From Stigmatella ashevillena (GTDB lineage: Bacteria; Myxococcota; Myxococcia; Myxococcales; Myxococcaceae), in the NCBI RefSeq assembly GCF_028368975.1, contig NZ_JAQNDM010000002.1:1116001-1180000 (forward strand): a stretch of 64,000 nucleotides of DNA. The letters run 5' to 3'. Shown one piece after another: positions 1-64,000 of this stretch. How positions within the stretch are numbered: the stretch's first letter is position 1; every line of letters starts with the position of its first letter. Both the position numbers and the translations under genes were made by a program. The notes under the pieces were generated by a model. The model was not told the DNA's origin. It was given only the letters and a program-made list of their open reading frames with translations, and made no database searches.

Positions 1-63
1 GTGCTTGCAACCGGAGAGCGCCAGGGCGAGCGCCAGGGGCCAGGCAGGAATGAGACGGGGCAT
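1..63 (-). CDS. Putative lipoprotein, 5' end only (truncated by window edge)
   Basis: Only the first 21 codons are present; the gene runs off the left edge. It starts at ATG 63-61 and encodes a basic residue, a hydrophobic stretch and then a lipobox-like Leu-Ser-Gly-Cys at residues 16-19, so the product is probably exported and lipidated at Cys19. It lies 28 bp downstream of the 154-aa gene on the same strand and is probably in the same transcript. No Shine-Dalgarno sequence is obvious. Function cannot be judged from 21 residues. Confidence 0.6.
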   Translation of the reverse strand, partial: MPRLIPAWPLALALALSGCKH

Positions 64-91
64 GGTGTGACTCAGACTCGGGGGTGTGGAC

Positions 92-556
92 TCAGAAAGC
101 CGCCAGGAACCGTCCCAGCGTGGCAGCCGCGTTGCGCTTCTCCTCGACGCGCTTCTGGACGGCGGGCACCTGGCGGGGATCCCGGAAGAAGACGGGCAGT
201 GTGTGGAGCAGCTCCTCCTGGGTGGCCTGCGCCATGGAGCGCCAGTTGGAGTTGTCCATCATGAAGCCCATGGACTCGACGAACGCGAGCGCCTCGGCCT
301 CCTCGCTCAGGTACTCCTCGAAGCTCGCGTTGCGCTTGCCCGAGACGTAGACAGCGCACTCAGCGGCCTCGGCCAGGTACAAGTAGATGAAGGTGGCGAA
401 GCCGGTGGAGCCCCGAAGCCCCAGGATGAACGCCTGGGCAGTTCCCGCAGGCTTGCCGGGGATGAACAGGTGGGGCGAGTTGAGCGACGTATGCAGCGCG
501 ATCACCTGTTCGCGGCTCGCGGGAAGCCCGCGATATCTTTCATCGACATTGAACAA
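92..556 (-). CDS. Conserved hypothetical protein, 154 aa
   Basis: A 154-residue soluble protein with no signal peptide or membrane segment. I do not recognise the family. The best start is TTG at 556-554: an AGGAGG lies 11 nt upstream (568-573), and the nearby ATG triplets are out of frame. The sequence has a hydrophobic middle (about residues 42-70), an acidic EEYLSEEAEALAF stretch (about 79-91) and a basic C-terminal helix. It follows the exported 225-aa gene after 23 bp and precedes the edge lipoprotein, so the three look like one transcription unit with the transglycosylase further upstream. Codon use matches its neighbours, which supports a real gene. Confidence 0.7.
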   Translation of the reverse strand: MFNVDERYRGLPASREQVIALHTSLNSPHLFIPGKPAGTAQAFILGLRGSTGFATFIYLYLAEAAECAVYVSGKRNASFEEYLSEEAEALAFVESMGFMMDNSNWRSMAQATQEELLHTLPVFFRDPRQVPAVQKRVEEKRNAAATLGRFLAAF

Positions 557-579
557 GGGACCCGCCGCCTCCTCGGACG

Positions 580-1257
580 CTACCGCGTGGTGAGCGTGAA
601 CTCCTCGGACACATCCTGCGTGTCCGCGGCCGTGCGTTGGAACTGGATGATCGGGTTGTCGATCATCACATTGTCCCCACCCACATTGCCTTCACCAATG
701 ATGACCTTGAAATAGTGCTGAGGCGAGTAACTCTTCCTCTCTCCCGCGGACGTCTTGTGCGCGGTGAGCAAAATGGTGTTCTTGCCCGGCTGGAGATTTC
801 GCGTCACGTCCTGGATGACCTGATCCTCGCTGCCCCGGAGCTTCCGGATCCACTTGGAGTTGATGTAGACGTCAATGTCGTACTCCGCCATGCCCGGCAC
901 GCCCTGGGCGGTCACCAGAAAATAGCGCTGGGTGAGCCGGGGGAGTGCTTCCGCCACGGGAGCCGCTGCCGCGGGGGCCGCTGCAACAGGAGGCGTCCCT
1001 GCCGCAGGTGGAGGCACCGGAGAGGTAGGGGCCGGAGCCGTGGCCGACGGCGGTGTCACCACGCGGGCCGCATAGCCGGGGGCATCAATGTAGACATCGC
1101 CCTTCTCGTCGATGCGAACGGTGGCTTTCTCGAACTTCTGCTGGGTCACCCCGTCGATCCGGACACCATTGAGGTACACAGATCGAGCAGAGGCCAGCGC
1201 GGGCGCCATCAGGGCCGTGAGCGAGAGCCAGACGGCAAGCAAGGTCGAGCGAGACAT
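580..1257 (-). CDS. Exported hypothetical protein with Pro/Ala-rich linker, 225 aa
   Basis: Predicted periplasmic or surface protein. Residues 1-25 form a signal peptide ending Ala-Leu-Ala-Ser-Ala. Residues about 26-65 are a short domain (YLNGVRIDGVTQQKF, then a D-E-KGDVYID strand), followed by a Pro/Ala-rich linker (about 67-110) and a beta-rich C-terminal domain (about 112-225). The start at ATG 1257 is chosen because it opens the signal peptide and has an AGGAG 8 nt upstream; an in-frame start at 1284 would add nine residues before the signal. The two-domain, linker-separated layout is typical of myxobacterial envelope proteins. No enzyme motif was seen. Confidence 0.75.
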   Translation of the reverse strand: MSRSTLLAVWLSLTALMAPALASARSVYLNGVRIDGVTQQKFEKATVRIDEKGDVYIDAPGYAARVVTPPSATAPAPTSPVPPPAAGTPPVAAAPAAAAPVAEALPRLTQRYFLVTAQGVPGMAEYDIDVYINSKWIRKLRGSEDQVIQDVTRNLQPGKNTILLTAHKTSAGERKSYSPQHYFKVIIGEGNVGGDNVMIDNPIIQFQRTAADTQDVSEEFTLTTR

Positions 1258-1385
1258 GGGCGTCACTCCTGGGTAAATCCCCAAAGGTCCCAGGAACTTA
1301 CAGCCCCATTAGCGCACCCTGAGGGACCGGACAAGGCGTGCGTGCACGAATGTGAACGCGGCTCCCGGCCAGACATTCTCGTTAT

Positions 1386-2120
1386 TTACGGGGTGGCGGG
1401 CTCGGTGTTCCCATCCCGCTGTGCGAGGGCCCAGTCGCCTCCCAGGCCCTCTCCTTCGCGGAAGCGCCTGAAGTCCCGTTTGACCAGCCGTGGGTAGCGG
1501 CGGAACGCTTCCAACTCCTTGTCCTTGAGGGCCTTGCGAATGCGGGTGGGCCCCGCGTTGTAGGCCATGAGGGCGAGTTCCAAGTCCCCCCCGAAGCGCT
1601 CTTGCAGGGTCCGCAGGTACCGGATGCCCAGGCGGACGCACAGGGCGGGATCCGCCGCGACCTCCTCCCGGGTCAGACGCAGACCCTCCTTCTCGGCGAG
1701 AAAATGCAGGGTGCTGGGTTTGATCTGCATCAACCCCCGGGCCCCTTTGTCCGAGATGGCCTCTTCCGCGAAATCCGACTCCACATCGATGACGGCCAGG
1801 ATCAGCAGCGGATCATACGCGGAGCGGTGGGCTTCCTCGGCGATGGCTTGGCCCAGCTGGCGGCGCAAGGTCAGGCCCAATTCGGGGGCACGCTTGGCCA
1901 GCACCGCGTCGATCAGCGAGGCATCATGCGAGGCCGGTTCCGCCAGCACGGCCACGGAGAGCACAGGGGCCGGTGAGGGCTGGCTGAGCACTGGAATCAC
2001 GCGGGCGGAGACCACCAGCGCCATTCCAGCGATCAGCGGCAACTTGGCGCACCCCGCGCTTGACGCATGGAGCCACGCCAGCCACTTCGCCCCCCGCGCT
2101 CGCGCGGGCGAGGATGTCAC
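1386..2120 (-). CDS. Lytic murein transglycosylase (SLT domain)
   Basis: Cleaves the MurNAc-GlcNAc bond of peptidoglycan. The SLT signature is clear: catalytic Glu114 in VIDVESDF, GLMQI at 129-133 and AYNAG at 186-190, with the domain covering about residues 90-205. A hydrophobic segment at about 28-46 probably anchors or exports it. The start is GTG 2120, which overlaps the stop of the upstream phasin-like gene as GTGA, suggesting translational coupling. The C-terminal basic segment (KRDFRRFREG) could contact the glycan or another envelope protein. The short length (244 aa) resembles single-domain Slt/MltE-type enzymes more than full-length Slt70. Periplasmic side, wall turnover. Confidence 0.88.
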   Translation of the reverse strand: MTSSPARARGAKWLAWLHASSAGCAKLPLIAGMALVVSARVIPVLSQPSPAPVLSVAVLAEPASHDASLIDAVLAKRAPELGLTLRRQLGQAIAEEAHRSAYDPLLILAVIDVESDFAEEAISDKGARGLMQIKPSTLHFLAEKEGLRLTREEVAADPALCVRLGIRYLRTLQERFGGDLELALMAYNAGPTRIRKALKDKELEAFRRYPRLVKRDFRRFREGEGLGGDWALAQRDGNTEPATP

Positions 2121-2464
2121 TTCTGCTGCCCCAGGGCTTCGATGCGCTCGGCCAGCCTCGTCAGCCTCGCCTCGAAGTCCTGAAGTTCCTCGCGCCGAGG
2201 GACCTTCAGCCGGGTCAATGTTCCCCGGACGGCGTCCTCGACGTTGCGCTCCAGGTCCCGGCGATGCCCCACCAGACGCTCCGTGAAGTCACGGGCCTGG
2301 CGCTTCACCTCTTCCTGGCTCCAACCGGCCGTGGAGGCCACGCGCTGGAGGGTCCTGTTCACCTCTTCCTCGGCGGTCGAGACGGCCAGGAGCGCCTGGC
2401 TCCAGATCCGCTCGAACGTCTCCGCCACGGGATGCTTCTCTCGGGGGGCCTCTGGCTTGTCCAT
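2117..2464 (-). CDS. Phasin-family (PHA granule-associated-like) coiled-coil protein
   Basis: A 115-aa, almost entirely helical protein. The C-terminus (PRREELQDFEARLTRLAER, about 91-109) matches the pattern of the PHA-granule-associated/phasin family: a Pro-basic-acidic turn and then a heptad coiled coil. Such proteins coat polyhydroxyalkanoate granules or act as small structural scaffolds; whether this organism makes PHA cannot be told here. The start ATG 2464 has a GGAG 7 nt upstream; the frame is open further up but without a better signal. It is followed by the transglycosylase with a 4-nt overlap. A second protein of similar build lies just upstream at 2606-3031. Confidence 0.75.
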   Translation of the reverse strand: MDKPEAPREKHPVAETFERIWSQALLAVSTAEEEVNRTLQRVASTAGWSQEEVKRQARDFTERLVGHRRDLERNVEDAVRGTLTRLKVPRREELQDFEARLTRLAERIEALGQQK

Positions 2465-2605
2465 GCGGTCACTCCGGGAGGAGCCCAGACCCGAACGGCC
2501 TGGGATTGAAGAAATCCGGGTTGGAAATAAGCACACCCCGGCTTCGAAGGGAACGGTGGCCTCCCTCCTACCCTTCCCTCCGTTGACACATGAAGCCCAC
2601 CAACG

Positions 2606-3031
2606 TCAGGAAGCGGACGGCCGCGAGCCGAGCCGGCCCGTTACCTTCTTCACCGCCGAGGGGAGAAGCTGATCCAGCTTCTTCGACAGCCGCGACAGCT
2701 CCCGGTTGAGCTCCTTCACCTGGGCCTGGCTGGCCACGCCCACGGCCTCCACCGCCCGGGCTTGGAACCCATCCAGGCGCTTGCGCAGCTCCGTGCGGAC
2801 CTGCGTGGCCCGGCGGCCCAGCAGCTTCACCTTGGGGTTCTCCAGCAGGGTCTCCGTGTTGAGCTGGCCCAGCAGCTTCTCGACCTCCTTGGCCGAGTCC
2901 TGCCCACGCACCTTGAGCGTGTTCAGAACCTTGCTGGCTTCCTGCTCAAGTCCCTCGAAGCGCTTCTGCGCGCCCTCGAACTGTCCCTTCACGAACGTCT
3001 CCAGGTTGCGAGCTTTGACGTGGGTGGCCAT
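2606..3031 (-). CDS. Phasin-like coiled-coil protein, 141 aa
   Basis: A highly charged all-helical protein without a signal peptide. It begins MATHVKARNLETFVKGQFE and contains long amphipathic helices (about 12-60 and 80-125), with a Lys/Arg/Ser-rich tail. Its build resembles the neighbouring phasin-like protein, and I infer a related scaffold or granule-surface role. Two in-frame ATGs lie at 3037 and 3031; the second is preferred because the AGGGAG is then 8 nt away rather than 2. It appears to have its own promoter and an inverted repeat at 3060-3107, downstream of the rpoC terminator. Confidence 0.7.
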   Translation of the reverse strand: MATHVKARNLETFVKGQFEGAQKRFEGLEQEASKVLNTLKVRGQDSAKEVEKLLGQLNTETLLENPKVKLLGRRATQVRTELRKRLDGFQARAVEAVGVASQAQVKELNRELSRLSKKLDQLLPSAVKKVTGRLGSRPSAS

Positions 3032-3059
3032 GTGCATCTCTCCCTGCTGGAAGTGGGTT

Positions 3060-3107
3060 GATTGACGAATCGGTCAATCCAATAACGCAGCGCATTAGCC
3101 CAGTCAA
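3060..3107 (-). promoter_or_regulatory. Candidate promoter with overlapping inverted-repeat operator for the phasin-like gene
   Basis: On the minus strand TTGACT (3107-3102) is followed after 17 bp by TATTGG (3084-3079), a reasonable -35 and a weak -10. Just downstream is an inverted repeat with 7-bp arms, GATTGAC (3060-3066) and GTCAATC (3073-3079), separated by 6 bp. It sits where a repressor would block initiation. TetR-type repressors often bind repeats of this size, but no regulator gene is next to it. Confidence 0.45.
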
Positions 3108-3131
3108 GCGGGGATCGAGAAAAGCAAGCAC

Positions 3132-3174
3132 AAAAAGAAACCGCCGCCCGGAATTTTGAAGTCCGGACGGCGGC
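3132..3174 (-). terminator. Rho-independent terminator of the rpoBC operon
   Basis: Arms 3142-3153 and 3163-3174 form a 12-bp GC-rich stem with one mismatch and a 9-nt loop. On the minus strand it is followed by a U-rich run (3141-3132). It begins 34 bp after the rpoC stop codon. Confidence 0.85.
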
Positions 3175-3207
3175 AGTCACTTCAGGGAGCGGTTAGCCCC
3201 GCGAGCG

Positions 3208-7425
<4,218 letters not shown>

Positions 7426-7559
7426 GTTGCCTCCGAAATCTCTTGGAGCGCCAAGGCGCTCTTGCGTTGCGGGACTGCACCGCCGCCCATGCCCGGACGC
7501 CCGCCCTCTCTGGGAGCGGGCATCCGCTGGGCGGCGCCTGCGTGACTCAGCCCTTCGGG

Positions 7560-11786
<4,227 letters not shown>

Positions 11787-11888
11787 TCGGTCTCCGGGAA
11801 CGGGCTGCTCGGGCTGCTTGCTCGGGCGGGGCAAACTTCAGTAACGCGCGGCGGCGACGGGAAATTTAGGAATCGTCAAATGGGCAAA

Positions 11889-11919
11889 GCCGACATCCCC
11901 CTTTTCAGGAGGCGTCGGC
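11889..11919 (-). promoter_or_regulatory. rplL-rpoB intergenic hairpin (possible attenuator or processing site)
   Basis: On the minus strand GCCGAC pairs with GTCGGC, and an inner CTCCT/AGGGG stem (one G-U pair) closes a GAAA tetraloop. It is followed by only three U residues, so it would be a leaky terminator or an RNase-processing structure. E. coli has an attenuator and an RNase III site in the same intergenic position, which sets ribosomal protein to polymerase output. The function here is inferred. Confidence 0.5.
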
Positions 11920-11978
11920 CTGCTCAACCAGCCAGGGAGGCGCCTGGAACTTCCCGGAACCAAGCGCCCCCTGTTGAA

Positions 11979-12353
11979 CTACTTGACCTCGACGGTCGCA
12001 CCAGCCGCGGTGAGCTGGTCCTTGAACTTCTTGGCGTCGTCCTTGGAGACGCCTTCCTTGACGTTCTTCGGAGCGCCCTCGACCAGGTCCTTGGCCTCCT
12101 TCAGGCCCAGGCCGGTGATCGCGCGGATCTCCTTGATGACGTTGATCTTGTTGGCACCGGCGTTGGCCAGGACCACCGTGAACTCCGTCTTCTCCTCGAC
12201 AGGAGCGGCGGCGGCGGCAGCAGCCGGGCCCGCGGCCACGGCAACAGCGGCGGCGGAAACGCCCCACTTCTTCTCGAGCTCCTTCACCAGGTTCGCCGCC
12301 TCGATGACGGTGAGCTGGGAGAGTTCATCAACAAGCTTGTTCAGGTCAGCCAT
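11979..12353 (-). CDS. rplL: 50S ribosomal protein L7/L12
   Basis: 124 aa, typical. The N-terminal dimerisation helices (about 1-35) are followed by the Ala-rich hinge (about 38-54) and the globular factor-binding domain with [18 protein letters not shown] and [12 protein letters not shown]12 dimers form the ribosomal stalk that recruits EF-Tu, EF-G and other GTPases. The start ATG 12353 has an AAGGAAG upstream. It sits 91 bp after rplJ, probably co-transcribed and under the L10-L12 leader control. Confidence 0.98.
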
Positions 12354-12444
12354 TGTGATTCTTCCTTCTGGATTCATCTAACCGGCCGGGACTCCAGCGG
12401 AGCAAAAGGCCGGGGGTTGTCAGTGGGAATGCTTCTCGATTCGG

Positions 12445-12966
12445 TTACTTGGACTCGGCCTGCTCGCTGTGGGCCTGAAGCACCCGCGCGAGCTGCGAAC
12501 CGGGGGCCGACAGGGTCCGAACAAACATGGAGGCAGGCTGGTTCAACATGCCCAGCAGCTGTCCACGCAGCTCCGTCAGACCGGGCATCTTCGCCAGGGC
12601 CTTCACGCCCTCGACGTCGATCTTCTTGCCCTGAACGACGGCGCTCCGGATCTTGATCGTCTCCAAGTCCTTGATGAACTCGGTGAGGATCTTCGCCGGG
12701 GCGATGACATCGTCGTAGCTGATCGCCAGCGCGACGGGGCCCTTGAAATCGTCGGAGATGACCTCCACCGACGTCCCCTTGGCCGCCCGCTTGGCGAGCG
12801 TGTTCTTGATGACCTTGTAATCGACCTTGGCCTCGCGGAACTTCTTGCGGAGCTTGGTCACGGTCTCCACGTCCAGCTTGGAAAACTCGGCGACAATGGC
12901 GGTCTGAGTCCGCTGGAACTTGTCGCTGAGTTCCTTGATCATCTCTTCCTTCTCGCTCTTCTGCAC
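12445..12966 (-). CDS. rplJ: 50S ribosomal protein L10
   Basis: 173 aa, the usual size. The N-terminal rRNA-binding domain contains VAEFSKLDVETVTKLRKKFR and KVIKNTLAKRAAKGT; the C-terminal helix that binds L12 dimers follows. The start is GTG 12966, and the near-perfect AAGGAGG 9 nt upstream decides it. L10 is the stalk base and, in complex with L12, the usual autoregulator of this operon through the leader. It is the first gene after a terminator that ends the rplK-rplA transcript, so it probably has its own promoter in the 383-bp gap. Confidence 0.98.
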   Translation of the reverse strand: MQKSEKEEMIKELSDKFQRTQTAIVAEFSKLDVETVTKLRKKFREAKVDYKVIKNTLAKRAAKGTSVEVISDDFKGPVALAISYDDVIAPAKILTEFIKDLETIKIRSAVVQGKKIDVEGVKALAKMPGLTELRGQLLGMLNQPASMFVRTLSAPGSQLARVLQAHSEQAESK

Positions 12967-12982
12967 CTTGACTCACCTCCTT

Positions 12983-13080
12983 ACGAGACCCACCTATGCG
13001 GTGGGCTTGATGCCTGGGCCAAAGCGGCAGAGCGAGAGGAGCCTTCGAGAGGCACCACACCGCACCTCCAAGTCTCGGCA
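12983..13080 (-). promoter_or_regulatory. Candidate ribosomal protein L10 leader (autoregulatory RNA)
   Basis: The gap 12967-13349 holds a terminator at its upstream end and then a structured leader before rplJ. A perfect CCCACC/GGTGGG hairpin (12989-13005) ends six nt before the Shine-Dalgarno AAGGAGG (12976-12982). Further upstream are complementary runs GGAGGTGC, GTGCCTC and GGCTCCTC that could form alternative stems. L10(L12)4 binds such leaders in many bacteria. I do not see a convincing -35/-10 pair in the gap. Homology to the known leader family is inferred from place and structure. Confidence 0.5.
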
Positions 13081-13230
13081 GGGCTGGCCTCGCGGCCGTT
13101 TGAACCCAGGAAGCGCCATTTCTTCCGACCGGTTTCCCGGTTCCCAAACGGAAGACATGCCGTCGCCAGGGTCCCTGCTGTCATGAACCAGGGATGGACA
13201 CCCCGTTGAACGAACGTGGCGCCCGAATTG

Positions 13231-13260
13231 CAAAAGCCGGGGGCCTATACCCCCGGCTTT
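13231..13260 (-). terminator. Intrinsic terminator after rplA
   Basis: A perfect 11-bp inverted repeat (13233-13243 with 13250-13260) and a 6-nt loop. On the minus strand it ends in a short UUUU run. It separates the tRNA-tuf-...-rplKA transcript from the rplJL-rpoBC transcript. The arms end in AAA/TTT on both sides, so it could work in either direction, though no gene approaches it from the plus strand. Confidence 0.8.
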
Positions 13261-13349
13261 GGCAAAGATCCAGCCTTTTTTGCGCGCAAATGTACGGCCG
13301 CCGACAGAGGGGCCCTTGAAGCCCGCCTGCCGAGCGGCCGAAGGACCGG

Positions 13350-14063
13350 CTAGCGGTGCCGGGCGAGGATCTCGGTGGTGTCGAGCTTGATGCCCGGCCC
13401 CATGGTGGTAGAGAGCGCGATCCCCTTCAGGTAGACACCCTTGGCCGTGGCCGGCTTGAGCTTCATCACCAGGTCCACGAGGGTGTTGAAGTTGGCCTCG
13501 AGCTTGTCTGCCGTGAAGGAGGACTTGCCCATCTTCACGTGGACGATGCCCGCCTTCTCCGCGCGGAAGTCCACCTTACCGCCCTTGGCATCCGCCACGG
13601 CCTTGCGCACGTCCACGGTGACGGTGCCCACCTTGGGGTTCGGCATGAGGCCGCGGGGGCCGAGCACCTTACCGAGGCGGCCGACCACACCCATCATGTC
13701 TGGCGTGGCGATAACGGTATCGAAGTCGAGGAAGCCACCCTCGATGCGCTTGGCGAGATCATCGCCGCCCACGACATCGGCGCCGGCGGCCTCGGCCTCG
13801 CTGGCCTTCTCACCCTTGGCGAACACGGCCACGCGAACGACGGCGCCCGTTCCGTGCGGGAGCACCACGGCGCCACGGACCATCTGATCCGCGTGCTTGG
13901 GGTCCACTCCCAGGTTGATGGCCACATCGACGGTCTGATCAAACTTGGTGGCGCGAGCCTCGACCGTCTTCTTCAGGAGCTGGAAACCCTCGGTGATGGT
14001 GTAGCGCTTGTTGCGATCCACGAGGGCATTGGCTGCGGCGAACTTCTTGGCAATCTTCGGCAT
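13350..14063 (-). CDS. rplA: 50S ribosomal protein L1
   Basis: 237 aa; L1 stalk protein that helps release deacylated tRNA and often represses its own rplKA mRNA. The signature [16 protein letters not shown] is intact, and domain I/II organisation is normal. ATG 14063 is chosen because AAAGGA lies upstream at normal spacing and the protein begins MPKIAKKF; an upstream in-frame start at 14096 would overlap the rplK stop and add 11 unusual residues. It follows rplK by 29 bp. Confidence 0.98.
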
Positions 14064-14092
14064 GGTCGGAATCCTTTCGAAGAGGGCGTCGG

Positions 14093-14539
14093 TCAACCGA
14101 CGACGTCAATGCCCATGGAGCGCGCGGTACCCGCGATGGTGTTCATCGCCGCCTCGAGAGAAGCCGCAGTGGTGTCCTGGATCTTCTTCTTGGCGATCTC
14201 TTCCAGCTGCTGGCGGGTGATCTGCCCCACCTTCTCCTTGCCAGGCTTCTTGGCGCCCGAGCCCTTCTTCTTATCGGTGTGCAGACCCGCTGCCTTCTTG
14301 ATGAGCACGGCCGCCGGCGGCGTCTTGAGGATGAAGGTGAAGGAACGGTCCTGATACACGGTGATGATGACCGGGATGATCAGACCTTCCTTGGCCTCCG
14401 CCTGGGTCTTGGCGTTGAACTGCTTGCAGAACTCCATGATGTTCACGCCCTGCTGACCGAGCGCGGGGCCGATCGGAGGAGCGGGGTTCGCCTTACCGGC
14501 GGGAATCTGCAGTTTGACCTGTCCTGTGACCTTCTTCAT
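14093..14539 (-). CDS. rplK: 50S ribosomal protein L11
   Basis: 148 aa, with the N-terminal [21 protein letters not shown] signature region and the C-terminal rRNA-binding domain (about 75-148). L11 binds the GTPase centre of 23S rRNA and is needed for RelA-dependent stringent response. It lies between nusG and rplA, as in most bacteria. The start ATG 14539 has only a weak AAGG-type ribosome-binding site. A Lys/Gly-rich insert ([15 protein letters not shown], about 89-103) makes it slightly longer than the E. coli protein. Confidence 0.98.
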
Positions 14540-14634
14540 CGGCTGACAGCTGCCTTTCGAAACGGTGGTCCATGCGAACCGCTAGACGGCGGTTCTCCCA
14601 CCTGGGTATCCGCGGCCACGAGCCGCGGAAAGGT

Positions 14635-15177
14635 TTAGGAGGTGGTCTTCTCCACCTGCATGAAATCAAGCTCGACGGGGGTGGCCCGGCCGAAGATGCT
14701 CACCAGCACCCTCACGCGCCCCTTCTCAGGGTTGACCTCTTCCACCGTGCCATTGAAGTTGGCGAACGGACCGTCGATGACCCGGACGGTGTCCCCGTCC
14801 TCGAACTGAACCTTGGGCTTCGGCTTGAGCGTCCCCTCGGAGATCTGCGAGGTGAGGCGAGCCACCTCCGCATCCGAGATGGGGGTGGGCTGCTGGTTCT
14901 GCGCAGCGCCTGGGAAGCCGGTGATCTTCGGCGTGTTCTTCACCAGGTGCCACGTCCGATCATTCAACTCCATCTGGACGAAGATGTAGCCCGGGAAGAA
15001 CTTGCGCTTGGAAGTCTTCTTCTCGCCCTTCACCATCTCGACGACCTGCTCCATGGGGATGAGGATCTCCCCGAACTGCTCTTGCAGGCCTTCGAGCCGG
15101 ATCTTCTCCTCCAGGCTCTTCTTGGCCTGGTTTTCGAAGTTCGAGTAGGTGTGAACGACGTACCATTTCTTCGCCAT
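14635..15177 (-). CDS. nusG: Transcription termination/antitermination protein NusG
   Basis: 180 aa with an NGN domain (about 4-110, [13 protein letters not shown] at the start, FPGYIFVQ strand) and a KOW domain (about 128-178, [19 protein letters not shown]). NusG binds RNA polymerase, suppresses pausing and couples it to Rho or to S10. ATG 15177 shares a base with the secE stop (TAATG), so the two are translationally coupled. Upstream in-frame starts exist inside secE but would add sequence unlike NusG. Confidence 0.98.
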
Positions 15178-15620
15178 TACAGCTTCCCCCACACAGCGGG
15201 CAGCCATTCCACCATCAAGTTGTAGGCGATGGTATCGATGCAGAAGAGGATGACGGCCGCCACCACCGAGGCCACGACCACGGCCACGGTCGACGCCCGG
15301 GTCTCCGGCCACGTAGGCCAGGTCACCTTCATCAGCTCACTGGCGATGTCGATGGCCAGCGCGTGACTCTTGGGGTGGAACCACGTGCCGACGGCCAAGC
15401 CCACGGCGAGCAGGTAGCCCACCAGGGTGGAGACCTGCCAGTCGAGCCCCTCGATGAGCACCGGGTCACCCCAGCCGAAGCGGGCCCAGATGAGGCCCAG
15501 CACATGCTCAAAGAAAAGCGCGGCGACGATGCCGGCAAGAATCAGGAAGATGACCACCAGCCGCTTCGGGTCCATCGCCGAGCGGTTCGCCTGCTGGCTG
15601 GCCTCGGTTGCGGTTGCCAT
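15177..15620 (-). CDS. secE: Preprotein translocase subunit SecE
   Basis: 147 aa, with three predicted membrane segments (about 21-43, 65-82, 113-137), so it is the long enterobacterial-like form and not the single-span form of many bacteria. The conserved cytoplasmic helix and hinge ELMKVTWPTWPE (about 94-105) is intact. SecE clamps SecY in the SecYEG channel. The downstream nusG overlaps by one base, and tRNA-Trp lies 80 bp upstream. Start ATG 15620. Confidence 0.97.
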   Translation of the reverse strand: MATATEASQQANRSAMDPKRLVVIFLILAGIVAALFFEHVLGLIWARFGWGDPVLIEGLDWQVSTLVGYLLAVGLAVGTWFHPKSHALAIDIASELMKVTWPTWPETRASTVAVVVASVVAAVILFCIDTIAYNLMVEWLPAVWGKL

Positions 15621-15700
15621 GATGCCTCACGGAGTACTGTGGAAAAGGCAGGGACCCCCGGTACCTTTTGGCACCGGGGGCCCCGCTCTCTGAGAACTGG

Positions 15701-15773
15701 CAGGCCAGGAGGGATTCGAACCCCCAACACGCGGTTTTGGAGACCGCTGCTCTACCGTTGGAGCTACTGGCCT
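15701..15773 (-). tRNA. tRNA-Trp (anticodon CCA)
   Basis: A complete 73-nt cloverleaf: acceptor AGGCCAG/CTGGCCT, D-stem GCTC/GAGC, anticodon stem GCGGT/ACCGC with loop CTCCAAA, and the TTCGAAT loop. The discriminator is G, as expected for Trp. CCA is not encoded. It sits between rpmG and secE, probably processed from the same long transcript. Confidence 0.97.
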
Positions 15774-15784
15774 AAACCCTGGAC

Positions 15785-15949
15785 CTAGACCTTACCTTCT
15801 TTGTGGTCCGTATGCTTGCGGCAGCGCGGGCAGAACTTGCTCAGCTCCAGCTTGTCCTGGCTCTTGCGCTTGTTCTTCGTGGTCGTGTAGTTCCGCTCCT
15901 TGCACGTCGTGCACTCGAGCGAAATGATGCTGCGATTACCCTTCGGCAT
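15785..15949 (-). CDS. rpmG: 50S ribosomal protein L33 (zinc-binding form)
   Basis: A 54-aa protein beginning [18 protein letters not shown]. Cys13, Cys16, Cys40 and Cys43 form two CxxC pairs, so this is the zinc-containing C+ paralogue. [10 protein letters not shown] is the usual L33 core. It lies between tuf and tRNA-Trp, the normal place in Deltaproteobacteria-type operons, 92 bp after tuf and 12 bp before tRNA-Trp. C+ and C- forms of L33 are zinc-responsive in other bacteria; any C- copy would be outside this window. Confidence 0.95.
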
Positions 15950-16041
15950 GACCTGAACTCTTCAGACGGCAAGAGGGGAAGGTCCACCGAGACCCTCCCC
16001 CCGGCACCGAGGTGCCTGTGTGGAATCCGTACAACGTCTGA

Positions 16042-17232
<1,191 letters not shown>

Positions 17233-17252
17233 GACAATCCTCTAGAGAGAAA

Positions 17253-17328
<76 letters not shown>

Positions 17329-17350
17329 TTGGAACGACTCAACAACAAGT

Positions 17351-17428
<78 letters not shown>

Positions 17429-17436
17429 TGACCTAA

Positions 17437-17520
17437 TGGAGGGAGATGGATTCGAACCATCGAAGGCGTAGAGCCGGCAGATTTACAGTCTGCTCCCTTT
17501 GGCCGCTTGGGTATCCCTCC
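17437..17520 (-). tRNA. tRNA-Tyr (anticodon GTA)
   Basis: An 84-nt class II tRNA with a long variable arm. Acceptor GGAGGGA/TCCCTCC, anticodon stem CAGAC-type with loop CTGTAAA, discriminator A. CCA is not encoded, unlike the adjacent Thr(GGT) and Gly genes. Corresponds in position to E. coli tyrU. Confidence 0.96.
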
Positions 17521-17616
17521 GTATGTACACTGCCTCTGCTACCACAACCGCCACCTGCATACCGCAGATACTGCTGTTTCTTCCGTCCGGGCCCTCATCC
17601 GCGGCCCCATCCTTAT

Positions 17617-17689
17617 GGCCGGCGGCGGGACTTGAACCCGCGACCTACTGATTACAAATCAGTTGCTCTACCAGCTGAGCTACACCGGC
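17617..17689 (-). tRNA. tRNA-Thr (anticodon TGT)
   Basis: A 73-nt cloverleaf: acceptor GCCGGTG/CGCCGGC with one G-U pair, anticodon stem ACTGA/TCAGT with loop TTTGTAA. The discriminator reads C, which is unusual, and CCA is not encoded. It is the first gene of the tRNA-tuf operon and corresponds to E. coli thrU. A 96-bp spacer (17521-17616) without a gene separates it from tRNA-Tyr. Confidence 0.95.
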
Positions 17690-17778
17690 GTCCTTCCGGC
17701 TACTGCTCCCACCCTACCCCGGCCCGCCCCCTTCAGGAAACCGCCGACCGCGCGGCTGCCAACGTCAAAAGGCGGGCC

Positions 17779-17808
17779 CTTTTAGAGATCCTGGGTGTCC
17801 AAAGTCAA
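17779..17808 (-). promoter_or_regulatory. Candidate sigma-70-type promoter of the tRNA-tuf operon
   Basis: TTGACT (17808-17803) and, after 18 bp, TAAAAG (17784-17779) on the minus strand. It lies about 90 bp before tRNA-Thr(TGT) and overlaps the last codon of rlmB. A G/C-rich stretch follows the -10, as is common for stringently controlled stable-RNA promoters. Confidence 0.55.
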
Positions 17809-18626
17809 GGAGTTTGATCCCCCCGGCGGCTTCCAGACGGGCGGCCTCCTCCCCGCTGACGGGCAACCTCATATAGCAGAACCGCCGCGGACACGGAGGC
17901 GTTGAGTGAACCCACCTGGCCCACCATGGGAATTCCCAGGCGGAAGTCGCAGTGCTTGAGCACGCCCTCTCGCACACCTGCCCCCTCGGCCCCTACGACC
18001 AGCGCCAGCGGACCGTCCAGGCGAGCGCCCCACAAGGGCTCCTTGGCCTGGGTGTCCGCGGCCGCCACCCAGAGTCCCGCCTCTTTGAGCTCCTCCAGCG
18101 CCCGGGAGATGTTCACCACCCGGGCAATGGGGCAATGCTCCACCGCTCCCGCGGACGCCTTGGCGACCACCCCCGTGACTTGAACCGCCCGGTCCTTGCC
18201 AATCACGATGCCGTGGGCTCCCAGGGCATGCGCCGAACGGATGATGGCCCCCAGGTTGTGAGGGTCCTGGATGCCGTCCAAGACGACCACCAACGCGGGG
18301 CGGCCACTGGCCTTCGCCGCCTCGAGCAGTTCCGGCACGTCCACGTAGTGGAAGCCTCGCAGCTCCGCGGCCACGCCTTGATGGACGCCTCCTTCGGCCA
18401 GCGCCGCCAAGCGCTCGCGCGCGACGCGCTCCGTCCGGATTCCCGCATCCCGTGCACGGCTGAGAATCTCCGCTGCCGCCTTGGAGCCAAGCTGCCCCTC
18501 CACGATGAAGAGGCGCTCCACCTCGTCCGGACGCGCCCTCAGGGCCTCCAGAACAGGGTTCACCCCGTACACGTAGCGCTCCCCCCGCTCGCGGGGCTCT
18601 TGGCTCTGAGACGAACGGTCACGCAT
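17805..18626 (-). CDS. rlmB: 23S rRNA (guanosine-2'-O-)-methyltransferase RlmB-like (SpoU family)
   Basis: 273 aa. A short N-terminal tail is followed by a L30e-like substrate-binding domain (about 15-90) and a SpoU/TrmH trefoil-knot domain with the three motifs: LDGIQDPHNLGAIIRSA, VVGAEGAGV and IPMVGQVGSLNASVSAAV. This fold uses SAM to 2'-O-methylate guanosine 2251-type sites in 23S rRNA. ATG 18626 opens directly before the basic tail and the family core; the upstream frame reads antisense-like sequence. It starts 5 bp after the stop of the exported 148-aa gene, with a weak AAGG ribosome-binding site. A related RNA target cannot be excluded. Confidence 0.9.
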   Translation of the reverse strand: MRDRSSQSQEPRERGERYVYGVNPVLEALRARPDEVERLFIVEGQLGSKAAAEILSRARDAGIRTERVARERLAALAEGGVHQGVAAELRGFHYVDVPELLEAAKASGRPALVVVLDGIQDPHNLGAIIRSAHALGAHGIVIGKDRAVQVTGVVAKASAGAVEHCPIARVVNISRALEELKEAGLWVAAADTQAKEPLWGARLDGPLALVVGAEGAGVREGVLKHCDFRLGIPMVGQVGSLNASVSAAVLLYEVARQRGGGRPSGSRRGDQTP

Positions 18627-18631
18627 GGGCC

Positions 18632-19078
18632 TTACAGGGCCTCCACGGGAATGGAGAACGTCTTCTGCTGGCGCGCGCAGATCTTCTCCGTGCAGATGAA
18701 GAAGGTGAGCTTCGCATCCAACGTGCCCTCCCCTGCTTCCAGGATAAAGGGCACCTCGAAGCGGGGATCCGCGAAGGGCTGGCCTGCTTCCTTCTTCGAC
18801 ACCGAATCGGAGAAGGCGAGTTGCTCCTTCGAGGGCACGAGCTGGGTCCCCTTCAGCTGGAGCTTCAAAGGCGCCTCGTCCGACACGTGCGCGCCCGGCT
18901 TGCTCTTGATGGAGAGCACGAAGAGCCCCTTCTCCCCGGACTTCACCTTCGTGGACGTCCCCTCGGTGCTGATCTCGTAGAGCGTGCTGGGGTTCACCTC
19001 GTCCTGGGCGTAGGCCTGAGGCCAGACGGCGGCGGCCCAAAGGGCAGCAATGGGAGCGAGACGGCGCAAGCGAGACAT
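18632..19078 (-). CDS. Exported protein resembling the DsbD N-terminal (disulfide-relay) domain, 148 aa
   Basis: A signal peptide covers residues 1-24 (cleavage after AYA). The mature part is a beta-rich domain of about 124 residues with an LKLQLKGT strand and, near the end, FFICTEKIC. The Cys-x4-Cys in the next-to-last strand is where DsbD-alpha-like domains (Pfam DsbD N-terminal family) carry their redox pair. I therefore infer a soluble periplasmic thiol protein; the match is by pattern only. ATG 19078 has AGGAGG 8 nt upstream. It lies between the RimK-like gene and rlmB; the Cys-rich CglB is two genes upstream, so a role in its disulfide handling is possible. Confidence 0.7.
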   Translation of the reverse strand: MSRLRRLAPIAALWAAAVWPQAYAQDEVNPSTLYEISTEGTSTKVKSGEKGLFVLSIKSKPGAHVSDEAPLKLQLKGTQLVPSKEQLAFSDSVSKKEAGQPFADPRFEVPFILEAGEGTLDAKLTFFICTEKICARQQKTFSIPVEAL

Positions 19079-19145
19079 GGAAACGTCCTCCTCGGTGAGC
19101 AAGCCAACGTACAGCCACCCTCCGCCCAGCGGGGAGCCTTTTCTC

Positions 19146-20141
19146 TCAGGCCCCTCCGGCCGACGCCTTCCGGGGTGACCGTCCCGCGCCCTTCGGCGGA
19201 GAGGAGAGGTCCCTCGGCGGCATCGGTGGATCCAAGCGGAGCAGTTCCTGCTGATCGACTCGAGGCGCCCCGGCCACCAACGCCTCGGCCCGTTCGATGA
19301 TGGGGGTGGCCAGGTCCATTCCGGACGCAACCTCCATCTCCGTCAGGGCGGGCGAGCTGTTCACTTCGAAGACCTTGGGGTGTCCCTTCACATCCAGCAG
19401 ATCCACGGCCGCGACCTCCAGCCCCACCAACCGGGCCGTCCGCTCGGCGGCCCCGCGCCAAGCCTCGGTCAGCTCGACCCCTTCCAACCGCGCCCCCTTG
19501 ATGAGCGTGCGGGACAGACGGCCCACTTTCGGCCGCCGCCAAACCGCTGCCACCGCGTGGCCCCCCACCACCAGCACCCGCACGTCCTGCCCGGTGCTCT
19601 TCACGTACTGCTGCACCACCAGGTTGTGGCCGAGTCCGAGGACGGCCTCCAGCGCGGCCTCCAGGGATTGGAGGCTCTCGCACACCATGACCCCATGCTT
19701 CTCCTGTCCTTGCAGGAGCTTCACGAGCACCGGGACCCCGCCCACCAGCCCGACCATCTCCTTGAGATCGGCCGCTTCGCGCGCCATCACCGTGGCCGGA
19801 ATATCGATGCCGTTGGCGGAGAGCAGCTGCAGCGAGCGCATCTTGTTGCGCGACTGCGCAATGGCCTGGGCCGTGTTCATCAACGGCACCCCGCACATGC
19901 CAAACTGGTTCACCACCGCGAGCCCATAGCTGTTGATGGAGAGCGCGATGCGCGGGATGACCAGGTCACCCGGCGCCAAGGTCTTCCGCTTGTAGTAGAG
20001 GCTGGGCTTGCGTCCATCCAGGTGCATCTCTACCCGGCTGGGGTTCAAGACGCGGACCTGATGCCCTCTCGCACGCCCAGCCTCGGCCAGACGCCGGGTG
20101 GACGGAATGGACGCAGAACGCGAGAGGATCGTGATCTTCAT
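19146..20141 (-). CDS. RimK-family ATP-grasp ligase
   Basis: 331 aa. The ATP-grasp fold is shown by an N-terminal preATP-grasp domain, SRNKMRSLQLLSANGIDIPAT (central), the VPVLVKLLQGQEKHGVMV nucleotide-binding strand-loop, and FEVNSSPALTEME, the metal-binding Asn/Glu signature. RimK enzymes add glutamate to protein or peptide C-termini, or ligate amino acids to small molecules; the substrate here is unknown. The tail (about 290-331) is Pro/Ser/Lys-rich and low complexity. The start ATG 20141 directly follows a 12-bp hairpin whose loop holds the AGGA. It lies downstream of cglB on the same strand. Confidence 0.85.
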   Translation of the reverse strand: MKITILSRSASIPSTRRLAEAGRARGHQVRVLNPSRVEMHLDGRKPSLYYKRKTLAPGDLVIPRIALSINSYGLAVVNQFGMCGVPLMNTAQAIAQSRNKMRSLQLLSANGIDIPATVMAREAADLKEMVGLVGGVPVLVKLLQGQEKHGVMVCESLQSLEAALEAVLGLGHNLVVQQYVKSTGQDVRVLVVGGHAVAAVWRRPKVGRLSRTLIKGARLEGVELTEAWRGAAERTARLVGLEVAAVDLLDVKGHPKVFEVNSSPALTEMEVASGMDLATPIIERAEALVAGAPRVDQQELLRLDPPMPPRDLSSPPKGAGRSPRKASAGGA

Positions 20142-20177
20142 GGGCGGGGCGACTCCTACTTAATCGCCGCCCCGCCC
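20142..20177 (-). promoter_or_regulatory. Hairpin enclosing the rimK ribosome-binding site
   Basis: On the minus strand, 12 nt (20177-20166) can pair with 12 nt (20153-20142), including one G-U pair, leaving a 12-nt loop that contains AGTAGGA, the only Shine-Dalgarno for the RimK-like gene. The helix ends at the base before the ATG. There is no U-run, so it is not a simple terminator for cglB. It could act as a translational switch or an mRNA-stability element. Confidence 0.45.
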
Positions 20178-20198
20178 CGGGTAAAGGTACCTCGGCAG

Positions 20199-21491
20199 TT
20201 ACTTCTTCTGCACTGCCCGAACCTCGACCTTGATCGGGTTCGTAGGCGTCGAGTTTTTGATGCGGTCGCACGTAGACCCGGCGAACTGGACGCCCTTGTC
20301 CGTCAGAGACCAGGTGTCCGCTCCCGAGGCCACGATCTGATCGTTCACGTAGACCACCACCAGGTTGGCGTTGTTGTCCGTGGGGAGCTGCTCCGGCGTC
20401 AGAGCAAGCAGGCAGATGTCCTTGCTGCCCACCAGGTCGATGATCTCGCGGAGAGCCTCGGCCAGCTCCTCCTGGTTGGCCGCCTGGTAGAAGCGTCGAC
20501 CGCACAGCTTGGTCTGGGCATCACAGGTGTCACCCGCGCCGCAGGCGTTGGGATCGTCCCGGCAGCTGCGGGCGAAGTCACCCGCGGTGGCCATGGCGTT
20601 GAGCGTGGCCGGTCCATTGCCCGTGGCCGTCTCGGCACCGAAGCCGACGACGATGGTCCGGATATTCTTGCGCTTCAGCTCCTCGACCGCCACCACGGAC
20701 GCATCCTTGTCCAGGCAGCCCCGCCGGACGTAGTCGCCCTGGCAGCCCGTGTTGCTGCCGATGTTGGCCAGGGTGCACTGGCAGGCATCGACGTTCGTGC
20801 CCGAGTTCTGATTGTCCGGGTTGCAGTTGGGCAGACCGTCCGTCAGCAGCAGGACGAAGTTGTCGCGATCCGTGGCCTGCACATCCGGCTGCTGCCCCAC
20901 GAACTGGAGGCTCAAGCTGGTCGGGGTACCGCCCGAGGGTGCGTTCGTGCCCGCATTGGGGATGCCCAGAATCACGCTCTGGATACCGCTCGCCGCACCC
21001 TGGAGCGCCGCGTCCTCATCCGACTGAGGAATGGGCTTGTTGACCGCCGTCGTGGCTTCGCACCGCAGGCTGTTCGCTCCCACCGCAGGGCCCGGGTAGG
21101 TCGTCAGGCCCATGCGCGCCACTCCTCCACTCTCGGAGAGGAACCGGGACATGGCCCCCTGCAGCTCGCTCCAGCGCGTGGGGCACCTGGAGGTGTCGCA
21201 CGCCGTGGAGGGCGTCTGGCCGCAGTAGTCATCGTCCGGCGAGGGCGTGTTGTTCGCACGGAAGCAGTTGGGATCCCGGGTGTTCACCGGCAGCGTCATG
21301 GACCCTGAGGTGTCCAACAGGACCATCAGGTTGGGCTTCAGCGCCTGGGCCGTGATGACGTCACCCACGGTCGTCTGGGCGAGGGCCAACGGGGCCACCG
21401 GCTCGAAATCGTAGGTCTGACAGCCGGACACGGCCACCCCGCCGAGGAGTCCGGCGGCAAAAGCGCTCAGAAGGGACAGCTTCGCACGCAT
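20199..21491 (-). CDS. cglB: CglB-like gliding-motility adhesin, VWA-domain lipoprotein
   Basis: 430 aa. Lipobox V-S-G-C with Cys24, followed by Gln, predicts an outer-membrane lipoprotein. A von Willebrand A/integrin-like domain follows: the MIDAS motif DTSGSM, the conserved Thr region, and LLLTDGLPNCNP. The mature protein has 16 further Cys residues, many in pairs, so extensive disulfide bonding is likely. M. xanthus CglB, the surface adhesin of the A-motility focal complex, has the same build (about 416 aa, Cys-rich, MIDAS). Identification also rests on recalled location near rpoB. ATG 21491 opens the signal peptide and has GAGGAAG upstream. The downstream genes are rimK-like, DsbD-N-like and rlmB. 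Confidence 0.82.
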   Translation of the reverse strand: MRAKLSLLSAFAAGLLGGVAVSGCQTYDFEPVAPLALAQTTVGDVITAQALKPNLMVLLDTSGSMTLPVNTRDPNCFRANNTPSPDDDYCGQTPSTACDTSRCPTRWSELQGAMSRFLSESGGVARMGLTTYPGPAVGANSLRCEATTAVNKPIPQSDEDAALQGAASGIQSVILGIPNAGTNAPSGGTPTSLSLQFVGQQPDVQATDRDNFVLLLTDGLPNCNPDNQNSGTNVDACQCTLANIGSNTGCQGDYVRRGCLDKDASVVAVEELKRKNIRTIVVGFGAETATGNGPATLNAMATAGDFARSCRDDPNACGAGDTCDAQTKLCGRRFYQAANQEELAEALREIIDLVGSKDICLLALTPEQLPTDNNANLVVVYVNDQIVASGADTWSLTDKGVQFAGSTCDRIKNSTPTNPIKVEVRAVQKK

Positions 21492-21508
21492 GGTTTGCGT
21501 TCTTCCTC

Positions 21509-21531
21509 GCACGGGCACCCGGCACCCGTGC
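21509..21531 (-). other. Hairpin in the cglB 5' leader
   Basis: A 7-bp stem GCACGGG/CCCGTGC around a 9-nt loop sits directly upstream of the GAGGAAG ribosome-binding site of cglB. The intergenic region 21492-21761 (270 bp) is the divergent control region of cglB and the HEAT-repeat gene. A perfect TTGACA occurs on the minus strand (21642-21637) without a good -10, and a TATGAT-like -10 occurs on the plus strand (21729-21734) without a good -35. Confidence 0.35.
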
Positions 21532-21761
21532 ATTCAGGTTCTTTCACGGTTCAAACGTCCCCGGAAGCGTAGCGCGAGCGTCGGCACCGAGGCTACAACG
21601 ACCAGCACGGCCATCCCCTGATTCAAACCCGGCTGTCAAGTTCCAGTCCGAACTGATGCCCCTCGGAAGGGGCGTCGCCGCGCTTCTCACAGGCCCACCG
21701 GCCTCCCGCCCAGGAGACCGTGACGATATATGATCCGCGCGATTCCTCGACGGAGCCTCGC

Positions 21762-22373
21762 ATGAAGACGCCGGCAGCGCCCCGTGGTTCCTCCCTGCCT
21801 CGCCTGGGGCTCGCGGCCCTGCTGCTCGTGGGTCCTGGAGCCCCGCTCATGGCGGCCACCGCTCCCTCCACCGGGGGCGCTGGCGCTTCGCCTTCGGGCC
21901 CCGGGGAAGTCCGCGCGGAGGTGCTCTCCCTGCTCGAGCGCTCCGGGGCTGTTCCCTACGAGACGGAATGGAAGCCCCTGGGGCCCGCGGCGCTCGGCAT
22001 CCTCGAAGAGCTGGCCGCGGATCCGAATACCCCTGCCCAGCGGCGCTCCCGGGCCGTGACCTTCATGGCCGCCGTGGACAACCCCCAGGCCACCGACCGG
22101 CTCCAGGCCTTCCTCAAGAACGGAGACACCCAGCCGACCCTCCGCGCCAGTGCCGCCACCGCGCTGGGCCTGCGTGTGGGCACTGAAGCGGTCCCCACCC
22201 TCCTCCCTTTCCTCCAGGACAGCAGCGATCCTGTCCGTGAAGCCGTCGCGCGGGCGCTCGGACGCCTGGGGGGCGTTCAGGTCCAGCAGGCACTCGAGGA
22301 ACGCCTTCCCCTGGAGGAGGCCCCCGTCGTGCGCGAAGCGCTCCAGCAGGGGCTCACCTTCTCCGTGCCCTGA
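21762..22373 (+). CDS. Exported HEAT-repeat protein, 203 aa
   Basis: Signal peptide at residues 1-32, ending Leu-Met-Ala-Ala. The mature protein has at least three HEAT-like helical repeats: around 88-115 (RSRAVTFMAAVDN), 120-150 (LRASAATALGLRVG) and 152-185 (VREAVARALGRLGG). Such repeats serve protein-protein contacts, and no catalytic motif is seen. ATG 21762 has GGAG 6 nt upstream; a start at 21720 would place 14 residues before the signal. It is divergent from cglB and followed 65 bp later by the HAD phosphatase. Confidence 0.8.
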   Translation: MKTPAAPRGSSLPRLGLAALLLVGPGAPLMAATAPSTGGAGASPSGPGEVRAEVLSLLERSGAVPYETEWKPLGPAALGILEELAADPNTPAQRRSRAVTFMAAVDNPQATDRLQAFLKNGDTQPTLRASAATALGLRVGTEAVPTLLPFLQDSSDPVREAVARALGRLGGVQVQQALEERLPLEEAPVVREALQQGLTFSVP

Positions 22374-22438
22374 GCAGTCTCTCTGGACCCGCTCCCCGCG
22401 TGGTCTCGGGGCTCGCTTCGGGAAGGGCCTTCCATTAG

Positions 22439-23143
22439 ATGAGGCCCATGCGTCCAACCGTGCTCCTCTTCGACATTGACGGCACCCTCGTCACCACCGG
22501 TGGCGCGGGACGGCGTTCCATCTCCCGCGCTTTCGAAAAGCTCTACCGCCGCAGCGATGCGTGCAGCTCGTTCAGCCTCTCCGGGATGACCGACCGGGCC
22601 ATCGTGCGCAAGGCCATGGGCATCATCGGCGTCGAGCCCCGTCCCGAGGCCATCGATGAGCTGCTCGCCACCTACCTCTCGTTGCTTGCCGAGGAGGTGA
22701 AGCAGGCCGTGGACCGCGACTACTTCGTTCACGCGGGCATGCGCGAGGCCGTCATCGAGGCCCGTGGCCGCCCCGGCATGGCCGTGGGCATTGGCACCGG
22801 CAACGTGCGAGAGGGTGCCCGGATCAAGCTGGAGCGCGTGGGCATCTATGATCAGTTCTCCTTTGGCGGCTTCGGCTGCGACCACGAGGACCGCGTGGAG
22901 CTCATCCGCCACGGGGCCCGGTGTGGCGCGAAGCTGCTCGATGCGCCCCTGGAAGAGTGCCGTGTGGTGGTCATCGGCGATACGCCCAAGGATGTCGCCG
23001 CCGCCAAGGGCATCGGCGCGCTCTGCATCGGCGTCGGAACGGGCCAGTTCACCCCCGCCGCGCTCCTGGAGGCAGGCGCCGATTTCGCCTTCCCCGATTT
23101 CACCGCGGGGGGAGCGCTCGACGCTCTCCTGCAGGACCGCTGA
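22439..23143 (+). CDS. HAD-superfamily hydrolase (phosphoglycolate phosphatase-like)
   Basis: 234 aa. HAD motif I FDIDGT supplies the Asp12 nucleophile and Asp14; motif II is the GIGTGN segment; motif IV is VIGDTPKD. A helical cap of subtype C1 lies at about residues 20-90. It removes phosphate from a small metabolite; the closest named relatives are phosphoglycolate phosphatases and pyrophosphatases, but the substrate cannot be set from sequence. Two ATGs are possible (22439 and 22448); the first is annotated. The next gene starts 12 bp after its stop, suggesting an operon. Confidence 0.85.
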   Translation: MRPMRPTVLLFDIDGTLVTTGGAGRRSISRAFEKLYRRSDACSSFSLSGMTDRAIVRKAMGIIGVEPRPEAIDELLATYLSLLAEEVKQAVDRDYFVHAGMREAVIEARGRPGMAVGIGTGNVREGARIKLERVGIYDQFSFGGFGCDHEDRVELIRHGARCGAKLLDAPLEECRVVVIGDTPKDVAAAKGIGALCIGVGTGQFTPAALLEAGADFAFPDFTAGGALDALLQDR

Positions 23144-23155
23144 GGACGTCACCGC

Positions 23156-24106
23156 ATGTCGTTGTCCACGCTGGAAGCCTACGAACTCATCCGCTTTGCC
23201 GAGGCCTTCGAGGCCCGCCTCGTCACCGCCAATGATGTGATCGCAGAGCGTGAGGGGCTCCAAACCGAGAAGAAGTGGCTCGCCGCCGCCCTGAAACTCG
23301 CGCGCACCGCGCTGGCGCCCTGCTCTGCCATCATCGAGCGCGCCAAGGATCTGCCCGAGTTGGAGGAGGCCCGTGAGGAGTTCTCCTTCCAGCAGCAGAA
23401 CCTCTGGGTCGATGCCCTGGAGAAGCTTCACGCGGGCATCACCTTCTGCGCCAGCAGCCGGGCCCCCATCATCGATGCGCTCTTTCCCCACCTCAAGTTC
23501 CCCCAGCTCCGCCGCGCTCCCCAGGAAACGGTGAACGAGTTCGCGGTCTCGTACGAGCGGCGGCTCAAGTCCAGCTACGTCACCCGCATCTTCGCGCAGG
23601 ATGACTTCGATTTCGTGCGCCCTGTCGTGGAGCAGGTGGCACGCGCCCATGCCGCGTGGCAGGCAAGCCTCACCCCCACGAGCCTCTCCGACAGCCAGAC
23701 GGCCGCCCTCCGCACCCAGCTGATCACCGCCGGCAACCGGCTGGACATTGCCACACGCCAAGCCCGGCTGCTTGCGGAAGCCGCACTCGTTCCCGTGGCC
23801 GGTGCCTTCGACTCCACAGGGCTCGCCGCCAAGCCAAGAAAGCGCGTGGGCCGGGGGTTGCCCGACGAGGCCGCCTCCGATGGCCTCCCCGACGCGGGGC
23901 CCGAGGAGGCGAATGCCAGCGAGGAGCTTCCTCCTCCATCCGAAGCCCCCGCCGCGTCCTCCGAGCCGGAGCCCATCGAAGCCGCCGAGCCTCCTCCGGC
24001 ACCTGAGCCTCCCGCTGCCCCCGAGCCTCTCCGCACCGAGTCCAAGCCCGCTCGGCGTGGCCGCAAAAAGGCCGACCCCAAGCATCCTCCCGACGAGGCC
24101 GCCTGA
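23156..24106 (+). CDS. Conserved hypothetical protein with Pro/Glu/Ala-rich tail, 316 aa
   Basis: Not recognised. The N-terminal 220 residues are helical (EAYELIRFAEAFEARLVTANDV at the start) and lack a signal peptide or transmembrane segment. Residues about 225-316 are low-complexity Pro/Ala/Glu with a basic end RRGRKKADPK, which could contact nucleic acid or an acidic partner. ATG 23156 has a GAGG 10 nt upstream. It is the third gene of the plus-strand run HEAT, HAD, this gene, hrpB, with a 34-bp gap to hrpB. Confidence 0.75.
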   Translation: MSLSTLEAYELIRFAEAFEARLVTANDVIAEREGLQTEKKWLAAALKLARTALAPCSAIIERAKDLPELEEAREEFSFQQQNLWVDALEKLHAGITFCASSRAPIIDALFPHLKFPQLRRAPQETVNEFAVSYERRLKSSYVTRIFAQDDFDFVRPVVEQVARAHAAWQASLTPTSLSDSQTAALRTQLITAGNRLDIATRQARLLAEAALVPVAGAFDSTGLAAKPRKRVGRGLPDEAASDGLPDAGPEEANASEELPPPSEAPAASSEPEPIEAAEPPPAPEPPAAPEPLRTESKPARRGRKKADPKHPPDEAA

Positions 24107-24140
24107 ACAGGGCGCTGAAGCTCACGTGACAGGACCGGCC

Positions 24141-26705
24141 ATGTCCGAAGCCACCCTCCCCATTGATCCGCTCCTCCCGCAGATCGTCTCCACCCTGCGC
24201 GATGCACGCTCGCTCGTGCTGGAGGCCCCTCCTGGCGCGGGCAAGACGACCCGGGTGCCCCGTGCATTGCTGGAGGCAGGGCTTGGCAAGGGCAAGGAGA
24301 TCCTCGTCCTCCAGCCCCGGCGGCTGCCTACCCGGCTCGCGGCGCAACGCGTGGCGGACGAGCTGGGCGAACGCGTCGGGGAGACCGTGGGTTACCAAGT
24401 CCGCTTCGAGGACGTCCGCGGTCCCAAAACACGCCTGTCCTTCGTCACCGAGGGCGTCCTGGGAAGGCGCCTTCTCTCCGATCCCGGCCTGCGCGATGTG
24501 GGCATCGTCGTTCTCGACGAGTTCCATGAGCGTCACCTGTCGGCGGACATCTCGCTCGCCCTGCTCCGCCGGCTTCAGGAAGCAAACCGGCCGGATCTCA
24601 AGCTCGTCGTCATGTCCGCGACGCTCGATGCGGCGCCCATCCGAACCTATTTGTCCGGCTGCCCAGGCCTCCGCTCCGAGGGCCGCCGCTTCGAAGTGAG
24701 CCACGAGTACCTCCCCACCGCCGATGAGCGGCACCTCGATGTCCAGGTGCTCTCGGGCATCAAGCGCGTCTTCTCGGCGGGGCTCGACGGCGACATCCTC
24801 GTCTTCCTTCCTGGCGCCGGGGAGATCCGCCGCGCCCGCGACGCCTGCGTCGAGTTCGCCGAGCGGCATGGCGTGGACGTGCTGCCCCTGCACGGCGACC
24901 TGTCTCCCGCCGAGCAGGATCGCGCCGTGCGCCGCAGCTCCCGCCGGAAGATCATCCTCTCCACCAACGTGGCCGAGACCTCCGTCACCATCGACGGCGT
25001 CGCCGTGGTCATCGACAGCGGACTGGCCCGCGTGGCCTCCCACTCTCCGTGGTCCGGTCTGCCCACGCTCAAGCTGTCCAAGATCAGCCGGGCCTCCGCC
25101 ACCCAGCGTGCCGGCCGCGCAGGCCGGACCCGCGCAGGCCACTGCCTGAGGCTCTACACCCAACACGATTTCGAGGGACGTCCGGAACAAGATGCGCCGG
25201 AGATCCGCCGGGTGGATCTCGCGGAGACGGTGCTGGCCCTGCGCGCCTCGGGGGTGAAGGATCTCGCCGCCTTCCCCTTCTTCGAACCGCCTCCCGCCGC
25301 GGCGCTCGAGGCCGCCGAGACCCTGCTCCACCGGTTGGGGGCGGTGGACCCGAAAGGCAGCGTCACCCCGGTGGGCGAACGGCTGCTCCGCTTTCCCGTC
25401 CACCCACGCCAAGCCCGGATCATCGTCGAGGGCGAGCGCCGAGGGGTGGGGGCCGCCGCCACCGTGCTCGCCGCGCTCATGGGCGAGCGGGACATCCGCC
25501 GCGAAGCCCGGGCGAACCTGGGCGGCCCCGGACGTGCCGCAGCCGTCGTCAGCGGCCCCTCGGACCTCCTGGAGCTGGTCGAGCGCTTCCGTGAGGCGGA
25601 ACGGGCGGACTTCGCCACCGGACGCCTTCACTCGCTCTCCCTCGATCCGGGCGCCGTCCAAGCCGTGGATCGCGTTCAGCGCCAGCTCCGGCGCACGGTG
25701 CGTGACACCGGACAGAAGCCGAGCCGCCCCGAAGCCGTGGAAGAAGCCTTGATGCTCAGCGTGCTGGCGGGCTACCCGGACCGGGTGGCGAAGCGGCGCC
25801 GCCCTCGCGCTCCAGAGTTGCTCCTCTTCGGAGGTGGCACTGCTTCCCTCTCCGAGCTGAGCGTGGTGCAGGAAGCCGAGCTGATGGTGGCCGTGGATGC
25901 CGAGGAGCGCCCTGGGCGGGGCGCCGTGGTCCGACTGGCCAGCGCCGTCGAGCCCGAGTGGTTGCTGGATCTCTATCCAGAAGCCCTGGAGGAGCTGGAT
26001 GCCCTCCAGTGGAACGCCGAATCCCGGCGCGTCGAGCGCATCACCCGGTTGTCGTATGGCAACCTCGTCCTGGAGGAGACCCGGGCGCCCGCGCCTGCCT
26101 CGGAGGAGGCTGCCCGGGTGCTGGTGGAGGCCGCGCTCGCCGCGGGACCAGAGCGCTTCGCGGATCCCGAGGCCCTCACCCAGTGGCGCACGCGGGTGGC
26201 CCTGCTCGCCCAGGCCTTCCCCGAAGCCAGCTTCCCCGCCGTTGATGCGGCCTTCCTGCGCGACTCGCTGGCCTCCCTGTGCTCGGGGGCCCGCAGCTTC
26301 GCCGATCTGGAAGGGGTGTCCCTGCTGGATGCGCTCCATGCGCGCCTCACCTCCGAGCAGGCGCGGCTGCTGTCCAGCCATGCCCCCGAGCGCGTCACCC
26401 TGCCGGGAGGCCGAGGCGTGAAGGTGAACTACGAGCCTGGAAAGCCCCCCTGGATCGAATCACGCTTGCAGGATTTCTTCGGCATGGCCCAGGGGCCCAG
26501 CGTCGGCGCGGGCCGCGTCCCCCTGGTGCTCCACCTGCTGGCGCCCAACATGCGCGCCGTGCAAGTCACGACCGATCTGGCCGGCTTCTGGGAGCGTCAC
26601 TACCCGGCCATCCGCAAAGAGCTGTGCCGCAAGTACCCCCGGCACAGCTGGCCCGAGGATCCGCGCCACGCCCAGCCCCCGCCGCCCCGGCCGCCCCGGC
26701 GGTGA
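24141..26705 (+). CDS. hrpB: ATP-dependent helicase HrpB
   Basis: 854 aa, typical of bacterial HrpB. Walker A is PGAGKTT at 31-37 and the DEAH-family motif II is DEFH at 126-129, which is the HrpB variant. Motif III MSATLD, motif V STNVAETSVTIDGV and motif VI QRAGRAGRT follow, then the HA2/ratchet region and the HrpB C-terminal domain (about 520-854). HrpB is a DExH RNA helicase of poorly defined cellular role. The start ATG 24141 has AGGA 6 nt upstream. The frame is open far upstream into the previous gene, which is not coding for HrpB. Confidence 0.95.
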   Translation: MSEATLPIDPLLPQIVSTLRDARSLVLEAPPGAGKTTRVPRALLEAGLGKGKEILVLQPRRLPTRLAAQRVADELGERVGETVGYQVRFEDVRGPKTRLSFVTEGVLGRRLLSDPGLRDVGIVVLDEFHERHLSADISLALLRRLQEANRPDLKLVVMSATLDAAPIRTYLSGCPGLRSEGRRFEVSHEYLPTADERHLDVQVLSGIKRVFSAGLDGDILVFLPGAGEIRRARDACVEFAERHGVDVLPLHGDLSPAEQDRAVRRSSRRKIILSTNVAETSVTIDGVAVVIDSGLARVASHSPWSGLPTLKLSKISRASATQRAGRAGRTRAGHCLRLYTQHDFEGRPEQDAPEIRRVDLAETVLALRASGVKDLAAFPFFEPPPAAALEAAETLLHRLGAVDPKGSVTPVGERLLRFPVHPRQARIIVEGERRGVGAAATVLAALMGERDIRREARANLGGPGRAAAVVSGPSDLLELVERFREAERADFATGRLHSLSLDPGAVQAVDRVQRQLRRTVRDTGQKPSRPEAVEEALMLSVLAGYPDRVAKRRRPRAPELLLFGGGTASLSELSVVQEAELMVAVDAEERPGRGAVVRLASAVEPEWLLDLYPEALEELDALQWNAESRRVERITRLSYGNLVLEETRAPAPASEEAARVLVEAALAAGPERFADPEALTQWRTRVALLAQAFPEASFPAVDAAFLRDSLASLCSGARSFADLEGVSLLDALHARLTSEQARLLSSHAPERVTLPGGRGVKVNYEPGKPPWIESRLQDFFGMAQGPSVGAGRVPLVLHLLAPNMRAVQVTTDLAGFWERHYPAIRKELCRKYPRHSWPEDPRHAQPPPPRPPRR

Positions 26706-26708
26706 GCC

Positions 26709-27182
26709 TCAGAACTCCTTCTGCATCGCCAGGTGCTCGAGGCCAGCTTCTATGAAGACGCTCCCCACCGGCTCGTAACCGTGCTTCTTGTAGAACTCGA
26801 GCGCGAAGAGCTGCGCGTGCAGGATGATGCCAATGACGCCCCGGCGCCGCGCTTCCTCCTCCAGCGTGGTGAGCAGCTTGGAGCCGATGCGCGCCTTGCG
26901 GTGTGACTGGAGCACCGCCATGCGGCCGATCTTCGCCCAAACCCCCGCCTTGCCTTCCGGGGCCTCGGGCTGCATCACCAGCCGCCCAGTCCCGACGGCG
27001 TGCCCGCCCTGAAAGGCGAGCACGTGGTAGGCGCGCGCGTCCTCCGCGTCGCGCTCGATGCCCTCGGGGACGTGTTGCTCTTCGATGAACACCACCTCGC
27101 GGATGGCCAGTGCTTGGAACAGCTCCGCCTCGTTCTGGACCTTGGCGATGGTGACGGGCTGCGTGTTCTCCGAGTCGGACAT
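26709..27182 (-). CDS. GNAT-family N-acetyltransferase
   Basis: 157 aa. The acetyl-CoA-binding motif A is IGRMAVLQSHRKARIGSKL (Arg/Gln-x-x-Arg/Gly-x-Gly/Ala type, here R-K-A-R-I-G), followed by the alanine-rich helix and HAQLFALEFYKKHGYEPVG. The N-terminal IREVVFIEEQHVPEGIE is usual in the ElaA/YjdJ group. The substrate is unknown. ATG 27182 is preferred over the GTG at 27200, and neither has a clear Shine-Dalgarno. It is convergent with hrpB (3 bp between stops) and divergent from the MFS gene. Confidence 0.88.
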   Translation of the reverse strand: MSDSENTQPVTIAKVQNEAELFQALAIREVVFIEEQHVPEGIERDAEDARAYHVLAFQGGHAVGTGRLVMQPEAPEGKAGVWAKIGRMAVLQSHRKARIGSKLLTTLEEEARRRGVIGIILHAQLFALEFYKKHGYEPVGSVFIEAGLEHLAMQKEF

Positions 27183-27261
27183 GGCGAAGGCAAGGTACAC
27201 AAAAGGCAGCGGCTCAAACAGACGGAAAAACGAGGAGGCCGTGATAAGGGCCCGGGCCGAG

Positions 27262-28452
27262 ATGACCCCTCCCCAGGTGGCCGGACGAACACCGCTCGCC
27301 GTCTTCTACTTCCTCTATTTCGGCACCGTCGGGATTACCCAGCCGTTCCTGCCCGCCTATCTGCGCTCGCTCGACCTGTCGACAACCCAGGTCGGCTTCT
27401 TGCTCGCGCTCTCACCCCTCATGTCCCTGATAACCCCCACCCTGTGGGGTCATCTGGCGGACCGTACGGGTCAGATCGGACGCATCCTGACCGTGCTGAC
27501 GGTGGGGGCCACCCTCTGCTTCGCGCCTTTACTGCGGGTGGATCATTTCCTGACCCTGCTGGCCACGTTGGCCGCCTTTGCCGCCTTCTCCTCGTCCATC
27601 ACCCCCATGGTGGACAGCCTGGCCCTCAACCGCGTGGCCCAGGAAGGTGGCAGCTATGCACACCTGAGGCTCTTCGGCTCGCTGGGCTTCGTGGTGATCA
27701 CCACCTCCTTCGGGCTGTTGGCGCAGCGCGTAGATCAACGCGTCGTGGCAGTGCCGCTGGTGCTCTTGGGGCTGCTGGCCCTCTGGAGTCTCACCCTGCA
27801 TGGCCGCGCGTCGGCTGGCGCTTCGCGTCATCCCCTGGCGGGCATCCAACTGCTGCGGGACCACAAGGATCTGCGCTGGATGCTGGCGGCCACCTGCCTG
27901 CACTGGATGGCTTGCACGCCCTATAACGGGATGTTGGCCATCCATGTCCTGGCGCTTGGCCTGCCCCCCTCGGTGGTGGGCCTCTCGGCGGGAACCGCCG
28001 TGACGGCGGAGGTGGCTGCCTTGCTCCTCTATCCGCGCTTCGCCGATCGCATCGCCCCCCGGCACCTGCTCGGGCTGGCCTTCGTCCTGAGCGCAGTGCG
28101 CTGGGTGGGCATGGCCCTGGTCACCTCCGCAGCCCCCTTGATCGCGCTCGCGCTCCTTCACTCGATGACCTTCGGGGTCTTCTATGTCGCCAGCGTCGCC
28201 TTCATGGCCCGCCGCATCCCCCCCCAGCTGCGCGCCACCGGGCAGGGGCTGTACTCCGCGATAACGATGGGCATCGGGGGGCTGGTGGGCTCCGCCGCCT
28301 CCGGCGTGGGCTACTCACTGCTCGGGGGAGGCCATGGCCTCTTCGCCGTGGCCGCGGCGCTGGAAATCGTGGCCGCACTGCTCGTCCTTCAGGTGTCCGC
28401 CCCACTCAACCCGCCTCCGGGAGAGGCTCCCGTGCAGGCCCCCGCACCGTGA
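27262..28452 (+). CDS. MFS transporter (HcaT/nucleoside-transporter-like)
   Basis: 396 aa with about 12 membrane helices. The start FYFLYFGTVGITQPFLPAYLRSLDLS is characteristic of the MFS_1_like group, which includes HcaT and related aromatic-acid or nucleoside carriers. The GHLADRTGQIGR loop is the MFS motif A between helices 2 and 3. Substrate unknown. ATG 27262 is used; an in-frame GTG at 27241 has an AGGAGG only 2 nt away, which is too close, yet the longer form is possible. Divergent from the acetyltransferase over 79 bp. Confidence 0.87.
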   Translation: MTPPQVAGRTPLAVFYFLYFGTVGITQPFLPAYLRSLDLSTTQVGFLLALSPLMSLITPTLWGHLADRTGQIGRILTVLTVGATLCFAPLLRVDHFLTLLATLAAFAAFSSSITPMVDSLALNRVAQEGGSYAHLRLFGSLGFVVITTSFGLLAQRVDQRVVAVPLVLLGLLALWSLTLHGRASAGASRHPLAGIQLLRDHKDLRWMLAATCLHWMACTPYNGMLAIHVLALGLPPSVVGLSAGTAVTAEVAALLLYPRFADRIAPRHLLGLAFVLSAVRWVGMALVTSAAPLIALALLHSMTFGVFYVASVAFMARRIPPQLRATGQGLYSAITMGIGGLVGSAASGVGYSLLGGGHGLFAVAAALEIVAALLVLQVSAPLNPPPGEAPVQAPAP

Positions 28453-28465
28453 TACCCTGGCGCCG

Positions 28466-29509
28466 ATGCGTCCCGCACTGCTCGCACTTGCCCTCGTGCT
28501 GGTCTCCCAGCATGCCTCCGCCCAGATCTTCAATCCGGGTGCACCTCCGTCCTTCAAGGATGCGGAGCTGGACAAACGCTTCGCGAAGTCGAAGCTGAAC
28601 CAAGCGCTGACGAATGGGACGCAGGATGCCAACTGCGCCCAGCTCGTCGGCGGCTTGATGACCCTGCTGGGAGAGACCGCCCCCTACATCCACAAGCGCG
28701 ACGAGAACTTCTATCTGGATCCGGTCCTCGTCCAGGCGCTCAACACCCAGCTGTCCAACCCCCGCTTCCCGGGCACGGCCTACTTCATCGCCATGCTCCG
28801 CCGGGTGCTCATCGATCAGAAGCTGTCCCAGGACTGGCTCGACACGGCGGCCGCGCTGGCCCCGTACGCGCCGGCGGTGGACCTGGGCAAGCTGAGGTTC
28901 CTCGCCGACGGGGTGAATCCCATCGACAGCTTCCTGCTCACCCTTCCCGTTCTGCGCGAGCGCTATGAGATCGAGGTGGTGCGCGCCAATGCCACCGCCG
29001 CCAGCACCGCCGAGGCCCTCTTCCGAGACACCTACGTCGACCGGGAAGTCGTCTTCGGGGGGCTGGAGTTCCTCGACGCCGTGCGCGAGAAGAAGAAGAA
29101 GCCGAAGAAGAAGAAGCGCGGCGAGCCAAGCGATGACGAGCCCCCCGCCCTGATTGCCCGGCTCGTCTGGTACCCGGTGAATCCGAACGCCAATTCGATC
29201 TCCATGTTCGGCGCCCCGGTCGAGAAGCCCAAGGGCGTGCCCATCGCCGCCCGGCTGAAGGACGCGCAGTACGTGAACCTCGATCAGATCCCCAAGGGGA
29301 CACGGCTGCTCGTGAGGGGCCGCTTCTGGGAGTACAAGAAGGGCATCACCGAGGTGGAGGTCCGCGACGCGCAGCTCTTCCTGGACCGGGACTGGTCCCA
29401 GTTCCCCGTGCTGGTGGATCCGAACGCCACCGCCGCCTGCCCCCTGGCCATCAACGAGCTGACCGGCACCGCCCCCGTCCAGCCCGGCGCCTTCGGTCAG
29501 AACCGCTGA
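28466..29509 (+). CDS. Exported hypothetical protein, 347 aa
   Basis: Signal peptide 1-19 (cleavage after ASA). The mature protein has a helical N-terminal half and a beta-rich C-terminal half, with a striking Lys run KKKKPKKKKRGE (about 209-221) in between, coded by AAG repeats at 29092-29120. No enzyme motif was seen. It begins 13 bp after the MFS stop, so the two are likely one transcript. The C-terminal part (RLLVRGRFWEYKKGITEVEV) looks like an OB- or beta-barrel-type strand order, but this is only a guess. Confidence 0.75.
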   Translation: MRPALLALALVLVSQHASAQIFNPGAPPSFKDAELDKRFAKSKLNQALTNGTQDANCAQLVGGLMTLLGETAPYIHKRDENFYLDPVLVQALNTQLSNPRFPGTAYFIAMLRRVLIDQKLSQDWLDTAAALAPYAPAVDLGKLRFLADGVNPIDSFLLTLPVLRERYEIEVVRANATAASTAEALFRDTYVDREVVFGGLEFLDAVREKKKKPKKKKRGEPSDDEPPALIARLVWYPVNPNANSISMFGAPVEKPKGVPIAARLKDAQYVNLDQIPKGTRLLVRGRFWEYKKGITEVEVRDAQLFLDRDWSQFPVLVDPNATAACPLAINELTGTAPVQPGAFGQNR

Positions 29510-29632
29510 GCGCCGTCTCCGTTCCGGACGCCCCATCCACGCCTGGAACGGTCCTGCCGGGGAAGCTCCCTTCGTGGGCACATGGCACGGCCCGTGCTTT
29601 TCGCCGGGTCTGACCATCGCCCCGAGGGCTTG

Positions 29633-30400
29633 ATGAAAATCCAGGGCCATCCCCCTGCCGAACCGGTGAAGGCACCGGCGCTCGGACAGTTCCAGCGGTT
29701 GCTCCAGCAGGCGAAGCCTCCTCAGGCGTCCAGGCTCCGGGAGGCCCTGACCCCGGGCGTCTCCCGTCCGCCTTCCCTCTCACCGCCCCACGCCAGGACG
29801 GTGGTCACCGCTTCCAGTCCCCGGGGAGCCCTGGCCCGGAGTGCTCTCGCCAGCCCGGAGAACCTCGGCCAGGCGCGTCAGCACATGCATGGAGAAGCCC
29901 AGCGCCTGCGGACGGTGAGGACCGAAGCCCAAGCCGCTTCTCAGGGTCAGGGGGAGCACCGCCTGCACGAGTTGCTCTTCCGGGAGCTGGCCCGGGAACC
30001 TTCCCCTGGACCGGGAGCGGGCCTCCCACCACGCGCCCCACTGCTTCCTCCCGAGCCTTCACGGGAACCGCCTGCCGGCGAGCACCTGTCCGGCCCAGAG
30101 GGCCTTCCCAGGACTTCGGGCGAAGCGTCCGTTGAGGCCCCGGAGGCACCGCTCCAGGTGCAGGCCACCCTGGAACTCATCGAGCGGATCGAAGTCTTCG
30201 TGAAGTCGCAGCGGCCCGCGCTGCGGATGAGCCTCGGAGGGCCCCTGGCCGCCACCGTCGAGATCGAGCGCACCGGCCCCCGCGAGGTGGCCCTGCGCAT
30301 TCAAGGACGCCAGGGCCCCCTGGCCGAAGAACACCTCTCACGCATCCGCGAAGGACTGGAAGCCCGAGGCTTGCGGCTCCGAGCACTGCACACGGTGTGA
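29633..30400 (+). CDS. Pro/Arg-rich protein with FliK/SctP-like C-terminus (tentative)
   Basis: 255 aa, no signal peptide. Residues 1-180 are disordered and rich in Pro, Arg, Ala and Gln. The last 75 residues (from IERIEVFVKSQRPALRMSLG) are ordered and resemble the C-terminal gating domain of flagellar FliK or injectisome SctP/HrpP proteins: LRMSLGG followed by VEIE and VALRIQG strands and an amphipathic helix. The N-terminal disorder is also typical. Myxobacteria lack flagella, so the protein would belong to a type III-like secretion apparatus or be unrelated. ATG 29633 has GAGGG 5 nt upstream. Confidence 0.6.
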   Translation: MKIQGHPPAEPVKAPALGQFQRLLQQAKPPQASRLREALTPGVSRPPSLSPPHARTVVTASSPRGALARSALASPENLGQARQHMHGEAQRLRTVRTEAQAASQGQGEHRLHELLFRELAREPSPGPGAGLPPRAPLLPPEPSREPPAGEHLSGPEGLPRTSGEASVEAPEAPLQVQATLELIERIEVFVKSQRPALRMSLGGPLAATVEIERTGPREVALRIQGRQGPLAEEHLSRIREGLEARGLRLRALHTV

Positions 30401-30403
30401 AAC

Positions 30404-30443
30404 CGCAAACGAAGAAGGCCCTCGCGCCTGGAGGCGGAGGGCC
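30404..30443 (-). terminator. Intrinsic terminator of the ferredoxin gene
   Basis: Stem 30417-30428 with 30433-30443 (7 bp + 4 bp, one bulged G, TGGA loop) followed on the minus strand by a U-rich tail (30416-30404). It lies between convergent genes and ends the minus-strand ferredoxin transcript. Confidence 0.7.
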
Positions 30444-30471
30444 ATGGATCCAAACCGAGGGCCAGAGGAGC

Positions 30472-30810
30472 TCAGCGCTTGCCGGGGGCAGGGTCCAGCA
30501 GGGCGCGCTTGTCCTTCTGTTCCTTGTACTCGTCCGCCTCCGGCAGCTCGGCGAGCTTCGTGGCGAGGTTCGGCCACTTCAACGCGAAATCCGCGTTCAG
30601 GGCCTTGTACTCCTTCCACTTATCGGGAAGCTCGGACTCCGGAAAGATGGCCTTGGTAGGACACACGGGCTCACAAGCGCCACAGTCGATGCACTCATCC
30701 GGATGGATGACAAGGAAGTTCGCCCCCTCGTAGAAGCAATTGACAGGGCAGACATCGACGCAGTCCGTGTACTTACACTTGATGCAGGGTTCGGCAACAA
30801 CGTAGGCCAT
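30472..30810 (-). CDS. fdxA: 7Fe ferredoxin ([3Fe-4S] and [4Fe-4S])
   Basis: 112 aa. Cys9, Cys17 and Cys50 match the 3Fe ligands of Azotobacter ferredoxin I (residues 8, 16, 49), and Cys21, Cys40, Cys43 and Cys46 match its 4Fe ligands (20, 39, 42, 45); the extra Cys12 and Cys25 are also in that protein. The C-terminal extension (about 55-112) is charged and helical. A low-potential electron carrier; partner unknown. ATG 30810 has GGAG 9 nt upstream. It is 86 bp downstream of asd and has its own terminator. Confidence 0.93.
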
Positions 30811-30896
30811 CGGGTGATTCTCCTCAGCACAATCGGCGGGCCGCACAGTAAACGGTTTGCGGCAAGGGCCGCACCTGGAATCTGCCCGGGCGGGCC

Positions 30897-31985
30897 TCAG
30901 CCAAACAGCCCCTGTGCCCGCATCAGCTCGGCCACCAGGATGGCGCCCTTGGCGGCCCCCATCTTCGTGTTGTGGGAGACCAGCACATACTTGAAGCCGT
31001 TCTCCAGCACGCCGTCCTCCCGGACCCGGCCCACCGTGGTGGCCATGCCCCCGTGGGTCTCCCGATCCAGCCGGGGCTGAGGGCGGTAGGGATCCTCCAG
31101 CAGTTCGATCCAGTTGGGCGGCGAGGAGGGCAAGCCCCGGGCGACCTCGTCTCCCCTCCACTCACGCAGGGTGGCCGACACCTCGTCCACCGTGGCCTTC
31201 TTGCCCAGCGAGACGAAGACGGCCTCCGTGTGGCCCTCGAGCACCGCCACGCGGGTGCAGGTGCAGGACACCTTCACGCCGTGGGAGTCGATGGCCGCGC
31301 CGCCTTGCTGCAACGCGCCCAGGATCTTCTTCGTCTCGACCTCTACCTTCCCCTCTTCCTTGGGAATGAAGGGAACGACGTTGTCGAGGATGTCCAGGCC
31401 AATGACCCCCGGGGAGCGCCCCGCCCCCGACATGGCCTGAAGGCTCGTCATCAGCACGGCCTTGACGCCAAAGCGCTCGGCCAGCGGGGCCAGGGTGACG
31501 GCCAACCCCGTGGTGGTGCAGTTGGGAATCGGGACGATGAAGCCCTTCCAGCCGCGGCGCCGCTGCTGCTCGCGGATGAGCGGGGCGTGGGAGGCATTGA
31601 CCGGAGGGATGATCAGCGGCACGTCCGCCTCGTAGCGGAAGGCGCTCGCGGCGGAGAACACGGGGATGTCCTTGGCGAGCCGGGGTTCGATCTCCCGGGC
31701 CACATCCGCCTCCACCGCGGAGAAGGCGATGTCGTAGTCCTTGCCCTGCACGGCATCCCCGCTCACCACGGGCATGCGGGCCACCGCGGCCGGGAGCGGC
31801 TCGGGGACGAACCACGCCGTCATGCCGTTGGCCGTGCGCAGCGCCTCCACGTAGGACTTGCCCGCCGAACGGGGCGATGCCGCCAACCCGGTCAGCTCGA
31901 TGAAGGGATGATTCTGAAGACCCGCGATGAACTGCTGCCCTGCCAGACCCGTAGCGCCGATAAGGACAGCGCGAAGCTTCGCCAT
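30897..31985 (-). CDS. asd: Aspartate-semialdehyde dehydrogenase
   Basis: 362 aa. It reduces aspartyl-4-phosphate with NADPH in Lys/Met/Thr/diaminopimelate synthesis. The Rossmann start [11 protein letters not shown] (9-19) binds NADP, and the active-site Cys156 is in [17 protein letters not shown] holds the later catalytic-domain His. The layout matches the archaeal/fungal-type branch (about 350-360 aa, PNCTT motif), not the enterobacterial one. The start is ATG 31985. Gap of 67 bp to the upstream rhodanese gene, same strand. The diaminopimelate branch links it to wall synthesis. Confidence 0.9.
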
Positions 31986-32052
31986 TGTGCGTTCCCTTCC
32001 ACCTGTTCACGCACTCCATAGCACCGTTCGCGCCTGGCTTCACACCGCCGTT

Positions 32053-32406
32053 TCAACTCTGAAGCGCAGTGGCCGTACCGGCGAAATGTGACTCCACGGG
32101 GAAGCCCTCGGCCACCCAGGTTTCGATACCTCCCCGGAGACACACGGCATTGCGTCCCCGGAGCAGAAGCAGGCGGCAGACCCTCGCGACAGAGTCCTCA
32201 TCCAGATCACAACCACACAGGACAATCAGCTCATCGTCCGGCAACATGGTCAGATGTTGGGCAACCTCCTCGGGTGTCATCCTCAACGCCCCGGGGACGT
32301 GAACTTCCAGCCTCCCCCAGTGCGATGGAGAGCGGCAATCCAGGATGAGGACATCTTCGTCCCCCAGGCGCAGATACAGTTCGGCGCAAGGGATATGAGG
32401 TTCCAT
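32053..32406 (-). CDS. Rhodanese-domain protein
   Basis: 117 aa, single rhodanese domain: LILDCRSPSHWGRLEVHVPGA is the N-terminal CH2A-like motif, and VLCGCDLDEDS is the active-site loop, whose Cys would carry a persulfide. GGIETWVAEGFPVE is the typical C-terminal motif. The loop (CGCDLD) is not the usual C-x-x-G-x-R form, so activity is uncertain. ATG 32406 has GGAGG 6 nt upstream. It follows the acyl-CoA dehydrogenase after 103 bp and precedes asd. Confidence 0.88.
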   Translation of the reverse strand: MEPHIPCAELYLRLGDEDVLILDCRSPSHWGRLEVHVPGALRMTPEEVAQHLTMLPDDELIVLCGCDLDEDSVARVCRLLLLRGRNAVCLRGGIETWVAEGFPVESHFAGTATALQS

Positions 32407-32509
32407 CAAAGGCCTCCGCGCGAGACTTGGTTTGAATGGAACCCCAACGAACCCATGCCTCTTCCGGGCCATCTGGCCGGCTGCCCTCCAGGCAGCCAGG
32501 GCCCGCGCC

Positions 32510-33661
32510 TCACAGCCCCAGTTGCCGGGCGATGATTTCGTTCATTACCTCGCTGGTTCCTCCGCCAATGGGGCCGAGCCGGGCATCCCGCCAATGGCGT
32601 TGGATGTCGTACTCCATCATGTAGCCAGCGCCTCCGTGGAGTTGGAGACAGGCATCGGCGACGCGGCAGCACGTCTCGGTGGCCACCTTCTTGGCCATGG
32701 AGGTCTGCGCCACGGCATGCTCCCCGCCCACGTGCAGGCGCAGTGCGTGGTAGGTGAGCTGGCGCGCGCACTCGAGCTCCGTGAAGAGCTCGGCCAGCTT
32801 GTGGCGCACGACCTGGAACCCACTCAAGGACTGGCCGAAGGCGCGCCGCTCCTTCACGTGGACAAGCACCTTCTCCAGCATGTCCTCCATGGCCCCCAGT
32901 GCCCCCAGCGCCAGCGAGAGGCGCTCCCACTGGAAGTTGCCCAGGATCTGAGTGAAGCCCTGCCCCGGCTCACCCAGGAGGTTGTCCACGGGCACGCGGC
33001 AGTCCTCGAAGAACAGCTCTGCGGTATCCGAAGCGCGCCAGCCGAGCTTCTGCAGCTTGCGTCCCACGCTGAAGCCCGGGGTGCCCTTTTCTAGGATGAG
33101 CAGGGACAGGCCCTTGCGGCCCTTCTGCGGATCCGTCTTCACGGCCAGGACCACGAAGTCCGCGCGCACGCCATTGGTGATGTACGTCTTGGAGCCGTTG
33201 ACGATGTAGTGGCTGCCGTCCCGGACCGCGGTGGTGCGGATCCCCGCCACGTCCGAGCCGGCGTCCGGCTCGGTGACTCCCAGGGCGCCGATCTTCTCCC
33301 CCCGGATGGCCGGGGCCAGGAACCGCCGCTTCTGCTCGTCCGATCCGAACAGGTGGAGGGGGGCCGAGGCGATGGTGCACTGGGCGCCCAAGCCCGCGGC
33401 CACGCCCCCGGAGCCACAGCGGCCCAGCTCCTCCAGGAGCACCGCCTCGTACAGCTCTCCGGCCGCCGAGCCTCCGTACAGTTCTGGATATTTCAACCCC
33501 AAGAAACCCAGCTCGCCGAAGCGCGTGAACAGCTCCCGGGGAAAGTCCTCACGGGCCTCCCATTCCCGGACAAACGGGAGGATCTCCTGGTCCACCACCG
33601 CGCGGACCGTGCGGCGGAAGGCCTCGTGCTCCTCTTGGTACACCCCATAGCCGTGCAACAT
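32510..33661 (-). CDS. Acyl-CoA dehydrogenase
   Basis: 383 aa, the standard size. FAD-dependent alpha,beta-dehydrogenation of an acyl-CoA. Motifs: [16 protein letters not shown] (substrate/FAD loop), [20 protein letters not shown], and the C-terminal [20 protein letters not shown] with [17 protein letters not shown]. The Glu of the short-chain YEGTSE motif is replaced by Gly, so the base is probably the Glu in [11 protein letters not shown], as in isovaleryl- and long-chain enzymes. ATG 33661 starts [17 protein letters not shown]. The 69-bp gap to the divergent tRNA-Cys carries the latter's promoter. Confidence 0.93.
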
Positions 33662-33683
33662 CCGCGACCCCCTTCGCTGCTTC

Positions 33684-33713
33684 TTGACCGGCTCGTCCCT
33701 GCCTGCGTATAAG
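33684..33713 (+). promoter_or_regulatory. Promoter of tRNA-Cys
   Basis: TTGACC (33684-33689) and TATAAG (33708-33713) with an 18-bp spacer. The mature tRNA 5' end is 16 bp beyond the -10, leaving a leader of under 10 nt from the expected start. The match to the housekeeping consensus is among the best in the window. Confidence 0.8.
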
Positions 33714-33729
33714 ACCGTCCCCTGTTCGC

Positions 33730-33801
33730 GGCGCCATAGCCAAGTGGTAAGGCAAGGGTCTGCAAAACCCTCATTCCCCGGTTCGAATCCGGGTGGCGCC
33801 T
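33730..33801 (+). tRNA. tRNA-Cys (anticodon GCA)
   Basis: A 72-nt cloverleaf: acceptor GGCGCCA/TGGCGCC, anticodon stem AGGGT/ACCCT with loop CTGCAAA, TTCGAAT loop, and discriminator T, an identity element for CysRS. CCA is not encoded. It is a single-gene unit flanked by its own promoter and terminator. Confidence 0.97.
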
Positions 33802-33802
33802 C

Positions 33803-33854
33803 AAAGACACAAGGCCCGATGCGACCCACCTGGCGCATCGGGCCTTTGTCTTTT
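33803..33854 (+). terminator. Intrinsic terminator of tRNA-Cys
   Basis: A nearly perfect repeat of about 20 bp (33803-33823 with 33834-33853; the inner 13 bp are perfect) with a 10-nt loop and a UUUU end. It begins two bases after the tRNA. A-rich bases on its left side may let it also end the convergent beta-helix gene transcript. Confidence 0.9.
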
Positions 33855-33871
33855 CCAGGATCCGGCCTGGG

Positions 33872-35536
33872 TCAGCAGTCCGCTTCCACCGCGCCAATGT
33901 CCGGGGCCACGCCACAGAACGGCAGGCCCACATCCGTGCCCTTGTCCACCGCCGTCACCGTGGGGGCGAAGTCCGCGGCCACCGAGGCATCCGCCATAGC
34001 GGACGTCTGGTCACCCGAGGCCTGCTGGAAGGCCTCCAGGCCCACCGGCCCCGTGGACAGTTGGAACTGCGCATTCGCCGGGTAGAGGTTGAAGCCGATC
34101 TTCATGCCCGGGTGCTGGCCTCCCAGGTTCACGGCCACCGACGAGTCGATGATGTTGTTCTCCACGGTGAGGTTGCTCGTGGGGCCGCCGGTGCCGTGCC
34201 CCAGGATGAGCGCCGCGGTGTCCACGCGGGTGATGGTGTTGTTCACCACGCGGGTGCCCTCGGAGTTCTCCAGGCGGATGCCAGCGCCCTCCCCGCCCCC
34301 CTTCTGGGTGATGTCGTGGATGCGGTTGCGGCGGATGACGATGCCGCTCGGCACGGGGCCCACGCGGTTGCCTCCCACGGAGACCCCCTTGCCGGAGTCG
34401 TACACCTCGTTGCCCTCGATGAGCACGTTCTTCGCCGAGTAGTGCACCACCACCGCGTCCCCCTTGGCCGTGGCCGAGGGCTTGAAGCCGTGCATGCGGT
34501 TGTTGCGCACCACCACGTCGTGGCACGTCTTGATGTCCACGGCGTTCTCGCGGTTGGCGTAGAAGTGGTTGTTCTCCACCACCAGCCCCTTGGCGGGCGG
34601 CAGCGAGCTGAAGCCCTCGGGCCCGAGGCACTGCACCGAGTCCCCCGAGTTGTCGTGGATGTCGTTGTTGCGCACGGTGATGTTGGCCGACGTGGGCTGC
34701 ACGACGACGCCGTGCGAGTCGAAGTCACCCTTGTTCTTCACGAAGTCGTGGATGTGGTTGTTCTCGATGGTGGCGCCGGTGGCCTTGTTGTAGGTCGTCA
34801 CCGCGCCGCCGCCCGTCCCGTGGTGCAGCTCCGAGTTGGCCAGCACCGAGCCTTGCACATCTCCCTCGAAGGTGACGGCGAAGGACGCCTCGCCCTTCAC
34901 GTCGAGATCAAAGCCATCGATGACCCAGTTCGGCCGGCGCACCTGCAACAGCGCGCCCGTCCCCGCGCCTGGGGTGATGCGGGGCTTGCCCTCCCCTTGG
35001 AGGGTGATCTTCGCCCCCGAGGTGCCCGCCTTCACGGACGCATCGAGGACGACGCGCTCGGGGTAGGTGCCCGCCAGGACGCGGATGAGCTCACCCGGCC
35101 CCGCGACGCTGACCGCCTTGCCGATGGTCTTGAAGGGCTGGGCGGCATCGCCCTGCGCCGTGTCACTTCCGGAGGGGATCACCACCCATTCCCGGGTGAA
35201 CCGGGCCGCGGGCGGCGTGGGCTCGGACGTCGGGGCATCCGGCTGGGGAGAGGGCTGGGCGATGGGGGTATGCCCCTCGTGGGCCGGCAGGTCCGCCACC
35301 GGGGTGTCCGGAACCGGCTGCGCGCCGATGGGAACATTCTGGTTGCTCGTAGAAGAACCGGTCGCGGGCGTCTTGCCCACGGAAGACGATCCCGACCCGG
35401 GTGCGGCGGAGCGGGGCTCGCCCGCGGCTTGCTGTGAGGCCCCTTCGTTCGTCGAACCGGAATCACCCGGTTGGCAAGCCCACAGTCCCGTCGCGAGCAG
35501 GCAAGCGGCCAAGAGCGCCGCTGGAAACTTCCTCAT
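33872..35536 (-). CDS. Right-handed beta-helix lipoprotein (DUF1565/parallel beta-helix repeats)
   Basis: 554 aa. Lipobox L-W-A-C at 18-21 (Cys21). A Ser/Pro/Ala-rich linker (about 22-112) is followed by a DUF1565-like module (SGSDTAQGDAAQPFKTIGKAV) and then many PbH1 repeats with the N-N-x-I/H pattern (ENNHIHDF, RNNDIHDNSG, ENNHFYANREN). This fold occurs in polysaccharide lyases, epimerases and surface adhesins. No clear catalytic Asp/Lys set is seen. ATG 35536 has AAAGGGG 7 nt upstream and follows an in-frame TTG. Divergent from the SpoIID-like gene; the stop lies beside the tRNA-Cys terminator. Confidence 0.85.
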   Translation of the reverse strand: MRKFPAALLAACLLATGLWACQPGDSGSTNEGASQQAAGEPRSAAPGSGSSSVGKTPATGSSTSNQNVPIGAQPVPDTPVADLPAHEGHTPIAQPSPQPDAPTSEPTPPAARFTREWVVIPSGSDTAQGDAAQPFKTIGKAVSVAGPGELIRVLAGTYPERVVLDASVKAGTSGAKITLQGEGKPRITPGAGTGALLQVRRPNWVIDGFDLDVKGEASFAVTFEGDVQGSVLANSELHHGTGGGAVTTYNKATGATIENNHIHDFVKNKGDFDSHGVVVQPTSANITVRNNDIHDNSGDSVQCLGPEGFSSLPPAKGLVVENNHFYANRENAVDIKTCHDVVVRNNRMHGFKPSATAKGDAVVVHYSAKNVLIEGNEVYDSGKGVSVGGNRVGPVPSGIVIRRNRIHDITQKGGGEGAGIRLENSEGTRVVNNTITRVDTAALILGHGTGGPTSNLTVENNIIDSSVAVNLGGQHPGMKIGFNLYPANAQFQLSTGPVGLEAFQQASGDQTSAMADASVAADFAPTVTAVDKGTDVGLPFCGVAPDIGAVEADC

Positions 35537-35557
35537 CAATTTGCCCCTTTGAATGTC

Positions 35558-35581
35558 GGTGAGTATGAGGAACCACTCACC
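35558..35581 (-). promoter_or_regulatory. Inverted repeat in the beta-helix/SpoIID divergent region
   Basis: GGTGAGT (35558-35564) and ACTCACC (35575-35581) form a perfect 7-bp inverted repeat with 10-bp spacing. It lies within the 101-bp divergent region, just upstream of the AAAGGGG of the beta-helix gene, and could be an operator or a leader hairpin. No -35/-10 pair was convincing. Confidence 0.35.
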
Positions 35582-35637
35582 CCCGGTGCCCTATTCATCC
35601 GGCCTGCAATTGGGGGGCAGCCGGGCAAGGGCCTGAA

Positions 35638-37407
35638 GTGGCGGCCCAGGCTCCAGGCAGCTACGGTCCGCTCGCCGTGCTCAAGGCCGTTCCCGCCCAC
35701 CTTCTGCTGCTCCTTGTCGCTTGCGCCACGCCGCAGCCCCCTGCTCCGGGGCCCGAGGCCCCCGGCGCCGTGGCCCGTCCCAGCGCTCCCGCCGGTGTTC
35801 CGGCCCCCGGCCCCTTGCCGCCGCTCGAGGATCCCCTCGAGCAGGATCTCGAAGCCCCCTCTTCCCTTCAGCGCCTCGACTTCCGAGGGGGCGAACCGCA
35901 GGTGCCCATCCGGCTCATGGAGGGCCGCTCCGAGGTGACGTTCTTCCCGCGCGGGAGGATGCGGCTGCACTTCGGCGGCCCCGCGAACAAGGTGCTGGAG
36001 GCCCCCGCGGGCACGCCGTGGAAGGTGCGGGTCACCCGGGGTCAGCCCGCGGTGCTCACGGCGCGGATCCAACTCGGCGAGTTCCGCTTCGCGGACAAGA
36101 CCGGGCTGGCGGAGGCCCAGGAGGCGTGGCAGGCCCGAGGCCTCTTCGTGCGCGTCCACGTGCTGGGCGCGCTGTACGGCATCGCGGGGAAGGTCATCGA
36201 CAACCGGCGCTACCTGCTGCTGGAGGAAGAGGCCCGGACGCCCCAAGAGGGCACCGAGCGGCAGGCGGAGCTGCTGCGCCAGTTTGGCGTGCAGACCACG
36301 CTCTTCGAGGAGATCCACACCCCCTCGCGCGGCATCCTCGAGGTCCGCGACGGCTCGGGCACCGTGGTGGGGCTGGCCCAGGACTCCCTGTTGGCGGAGA
36401 CGCGGGACTCGGCGGGCTTCGACGTGCGGCGGGTCGAGCACTCCGTGGGGTACGACAACCATGGCTTCGAGGACCGGAGCTTCCGGGGCTCATTGCAGTT
36501 TACGGTGGACCGCTTCGGGACGCTGGCGGTGGTGAACGGGGTGAGGCTGGAGGAGCTGCTCAAGGGGCTCGTCCCCGCCGAGATTTTTGCACGCGCGCAC
36601 ATGGAGGCGCTCAAGGCGCAGGCCGTGACGGCGCGCGGCGAGGTGCTGGCCAAGGTGGGGACCAAACACCTGGGGGATCCCTACCTGCTGTGCTCGGAGC
36701 AGCACTGCGCCGTGTACCGGGGACGGACGGGCGAAGCGGCCAGCACCAACGCCGCGGTGGAGGCCACGCGCGGCGAGGCCCTGTTCGCCCAGGACGGGCG
36801 CTTGGTGGACTCCGTCTACAGCGCCGTGTGCGGCGGCCACACCGAAGACAATGACATCGTCTGGGGAGGCCCTCCGGATCCGAACCTGCGGGGCCGACCG
36901 GACCTGCTGAACTTCTCGGAGCAAGTCCCCTCACCGGCCGCCCTGGACGCGTTCCTGGCGGACACGAACATGTCGGCGGCGTGCCAGCGCTCCAGCTTCG
37001 CGCAGCCGAGCAAGTTCCGCTGGGAGAAGCGCTTCACGGCGGCCCAGGTGAATGCCTTCACGGAGAAGCTCGGCATCGGCCCGGTGCAAGCCATGAACCT
37101 CTCGGAGCGAGGCGTCTCCGGCCGCGCCCGCGTCCTGACGATCTCCGGGGAACGAGGGGCCACCCAGGTCCGGGGCGAGCTGAATATCCGGAGGCTCTTC
37201 GGGATGCTCAACAGCAGCATGGCCCTGGTGGAAGCCACCCGGGCCGATGACGGCCGCCCCCTGAGCTGGACCTTCCGGGGGGGTGGCTGGGGCCACGGCG
37301 TCGGCATGTGTCAGACAGGCGCCATTGGGCGGGCCGAGGCCGGACAGAGTTATCGCGATATCCTGCGTCATTATTACAACGGAGCCGAGGTCACCCCCAT
37401 CTATTAG
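35638..37407 (+). CDS. SpoIID/LytB-domain lipoprotein
   Basis: 589 aa from GTG 35638. A lipobox L-V-A-C (Cys29) predicts lipidation. A beta-rich N-terminal region (about 85-260) precedes the SpoIID/LytB domain (about 265-589): LKGLVPAEIFARAHMEALKA with a conserved Glu (Glu323), YSAVCGGHTED with Cys398, and GGWGHGVGMCQTGA near 548-561. In Bacillus and Clostridium SpoIID is a lytic transglycosylase that cleaves denuded peptidoglycan in engulfment; LytB is an amidase enhancer. In a spore-forming Gram-negative the natural role would be wall remodelling, but this is inference. Weak AAGG ribosome-binding site 7 nt upstream. Confidence 0.85.
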   Translation: MAAQAPGSYGPLAVLKAVPAHLLLLLVACATPQPPAPGPEAPGAVARPSAPAGVPAPGPLPPLEDPLEQDLEAPSSLQRLDFRGGEPQVPIRLMEGRSEVTFFPRGRMRLHFGGPANKVLEAPAGTPWKVRVTRGQPAVLTARIQLGEFRFADKTGLAEAQEAWQARGLFVRVHVLGALYGIAGKVIDNRRYLLLEEEARTPQEGTERQAELLRQFGVQTTLFEEIHTPSRGILEVRDGSGTVVGLAQDSLLAETRDSAGFDVRRVEHSVGYDNHGFEDRSFRGSLQFTVDRFGTLAVVNGVRLEELLKGLVPAEIFARAHMEALKAQAVTARGEVLAKVGTKHLGDPYLLCSEQHCAVYRGRTGEAASTNAAVEATRGEALFAQDGRLVDSVYSAVCGGHTEDNDIVWGGPPDPNLRGRPDLLNFSEQVPSPAALDAFLADTNMSAACQRSSFAQPSKFRWEKRFTAAQVNAFTEKLGIGPVQAMNLSERGVSGRARVLTISGERGATQVRGELNIRRLFGMLNSSMALVEATRADDGRPLSWTFRGGGWGHGVGMCQTGAIGRAEAGQSYRDILRHYYNGAEVTPIY

Positions 37408-37518
37408 CCCTCCTTGCTCTCCAGGGGGGCGCACGGGCGGGGCAGGCGACCCTGCTCTCCTGTTCTCCAGGCAACGAGCCGGGACTACTTGGACGGTTCA
37501 AGGGTTATCATCCACCAC

Positions 37519-38757
37519 GTGGCACCCACTTCCACAGCACCCCACAGGCGACAGCGCAGACAGGAAGGGCCGGGACGGCTCCTTCTGGCGCTGGCGCTCG
37601 CCCTGTTGGCGCACGTGGGCTTCGTGGGTGTCATCCTCCTGCTCTCCCACATCCAGGTGAATCTCCCCGACCGGGAGAGGCACCTCCAGAAGCCTCCCAG
37701 CGCCGTTTCGATGCGGCCGTTGAGTTCGGAGCAGTGGGCGAAGAACCGGGGCGAGGCCAAGCCGTCGAAGGCACAAACCGAACGCCCCCGCGCCCAGGAG
37801 AAGAAAGAAGAGAAGAAGGAAGAGCAGAAGCCGAAGGGCCAGGTGGTGGACGTGGCCCGGGGCAACGAGCAGAAGGCCCCCGACGCGAAGTACCTCGCCG
37901 AGCGGGACAACAAGGTGGACAAGGAGACCCGGGCCCGGGAGCAGACGCCCTTCTACCGGAACGCCACCCCCCAGCGCACGGCCCCCCAATCGCGGGAAGG
38001 CGACGGGCAGACCGAAGAGCAGCCGCGCGTGTCGGGAAACAACGGCGTGGGCTCGGATGACCAGCCCATGAGCCAGGGCCAGAGCCGACCCTCCTTTGAG
38101 GTCCCCAACGCGCGGCGCAAGCAGGAGATCGCCCTGAAGACGGATCCCGAACAGGGACCGGGGATGTCGGTGCCCAACCGCTCCGAGAGTGATGAGGTGG
38201 TGGGCAACGCCAAGCGGCTCCGCGTCCAGCCGGGCACCGGACCGAGCGACATCGACGGCTCCTCCGGGCGGGCGGGCCTGCCGGGGGTGTCCAGCCTGAT
38301 GCCCTCCCAGGCGGTGATGGACAAGCTCATCGGCGCGGCCCCGAACGATCACCTCCGGGACGTGGACGAAGGCGACGGGACGTTCCTCAACACCCGGGAG
38401 TGGAAGTACTCGAGCTTCTTCAACCGCGTGAAACAGAACGTGGGGATGCACTGGAACCCCGGCAGCCAGTTGCAGCGCAGGGACCCCACGGGATCGATTT
38501 ACAGCGGGAAGGACCGCTACACACTGCTCAACATCACGCTCGATCAGAAGGGCATGGTGCGGGACATCCAGATCGAAAAGAGCAGCGGGCTGGACTTCCT
38601 GGACCTGGAGGCCATCTCGTCCTTCCAGCGGGCCCAGCCCTTCCCCAACCCTCCGGCCGGCTTGCTCGACTCGGACGCCCAGGTGAACTTCTCGTTCGGC
38701 TTCTTCATGGAGATGGGGGGAGGCCCGGGAATGCGCCTCTTCCGCCGTTCTCACTGA
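37519..38757 (+). CDS. TonB-family energy-transducer-like protein
   Basis: 412 aa from GTG 37519; upstream non-ATG starts (TTG 37489 or 37414) are possible, so the start is uncertain. One membrane helix (LLLALALALLAHVGFVGVIL, about 22-41), then a long charged linker rich in Lys/Glu/Gln/Pro (about 65-280), and a C-terminal beta-alpha-beta domain of TonB type (about 305-412; YTLLNITLDQKGMVRDIQIEKSSG). TonB spans the periplasm and drives outer-membrane transport with ExbBD, none of which is next to it. It begins 111 bp after the SpoIID-like gene. Myxobacteria carry many TonB-like proteins with non-nutrient roles. Confidence 0.8.
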   Translation: MAPTSTAPHRRQRRQEGPGRLLLALALALLAHVGFVGVILLLSHIQVNLPDRERHLQKPPSAVSMRPLSSEQWAKNRGEAKPSKAQTERPRAQEKKEEKKEEQKPKGQVVDVARGNEQKAPDAKYLAERDNKVDKETRAREQTPFYRNATPQRTAPQSREGDGQTEEQPRVSGNNGVGSDDQPMSQGQSRPSFEVPNARRKQEIALKTDPEQGPGMSVPNRSESDEVVGNAKRLRVQPGTGPSDIDGSSGRAGLPGVSSLMPSQAVMDKLIGAAPNDHLRDVDEGDGTFLNTREWKYSSFFNRVKQNVGMHWNPGSQLQRRDPTGSIYSGKDRYTLLNITLDQKGMVRDIQIEKSSGLDFLDLEAISSFQRAQPFPNPPAGLLDSDAQVNFSFGFFMEMGGGPGMRLFRRSH

Positions 38758-38812
38758 ACCGGCACCTTCGTGGCGCTCGCGGTATGGGCCGGGTGGCACT
38801 AGGTTCCCGTCC

Positions 38813-39730
38813 GTGGACGCCTCCATCCCGAATCGTGACGTTTCTTACATGGAGCGGAACCGGAAGGTTCGCCGGGTCCTTGCGGCCATGCTCGCGGCCA
38901 ACTGGGCCGTGGCCCTCGCCAAGCTGGGCTTTGGGTTGCTCCACCGCTCCGCCTCGGTGACGGCGGACGGCATGCACTCGTTCATCGACGGCAGCTCCAA
39001 CATCCTGGGGCTGGTGGCCATGACGGCGGCGGCACGGCCCGCGGACGAAGACCACCCCTACGGCCACGGCAAGTTCGAGGCGATCGCTTCCTTGGGCATC
39101 GGGGCGATGATCGCCATCGGCATGGTGGAGCTGGGCCGGATGGCGCTCGACGCCCTTGTGAGCGACCGGCACCCCGAGGTGACCGCCACGATGGCGATGG
39201 TCATGCTGTTCACCCTGGGGGTCAACCTGATCGTCACCCGCGTGGAGCGGCACTACGGGCACACGCTCAAGAGCACCCTGCTGCTGGCGGATGCCAACCA
39301 CACGCTCTCGGATGTCTACGTCACGCTGGCCGTGCTGGTCTCGCTGGCGCTGGTGTGGCTGGGCTACCCCCGCGCCGATGGGGTAATTGCCCTGGTGGTC
39401 ATGGTGTTCGTGGCCCGGGTTGCCTACGACATCATCCGGCAGGCCGTGGGGATCCTCTCGGACAAGGCCCGGCTGGACGTGACACAGGTCTGCGAGCTGT
39501 CCTTGAGCGTGCCCGGCGTGCGCTCCTGCCGGGATGTGCGCAGCCGGGGCATGGAAGACAGCGTCTACGTGGACCTGAAGATCGAGGTGGATCCCCACCT
39601 CACCACCGCCCAGGCGCACGAGGTCGCCGACCAGGTGGAGGAGAAGCTCCACGCCACCTACTCCCAGGTGGTGGACGTGGTCATCCACGTGGAGCCCGCG
39701 CCCTCCCAGCTCTCGAAGGCTTCGAGCTGA
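38813..39730 (+). CDS. Cation diffusion facilitator (CDF) metal exporter
   Basis: 305 aa with six membrane helices. The metal site is in helices 2 and 5: ADGMHSFIDG (Asp, His, Asp) and ADANHTLSD (His, Asp). The loop DEDHPYGHGKFE between helices 2 and 3 is diagnostic for the family, and a C-terminal cytoplasmic ferredoxin-like domain (about 215-295) follows. It exports Zn2+, Fe2+ or related ions with proton exchange. GTG 38813 has AGG 9 nt upstream; ATG 38849 is an alternative. Its last base (39730) abuts the stop of gcvP. Confidence 0.9.
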   Translation: MDASIPNRDVSYMERNRKVRRVLAAMLAANWAVALAKLGFGLLHRSASVTADGMHSFIDGSSNILGLVAMTAAARPADEDHPYGHGKFEAIASLGIGAMIAIGMVELGRMALDALVSDRHPEVTATMAMVMLFTLGVNLIVTRVERHYGHTLKSTLLLADANHTLSDVYVTLAVLVSLALVWLGYPRADGVIALVVMVFVARVAYDIIRQAVGILSDKARLDVTQVCELSLSVPGVRSCRDVRSRGMEDSVYVDLKIEVDPHLTTAQAHEVADQVEEKLHATYSQVVDVVIHVEPAPSQLSKASS

Positions 39731-42628
<2,898 letters not shown>

Positions 42629-42711
42629 GATGGTCGAGCGCTCGCGTGCGAGGAAAAGGGGCTGATGCAACAACCGGTGCGACGGGGTCCTACCGGACCA
42701 GGGGCCGAGGC

Positions 42712-43095
42712 CTACTTGAGCAGGTCCGAGTAAGCCTGGGGGCTCAAGAGCCCGTCCAGCTGCTTGGGGTCCGACGGCTCGACCTCGAGAATCCACCCCT
42801 CGCCGTACGGGTCGGTGTTCACGATGGAGGGGTTGCCGGTGAGCGCGTCATTGACTTGGACCACCGTGCCGCTGAGGGGCGAAAACAGCTCGGAGACGGC
42901 CTTGGTGGATTCGATGACGCCGAACTGCTTACCGGCCGTGAGGGACGCGCCCAGCTTCGGCAGTTCCACGTAGACCACATCGCCCAGGGCCTCCTGGGCG
43001 TGGTGGGTGACGCCCACCACGATGACCTTGCCCTTGGAGCGGGTCCACTCATGCTCCTGGGTGTACTTCAGGTCAGCGGGAATGTTTTCAGCCAT
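42712..43095 (-). CDS. gcvH: Glycine cleavage system H protein
   Basis: 127 aa lipoyl carrier. The lipoylated lysine is Lys65 in [17 protein letters not shown] and [13 protein letters not shown] are typical. The start ATG 43095 has AGGAG 7 nt upstream. It lies 22 bp after gcvT and before gcvP, and is probably co-transcribed. Confidence 0.97.
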
Positions 43096-43117
43096 GTGTG
43101 TGCTCCTGAAAAGGGGC

Positions 43118-44209
43118 TTAAGGCTTCTTCCTGAAAGGCGTCTTGACCACTTGGGCCGCCACGGCACGGCCGCGGATCTCCACATCGAAGGTGGACCCCT
43201 CGGAGGCCAGCGCCGCGGGGACATAGCCCATCCCAATGGGCTTCTTGACGGAAGGACCCATGGTGCCACTGGTCACCTCCCCCACCCGCTGCCCGTCCTT
43301 GAGGATGGGATAGCCGTGACGGGGAATGCCGCTGCCGGTCAGCTCGAAGCCCACCAGCTTGCGCTGGACGCCCTCGGCCTTCTGCTTCTCCAGGGCCTGC
43401 TTCCCGATAAAGCCCCCGGCCTTGTCCCACTTGACGATCCAGCCCAGACCGGCCTCCAGGGCGGTGTGCGCCTCATCGATGTCGTTGCCATAAAGGGCGT
43501 ACTTCATCTCCGTGCGCAGGCTGTCACGGGCGCCCAGGCCGCAGGGCTTTACCCCGTCCGCCTTCCCCTCAGTGAGGAGTGCGTTCCACAGCGCTTCCGC
43601 GCGGTCCGGGGGGCAGTACAGCTCGAAGCCATCCTCGCCCGTGTACCCGGTCCGGGAAAGGATGCACTGCACGCCAGCGACCTCCCCCGTGGTGAAGCGG
43701 TAGGTGTCCAGCCGGGCCTTGGAGACCTCCGTCTTCGTCAGGCGCTGCACCAGGGCCTCGGCCTTGGGCCCCTGGACGGCGAGCTGCGCGAACTCGTCGC
43801 TCCGGTCCACGGGCTTCACGCCTTGGGCGCGCTCGCTCATCCAGGCGAAGTCCTTCGCTCGGTTGCTCGAGTTGACGCAGATTAAAATGTGCTCGGGCGA
43901 AAACCGGTAGGCGACCACGTCATCCACGAAGGTGCCCTGCTCGGTCAGCAGCCCCGCGTAGAGGGCCTGCCCGTCCTTGCAACGGACCAGATCGTTGGAG
44001 ATGAGCGGGTTGGCCGCCTCCAGGGCCCCCGGGCCCGAGAATTCAATCTCGCCCATGTGCGAGACGTCGAAGAGCCCCACCGCCTGGCGGACCGCCTCGT
44101 GCTCGGCGATGACGGAGGAATACTGGACGGGCATGTCCCAACCCACGAAGTCGACCATCCGAGCGCCTAGCTTGCGGTGGGCCTCGTTGAGGGGTGTGCG
44201 CAAGGCCAT
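43118..44209 (-). CDS. gcvT: Aminomethyltransferase, glycine cleavage T protein
   Basis: 363 aa. It transfers the methylene group from aminomethyl-GcvH to tetrahydrofolate, with release of NH3. Family motifs: GWDMPVQYSSV, FDVSHMGEIEFSGP, RTGYTGEDGFELY, GLGARDSLRTEMKYALYGND and PHGYPI-type C-terminal barrel. ATG 44209 has GGAGGAG about 6 nt upstream. First gene of the gcv operon; the 96-bp gap to the divergent metF carries the likely promoter and has no room for a glycine riboswitch, none of which is visible. Confidence 0.97.
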   Translation of the reverse strand: MALRTPLNEAHRKLGARMVDFVGWDMPVQYSSVIAEHEAVRQAVGLFDVSHMGEIEFSGPGALEAANPLISNDLVRCKDGQALYAGLLTEQGTFVDDVVAYRFSPEHILICVNSSNRAKDFAWMSERAQGVKPVDRSDEFAQLAVQGPKAEALVQRLTKTEVSKARLDTYRFTTGEVAGVQCILSRTGYTGEDGFELYCPPDRAEALWNALLTEGKADGVKPCGLGARDSLRTEMKYALYGNDIDEAHTALEAGLGWIVKWDKAGGFIGKQALEKQKAEGVQRKLVGFELTGSGIPRHGYPILKDGQRVGEVTSGTMGPSVKKPIGMGYVPAALASEGSTFDVEIRGRAVAAQVVKTPFRKKP

Positions 44210-44246
44210 CGTCTTCTCCTCCAGAGGGGGGGTAAAAAGCGGGCGG

Positions 44247-44274
44247 ACTATAGCCGCGCACCTCTTCCAATCAA
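44247..44274 (-). promoter_or_regulatory. Candidate promoter of gcvTHP
   Basis: Minus strand: TTGATT (44274-44269) and TATAGT (44252-44247), spacer 16 bp, about 40 bp before the gcvT ATG. The -10 matches the housekeeping consensus at five of six bases. Confidence 0.6.
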
Positions 44275-44290
44275 GGCCGCCGGGACGGAC

Positions 44291-44296
44291 TACACT
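44291..44296 (+). promoter_or_regulatory. Possible -10 element of metF (leaderless)
   Basis: TACACT ends 9 bp before the metF ATG at 44306, and no Shine-Dalgarno lies between them. If it is used, transcription would begin within a few bases of the ATG. The -35 is poor (TTCCAA at 20-bp spacing), so the call is weak. Confidence 0.35.
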
Positions 44297-44305
44297 GGGC
44301 TCGTT

Positions 44306-45178
44306 ATGAAGATCCGCAATCGTTTGAATCCATCCAACCCCTGCTTCTCGTTCGAATTCTTTCCCCCCAAGACCGACGAGGGGACGGAAAACCTATTGAA
44401 GACCGTGGAGGAGCTCGCGCCGCTGGAGCCCGGCTTCGTCTCGGTGACGTACGGGGCAGGCGGGAGCACCCGCGAGAAGACGCTGGGGCTGGTGACGCGC
44501 ATCAAGCAGACCACCGGCATCGAGTCGATGGCGCACCTGACCTGCGTGGGACACACCCGCGACGAGCTGCGGGAGGTGCTCCAGCAATTGGAGGAGGCGA
44601 AGCTGGACAACGTGCTGGTGCTGCGGGGCGATCCGCCCCGGGGACAGACGGTGTTCGAGCCCACCCCGGGCGGCTTCCGCTACGCCTCGGAGCTGGTGGA
44701 GTTCATCCGCGAGGAGGACTTCAACTTCTGCGTCGGAGGGGCGTGCTACCCGGAAGGTCACGTGGAGACCGCGTCCCGGGACGAGGACCTCCAGCACCTG
44801 AAAGCCAAGGTGGACGCGGGGTTGGACTTCATCATCACGCAGCTCTTTTTCGACAACGCCTTCTACTTCGACTTCGTCGAGCGGGCCCGGCGCGCGGGCA
44901 TCAACGTCCCCATCGTCCCGGGCATCATGCCCATCACCAACGTGGAGCAGGTCCAGCGCTTCACCCGCCTGTGCGGCTCCACGGTGCCCATGCGGCTGGG
45001 GCTCCAGCTCGATCGCGTGAAGGACCAGCCCGACGCGGTGGTGCAGCTCGGCGTGGCGCACGCCACCGTCCAGTGCATGGAGCTGCTCGCGCGCGGGGTT
45101 CCCGGCATCCACTTCTACACGCTCAACAAGTCTCCGGCGACGCGGATGATCCTGGGTGCGCTGAGGAGCCGGTCGTGA
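44306..45178 (+). CDS. metF: 5,10-methylenetetrahydrofolate reductase
   Basis: 290 aa, the bacterial size. FAD/NAD(P)H-dependent reduction of methylene-THF to methyl-THF for methionine synthesis. Motifs: FEFFPPKTDEGTENL near the N-terminus with the catalytic Glu, SVTYGAGGSTREKT, VLRGDPPRG, and ITQLFFDNAFYFDFV. The start ATG 44306 is chosen by family length, as no ribosome-binding site precedes it. It is divergent from the gcv operon, and its stop overlaps the next gene's GTG by 4 nt. Confidence 0.96.
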   Translation: MKIRNRLNPSNPCFSFEFFPPKTDEGTENLLKTVEELAPLEPGFVSVTYGAGGSTREKTLGLVTRIKQTTGIESMAHLTCVGHTRDELREVLQQLEEAKLDNVLVLRGDPPRGQTVFEPTPGGFRYASELVEFIREEDFNFCVGGACYPEGHVETASRDEDLQHLKAKVDAGLDFIITQLFFDNAFYFDFVERARRAGINVPIVPGIMPITNVEQVQRFTRLCGSTVPMRLGLQLDRVKDQPDAVVQLGVAHATVQCMELLARGVPGIHFYTLNKSPATRMILGALRSRS

Positions 45179-45600
45179 GCGGCCCAGGCCCTCAGGTGGC
45201 CCCGGATGATCCCCGGATGAAGGTGCTGCGGTGGATACGCCCTCCCGCCTTCTTCCTGCTGTGCGTGGGGGTGATCGCCATCCTCTTCAACATCGCGGGG
45301 TTCCTGCTGGCCGCCTTCAAGGTTTCGCCCCCCTTCCAGCCTCCCCCGGGCCAAGCGCCCATGGTGCTGGAGCTGTCACTCGGCCTGATTCTCACCCTCG
45401 TCGCGGGGATGCTGTGCGGCGTGCTGTCCATCTGGGGCGCGCTGAGCGCCATGCAACTGAAGGGCTATGGGCTCGCCACGGTGGGGGCCATCACGGCCTC
45501 CTTCTGCCTGTCCCCCACGGTCTGTATCGGCATCCCCATCACCTGCTGGCTGCTCTTCACGCTCAGCCGCCCTGAGGTGAGGAAGGCCTTCGCCCCCTGA
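45175..45600 (+). CDS. Small integral membrane protein, 141 aa
   Basis: Unknown function. Four probable membrane helices: about 24-46, 60-80, 83-97 and 106-130. The start is GTG 45175, which overlaps the metF stop as GTGA and has AGGAG 6 nt upstream; an internal ATG at 45217 would skip 14 residues. The overlap suggests translational coupling with metF. The 3' end overlaps the convergent ADP-ribosylglycohydrolase gene by 38 bp. Confidence 0.75.
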   Translation: MSGPGPQVAPDDPRMKVLRWIRPPAFFLLCVGVIAILFNIAGFLLAAFKVSPPFQPPPGQAPMVLELSLGLILTLVAGMLCGVLSIWGALSAMQLKGYGLATVGAITASFCLSPTVCIGIPITCWLLFTLSRPEVRKAFAP

Positions 45601-46525
45601 GCTCCCGCAGCGCCGTGACCATCGGCTCCACGGCGTCCCGGTCCCGGAGGGCCGCCAGCCACCGCCCGGGAATGGCCTCGATGCCATCCCGGACACCGGC
45701 GATTCCCCCCGCCACGGCGGCGGTGGTGTCGGTGTCATGGCCGAGCGCCACGGCCGCCTTCACCACCTGCTCATAGGTGGAGCCGCGCCTCACGCAGTCC
45801 CGCGCCGAGAGCAGACAGTCCACCACGTACCCGGAGCCTTTTCCCGCCTCCGGCGTGTGGGGCCGGACCTGCGTGTCCAGCTCCTCACGGGCCGCGGTGC
45901 CGGGCGGAAACAGCCGGTGGAAAGACGCCACGGCCGCGTCCCAGGGGTCGGCCACCTCCTCCAGCGTCCTCCGGGCCCACAGGCAATACAGCGCGCAGCA
46001 CACCTGCGAGCGCAGGTGCCCGTGTGTCACCAGGGACTGCCGCATGGCATCGGCCGCGAGCGCCTCATCAGAGCCCGCGTGCCAGAGCGCCAGCGGGAGC
46101 ACCCTCATGAGGGACCCATTCCCGTTGTCCTTCTCGCCCCGAGGCCCTGACTCGAGCCCCGAGACCCCCTCCCGGAAAGAGGTGAGGGCACTCCGGGTCT
46201 GGATGCCCACATCGAAGACCTGGCCCCCCACGGCCATGTAGCCCAGCTCGAACCAGTTCACGAGCCGCCGCCCGAGATCCTCCACGTCCAACTGCCCCCG
46301 GTAGAGCAACGAGGCCAGGAGGCAATGGGCGTGCGCACCATCATCGGACCACGTGCCCGGAAGCACCCCGGCGTGGGCGCGGTGAAAGCCCGAGGGTGGC
46401 TCGAACTCGATCTGCTCGGGAGGGGGAATCTGCGCGGGCGGATGGAACTCGTAAGGGACGCCGAGCGCATCCCCGATCAAAAGCCCGTACACCCCACCCG
46501 CGAGCCGCTGCTCATGCGTTGGCAT
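45563..46525 (-). CDS. ADP-ribosylglycohydrolase (DraG family)
   Basis: 320 aa. It removes ADP-ribose from a protein or nucleic-acid base. The family's metal-binding motifs are present: GDALGVPYEF (early), GTWSDDGA (Ser-Asp-Asp) and ALGHDTDTTAAVAGGIAG near the C-terminus. Related enzymes include DraG, ADPRS/ARH3 and Tri1-immunity type proteins. ATG 46525 has AGAGGA 7 nt upstream. The C-terminus overlaps the 3' end of the convergent membrane-protein gene by 38 bp. No ADP-ribosyltransferase gene is adjacent, so the target is unknown. Confidence 0.88.
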   Translation of the reverse strand: MPTHEQRLAGGVYGLLIGDALGVPYEFHPPAQIPPPEQIEFEPPSGFHRAHAGVLPGTWSDDGAHAHCLLASLLYRGQLDVEDLGRRLVNWFELGYMAVGGQVFDVGIQTRSALTSFREGVSGLESGPRGEKDNGNGSLMRVLPLALWHAGSDEALAADAMRQSLVTHGHLRSQVCCALYCLWARRTLEEVADPWDAAVASFHRLFPPGTAAREELDTQVRPHTPEAGKGSGYVVDCLLSARDCVRRGSTYEQVVKAAVALGHDTDTTAAVAGGIAGVRDGIEAIPGRWLAALRDRDAVEPMVTALRELRGRRPSSPQGG

Positions 46526-46657
46526 AATGAGTTCCTCTTCTTGGCCGGATGTGGGGAAGCCTGTCACCCGTTCCTGCTCGCTCGCCCACGCTTTCCCGGG
46601 GCGATTGTAGTATCTGCGCCACAGCATGCCCCCCCGGGCAGTCGAGGAGACCCCGCA

Positions 46658-46873
46658 ATGACCCCGCTGACTGGCGATATGTTTTTCCTGTTCCTCACCG
46701 TTGGCATCGTCTTGGCCGTCAGAGGAATCATGTTTTATGGAAGCGCTGACTCCCAGCCGCCCGAGAAGCAGCGGGCCCAGGTGCTCAAGGGAGTCGCCCT
46801 CGTCGCGGTGGGCCTGAGCACGGTGCTCTCTCCTGCCCTGGGCTTCGTCCACTTCCTGCGCTCCCACATGTAG
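46658..46873 (+). CDS. Small two-helix membrane protein, 71 aa
   Basis: ATG 46658 has GAGGAG 8 nt upstream. Two hydrophobic helices (about 6-24 and 46-64) flank a polar linker (GSADSQPPEKQRAQ). Function unknown. It is divergent from the ADP-ribosylglycohydrolase over 132 bp and convergent with folD; the gap 46874-46942 has a GGGGCC/GGCCCC hairpin (46914-46931) without a U-run. Confidence 0.7.
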   Translation: MTPLTGDMFFLFLTVGIVLAVRGIMFYGSADSQPPEKQRAQVLKGVALVAVGLSTVLSPALGFVHFLRSHM

Positions 46874-46942
46874 GTCCGCCGTGAGCCAGGACGCCGTGGC
46901 CTCCGCGCTGTCCGGGGCCACGCGCGGCCCCACGGGTTTGCG

Positions 46943-47788
46943 CTACACGCCGCCCGAAGCGGCGATGAACGTGTTGCGCATCAGCATCGCGATGGTCATG
47001 GGCCCCACGCCTCCGGGAACCGGGGTGATGGCGGACGCACGCTGGGCGGCGGCCTGGAACGCCACGTCCCCCACCAGCTTTCCATCCGCCTTGCGGTTCA
47101 TCCCCACATCGATGACGACCGCGCCGGGTTTGATCCACTCGCCCTGAATGAGCTCGGGCACCCCCACCGCGACGACCAGGATGTCCGCCTGAGCCACCTC
47201 GCGGGGCAGATCGCTCTTGCGGTGGCAGATCGTCACCGTGGCGTCCGCCTGGAGCAGCATCAGCGCCATGGGCTTGCCCACGATGTTGCTGCGCCCCACC
47301 ACCACGGCCCGCTTCCCCGCGGGCGCACACGACACCTCCGCCAACAGCCGCATCGCGCCAAAGGGCGTGCAGGGCCTCAGCCCCGGCTGCCCCAGCGACA
47401 GCCGGCCCGCGTTGACCGGGTGAAAACCGTCCACGTCCTTCTCGGGGCTCACGGCGGAGATGATGCGCTCCGCGTCGATGTGCTTGGGCAGCGGAAGCTG
47501 GACGAGGATGCCGTGGACCGCAGGATCCTCGTTGAGCTGGCGCACCCGGGCCAGCAGCTCGTCCTGGGAGGTGTCCGCGCCCAGGGCGTGCTCCCAGGAC
47601 TGGAAGCCGACCTCCTCGGCCGCCTTCTTCTTGCCGGTGACGTAGATCTTCGAGGCGGGATCCTCCCCCACCCGGACCACGGCCAGCCCCGGGACGAGCC
47701 CCCGCGAGGCCTTGAGTCGCTCGACGTCCGCCTTGACCTCCGCCCGAATCCGCGCCGCGATTGCCTTGCCATCGATCAACTGGGCCAT
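46943..47788 (-). CDS. folD: Bifunctional methylenetetrahydrofolate dehydrogenase/cyclohydrolase
   Basis: 281 aa. Interconverts methylene-, methenyl- and 10-formyl-THF. Tyr49 and Lys53 match the catalytic Tyr50 and Lys54 of E. coli Fol[22 protein letters not shown] (Rossmann NADP loop) and [16 protein letters not shown] are intact. ATG 47788 is used; the upstream open frame adds only 11 residues. Divergent from the DjlA-like gene. Together with gcvTHP and metF it makes this stretch rich in folate one-carbon genes. Confidence 0.96.
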
Positions 47789-47840
47789 AGGTCCACGAAC
47801 TCTATGCAAAACTGGGCGCATTCAAGGGAGTGAAGCGGGC

Positions 47841-48650
47841 GTGGCCCCTGGAAAAGTTCTCGGCGCGATGGTTGGGCTGATGATCGGGCTCTGGATGGGG
47901 GGCCCGCTGTCCATCGTTCTGTGCGTCTTCGTGGGGGCCGTGGCCGGCCACTTCTACGATCAAGCCAACGCCCTGCCACCCGAGGACCCCACCGAAGGGC
48001 TGCGCGAGCGCTTTGCCCCTCCGGGCGCCCGGGAGCCCCTGTCCCGCGCGGCCCTCGACGCACAGGCCCAGGAGCACTTCGCCCGGCACCTGTGCGCCCT
48101 CTTCATCGAGGTGGCACGGGCCGATGGAGACGTCGTCCGGGACGAGGTGCGCGTGGCGCGTGAGTACTTCCAGAACGAGCTGAAGTACGGCCCCGAGGCA
48201 CTGAACCTCGTGCGTCGGCACCTCAAGGCGTTTCTCACCCACCCGCCCCCCCTGGAAGAGTCCATCGAAGCCTGCCGGGAGGAGTTGCCCACCGGAGACC
48301 GGCTCCTGCTGGTCGATGCGCTCTACCACCTCGCGCTCACCGATGGCCCCCTCCAGCGCTCCGAGCAGGAGTCCCTGCGCCAGATTGCCCAGGGGCTGGG
48401 GCTGACCGAGGAGGACCGGCGCGCCGTGGCCCTGCGCTACCTCGCGGTGGACGATACCCAGTACGCCCGGCTCGGGCTCTCCCCGGACGCCTCGGACGCC
48501 GAGGTGAAGCGCGCCTACCGCCAGCTCGCTGCCACCCACCACCCCGATCGCGTCGCCCACCTGGGACAGGGAGCAATCGAGCAAGCCACCCGGCGCTTTC
48601 AGGAGATCAACGAGGCATATGAAGAAATCAGACGCCTGCGCGGGCTATAG
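47841..48650 (+). CDS. DjlA-like co-chaperone (TM, TerB-like and J domain)
   Basis: 269 aa from GTG 47841, with AGGGAG upstream. One membrane helix (about 8-36) is followed by a TerB-like helical domain (about 70-195, EHFARHLCALFIEVARADGD, where such metal-binding domains carry acidic residues) and a C-terminal J domain (about 208-269) with His-Pro-Asp in AATHHPDRVAH. This order matches E. coli DjlA, a membrane DnaK partner with a role in stress and capsule signalling. The J domain lies on the cytoplasmic side if the topology is the same. No dnaK gene is in the window. Confidence 0.85.
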   Translation: MAPGKVLGAMVGLMIGLWMGGPLSIVLCVFVGAVAGHFYDQANALPPEDPTEGLRERFAPPGAREPLSRAALDAQAQEHFARHLCALFIEVARADGDVVRDEVRVAREYFQNELKYGPEALNLVRRHLKAFLTHPPPLEESIEACREELPTGDRLLLVDALYHLALTDGPLQRSEQESLRQIAQGLGLTEEDRRAVALRYLAVDDTQYARLGLSPDASDAEVKRAYRQLAATHHPDRVAHLGQGAIEQATRRFQEINEAYEEIRRLRGL

Positions 48651-48692
48651 CGTGGGGTTAGAACCCTGGAAAAGCCCTGGAGCTCCGTCCCG

Positions 48693-49379
48693 ATGAGCCA
48701 CCGCAACGGCCCCCCCAAGAAGAAGGAAGAGGGCTTCAACCACAACCCCTTCAAGGACGCGATCAAGTCCCTCCAGAAGAAGGAGAAGGCCCCCGAGCCC
48801 TCCAAGGCCAAGGCCCCGCCTCCCCCCCCTGCCAAGAAGAAACACATCCCCGAAGAGGACGATGTCTCCCTCTTCTATGCGGCCATGGACGGGGTGCAGC
48901 AGATCACCGAACGCGGCGAAGCCCCCCCGCCCAACCCACGTCTGCCCGAGCTCATCAACGAGCATGCCGAGGCACTCGCGCAGCTCTCCGAGCTCGTCTC
49001 GGGCCAGGGTGAATTCGATCTCTCGGACTCGAACGAGTTCATCGAAGGGGCCTCCCCGGGCATGGACCGCAACCTGATGCGGGCGCTGCGCCGTGGAGAT
49101 TTCTCCCCCCAGGGACAGTTGGATCTCCATGGAATGACCCAGGCGGAGGCCAAAGAGGCCGTGGACCGCTTCCTCACCGGCAGCCAGCGCGCCAAGAAGC
49201 GGTGCGTGCTCATCGTCCACGGACGGGGGCTGAACTCCCCAGATCAGATGCCGGTGCTCAAGGAGCAGCTCAAGGGGTGGTTGAGCCAGAAACGCATCGG
49301 AAAGATGGTGATGGCGTTCGCCACCGCACGTCCCCAGGACGGGGGAACCGGGGCGGTCTACGTGCTGCTCCGCCGGTAG
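48693..49379 (+). CDS. Smr-domain protein
   Basis: 228 aa. Residues 1-55 are Lys/Pro-rich and disordered. The Smr domain (about 145-228) has LDLHGM, the IVHGRG loop and GGTGAVYVLLRR, all family hallmarks. Smr domains of MutS2-type and stand-alone proteins are nucleases; in SmrB they cut mRNA between collided ribosomes. LDLHGM and HGRG support catalytic competence. ATG 48693 has GGAG 10 nt upstream. It begins 42 bp after the DjlA-like gene. Confidence 0.88.
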   Translation: MSHRNGPPKKKEEGFNHNPFKDAIKSLQKKEKAPEPSKAKAPPPPPAKKKHIPEEDDVSLFYAAMDGVQQITERGEAPPPNPRLPELINEHAEALAQLSELVSGQGEFDLSDSNEFIEGASPGMDRNLMRALRRGDFSPQGQLDLHGMTQAEAKEAVDRFLTGSQRAKKRCVLIVHGRGLNSPDQMPVLKEQLKGWLSQKRIGKMVMAFATARPQDGGTGAVYVLLRR

Positions 49380-49415
49380 CTGGACGCCTGGGCGGCACTG
49401 TGCATACATACCGCC

Positions 49416-50411
49416 ATGGCTCGCGACCTCATTGATTTGCATATCCACGTGGGCGGATCCGTGGCGCCTCATGTCCTCTGGTCGATTGCGCACCAGCAGG
49501 GCTTCAAGCTTCCGGTCAAGAACTACTTCGACTTCGTCGACCTCATCACCTCCCGGCCCGGCAAGGTGGGCAGCCTGGACGACTACCTGAAGATCCTCCA
49601 CACCTGGACGGAGAAGATTCAGTCCTCGCCCAGCGCCATCGAGCGCTCCGTCTACGAGGTGATTGGCAAGGAGTACCGGGGCAGCCGGGTGACGCAGATC
49701 GAGCTGCGCTTCAACCCGATGAAGCGAAACCTCAACTCCGAGCTGGACCTGGACCACATCATCCATGCGGCGCTGCGCGGCATGGACCGGGCCATGCTGG
49801 AGTACGACGTGAAGGTCGGGCTCATCTTCTGCCTGGCGCGCGAGTTCGACCACTCGCTCAACTCCATCATCGTGGACAAGGCCATCAAGTACCGCACCCG
49901 CGGGGTGTACGGCATTGACCTGGCCGGCACGGAGAAGAACGCGATGGAGCTGCGCCCCGAGGTGGTCTCCCAGTACGAGGACCTCTTCGCCAAAGCCCGG
50001 CGCGCGGGCCTCAAGTGCACCGTGCACACCGGTGAGACGAAGGGCACGGGCGCCGAAGGGGTGATGGCGGTCATCGAGCGCCTCAAGCCCCACCGCATCG
50101 GCCACGGCATCCGCGCGGCCTATGACGAGGCGGCGATGAAGATGCTCCGGGAGAACGACGTGGTGCTGGAGCTGTGCCCCACCTCCAACCTGCACACCAA
50201 GGCGGTGGAGGGGCTGGACGAGCTGCGGCACATCATCAAGACGTTCTGGGACAGGCGGGTGAAGTTCACCATCAACACCGACGGTCCGTACCTGCTGGAG
50301 ACGGACATGCGCCGGGAGATCGAACTCGTGGAGAAGAACAGCATCCTCACCCCCGAGCAGGTGGACCAGACGCTGGCCTGGGCGCGCCAGTCCTCCTTCA
50401 TCCCCGCCTGA
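49416..50411 (+). CDS. Adenosine deaminase-family protein
   Basis: 331 aa TIM-barrel metal-dependent deaminase. Zinc ligands: His9 and His11 (HIHVGGS), the His of VHTGETKG, and the Asp of NTDGPYL; the catalytic Glu is in HTGE and GHGIRA is present. The usual HxHLDG is here HIHVGG, with Gly for the Asp that contacts the ribose in true adenosine deaminases, so the substrate may be another aminopurine or a modified nucleoside. ATG 49416 lacks a Shine-Dalgarno. The stop overlaps the pyrD ATG (TGATG). Confidence 0.85.
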   Translation: MARDLIDLHIHVGGSVAPHVLWSIAHQQGFKLPVKNYFDFVDLITSRPGKVGSLDDYLKILHTWTEKIQSSPSAIERSVYEVIGKEYRGSRVTQIELRFNPMKRNLNSELDLDHIIHAALRGMDRAMLEYDVKVGLIFCLAREFDHSLNSIIVDKAIKYRTRGVYGIDLAGTEKNAMELRPEVVSQYEDLFAKARRAGLKCTVHTGETKGTGAEGVMAVIERLKPHRIGHGIRAAYDEAAMKMLRENDVVLELCPTSNLHTKAVEGLDELRHIIKTFWDRRVKFTINTDGPYLLETDMRREIELVEKNSILTPEQVDQTLAWARQSSFIPA

Positions 50412-51526
50412 TGTACCGCCTCCTTCGAGCCCTCCTCTTCCAGCTCTCCCCGGAGCGCGCGCACCACCTGGGGCTCTTCGCGCTGCGGCTGCTGGGCGCC
50501 TGGCCCGCCCTGTGCCGGCGCCTGCGGGCGCGCGCCCTGCCGAGGGCTGCCTCGACGGACCTCTCGGTGGAGATCGCCGGCATGCGCTTCGAGCACCCGC
50601 TGGCCCTGGCCGCGGGCCTGGACAAGGACGCCGAGGCCGTGGACGGCCTCTTCGCTTGTGGCTTCGCCGCGGTGGAGATCGGCACCGTCACCCCCCGTCC
50701 CCAGCCGGGCAATCCCCGGCCGCGCCTCTTCCGGCTGCCCGAGCACCGCGCCCTCATCAACCGCATGGGCTTCAACAACCACGGCGCCGCGGTGGCCGCC
50801 GGGCACCTCCAGGCCCGCGCCTGGCACCCCGCCCCGCTGGGCGTGAACCTGGGCAAGAACAAGGACACCCCCCTGGAGCAGGCCGTGGAGGACTATGTGG
50901 CCTGCGTGGATACCCTGGCACCGCTGGGGGACTATGTCGTCGTCAACGCCAGCTCCCCCAACACCCCGGGCCTGCGCAAACTCCAGGAGCCCGAGCAGCT
51001 CACGGCCCTGCTGCGCGCGGTGAAGGCGCGGCTGGAGCGGGTGACCCCCGGCAAGCCCCTCTTCCTCAAGATTGCCCCGGATCTCACCCCCGAGGCCGTG
51101 GACGAGGTGGTGGACGTGGCGCGCGCCTGTGGGCTCTCCGGGCTCATCGCCACCAACACCACGGTGGCCCGTCCCTTCGAGCACCCCCTGGCCCAGGAGG
51201 CCGGTGGCCTGTCCGGTGCCCCCGTCCGGGAGCCCGCCAATGCGGTCATCCGCCGGGCTTGGCAGCGCAGCGGGGGCACCCTTCCCATCATCGGTGTGGG
51301 GGGCGTCTTCACCGCCCAGGACATCTACGAGAAGCTGCGCGCGGGCGCCTCGGTGGTCCAGGTCTACACGGGCTTCATCTACGAGGGGCCGGGAATGGTG
51401 CGCCACCGGGTCCGAGAGCTGGACGCCCTGCTGGCCAGCAAAGGCTTCCGCTCCGTCCGCGAAGTGGTGGGCGCAGACCACGCCACCCTTGAAAATGAGG
51501 ACGCCCGCCGGCCCCTTGGAGTTTGA
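50411..51526 (+). CDS. pyrD: Dihydroorotate dehydrogenase, class 2 (quinone)
   Basis: 371 aa, class 2. It oxidises dihydroorotate to orotate with the membrane quinone pool. The N-terminal helical extension (about 1-45) is the quinone-tunnel domain; the catalytic Ser172 lies in NASSPNTPGLR, and the FMN-binding GVGGVFTAQD and NLGKNK segments are present. Start ATG 50411 overlaps the preceding stop by one base. Fourth step of UMP synthesis; co-transcription with the deaminase-like gene would join nucleotide salvage and synthesis. Confidence 0.95.
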   Translation: MYRLLRALLFQLSPERAHHLGLFALRLLGAWPALCRRLRARALPRAASTDLSVEIAGMRFEHPLALAAGLDKDAEAVDGLFACGFAAVEIGTVTPRPQPGNPRPRLFRLPEHRALINRMGFNNHGAAVAAGHLQARAWHPAPLGVNLGKNKDTPLEQAVEDYVACVDTLAPLGDYVVVNASSPNTPGLRKLQEPEQLTALLRAVKARLERVTPGKPLFLKIAPDLTPEAVDEVVDVARACGLSGLIATNTTVARPFEHPLAQEAGGLSGAPVREPANAVIRRAWQRSGGTLPIIGVGGVFTAQDIYEKLRAGASVVQVYTGFIYEGPGMVRHRVRELDALLASKGFRSVREVVGADHATLENEDARRPLGV

Positions 51527-51540
51527 CCGGCGAGCGCCCA

Positions 51541-51565
51541 GGCTCCTGTCCCGAGGGACGGAGCC
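51541..51565 (+). terminator. GC-rich hairpin after pyrD
   Basis: GGCTCC (51541-51546) pairs with GGAGCC (51560-51565), and GTCC with GGAC inside, with one bulged T and a CGAG loop. No U-run follows, so termination would be weak or Rho-assisted. The convergent gap 51527-51636 then has an unusually AT-rich patch (about 51610-51640). Confidence 0.4.
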
Positions 51566-51636
51566 CGTGGATTGCGAACTCCTCTAATTTGGAGAATCCC
51601 GCATTTCCCGTCAAGCCATTTTATCGAGATTTATTC

Positions 51637-52794
51637 TCAGTTGAGGGAAGAACCGGCCACGCTCTGGTACAGCGCGTGGTGGCGCTGGACCATGCGCTCC
51701 AGGGACAGCTCCTTCTGGACGAAGGCCCGCGCGGCCTTGCCCATCTGCTGGGCGTGCCCGGGGTCGGACAGGATGCGGCGGAAGGCCTGGCACAGCCGCG
51801 CCGGGTCTTCAGGAGGCACCACCAGCCCCCGCTCCCCATCGACGATGAGGTCCGTGTTGGCCCCCACCGACGTCACCACCATGGGAAGCCCCGCGGCCAT
51901 GCCCTCCATGACGGCATTGGACATGCCCTCGGCGGAGGAGCAGAGCACCCCCATCGTCGCCCGGGCATAGAGCGCCGGCACGTCGATGCGGTGGCCCAGG
52001 AAGTGGGCGATGTCCGACACCCCCATCTCCGCGGCCTGCTTCTCCAGATCGGCCCGGCGAGGCCCGTCTCCCACCAGGAAGGCATGCAAGGTCAGCCCCT
52101 CCTGGCGCAGCAGGCGCAACGCCTGGAGCAGATCCTCCTGGCGCTTCACCGGGTGGTTCATGTTGGCCACGTGCAGCACCACCGGCGCCCCGCCCGTCTC
52201 CGGCACGGGCTGAAGCAGCCCCTCCTGCATCCGCGCATCGAAGCGCGGCAGATCCAACCCATTGTGGATGACGCTCACGCGTGAGGCCGGAACGCCCTCC
52301 TCTTCCACGAGCATGCGGCGGATGGCCTCCGCGTTGGCCACCACATGGTCGGCCAGGCGGCTGAACCCCGCGTGGACGGCCCGCTTGGCCGGACCGTGCC
52401 AGTGGGCCAGATCCAACCGCCCCACGATGACCTTCGTCCCCGCCAGCTTCGCCGCTGGGACGACCAGCATCGTCGAGTAGAAGTCGTGCACGTGCACCAA
52501 CGAGATCCGCTGCTGCTTGAACCACCGGGCCAGCCGGAGGATCTGCCAGGCCGTGTTCGGCCTCATCAATGAACCGTTGAGCGGAAACTCCTCTGGCTTG
52601 AAGCCGAGATCCCGGAGCGTTCCCACCAAGGGCCCCGCATCCTGAAGAACGGAGACCTGGAGACGGTAGCTCTGCGGTAACCCGCGGAGGAGCTCCAGCA
52701 CCTGAACTTCCGTGCCACCAATGTGAAATGACCGGGTGAACTGCATCAAGCGGATGGGCTTCTCGCCCTGTCCCGCTGCCTTCTCAGGCCGCAT
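51637..52794 (-). CDS. Group 1 (GT4) glycosyltransferase, candidate spore-coat ExoK
   Basis: 385 aa, GT-B fold. N-terminal acceptor domain (FTRSFHIGGTEVQVLELLRGL) and C-terminal nucleotide-sugar domain with VHVANMNHPVKRQEDLLQAL and the E-x7-E motif in AEGMSNAVMEG, typical of GT4 retaining transferases. It overlaps the Wzy gene by 11 bp and so is translationally coupled. As I recall, M. xanthus ExoK, a glycosyltransferase of spore coat polysaccharide, is next to the Wzy gene ExoJ; I infer orthology from gene pair and location, without a search. Start ATG 52794. Confidence 0.85.
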   Translation of the reverse strand: MRPEKAAGQGEKPIRLMQFTRSFHIGGTEVQVLELLRGLPQSYRLQVSVLQDAGPLVGTLRDLGFKPEEFPLNGSLMRPNTAWQILRLARWFKQQRISLVHVHDFYSTMLVVPAAKLAGTKVIVGRLDLAHWHGPAKRAVHAGFSRLADHVVANAEAIRRMLVEEEGVPASRVSVIHNGLDLPRFDARMQEGLLQPVPETGGAPVVLHVANMNHPVKRQEDLLQALRLLRQEGLTLHAFLVGDGPRRADLEKQAAEMGVSDIAHFLGHRIDVPALYARATMGVLCSSAEGMSNAVMEGMAAGLPMVVTSVGANTDLIVDGERGLVVPPEDPARLCQAFRRILSDPGHAQQMGKAARAFVQKELSLERMVQRHHALYQSVAGSSLN

Positions 52795-54067
52795 GCCCTG
52801 ACCCCTCCCACGCCGCCGCGCTCTTGTCCGCGGCCGGCATCCGTTGCACCACCAAGGCGGTCTCCGCTCGAGATTGGGCGATGCGATGCGCGCTCGCCGC
52901 CAGTCCGAACAACACGTAGAGGTGCGCGGACAAGATGTAACCCGAGAAGAGATCGCACACGAGATAGCCTGTCATTGATGCCGCCAGGGCACGGGCCAGC
53001 CAGCCCATTTGCGAGTCCTTCGAGGCCGCGAAGGCACCGCCCGTGGCGCCCCCCGCGAACACGAGGAACAACCCCAGTCCTATGAACCCCAGCTCGCCAA
53101 TGACGTCCAAGAAGATGTTGTGCGCCACGTAGGCCCGCCGCGCCTCGGGGGGCGCATAGAGCGGCCACGCGTAGCGGAAGCCTCCCGCGCCCACCCCCAG
53201 CAACGGCTTGTCCAGGCTGATGCGCGAAGCCACCTGCCACGCATAGACACGGCCCATGGCGGAGGCGTCCTCATGGAAGGACGTCACCGTCTCATTGCGC
53301 TTCCAGAAGCTCTGCGGCGCGAACAGCACCAGCCCCAGCGCCAGCAACGAACCCACCACCAGGGCCTGAATGCGCCGCTTCTCGCGGATGGCCCACACCC
53401 CCATCGCCACCGAGAGGCCAATGAAACCTCCCCGCGAGTGGCTCAGGACGATGGCCACCACCGACAGCACCGCCGCCAGGGCACACGCCGCGCGCAGCAA
53501 CCAGCCGGACTCCTTGCGGGCCAGGAAGGCCACCGCCAGGGGCACCACCAGCGCCATGTTCATGGCCATGTGGTTCGGGTCGGCGTAGACGCCCACCCAT
53601 CGGGACCGGAAGCCTTCCACCATGTCCACGCCCGTGCGGTACCAGTCGATGACGCCAATGGAGGTGACGATGGAGCCCAGCACCATCGCCCCACACACCA
53701 GGGCCAGCCGCCGCCCCGAGGTGATGACATTGATGATGGTCAGATAGATGGCGGTGAGCTTGAGCAGCTCGATGCCCGTGAAACGTGTCAGCTCCGGATG
53801 GACAGACCAGGCAACGGAGGCAAACGCCAAGCCCGAGAAGGCCAGGAGCGATAACCCCCGTGCACCGTCGAAGTAGAGCGGCTCCGCGCGCCCCAGCCGG
53901 CGCAGGGCCATCAGCCCCGCCGCCAGTCCTGAGGTCAATAACGCCAGCCGCAGTGGTGCCAGGGCGGGAATCCACTCGCCTGGCACCGCGTACATGACCG
54001 CCGCGAAGCCCACCAGCGCGTAGAATGCCAGGACATCACGTTGCTGCCCCTGCTCGCCCACACCCAT
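52784..54067 (-). CDS. Wzy-type polysaccharide polymerase (O-antigen ligase family), candidate ExoJ/WzyS
   Basis: 427 aa with about ten membrane helices. The large periplasmic loop holds LSHSRGGFIGL and AHNIFLDVIGELGFIGLG, both marks of the O-antigen ligase/polymerase family (Wzy/WaaL). ATG 54067 has GGAGG 5 nt upstream. The overlap with the GT4 gene and the recalled place of exoJ (MXAN_3026) between pyrD and engB-like genes suggest the spore coat Wzy of M. xanthus. A sigma-54-like element at 54118-54133 lies upstream. A role in O-antigen or another exopolysaccharide cannot be excluded. Confidence 0.85.
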   Translation of the reverse strand: MGVGEQGQQRDVLAFYALVGFAAVMYAVPGEWIPALAPLRLALLTSGLAAGLMALRRLGRAEPLYFDGARGLSLLAFSGLAFASVAWSVHPELTRFTGIELLKLTAIYLTIINVITSGRRLALVCGAMVLGSIVTSIGVIDWYRTGVDMVEGFRSRWVGVYADPNHMAMNMALVVPLAVAFLARKESGWLLRAACALAAVLSVVAIVLSHSRGGFIGLSVAMGVWAIREKRRIQALVVGSLLALGLVLFAPQSFWKRNETVTSFHEDASAMGRVYAWQVASRISLDKPLLGVGAGGFRYAWPLYAPPEARRAYVAHNIFLDVIGELGFIGLGLFLVFAGGATGGAFAASKDSQMGWLARALAASMTGYLVCDLFSGYILSAHLYVLFGLAASAHRIAQSRAETALVVQRMPAADKSAAAWEGSGHAA

Positions 54068-54117
54068 ACCTTCCTCCCGGCTACTTCCGCTTTTCCGGAA
54101 ACGCGTGTCCTGGCCTT

Positions 54118-54133
54118 AGCAGGCAACATGCCA
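54118..54133 (-). promoter_or_regulatory. Sigma-54-like (-24/-12) promoter upstream of the Wzy gene
   Basis: Minus strand TGGCATG, four bases, CTGCT: GG at 54132-54131 and GC at 54120-54119 with the invariant 10-bp spacing, and 10 of 12 matches to the consensus TGGCACG-N4-TTGCT. The predicted start would be about 40 nt before the Wzy ATG. A GCCCAAAAGGGC inverted repeat lies 6 bp further upstream (54140 region). No enhancer-binding protein gene is present here. Confidence 0.5.
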
Positions 54134-54216
54134 GCTGCCCTTTTGGGCAAAAGCCCCGTGGATCCAGTGCCTTGCGGCGGAATGGCTCCGGGACGACGCG
54201 GAGGAAGCTGTAAGAA

Positions 54217-55875
54217 TTACGCTGTCGGATTTCCCTCCATGGGCAACACGACAGACAGGGCCGGGTCCAGCCGGCCTTCCTGAAGGTAGGGAGCGGCGAT
54301 CTCCTCGCGCAGCCGTTCCAAGGACACCCTCACCAGCCGGTGCAGTTCCGGACGCGCTTCGGCCTCCACCTGAGGCTCCAGCGTGGCCAGCGCGCGTTGC
54401 TCGGCGCTGGGGCGCACCACCGGCGCCTGAGGCGTCCCCTCAAAGAGCCGCTCACACAGCTCCACCGTGCGGCCCCCCGGCACGGGCCGTGGATTCACCT
54501 GGCCTTCGAGCACGGCCATGGCCACCGCCGAGACGAAGAGTCGATCCACGCCCAGCACCTCCAACGGCACGCCGAAGCGGGCCACCACCTGGTGGGCCGC
54601 GCTGGCATCGCCCAGCAACCCTTGGAACAGGGCCACCTGGGCCTCCGCCCGCCCCAGCAGCGCCTCGCTGGCGGCGATCTCCCGCAGGGACCGGAAGGGC
54701 ACCGGCTCCGCCCCCGGGACGCGCAGCGCGCGGCGGGGACGCTTGAGGCGCAGCGCCTTGAGGGCCGCGGCCTCCTCCGGGAACACCATCAGCGTGTCGT
54801 CCACGCGGGCCTCGGCCCTCTTGGCCAGCCGGTCCGCCCGGAACTTCAGGGCCAAGGTCAGCGAGAAGCCCACCTGGAAGATGCGCCGCAGCGGCGTGTC
54901 ACGCACGAGATCCGGGGCGAGGGCGGGCTCCGCCCCGCTCAGGTGCTCCAACCCGAGCGACAGGTAGTCGCGCACCATCTCTCCCACGGAACGCACGGCC
55001 TCCAGGTCTCCGGGATCCGCCAGCTCCGCCACCAGGGCCGCGTTGGCCACCCCGCGCAACTCGTCCTCGAGGTTCTCCCGCTCGAGCTCGGACAGGCCTC
55101 GCACGGCGGCGTCTAGGTAGTCCACCCGTCCCTGGGCGGGAACGAGCGCGGCCTGCCCACTCCGGGCGGGTGCAGTCCCGGTGTCCACGCGGCTGAAGAG
55201 GCTGGCCGCCTCGTCGAGCGTGGGGAAGCCCAGATCCTGGAGCCGCGCGGTGCGGAAGCGGTAGGCAGCCTCCTCCAGCTCACTGGGGATCTCCCAGCGC
55301 GTGGCCTCCAGCAGGCGCACCGCTTCGAAGGGGTTCTCGGCGATCAAGTCGTTGAGGATCATCCGCAGCGCCGCCTGCTCCGCCCCCTCGACCTTGAACT
55401 CGACGAGGTAGCGCCCCTCGGGCGTCTCCATCGTCACGCCGGGCGGATGAACGTCCGGGTCCTCCTCCAAGTCATAGACGGCGGTGAACTCGCGCAGCAG
55501 GTACTCGAGGATCTCGAGGTCCATGCCATGCAGCTTGCGCAGGAACTCCTCGGGCTCATCGCCCCGCGCGGCCCGCAGCCAGGTGAGCACCCCGTGCGAG
55601 TCGATGCGATCCCGCTTCCATGCGCCCAGGTCCACGAACGCCCGGAACTGAGCAGGCGAGGCGAGCTGAACGAGATCGGTGGCATCCGCCAGCCCTATTT
55701 CCTGGAGGGTGATGAAGAGCAGCTCCGCCGGGAGCGACCGCACCAGGGCCTGCGCCTCGGGGGACTCGATGAGGGCATCCAGCCTCTTGCGGGGCGGGAG
55801 TTGGGTGAGCTGCCGACGCAACTCCCGGAGGGCGAGCTGCGCATCCTTGCCGTTTCCCTGATTGTTCTCGGGCAC
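54217..55875 (-). CDS. DUF6178-family protein, 552 aa
   Basis: A large soluble, mostly helical protein (QLALRELRRQLTQLPPRKRLDALIE at the N-terminus; LIAENPFEAVRLLEATRWEIPSELEEAAY central). I recognise the general pattern of DUF6178, known mainly from Deltaproteobacteria/Myxococcota, without known function; assignment is by memory. No signal peptide, membrane helix or catalytic motif is seen. GTG 55875 has TAGG upstream. It follows engB by 23 bp, so cytochrome-engB-DUF6178 look like an operon. Confidence 0.75.
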   Translation of the reverse strand: MPENNQGNGKDAQLALRELRRQLTQLPPRKRLDALIESPEAQALVRSLPAELLFITLQEIGLADATDLVQLASPAQFRAFVDLGAWKRDRIDSHGVLTWLRAARGDEPEEFLRKLHGMDLEILEYLLREFTAVYDLEEDPDVHPPGVTMETPEGRYLVEFKVEGAEQAALRMILNDLIAENPFEAVRLLEATRWEIPSELEEAAYRFRTARLQDLGFPTLDEAASLFSRVDTGTAPARSGQAALVPAQGRVDYLDAAVRGLSELERENLEDELRGVANAALVAELADPGDLEAVRSVGEMVRDYLSLGLEHLSGAEPALAPDLVRDTPLRRIFQVGFSLTLALKFRADRLAKRAEARVDDTLMVFPEEAAALKALRLKRPRRALRVPGAEPVPFRSLREIAASEALLGRAEAQVALFQGLLGDASAAHQVVARFGVPLEVLGVDRLFVSAVAMAVLEGQVNPRPVPGGRTVELCERLFEGTPQAPVVRPSAEQRALATLEPQVEAEARPELHRLVRVSLERLREEIAAPYLQEGRLDPALSVVLPMEGNPTA

Positions 55876-55898
55876 GCCGCGTGCCTACCACACACCGC

Positions 55899-56519
55899 CT
55901 ACAGCCGGGTGGCCTTCCCGAAGGTCCCCAGGAGCGCGTTCCACACCTCGTCCACGCCGATCTTGTCGACCGAGGAGAACGCGATGACCGCCTCGAGCGG
56001 GAGGGCAAGCTGCTGCGCGAGCGCTTGAAGGCGAGGCTTGCGCTGGGCCTTGGTCAGCCGGTCGATCTTCGTGGCGACGACGAGAATCCGGCGGTCCTTC
56101 TCCTGAAGGTAATCCAGCGTCTGGAGATCATCCGGCGTGGGGCCGACCTCCGCGTCGATGATGCTCACCACGGCCTCGAGGCGGTGCCGCTTGTCGAGGT
56201 AAGTGGTGATCATCTCGTTCCACTGGACCCGGTCGGCCTTGCTCGCCTTGGCGAAGCCGTAGCCGGGCAGGTCTGCCAGCCTCACCTGGTGGCGGTGGCC
56301 ATCGCGGTCCAGGTCCACGTCGAAGAAGTTGAGCGTGCGCGTGCGGCCTGGGGTGTTGGAGACCCGCACCAGCTTCCGCCGACCGGTGAGGGTGTTGATC
56401 ATGGACGACTTGCCCACGTTGGAGCGGCCCACGAAGGCCACCTCCGCGGAGTGCCCAGACGGGTAGCCCTTGGGCTCGGTGGCGGTAATGACGAAGCGGG
56501 CGTCGAGGAGCTTGATCAC
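55899..56519 (-). CDS. engB: Ribosome biogenesis GTPase EngB/YsxC
   Basis: 206 aa. G1 GRSNVGKSS at 31-39, G2 region TPGRT, G3 DLPGYG, G4 TKID and G5 FSSVDK are all intact, and the size is normal. YsxC acts in 50S subunit assembly. GTG 56519 (VIKLLDARF) is the start, 4 bp after the cytochrome gene's stop. The pairing with a multihaem cytochrome is odd but the close spacing implies one mRNA. Confidence 0.95.
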   Translation of the reverse strand: MIKLLDARFVITATEPKGYPSGHSAEVAFVGRSNVGKSSMINTLTGRRKLVRVSNTPGRTRTLNFFDVDLDRDGHRHQVRLADLPGYGFAKASKADRVQWNEMITTYLDKRHRLEAVVSIIDAEVGPTPDDLQTLDYLQEKDRRILVVATKIDRLTKAQRKPRLQALAQQLALPLEAVIAFSSVDKIGVDEVWNALLGTFGKATRL

Positions 56520-56523
56520 GCGG

Positions 56524-57015
56524 CTATTTCTTCACGGGCTTGGGCGGGGGGACCTCGGCGCGCGGGGCCCGGCGGGCCCGCTCGGGAGTCCAATGGTCGA
56601 TGGCCTTGAGGGATTCCACGAAGTTGAAGGGCCTCAGGGACGGCGAGGAGGCATCGTGGCAGGTCCGGCACATCTTCTCCGACGGATCCACCAGCCCCAC
56701 CAACCGGGCCAGCTCCGCGTCCTTCATCACATACTCGGGGGCGTAGTACTGGCCGCCGCCGTGGCACGTCTCGCAGGTGATGTGGGCCGTGGCCTGCTGC
56801 GCTTGATCCGGGGAATGGCAGGACAAGCAGCGTGCGTCCTTCTTCTGGGACTCGGCGAGCGAATCCAGGGCCCGGGCATGCTTGGACTGCTGCCAGGCGT
56901 TGTAGGCCTCGGGGTGGCACCCCTTGCAGCTCTCCGGGCCGATGAAATCCGCAGCTCGGGCAATGCCTGACGTGGCCAGGAGAAAGAGGAGAATCCAGGA
57001 GCCGGAGGACCGCAT
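56524..57015 (-). CDS. Exported tetraheme cytochrome c
   Basis: 163 aa. Signal peptide (about 1-22, ends ARAA), then four CxxCH haem-binding motifs: CKGCH, CLSCH, CETCH and CRTCH. The spacing resembles cytochrome c554-type or NapC-partner multihaem proteins. It ends with a Pro/Arg/Lys-rich tail. A periplasmic electron carrier or sensor; donor and acceptor are unknown. ATG 57015 opens the signal peptide; an in-frame ATG at 57057 would give a longer, less typical signal. Neither has a Shine-Dalgarno. Four bp upstream of engB. Confidence 0.88.
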   Translation of the reverse strand: MRSSGSWILLFLLATSGIARAADFIGPESCKGCHPEAYNAWQQSKHARALDSLAESQKKDARCLSCHSPDQAQQATAHITCETCHGGGQYYAPEYVMKDAELARLVGLVDPSEKMCRTCHDASSPSLRPFNFVESLKAIDHWTPERARRAPRAEVPPPKPVKK

Positions 57016-57102
57016 CGGCAGCGGAACTAGCAGAGCCCCCCAGACGGAGCAAGGCATCTGGTGGTTGAATGCCTTCCGGACATCATCCTTCCGGGTCAGA
57101 AT

Positions 57103-57131
57103 GTTGAGACCTCCCCCGGGAATCCGCTTAA
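57103..57131 (+). promoter_or_regulatory. Candidate promoter of the exported 155-aa gene
   Basis: TTGAGA (57103-57108), 17 bp, CTTAAG (57126-57131). The predicted start is about 30 nt before the ATG at 57170. The -10 is weak. The divergent gap is 57016-57169. Confidence 0.35.
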
Positions 57132-57169
57132 GTGGCCTGGACAACTGGATCGACAGGTAGGAGTTCGTG

Positions 57170-57637
57170 ATGCGTACCCTCGTCATCGCCGCCGTTCTCG
57201 TGACTTCCCTCGCCGCCCACGCCAAGCCGTGGCAAGGCATCGAGCCGGGGGTGTCCAAACGGGATGAGATCGTCCAGAAATTTGGAGAGCCCTCCCGCGT
57301 CGTCACCTCCGAAGGCAAGGAGATCATCGCCTACTTCGGCAAGGAGGCCGTCAAGGGGACCCACCAAGCCCAGTTCCGCGTGGACCCGGGCACCAAGCTC
57401 GTCGAGCGCATCGATGTCTTCCCGGGGCCTGTCATCGACCGGGACACCATCGAGAACAGCTACGGCCCTGCCTGCCCGGCCGGTCCCGTGCCGGCCAGCC
57501 CCTGCTACCTCAAGAAGCTCACGGACGACTTCCGCACCTACTACCTCTACCCGAAGCTGGGCCTGGCCATCTTCTTCAACGAGGACGGCAAGACGGTGCA
57601 GTCGTTCATCTTCACCACGCTGAAGGCGGCGAAGTAA
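57170..57637 (+). CDS. Exported hypothetical protein, 155 aa
   Basis: Signal peptide 1-18 (cleavage before KPWQG). The mature domain (GIEPGVSKRDEIVQKFGEPSRV) looks like the small SmpA/OmlA or DUF-type beta-alpha fold that senses or binds outer membrane components: it opens with a G-x-x-K-x-E-I-x-x-K-F-G-x-P motif, as in that superfamily. ATG 57170 is 6 nt after AGGAG; a GTG three bases earlier is too close. Two Cys residues (ACPAG, PCYLKK) could form a disulfide. It is followed by coaE after 20 bp. Confidence 0.75.
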   Translation: MRTLVIAAVLVTSLAAHAKPWQGIEPGVSKRDEIVQKFGEPSRVVTSEGKEIIAYFGKEAVKGTHQAQFRVDPGTKLVERIDVFPGPVIDRDTIENSYGPACPAGPVPASPCYLKKLTDDFRTYYLYPKLGLAIFFNEDGKTVQSFIFTTLKAAK

Positions 57638-57657
57638 GCCGCCCTGGCCTCATCGCC

Positions 57658-58254
57658 TTGCGCATCTATGGACTGACCGGAGGAATCGCCTCCGGCAAGA
57701 GCACCGTGAGCACCCTGCTGCGGGAGCTGGGGGCGCACGTGCTGGACGCGGACGCCATCGCCCGCGAGGTGGTGGAGCCGGGCACCCCGGGCCTGGCGGA
57801 GGTGGCCGCCCGGTTTCCCGGAGTCCTCGGCCCGGACGGGCGGCTGGATCGGGCGAAACTGGGGGCCCGCGTCTTCGGAGACCCCTCCGAGCGCGCCGCC
57901 CTCAACGCCCTGCTCCACCCCCGCATCCGCGAGGCCTTCCTGGAGAAGACCCAGGCGCTCGCCGCCCAGGGCATGGAGCGCATCATTTATGATGCCCCGC
58001 TGCTCATCGAGAACGGGCTGCACGTGGGCCTGGAGGGAGTGGTGCTGGTGTGGGTGCCCCGAGCCCTCCAGAAGGAGCGGCTCAAAGCCCGGGACCACCT
58101 GGAGGACGGGGCCGCCGAGGCCCGGCTGGCCGCCCAACTGCCCCTGGACGACAAGCGTCCACATGCCACCTGGATCGTCGACAACTCTGGGAATCGGGAG
58201 GCCACGCGGGCCCAGGTGAAGGAAGTCTGGAGTGCTCTGCTCGCACGCGGCTGA
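57658..58254 (+). CDS. coaE: Dephospho-CoA kinase
   Basis: 198 aa. Walker A GGIASGKS at 8-15, substrate/lid motif DADAIAREVVEPG and the YDAPLLIENGLH segment are all conserved. Last step of CoA synthesis. The start must be TTG 57658, since the family begins directly with the RIYGLTGG strand; its ribosome-binding site is poor. The gene has 20 bp to the preceding exported gene and 23 bp to the following SDR. Confidence 0.95.
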   Translation: MRIYGLTGGIASGKSTVSTLLRELGAHVLDADAIAREVVEPGTPGLAEVAARFPGVLGPDGRLDRAKLGARVFGDPSERAALNALLHPRIREAFLEKTQALAAQGMERIIYDAPLLIENGLHVGLEGVVLVWVPRALQKERLKARDHLEDGAAEARLAAQLPLDDKRPHATWIVDNSGNREATRAQVKEVWSALLARG

Positions 58255-58277
58255 GCGCCGGGTATGCTCCGCCCCCC

Positions 58278-59450
58278 ATGAGTGACAAGCGGAAGAAGCA
58301 GGGCACCGGCGCAGGCACGTACTTCGTCACCGGCTACCCAGGGTTCATCGGCAAGCGCCTGGTGGAGCACATCGCGCGTGAAGATCCCAAGGCCCACATC
58401 TATGCCCTGGTGCAACCCAAGGTCCTCAAGGAAGCGCAGAAGCACGCGGCCGGGGTGAAGGAGGCCACGCTGGAGCTGCTCACCGGGGACATCGTGGACA
58501 TGCACCTGGGGCTGTCGGGCGAGGAATACCAGCGGCTGTGCGAGCGGGTGACGGACATCTACCACCTGGCGGCCGTCTCCCAGCTCAACGTCCCCAAGGA
58601 GACGAGCTGGCGGGTGAACGTGGACGGCACGCGCAACATGCTGGAGCTGGCGCGGGACTGTGCGCACCTGCGCCGCTTCAACACCTTCTCCAGTTGCTAT
58701 GTGTCCGGGGACCGGGTGGGCGTCATCGCCGAGGACGAGCTGGACCTGGGCCAGGGCTTCCGCAACCCCTACGAGGAATCGAAGTTCCAGGCGGAGAAGC
58801 TCGTCCAGCGGGCCAGCGCCACCCTGCCCATCACCATCTTCCGCCCCTGCTCGGTGGTAGGTGACTCGCGCACAGGGGAGATCGACCGCTTCGAGGGGCC
58901 CTACTACCTGGGCATCCTCCTGGTCACCTCGCCCCTGGTGGCCCCCCTGCCCCTGCCCGGCAACGGCGTGGCCCCGCTCAACGTGGTGCCGGTGGACTTC
59001 GTGGTCGCCGCCGTGTGGCACATCTCGAGAGATCCCCGAAGCGTGGGCCGCACCTTCCATCTGGTGGACCCCAACCCCATGAGCGCCCGCCGCGTCTACG
59101 AGCGGATCGCGGAGAAGTCGAACCGGAAGCTGCCCCGCTTCCACCTGCCCGCCCGGGCGGCGGATGTGATGCTGCGCCTGCCCGTGCTCGAGCGGCTGGC
59201 CCGTCCCCAGCGCGCCGCCATCAGCTACGTCAACCACCTGGTCATCTACAACTGCCACAACACGCTGGAACTGCTGGACGGCACCGGCATCCGCTGCCCT
59301 CCGCTGGCCTCTTACCTGGACCAGCTCGTGGCCTATGTGCGCGAGCAATACCGCAAGCGCCGCGAGAGCGCGGAGATCGAAGACCCGCTCGATCATGCCG
59401 CTGCACCCGGAAGCGAAGCCCCTGACGCCTTGCCGCCCCTGTCGCGTTAG
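58278..59450 (+). CDS. Extended SDR / NAD-binding-4-type reductase (fatty acyl-CoA reductase-like)
   Basis: 390 aa. Rossmann motif TGYPGFIGKRL (G-x-x-G-x-x-G type), active-site Ser in FSSCYVSGD, and YxxxK in NPYEESKFQAEKL. The domain order fits NAD-dependent epimerases and male-sterility-type acyl-CoA reductases; the C-terminal part (LLDGTGIRCPPLASYLDQLVAYVRE) is like that of the second group. Its substrate is unknown; fatty-alcohol or lipid precursor metabolism is plausible for a myxobacterium. ATG 58278. Acidic C-terminal tail (EIEDPLDHAA). Confidence 0.85.
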   Translation: MSDKRKKQGTGAGTYFVTGYPGFIGKRLVEHIAREDPKAHIYALVQPKVLKEAQKHAAGVKEATLELLTGDIVDMHLGLSGEEYQRLCERVTDIYHLAAVSQLNVPKETSWRVNVDGTRNMLELARDCAHLRRFNTFSSCYVSGDRVGVIAEDELDLGQGFRNPYEESKFQAEKLVQRASATLPITIFRPCSVVGDSRTGEIDRFEGPYYLGILLVTSPLVAPLPLPGNGVAPLNVVPVDFVVAAVWHISRDPRSVGRTFHLVDPNPMSARRVYERIAEKSNRKLPRFHLPARAADVMLRLPVLERLARPQRAAISYVNHLVIYNCHNTLELLDGTGIRCPPLASYLDQLVAYVREQYRKRRESAEIEDPLDHAAAPGSEAPDALPPLSR

Positions 59451-59474
59451 CCTCGTTCCCAGAAGGAGTCCGTC

Positions 59475-60851
59475 ATGCGCTTGCGGGAAACGTCATGGAT
59501 GGGTCTGTTGCTCGTATTCCTGGCCAGCACCGGCGCGGGGGGAGCGCACAACGCCGCGACGGCCCGCGCCACCGCCAACGGCAAGCCCGTGGCCGTCATC
59601 TCTGGCCCCGCCACCGTCGCGGAAGGCTCCCCCACGCCGGTGACGCTCGACGGCAGCGGCTCGACGGACCCAGATAATGATCCATTGACCTACAAGTGGC
59701 GTCAGACGGCAGGCCCCTCGGTGACGCTCAGCAGCACCATCCCCAATAAGCCCACCTTCGCGGTGCCCGCCGTCACCGCAGACACCCTTCTCACGTTCGA
59801 GCTGGTGGTCAACGATGGCACCCTCGACAGCGAGCCGACGGCATTCAGCGTCACCGTGACCAACGTGAACCAGGCGCCCAGCGCGAGCGCGGGCGAAGAC
59901 CAGACGGTGAACGCGGGTGACACCGTGACGCTCAAGGGCGTCGCGAGCGATCCGGATGGAGACGCCCTCACCTATGCCTGGTCCGTGCTGACTCTCCCCG
60001 AGGGGATCGCCATCGAGCTGACGGGTGCGACCACCGCCACGCCTTCGTTCAAGGCGCCCTCTTCGAGCACGGGCAAGACGCTCACGCTGACCTTCGTGCT
60101 CATCGTCAGCGCCGGAGGACAAACCAGCGCGCCGGACACCGTGACGATCACCATCCAGATGCCCAACCGCCTCCCGGTGGGCAAAACGCCCGCGACCTTC
60201 GAGGAGAAAGAGGGCACCGCCGTGACCCTCGATGCCAGCCAAAGCGAGGATCCGGATGGCGACGAGGTGACCTTCCTGTGGACCCAGACCGGCGGCCCCG
60301 TGGTGAAGCTGACCGGCGCGGACACGGCCAAGCTCTCGTTCACCACCCCCGAGGTCCTCTCCAAGACGCTGATGACCTTCGTGCTGGTGGTCAAGGACGC
60401 GGACGGCGCCGAGTCAACCCCTGTGCCCGTCACCGTCACCATCCTCAACGTCAACAAGCCCCCGGTGGCGCACCCGCGCAAGCTGCCCAGCGACATCAAC
60501 CCCGCCAGCATCACCCTCGATGCCTCCACCTCCACGGATCCGGACGGGGATGCGCTCACCTTCCAGTGGGAGCAGGTGGTGGGCTCGCAGGTGACGCTCT
60601 CCTCCACGACGGCCCCCTCCGTGACCTTCGAGGTGCCACAGACGGCCTTTGCCGTTCAGTTCCAGTTCAAGCTCACCGTCAAGGACACCGCGGGGGCTAC
60701 CTCCTCGGACGTGGTGGACGTTCTGGTGCTCGCGGACACGGAGAACACCTCGGGCTGCGGCAGCACGGCCGCCAACACGGGGAGCCTGCTGCCGCTGTCT
60801 CTGCTGGCCGGTGTCCTGCTGTTGCGCCGCCGAAGCCTGCCCAACCCCTGA
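59475..60851 (+). CDS. PKD/Ig-like repeat surface protein with MYXO-CTERM tail
   Basis: 458 aa. Signal peptide 1-24 or so; four PKD/cadherin-like repeats (about 37-125, 135-230, 232-325, 335-420), each with VTLDGSGSTDPDNDPLTYKW-like or S-E-D-PDGDEVTFLW-like signature, a calcium-binding-like loop. The C-terminus has GCG (Cys428), a hydrophobic helix and RRRS: a MYXO-CTERM sorting signal handled by a myxosortase, giving a cell-surface lipoprotein. ATG 59475 has AAGGAG 6 nt upstream. Its ribosome-binding site and signal-peptide DNA resemble those of the M36 gene downstream. Confidence 0.9.
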   Translation: MRLRETSWMGLLLVFLASTGAGGAHNAATARATANGKPVAVISGPATVAEGSPTPVTLDGSGSTDPDNDPLTYKWRQTAGPSVTLSSTIPNKPTFAVPAVTADTLLTFELVVNDGTLDSEPTAFSVTVTNVNQAPSASAGEDQTVNAGDTVTLKGVASDPDGDALTYAWSVLTLPEGIAIELTGATTATPSFKAPSSSTGKTLTLTFVLIVSAGGQTSAPDTVTITIQMPNRLPVGKTPATFEEKEGTAVTLDASQSEDPDGDEVTFLWTQTGGPVVKLTGADTAKLSFTTPEVLSKTLMTFVLVVKDADGAESTPVPVTVTILNVNKPPVAHPRKLPSDINPASITLDASTSTDPDGDALTFQWEQVVGSQVTLSSTTAPSVTFEVPQTAFAVQFQFKLTVKDTAGATSSDVVDVLVLADTENTSGCGSTAANTGSLLPLSLLAGVLLLRRRSLPNP

Positions 60852-60873
60852 GCGGTGTGCGGGGACACACCGC
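60852..60873 (+). terminator. Hairpin after the PKD gene
   Basis: A perfect 8-bp stem GCGGTGTG/CACACCGC with a 6-nt loop begins at the base after the TGA stop. No U-run follows, so it may be a weak terminator or an mRNA 3'-end stabiliser. Confidence 0.5.
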
Positions 60874-61232
60874 GCCCACGCGGGTTTGACGGGCGGGTGC
60901 TTCTTTCCACGAATTGCATACAAGACATGTCTGGCTTTGCTTGAAGCTTGACCTGCCCATGAAAAAACCGGGGCCCTCTTTTCATTGGTTCCGGGTCCTG
61001 GGTAGCATTCGCTTGCGTTCAAATGCATGGCATTGAACGCATTGGCCGTGGAATTCGTGCGGTGGAGCGCGGTGCTTGCACAACCTCGTTGACAGCAGAA
61101 CCCCCGTGGTCCTCGCGCGTCAGCGTGCCGCTGCTCTTCGCATGCCGTGTTGTCGGTGTCCGGCCTGCGGCTGAAAACAGTCCTGAGACATGCCGTGCGT
61201 CCCATCCCCCGTTGTCCCCGGAAGGATTCCGT
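60874..61232 (+). other. Intergenic control region of the M36 protease gene
   Basis: No supported gene. It holds a 10-bp palindrome AGACATGTCT (60923-60932), an ATGAAAA/TTTTCAT dyad (60958-60984), and an 11-bp imperfect inverted repeat GCGTTCAA(A)TGC/GCATTGAACGC (61015-61040) with a 3-bp centre. TTGACC (60947-60952) and TTGACA (61090-61095) occur, but without convincing -10 boxes. A 25-codon frame at 60958-61035 has no ribosome-binding site. The stretch is less GC-rich than its flanks. Confidence 0.4.
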
Positions 61233-64000
61233 ATGCGATTGCGGAAAAAGGTATTGACCGGTCTGTTGCTCGTCCCCCTTGTCAGCAGCCCCGTCTGGGC
61301 CAAGGAGCGCGCCCTCGCCGATGCATTTCTCGCGCAGCAGCAGGAAAAGGCCCTGTCCGTCACGCAGGCCGCGCTCGAGGCCCGCGGCCTTCGCATCGCC
61401 CACACCGAGGAGCGGCTGGGAGTTCCCACCGTCCTGTGGAACGCGCGGCTCGGCACGGAGCGCGCCCATGCCTTCGCGGGCCAACGCCCCGAGGTGGCCG
61501 CCCGTGCGCACCTGGCGCAGGTCGCCGACATCTACCGCCTGGAGCGTGAGGACATCTCCGGGGCCGTGCTCCACTCCATCCACCAGCCCACCCAGGGCCC
61601 CGTGGTGGTCCGCTTCACCCAGAAGGTGGAGGGCATCGAGGTCTTCCGCAGCGGCCTCAACGTCGCCTTGACCCGCGACAACACCCTGGTCGCCGTCACC
61701 GGCTACATGGCGCCGCACGAGGCCGTCGCCGTCCGCCGCCGGACGGTGGGCACGGACTTCTCGCTCGGGGCCTCGGAGGCCATCGCACGCGCCTTCAAGG
61801 ACCTGACGGACACGGCCATCAGCGGCCGCTCACTGGTGAGCGCCGGGACCCAGGGCGAGTTCGTCCACTTCGCGTTCGAGCCGGGGGTGGCCACCGTGCT
61901 GCCCCACGCCATGGCCGTCCCCGCCCGGGCCAAGAAGGTCTTCTTCACGCTGCCCGATGGCCTTCAGCCGGCCTGGTATGTGGAGCTGAACGTCGGAACC
62001 AAGGGCAGCAGCGACGCGGACTACCACTCCTTCGTGGTCTCCGCGTCGGACGGCCGGGTGCTGTTCAGCAACAACCTGACGGTGGAGGACTCCTTCTCGT
62101 ACCGGGTGTGGGCGGATTCCAACTCGTTCATTCCGGATGACGGCCCCCACGGAACTGGTGCCACCCCCCACCCGACCGGGGTGCCGGATTCCTACCAGGC
62201 GCCCTTCGTGGCCCCATCCCTCATCACCCTGCAGAACGTGCCCTTCAGCCGCAATGATCCCTGGCTGGCGCCGGGCGCCACCCAGACCACGGGCAACAAC
62301 GTGGAGGCCTATGCCGACCTGCTGGCGCCCGACGGCTTCCAGCCGGGAGGGGACCTGCGCGCGGACACCACGGCCCCGGGCGTCTTCGACTACACCTATG
62401 ACGTGACCCAGGCCCCGGGCTCCAGCGCCATTCAGCGCAAGGCGGCCGTGGCGCACCTGTTCTACCTCAACAACTTCCTGCACGACTGGTACTACGACTT
62501 CGGCTTCGACGAGGCCTCCGGCAACGCGCAGCAGCTCAACTACGGCCGGGGCGGCGTGGAGGGCGACAGCATCAAGGCCGAGGCCCAGGACTACAGCGGC
62601 CGCAACAACGCCAACATGTCCACGCCGTCCGATGGCGCGCGGCCCCGCATGCAGATGTATGTCTTCGACGGCGTGCCGGACGTCCAGGTGACAGCGCCCG
62701 CCTCCATCGCGGGCCCCCTCGACGCGGGCAGCGCCGCCTGGGGAAAGCTGGCCTATGATCTCACGGGCAATCTGGTGATCCCCAATCCCACGGGCATCAC
62801 CGAGGGCTGCGAGCCTTTCCCGGCCAATGCCTTCACCGGAAAGATCGTCCTGCTGGATCGCGGCACCTGCAACTACACCGTCAAGGCGATCAACGCCCAG
62901 AACGCGGGGGCCATCGCGATCCTCGTGGCCAACAACGTGACGGCCGCCGTCGCCCTGTCGCTCGGAGGAGCCGATCCGGCCGTCACCATCGCGGCGGCCG
63001 GCCTCACCCAGGCGACGGGCAACGTGCTGAAGAACGAGGTGAAGAACAACAACAGCACCGTCACGGTGAAGATGAAGAAGCAGGAGTCGTTCGACCGTGA
63101 CGGCACGATCGACAACGCCATCGTGGCGCACGAGTGGGGCCACTACATCAGCAACCGCCTCGTCGGTAACGCCAACGGCTTGACGAACAACCAGGGCCGC
63201 TCCATGGGCGAGGGCTGGGCGGACTTCCACTCCATGCTGATGGTGGTGCGCGAAGAGGATCGCAACCGGCCGGGCAATAACCAGTTCCAGGGCGTCTACG
63301 CCATGGCGGGCTACACGCAGAGTGGCGGCGCGAACAACGGCCACTACTTCGGCATCCGCCGGCTGCCGTACTCGACGAGCTTCTCCAAGAACGCCCTCAC
63401 CTATAAGCACTTCGCCACGGGCTCTGCGCTGCCCACCACGCACCCCATCAACGCCAGCTCGATGGCGGGCCTGGGCAACTCCCAGGTGCACGCCGGCGGC
63501 GAGGTGTGGTCGTCCATGTTGTGGGAGTGCTACGCCTCGCTGCTCAACGCCCACCCCTTCCAGGAGGCCCAGAACCGGATGAAGTCCTATCTGGTGGCCG
63601 CCTACAAGCTGACCCCCAACGCCCCCACCCTGCTGGAGGCGCGTGACGCGGTGCTCGCCGCGGCCGCAGCGTCGGATCCGGCTGACTACGCCCGGTTCCG
63701 CGCGGCCTTCGCCAAGCGGGGCGCGGGTGCGAGCGCCAAGGCGGCGGACCGCGGGTCCGTGGACCACGTGGGACTGGTGGAGAGCTTCGAGAACGGCAAC
63801 AACCTGGAGGTGGTCAGCATCCGCCTGGACGACAGCATCTCCGGGTGCGACGCCGACGGGGTGCTGGACGTGGGCGAAACGGGTCTGCTCCAAGTCACGG
63901 TGAAGAACACCGGCACGGCGGCCCTGTCCTCCTTCACCAGCAACGTGGCGGCCAGTGGCGCCTCCTCGGTCCTGGAGTTCCCCTCGGGCAACACGCTCAA
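61233..64000 (+). CDS. M36 (fungalysin-type) metalloprotease with PA domain, 3'-truncated
   Basis: 922 residues are in the window and the end is missing. Signal peptide 1-22 (ends VWA). An FTP-like propeptide (about 40-230) precedes the catalytic domain. HEWGH (633-637) supplies two zinc ligands and the catalytic Glu, and GEGWADF (659-665) the third (Glu660); both match M36. A PA domain (about 480-610, DRGTCNYTVKAINAQNAGA) is inserted before the zinc motif. After residue 800 a CARDB-like beta domain starts. Secreted proteolysis of the predatory/saprophytic lifestyle is likely. ATG 61233 has GGAAGGA upstream. Confidence 0.93.
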   Translation, partial: MRLRKKVLTGLLLVPLVSSPVWAKERALADAFLAQQQEKALSVTQAALEARGLRIAHTEERLGVPTVLWNARLGTERAHAFAGQRPEVAARAHLAQVADIYRLEREDISGAVLHSIHQPTQGPVVVRFTQKVEGIEVFRSGLNVALTRDNTLVAVTGYMAPHEAVAVRRRTVGTDFSLGASEAIARAFKDLTDTAISGRSLVSAGTQGEFVHFAFEPGVATVLPHAMAVPARAKKVFFTLPDGLQPAWYVELNVGTKGSSDADYHSFVVSASDGRVLFSNNLTVEDSFSYRVWADSNSFIPDDGPHGTGATPHPTGVPDSYQAPFVAPSLITLQNVPFSRNDPWLAPGATQTTGNNVEAYADLLAPDGFQPGGDLRADTTAPGVFDYTYDVTQAPGSSAIQRKAAVAHLFYLNNFLHDWYYDFGFDEASGNAQQLNYGRGGVEGDSIKAEAQDYSGRNNANMSTPSDGARPRMQMYVFDGVPDVQVTAPASIAGPLDAGSAAWGKLAYDLTGNLVIPNPTGITEGCEPFPANAFTGKIVLLDRGTCNYTVKAINAQNAGAIAILVANNVTAAVALSLGGADPAVTIAAAGLTQATGNVLKNEVKNNNSTVTVKMKKQESFDRDGTIDNAIVAHEWGHYISNRLVGNANGLTNNQGRSMGEGWADFHSMLMVVREEDRNRPGNNQFQGVYAMAGYTQSGGANNGHYFGIRRLPYSTSFSKNALTYKHFATGSALPTTHPINASSMAGLGNSQVHAGGEVWSSMLWECYASLLNAHPFQEAQNRMKSYLVAAYKLTPNAPTLLEARDAVLAAAAASDPADYARFRAAFAKRGAGASAKAADRGSVDHVGLVESFENGNNLEVVSIRLDDSISGCDADGVLDVGETGLLQVTVKNTGTAALSSFTSNVAASGASSVLEFPSGNTL

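Follow-up and report, generated by a model that had tools for sequence, protein, structure and literature searches.

Comparative evidence for a sigma-54-dependent promoter upstream of a detached wzy-glycosyltransferase pair of the spore-coat polysaccharide pathway in Stigmatella ashevillena

When the genes of a polysaccharide pathway are scattered over a chromosome, the question arises of how the separate fragments come to be expressed jointly. We addressed this question for a two-gene unit in a stretch of 64,000 nucleotides from Stigmatella ashevillena (hereafter, the window), in which genes for a Wzy-type polymerase and a glycosyltransferase (GT) lie downstream of an intergenic interval that spans exactly 54068-54216, bounded by the wzy start codon (54067) and a DUF6178 stop codon (54217). 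The two genes overlap by 11 bp and are thus probably co-transcribed.

51637 to 52794, minus strand: glycosyltransferase gene with GT4/GT1 domains, 385 aa (domain search)
52784 to 54067, minus strand: Wzy polymerase gene with a Wzy_C domain (PF04932), 427 aa, orthologous to the Wzy of the spore coat (MASC) (domain search, locus comparison)
54217 to 55875, minus strand: DUF6178 gene, the upstream neighbor on the same strand (ORF and domain evidence)

The initial annotation of the window regarded the pair as standing apart from any other polysaccharide gene and as belonging to a split pathway. The first statement holds for the window ORFs that were scanned, which near the pair encode RpoB/RpoC, ribosomal proteins, EF-Tu, glycine cleavage proteins, DUF6178, and a GTPase of the ribosome-binding type. 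The DUF6178-wzy neighborhood is retained in families f1, f2, and f3. The second statement can now be extended, with the pathway identified as the spore-coat (exo/MASC) pathway. Homologs of exoA-I were found on contig C1 of the same genome by their domain order (Poly_export, no Pfam match at the ExoB position, Wzz, AAA_31, Bac_transf, CofD, GNAT, DegT, and GNAT), and a second locus, approximately 41 kb off, encodes a polysaccharide deacetylase, a Wzx flippase, a hexapeptide transferase, and a GT; the names exoA-I were assigned by analogy with M. xanthus, and exoL, M, and N likewise by analogy. Within sister family f5, orthologs of the window wzy and GT genes share a single cluster with exoA-I and exoL (L141, L149-L152), where L141, L149, and L150 contain exo genes, exoL, wzy, and GT, and L151/L152 contain exoA-C. 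Because this cluster unites wzy and GT with the exo genes, the window pair can be recognized as the Wzy portion that has become detached from the rest of the spore-coat pathway: its Wzy_C polymerase adjoins a GT, and its ortholog is contiguous with the exo cluster where that cluster is unsplit. The M. xanthus ortholog of the window Wzy, approximately 77% identical, is probably encoded by MXAN_3026.

The interval upstream of wzy contains a sequence (TGGCATGTTGCCTGCT, 54118-54133, minus strand) with the form of a sigma-54 promoter, and sigma-54 itself is encoded in the genome (PF04552 at C2:7714275, E 6.3e-65). In bacteria that use this factor, transcription starts 12 bp past the GC of the -12 box, which together with the sequence allows a start to be predicted.

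54118 to 54133, minus strand: sigma-54 -24/-12 element, TGGCATG-TTGC-CTGCT (sequence, 25/25 orthologs, alignment)
54127 to 54133, minus strand: -24 box
54118 to 54122, minus strand: -12 box
54106 to 54108, minus strand: predicted transcription start, 12 bp past the GC of the -12 box (sequence and established sigma-54 geometry)
54073 to 54077, minus strand: ribosome-binding site GGAGG (sequence)

As the initial annotation had described, TGGCATG-N4-CTGCT lies on the minus strand directly before the Wzy-type gene, and its GG (54131-54132) and GC (54119-54120) have exactly 10 bp between them. The site lies 66 bp before the wzy ATG and, when scored against the consensus TGGCACG-N4-TTGCT with GG-N10-GC (12 defined positions), matches at 10/12 positions with exact spacing. 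Only three sites reaching at least 10/12 occur in the window when both strands are counted; the wzy site is the sole zero-mismatch occurrence of TGGCAYGNNNNYTGCW in the 64 kb, and TGGCATG-N4-CTGCT occurs three times in the 10.95-Mb genome, the wzy site included. When two mismatches are allowed, the window yields 25 occurrences against 38 expected, which is no excess, so that counts alone provide no evidence for the site and conservation has to provide it. The best consensus match in the window (11/12) is TGGCACGGCCCGTGCT at 29583-29598 (plus strand), located at the start of an ORF (29582-30400) without a Pfam match.

We compared orthologous upstream regions from 24 further genomes of Hyalangium, Myxococcus, Pyxidicoccus, Corallococcus, Citreicoccus, and Archangium (n = 25 with the window, all Myxococcaceae), whose Wzy proteins are 71-87% identical. 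A site of at least 10/12 was present within 200 bp upstream of wzy in 25/25 orthologs, compared with a 0.7% chance for each shuffled 200-bp upstream sequence, although the sequences are related and the 25 orthologs are not 25 independent trials. The distance of the site from the wzy ATG varies from -66 to -164, and the boxes are kept nonetheless. In an alignment of 13 sequences, mean pairwise identity was 0.91 for the 12 box positions, 0.52 for the 4-bp spacer, and 0.56 for the remaining region, and when a 7-4-5 mask was slid along the alignment the -24/-12 site ranked best among 157 placements. Conserved boxes around a free N4 spacer are the signature expected for sigma-54 binding. The GG-N10-GC arrangement is thus kept among other myxobacteria, and the comparative evidence strongly supports the sigma-54 reading that the initial annotation had proposed.

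Two further features of these regions deserve mention. Corallococcus and two relatives (L005, L006, L008-L012, L014, L015, and L020; the 135-165 bp upstream of wzy) carry 70-100 bp of variable sequence that separates the -12 box from a conserved GGCCAGG-CACGCGT leader and contains inverted repeats such as GGCTCGC..GCGAGCC, yielding a long and variable 5' leader. Separately, a record that bears the name Comamonas sp. KCTC 72670 (L013) contains a myxobacterial wzy locus; its upstream region is nearly that of Myxococcus xanthus, which suggests that the record name is probably wrong.

The distribution of the site outside this group is associated with the arrangement of the pathway. Sites of 10-11/12 precede the detached wzy genes of f2, f9, and some f3 genomes, and the larger f2, f3, and f9 loci show no exo operon adjoining wzy. 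In f5, where wzy belongs to a contiguous exo cluster, the wzy copies were without a site of their own; the exoA gene of that family is preceded, approximately 63 bp upstream, by TGGCACG-AGGT-GTGCT or TGGCATG-CGCC-GTGCT (L151:3139-3154 and L152:4117-4132, both minus strand). No site was found upstream of wzy in f4, f6, f7, and two f3 genomes. The simplest reading of this modest sample would be that sigma-54 control predates the split and that the wzy fragment retained or reacquired it. The comparison offers a fairly clean case in which promoter presence tracks operon break-up across families.

Among the sister operons, anchored at the -24/-12 positions, exoA has a TGGCACR-N4-STGCT site in 13/13 species and exoL a TGGCAYY-N4-VTGCA site in all 13, as the second-ranked candidate in one of them. 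Further upstream, the wzy interval contains the following.

54208 to 54220, minus strand: upstream element 1, GTAATTCTTACAG, a candidate enhancer site whose distance from the -24 box is 75-87 bp (conservation 0.81)
54145 to 54164, minus strand: upstream element 2, GATCCACGGGGCTTTTGCCC, approximately 30 bp before the -24 box (conservation 0.69), with a similar element at equal distance before exoA
54137 to 54148, no strand assigned: GCCC-AAAA-GGGC dyad (conservation 0.55 versus an intergenic background of 0.56)

From their sequences, exoA and wzy appear to share both an element approximately 30 bp before the -24 box (GATCCANGGG..TTT) and an element 75-90 bp before it (GTAATTCTTTC / CCGGAAATTTTTCCCGG), the exoA counterpart of element 1 being the near-palindrome CCGGAAATTTTTCCCGG. 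Element 1 overlaps the DUF6178 stop codon, which may explain part of its conservation. An exoA matrix applied to the wzy promoters gave moderate scores only, many with p values of 0.05-0.3; the best matches lay no more than 2 bp from the same position in 7/13 species for element 2, which is degenerate in Corallococcus, and in 10/13 for element 1. The two elements together were not consistently present in the exoL promoters of the 13 species. The exoL promoter of L042, TGGCATC-N4-ATGCA, is located approximately 70 bp upstream of 10298 (minus strand); in the window genus and Hyalangium, the exoL promoter has an element resembling AATTTTTC of exoA, placed approximately 10 bp further upstream.

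A composite pattern of element 2 and the boxes matched only exoA and wzy in the 10.95-Mb genome, but the pattern was built from these two promoters and its specificity is not an independent test. An earlier version (GATYCANGGNNTTT...) had the wrong spacing and returned zero matches, and an occurrence of TGGCGTGCATGCTGCT in L036, where the exoB reading frame begins, was taken as chance. A looser element 2 pattern yielded many more matches in 58 family genomes than a reversed control and also picked out sigma-54-like sites before unrelated genes, which suggests that element 2 may accompany sigma-54-like promoters in general. In large-genome relatives (L153-L159 and L161), TCCAGGNGTTTG-like elements precede TGGCA..TGCT sites of unrelated genes by 17 or 27 bp, spacings that are one helical turn apart.

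Collectively, we infer that the interval is very probably the sigma-54-dependent promoter of a two-gene wzy-GT unit of the spore-coat polysaccharide pathway. Sigma-54 RNA polymerase would wait at 54118-54133 as a closed complex, which an enhancer-binding protein attached further upstream, perhaps to the conserved 54208-54220 element, would remodel through ATP hydrolysis. Transcription would then begin near 54107 and produce a leader of approximately 40 nt with a good ribosome site. Since exoA and exoL also have conserved -24/-12 sites, and exoA and wzy seemingly share two elements at like spacing, the separated parts of the pathway could be switched on by one signal, and the scattered pieces can probably be turned on together. 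A sigma-54 promoter at each fragment would constitute a regulatory answer to the joint expression of a scattered pathway and provides a testable prediction for control of the spore-coat polymerase.

Developmental control of wzy is plausible from the literature. Expression of the exo and nfs loci of M. xanthus peaks at sporulation (PMC6791715), the exo operon is FruA-dependent, with FruA binding upstream of its promoter (PMC4320627), and nla6 is strongly induced (20.6-fold) in glycerol sporulation, in which an nla6 mutant fails (PMC2875238). Nla6 and/or FruA are leads as candidate activators. Nla6 reportedly binds the exo and MXAN3259 promoters (Giglio et al., 2015). It is unlikely, in our assessment, that the promoter depends on sigma-54 but answers to a vegetative or envelope-stress activator with neither developmental timing nor co-regulation with the exo operons. 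Such an activator would fit the finding that, in other genera, TCCANGGG-TTT elements precede sigma-54-like sites belonging to unrelated genes, and also the failure of the Nla6 consensus to be enriched over shuffled sequence (1.46 matches per wzy promoter versus 1.48 in shuffles, a weak test, with the consensus taken as C(C/A)ACGNNGNC). Against it stand the membership of wzy in the spore-coat pathway, the promoter layout common to wzy and exoA, and the developmental induction of exo in M. xanthus (PMC6791715; PMC4320627).

Very unlikely is an explanation in which wzy-GT is read through from the DUF6178 gene, or transcribed from a sigma-70 or ECF promoter, with the -24/-12 site playing an incidental or minor part. 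The DUF6178 gene, which shares the strand of wzy, lies 149 bp upstream. A scan of the wzy upstream region found neither a terminator nor a sigma-70-like promoter, although a sigma-70 consensus scan can miss myxobacterial housekeeping and ECF promoters. An incidental site would hardly show 91% box conservation with a free N4 spacer, recur at variable distances in every one of the 25 orthologs, or be present again where other families have a detached wzy. Transcription continuing from DUF6178 could nevertheless add to expression. It is also very unlikely that the dyad at 54137-54148, noted in the initial annotation, acts as a regulator-binding operator or a component of the promoter mechanism, as that annotation implied: a GCCC-N4-GGGC arrangement is shared by the window genus with M. 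xanthus and Pyxidicoccus, but the dyad is broken in Hyalangium, Corallococcus, and some Myxococcus and its conservation equals background, leaving it without support as a functional element, and we rejected it as a regulator site.

Returning to the sigma-54 promoter, a broader reading would join its two upstream elements into an undescribed spore-coat promoter architecture, which we offer tentatively and consider doubtful as a whole. An enhancer site lying 75-90 bp from the -24 box on its upstream side would be combined with a second protein-binding element (TCCANGGG-N-TTT) unusually close to that box, about 17 or 27-30 bp before it (one helical turn apart), serving as a coactivator site of myxobacterial sigma-54 promoters. 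The same promoter type would have been reproduced at each fragment when one ancestral exo operon, under sigma-54 control as a whole, came apart.

The split of the MASC pathway, with a separate WzyS, has already been published for M. xanthus (Islam et al., 2020, PMC7310880), and a note in that report mentions genetics on the need for the M. xanthus counterpart in spore-coat synthesis. In the literature accessible to the search, we found no description of the WzyS promoter. As relayed in that report, the M. xanthus arrangement resembles the one described here, with a Wzy_C polymerase that adjoins a GT and is located away from both exoA-I and the locus of Wzx (PMC7310880, citing Perez-Burgos et al., 2020); the species differs, being S. 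ashevillena here. The f5 cluster is consistent with the contiguous cluster reported for Anaeromyxobacter (Islam et al., PMC7310880). The FruA target exo and the reported Nla6 targets exo and MXAN3259 belong to the same pathway, and both corresponding operons have conserved -24/-12 sites here. The wzy site likewise resembles the Nla28-activated sigma-54 promoters of M. xanthus (such as actB, nla6, nla28, and pilA), with their -24/-12 consensus TGGCACG-N4-TTGC(T/A), the pilA promoter being TGGCATG-N4-GTGCT (PMC9765219). The candidate upstream elements of wzy differ from the Nla28 half-site CT(C/G)CG(C/G)AG and, unlike most reported Nla28 targets, which lie inside genes (PMC9765219), the wzy site is intergenic and conserved between genera.
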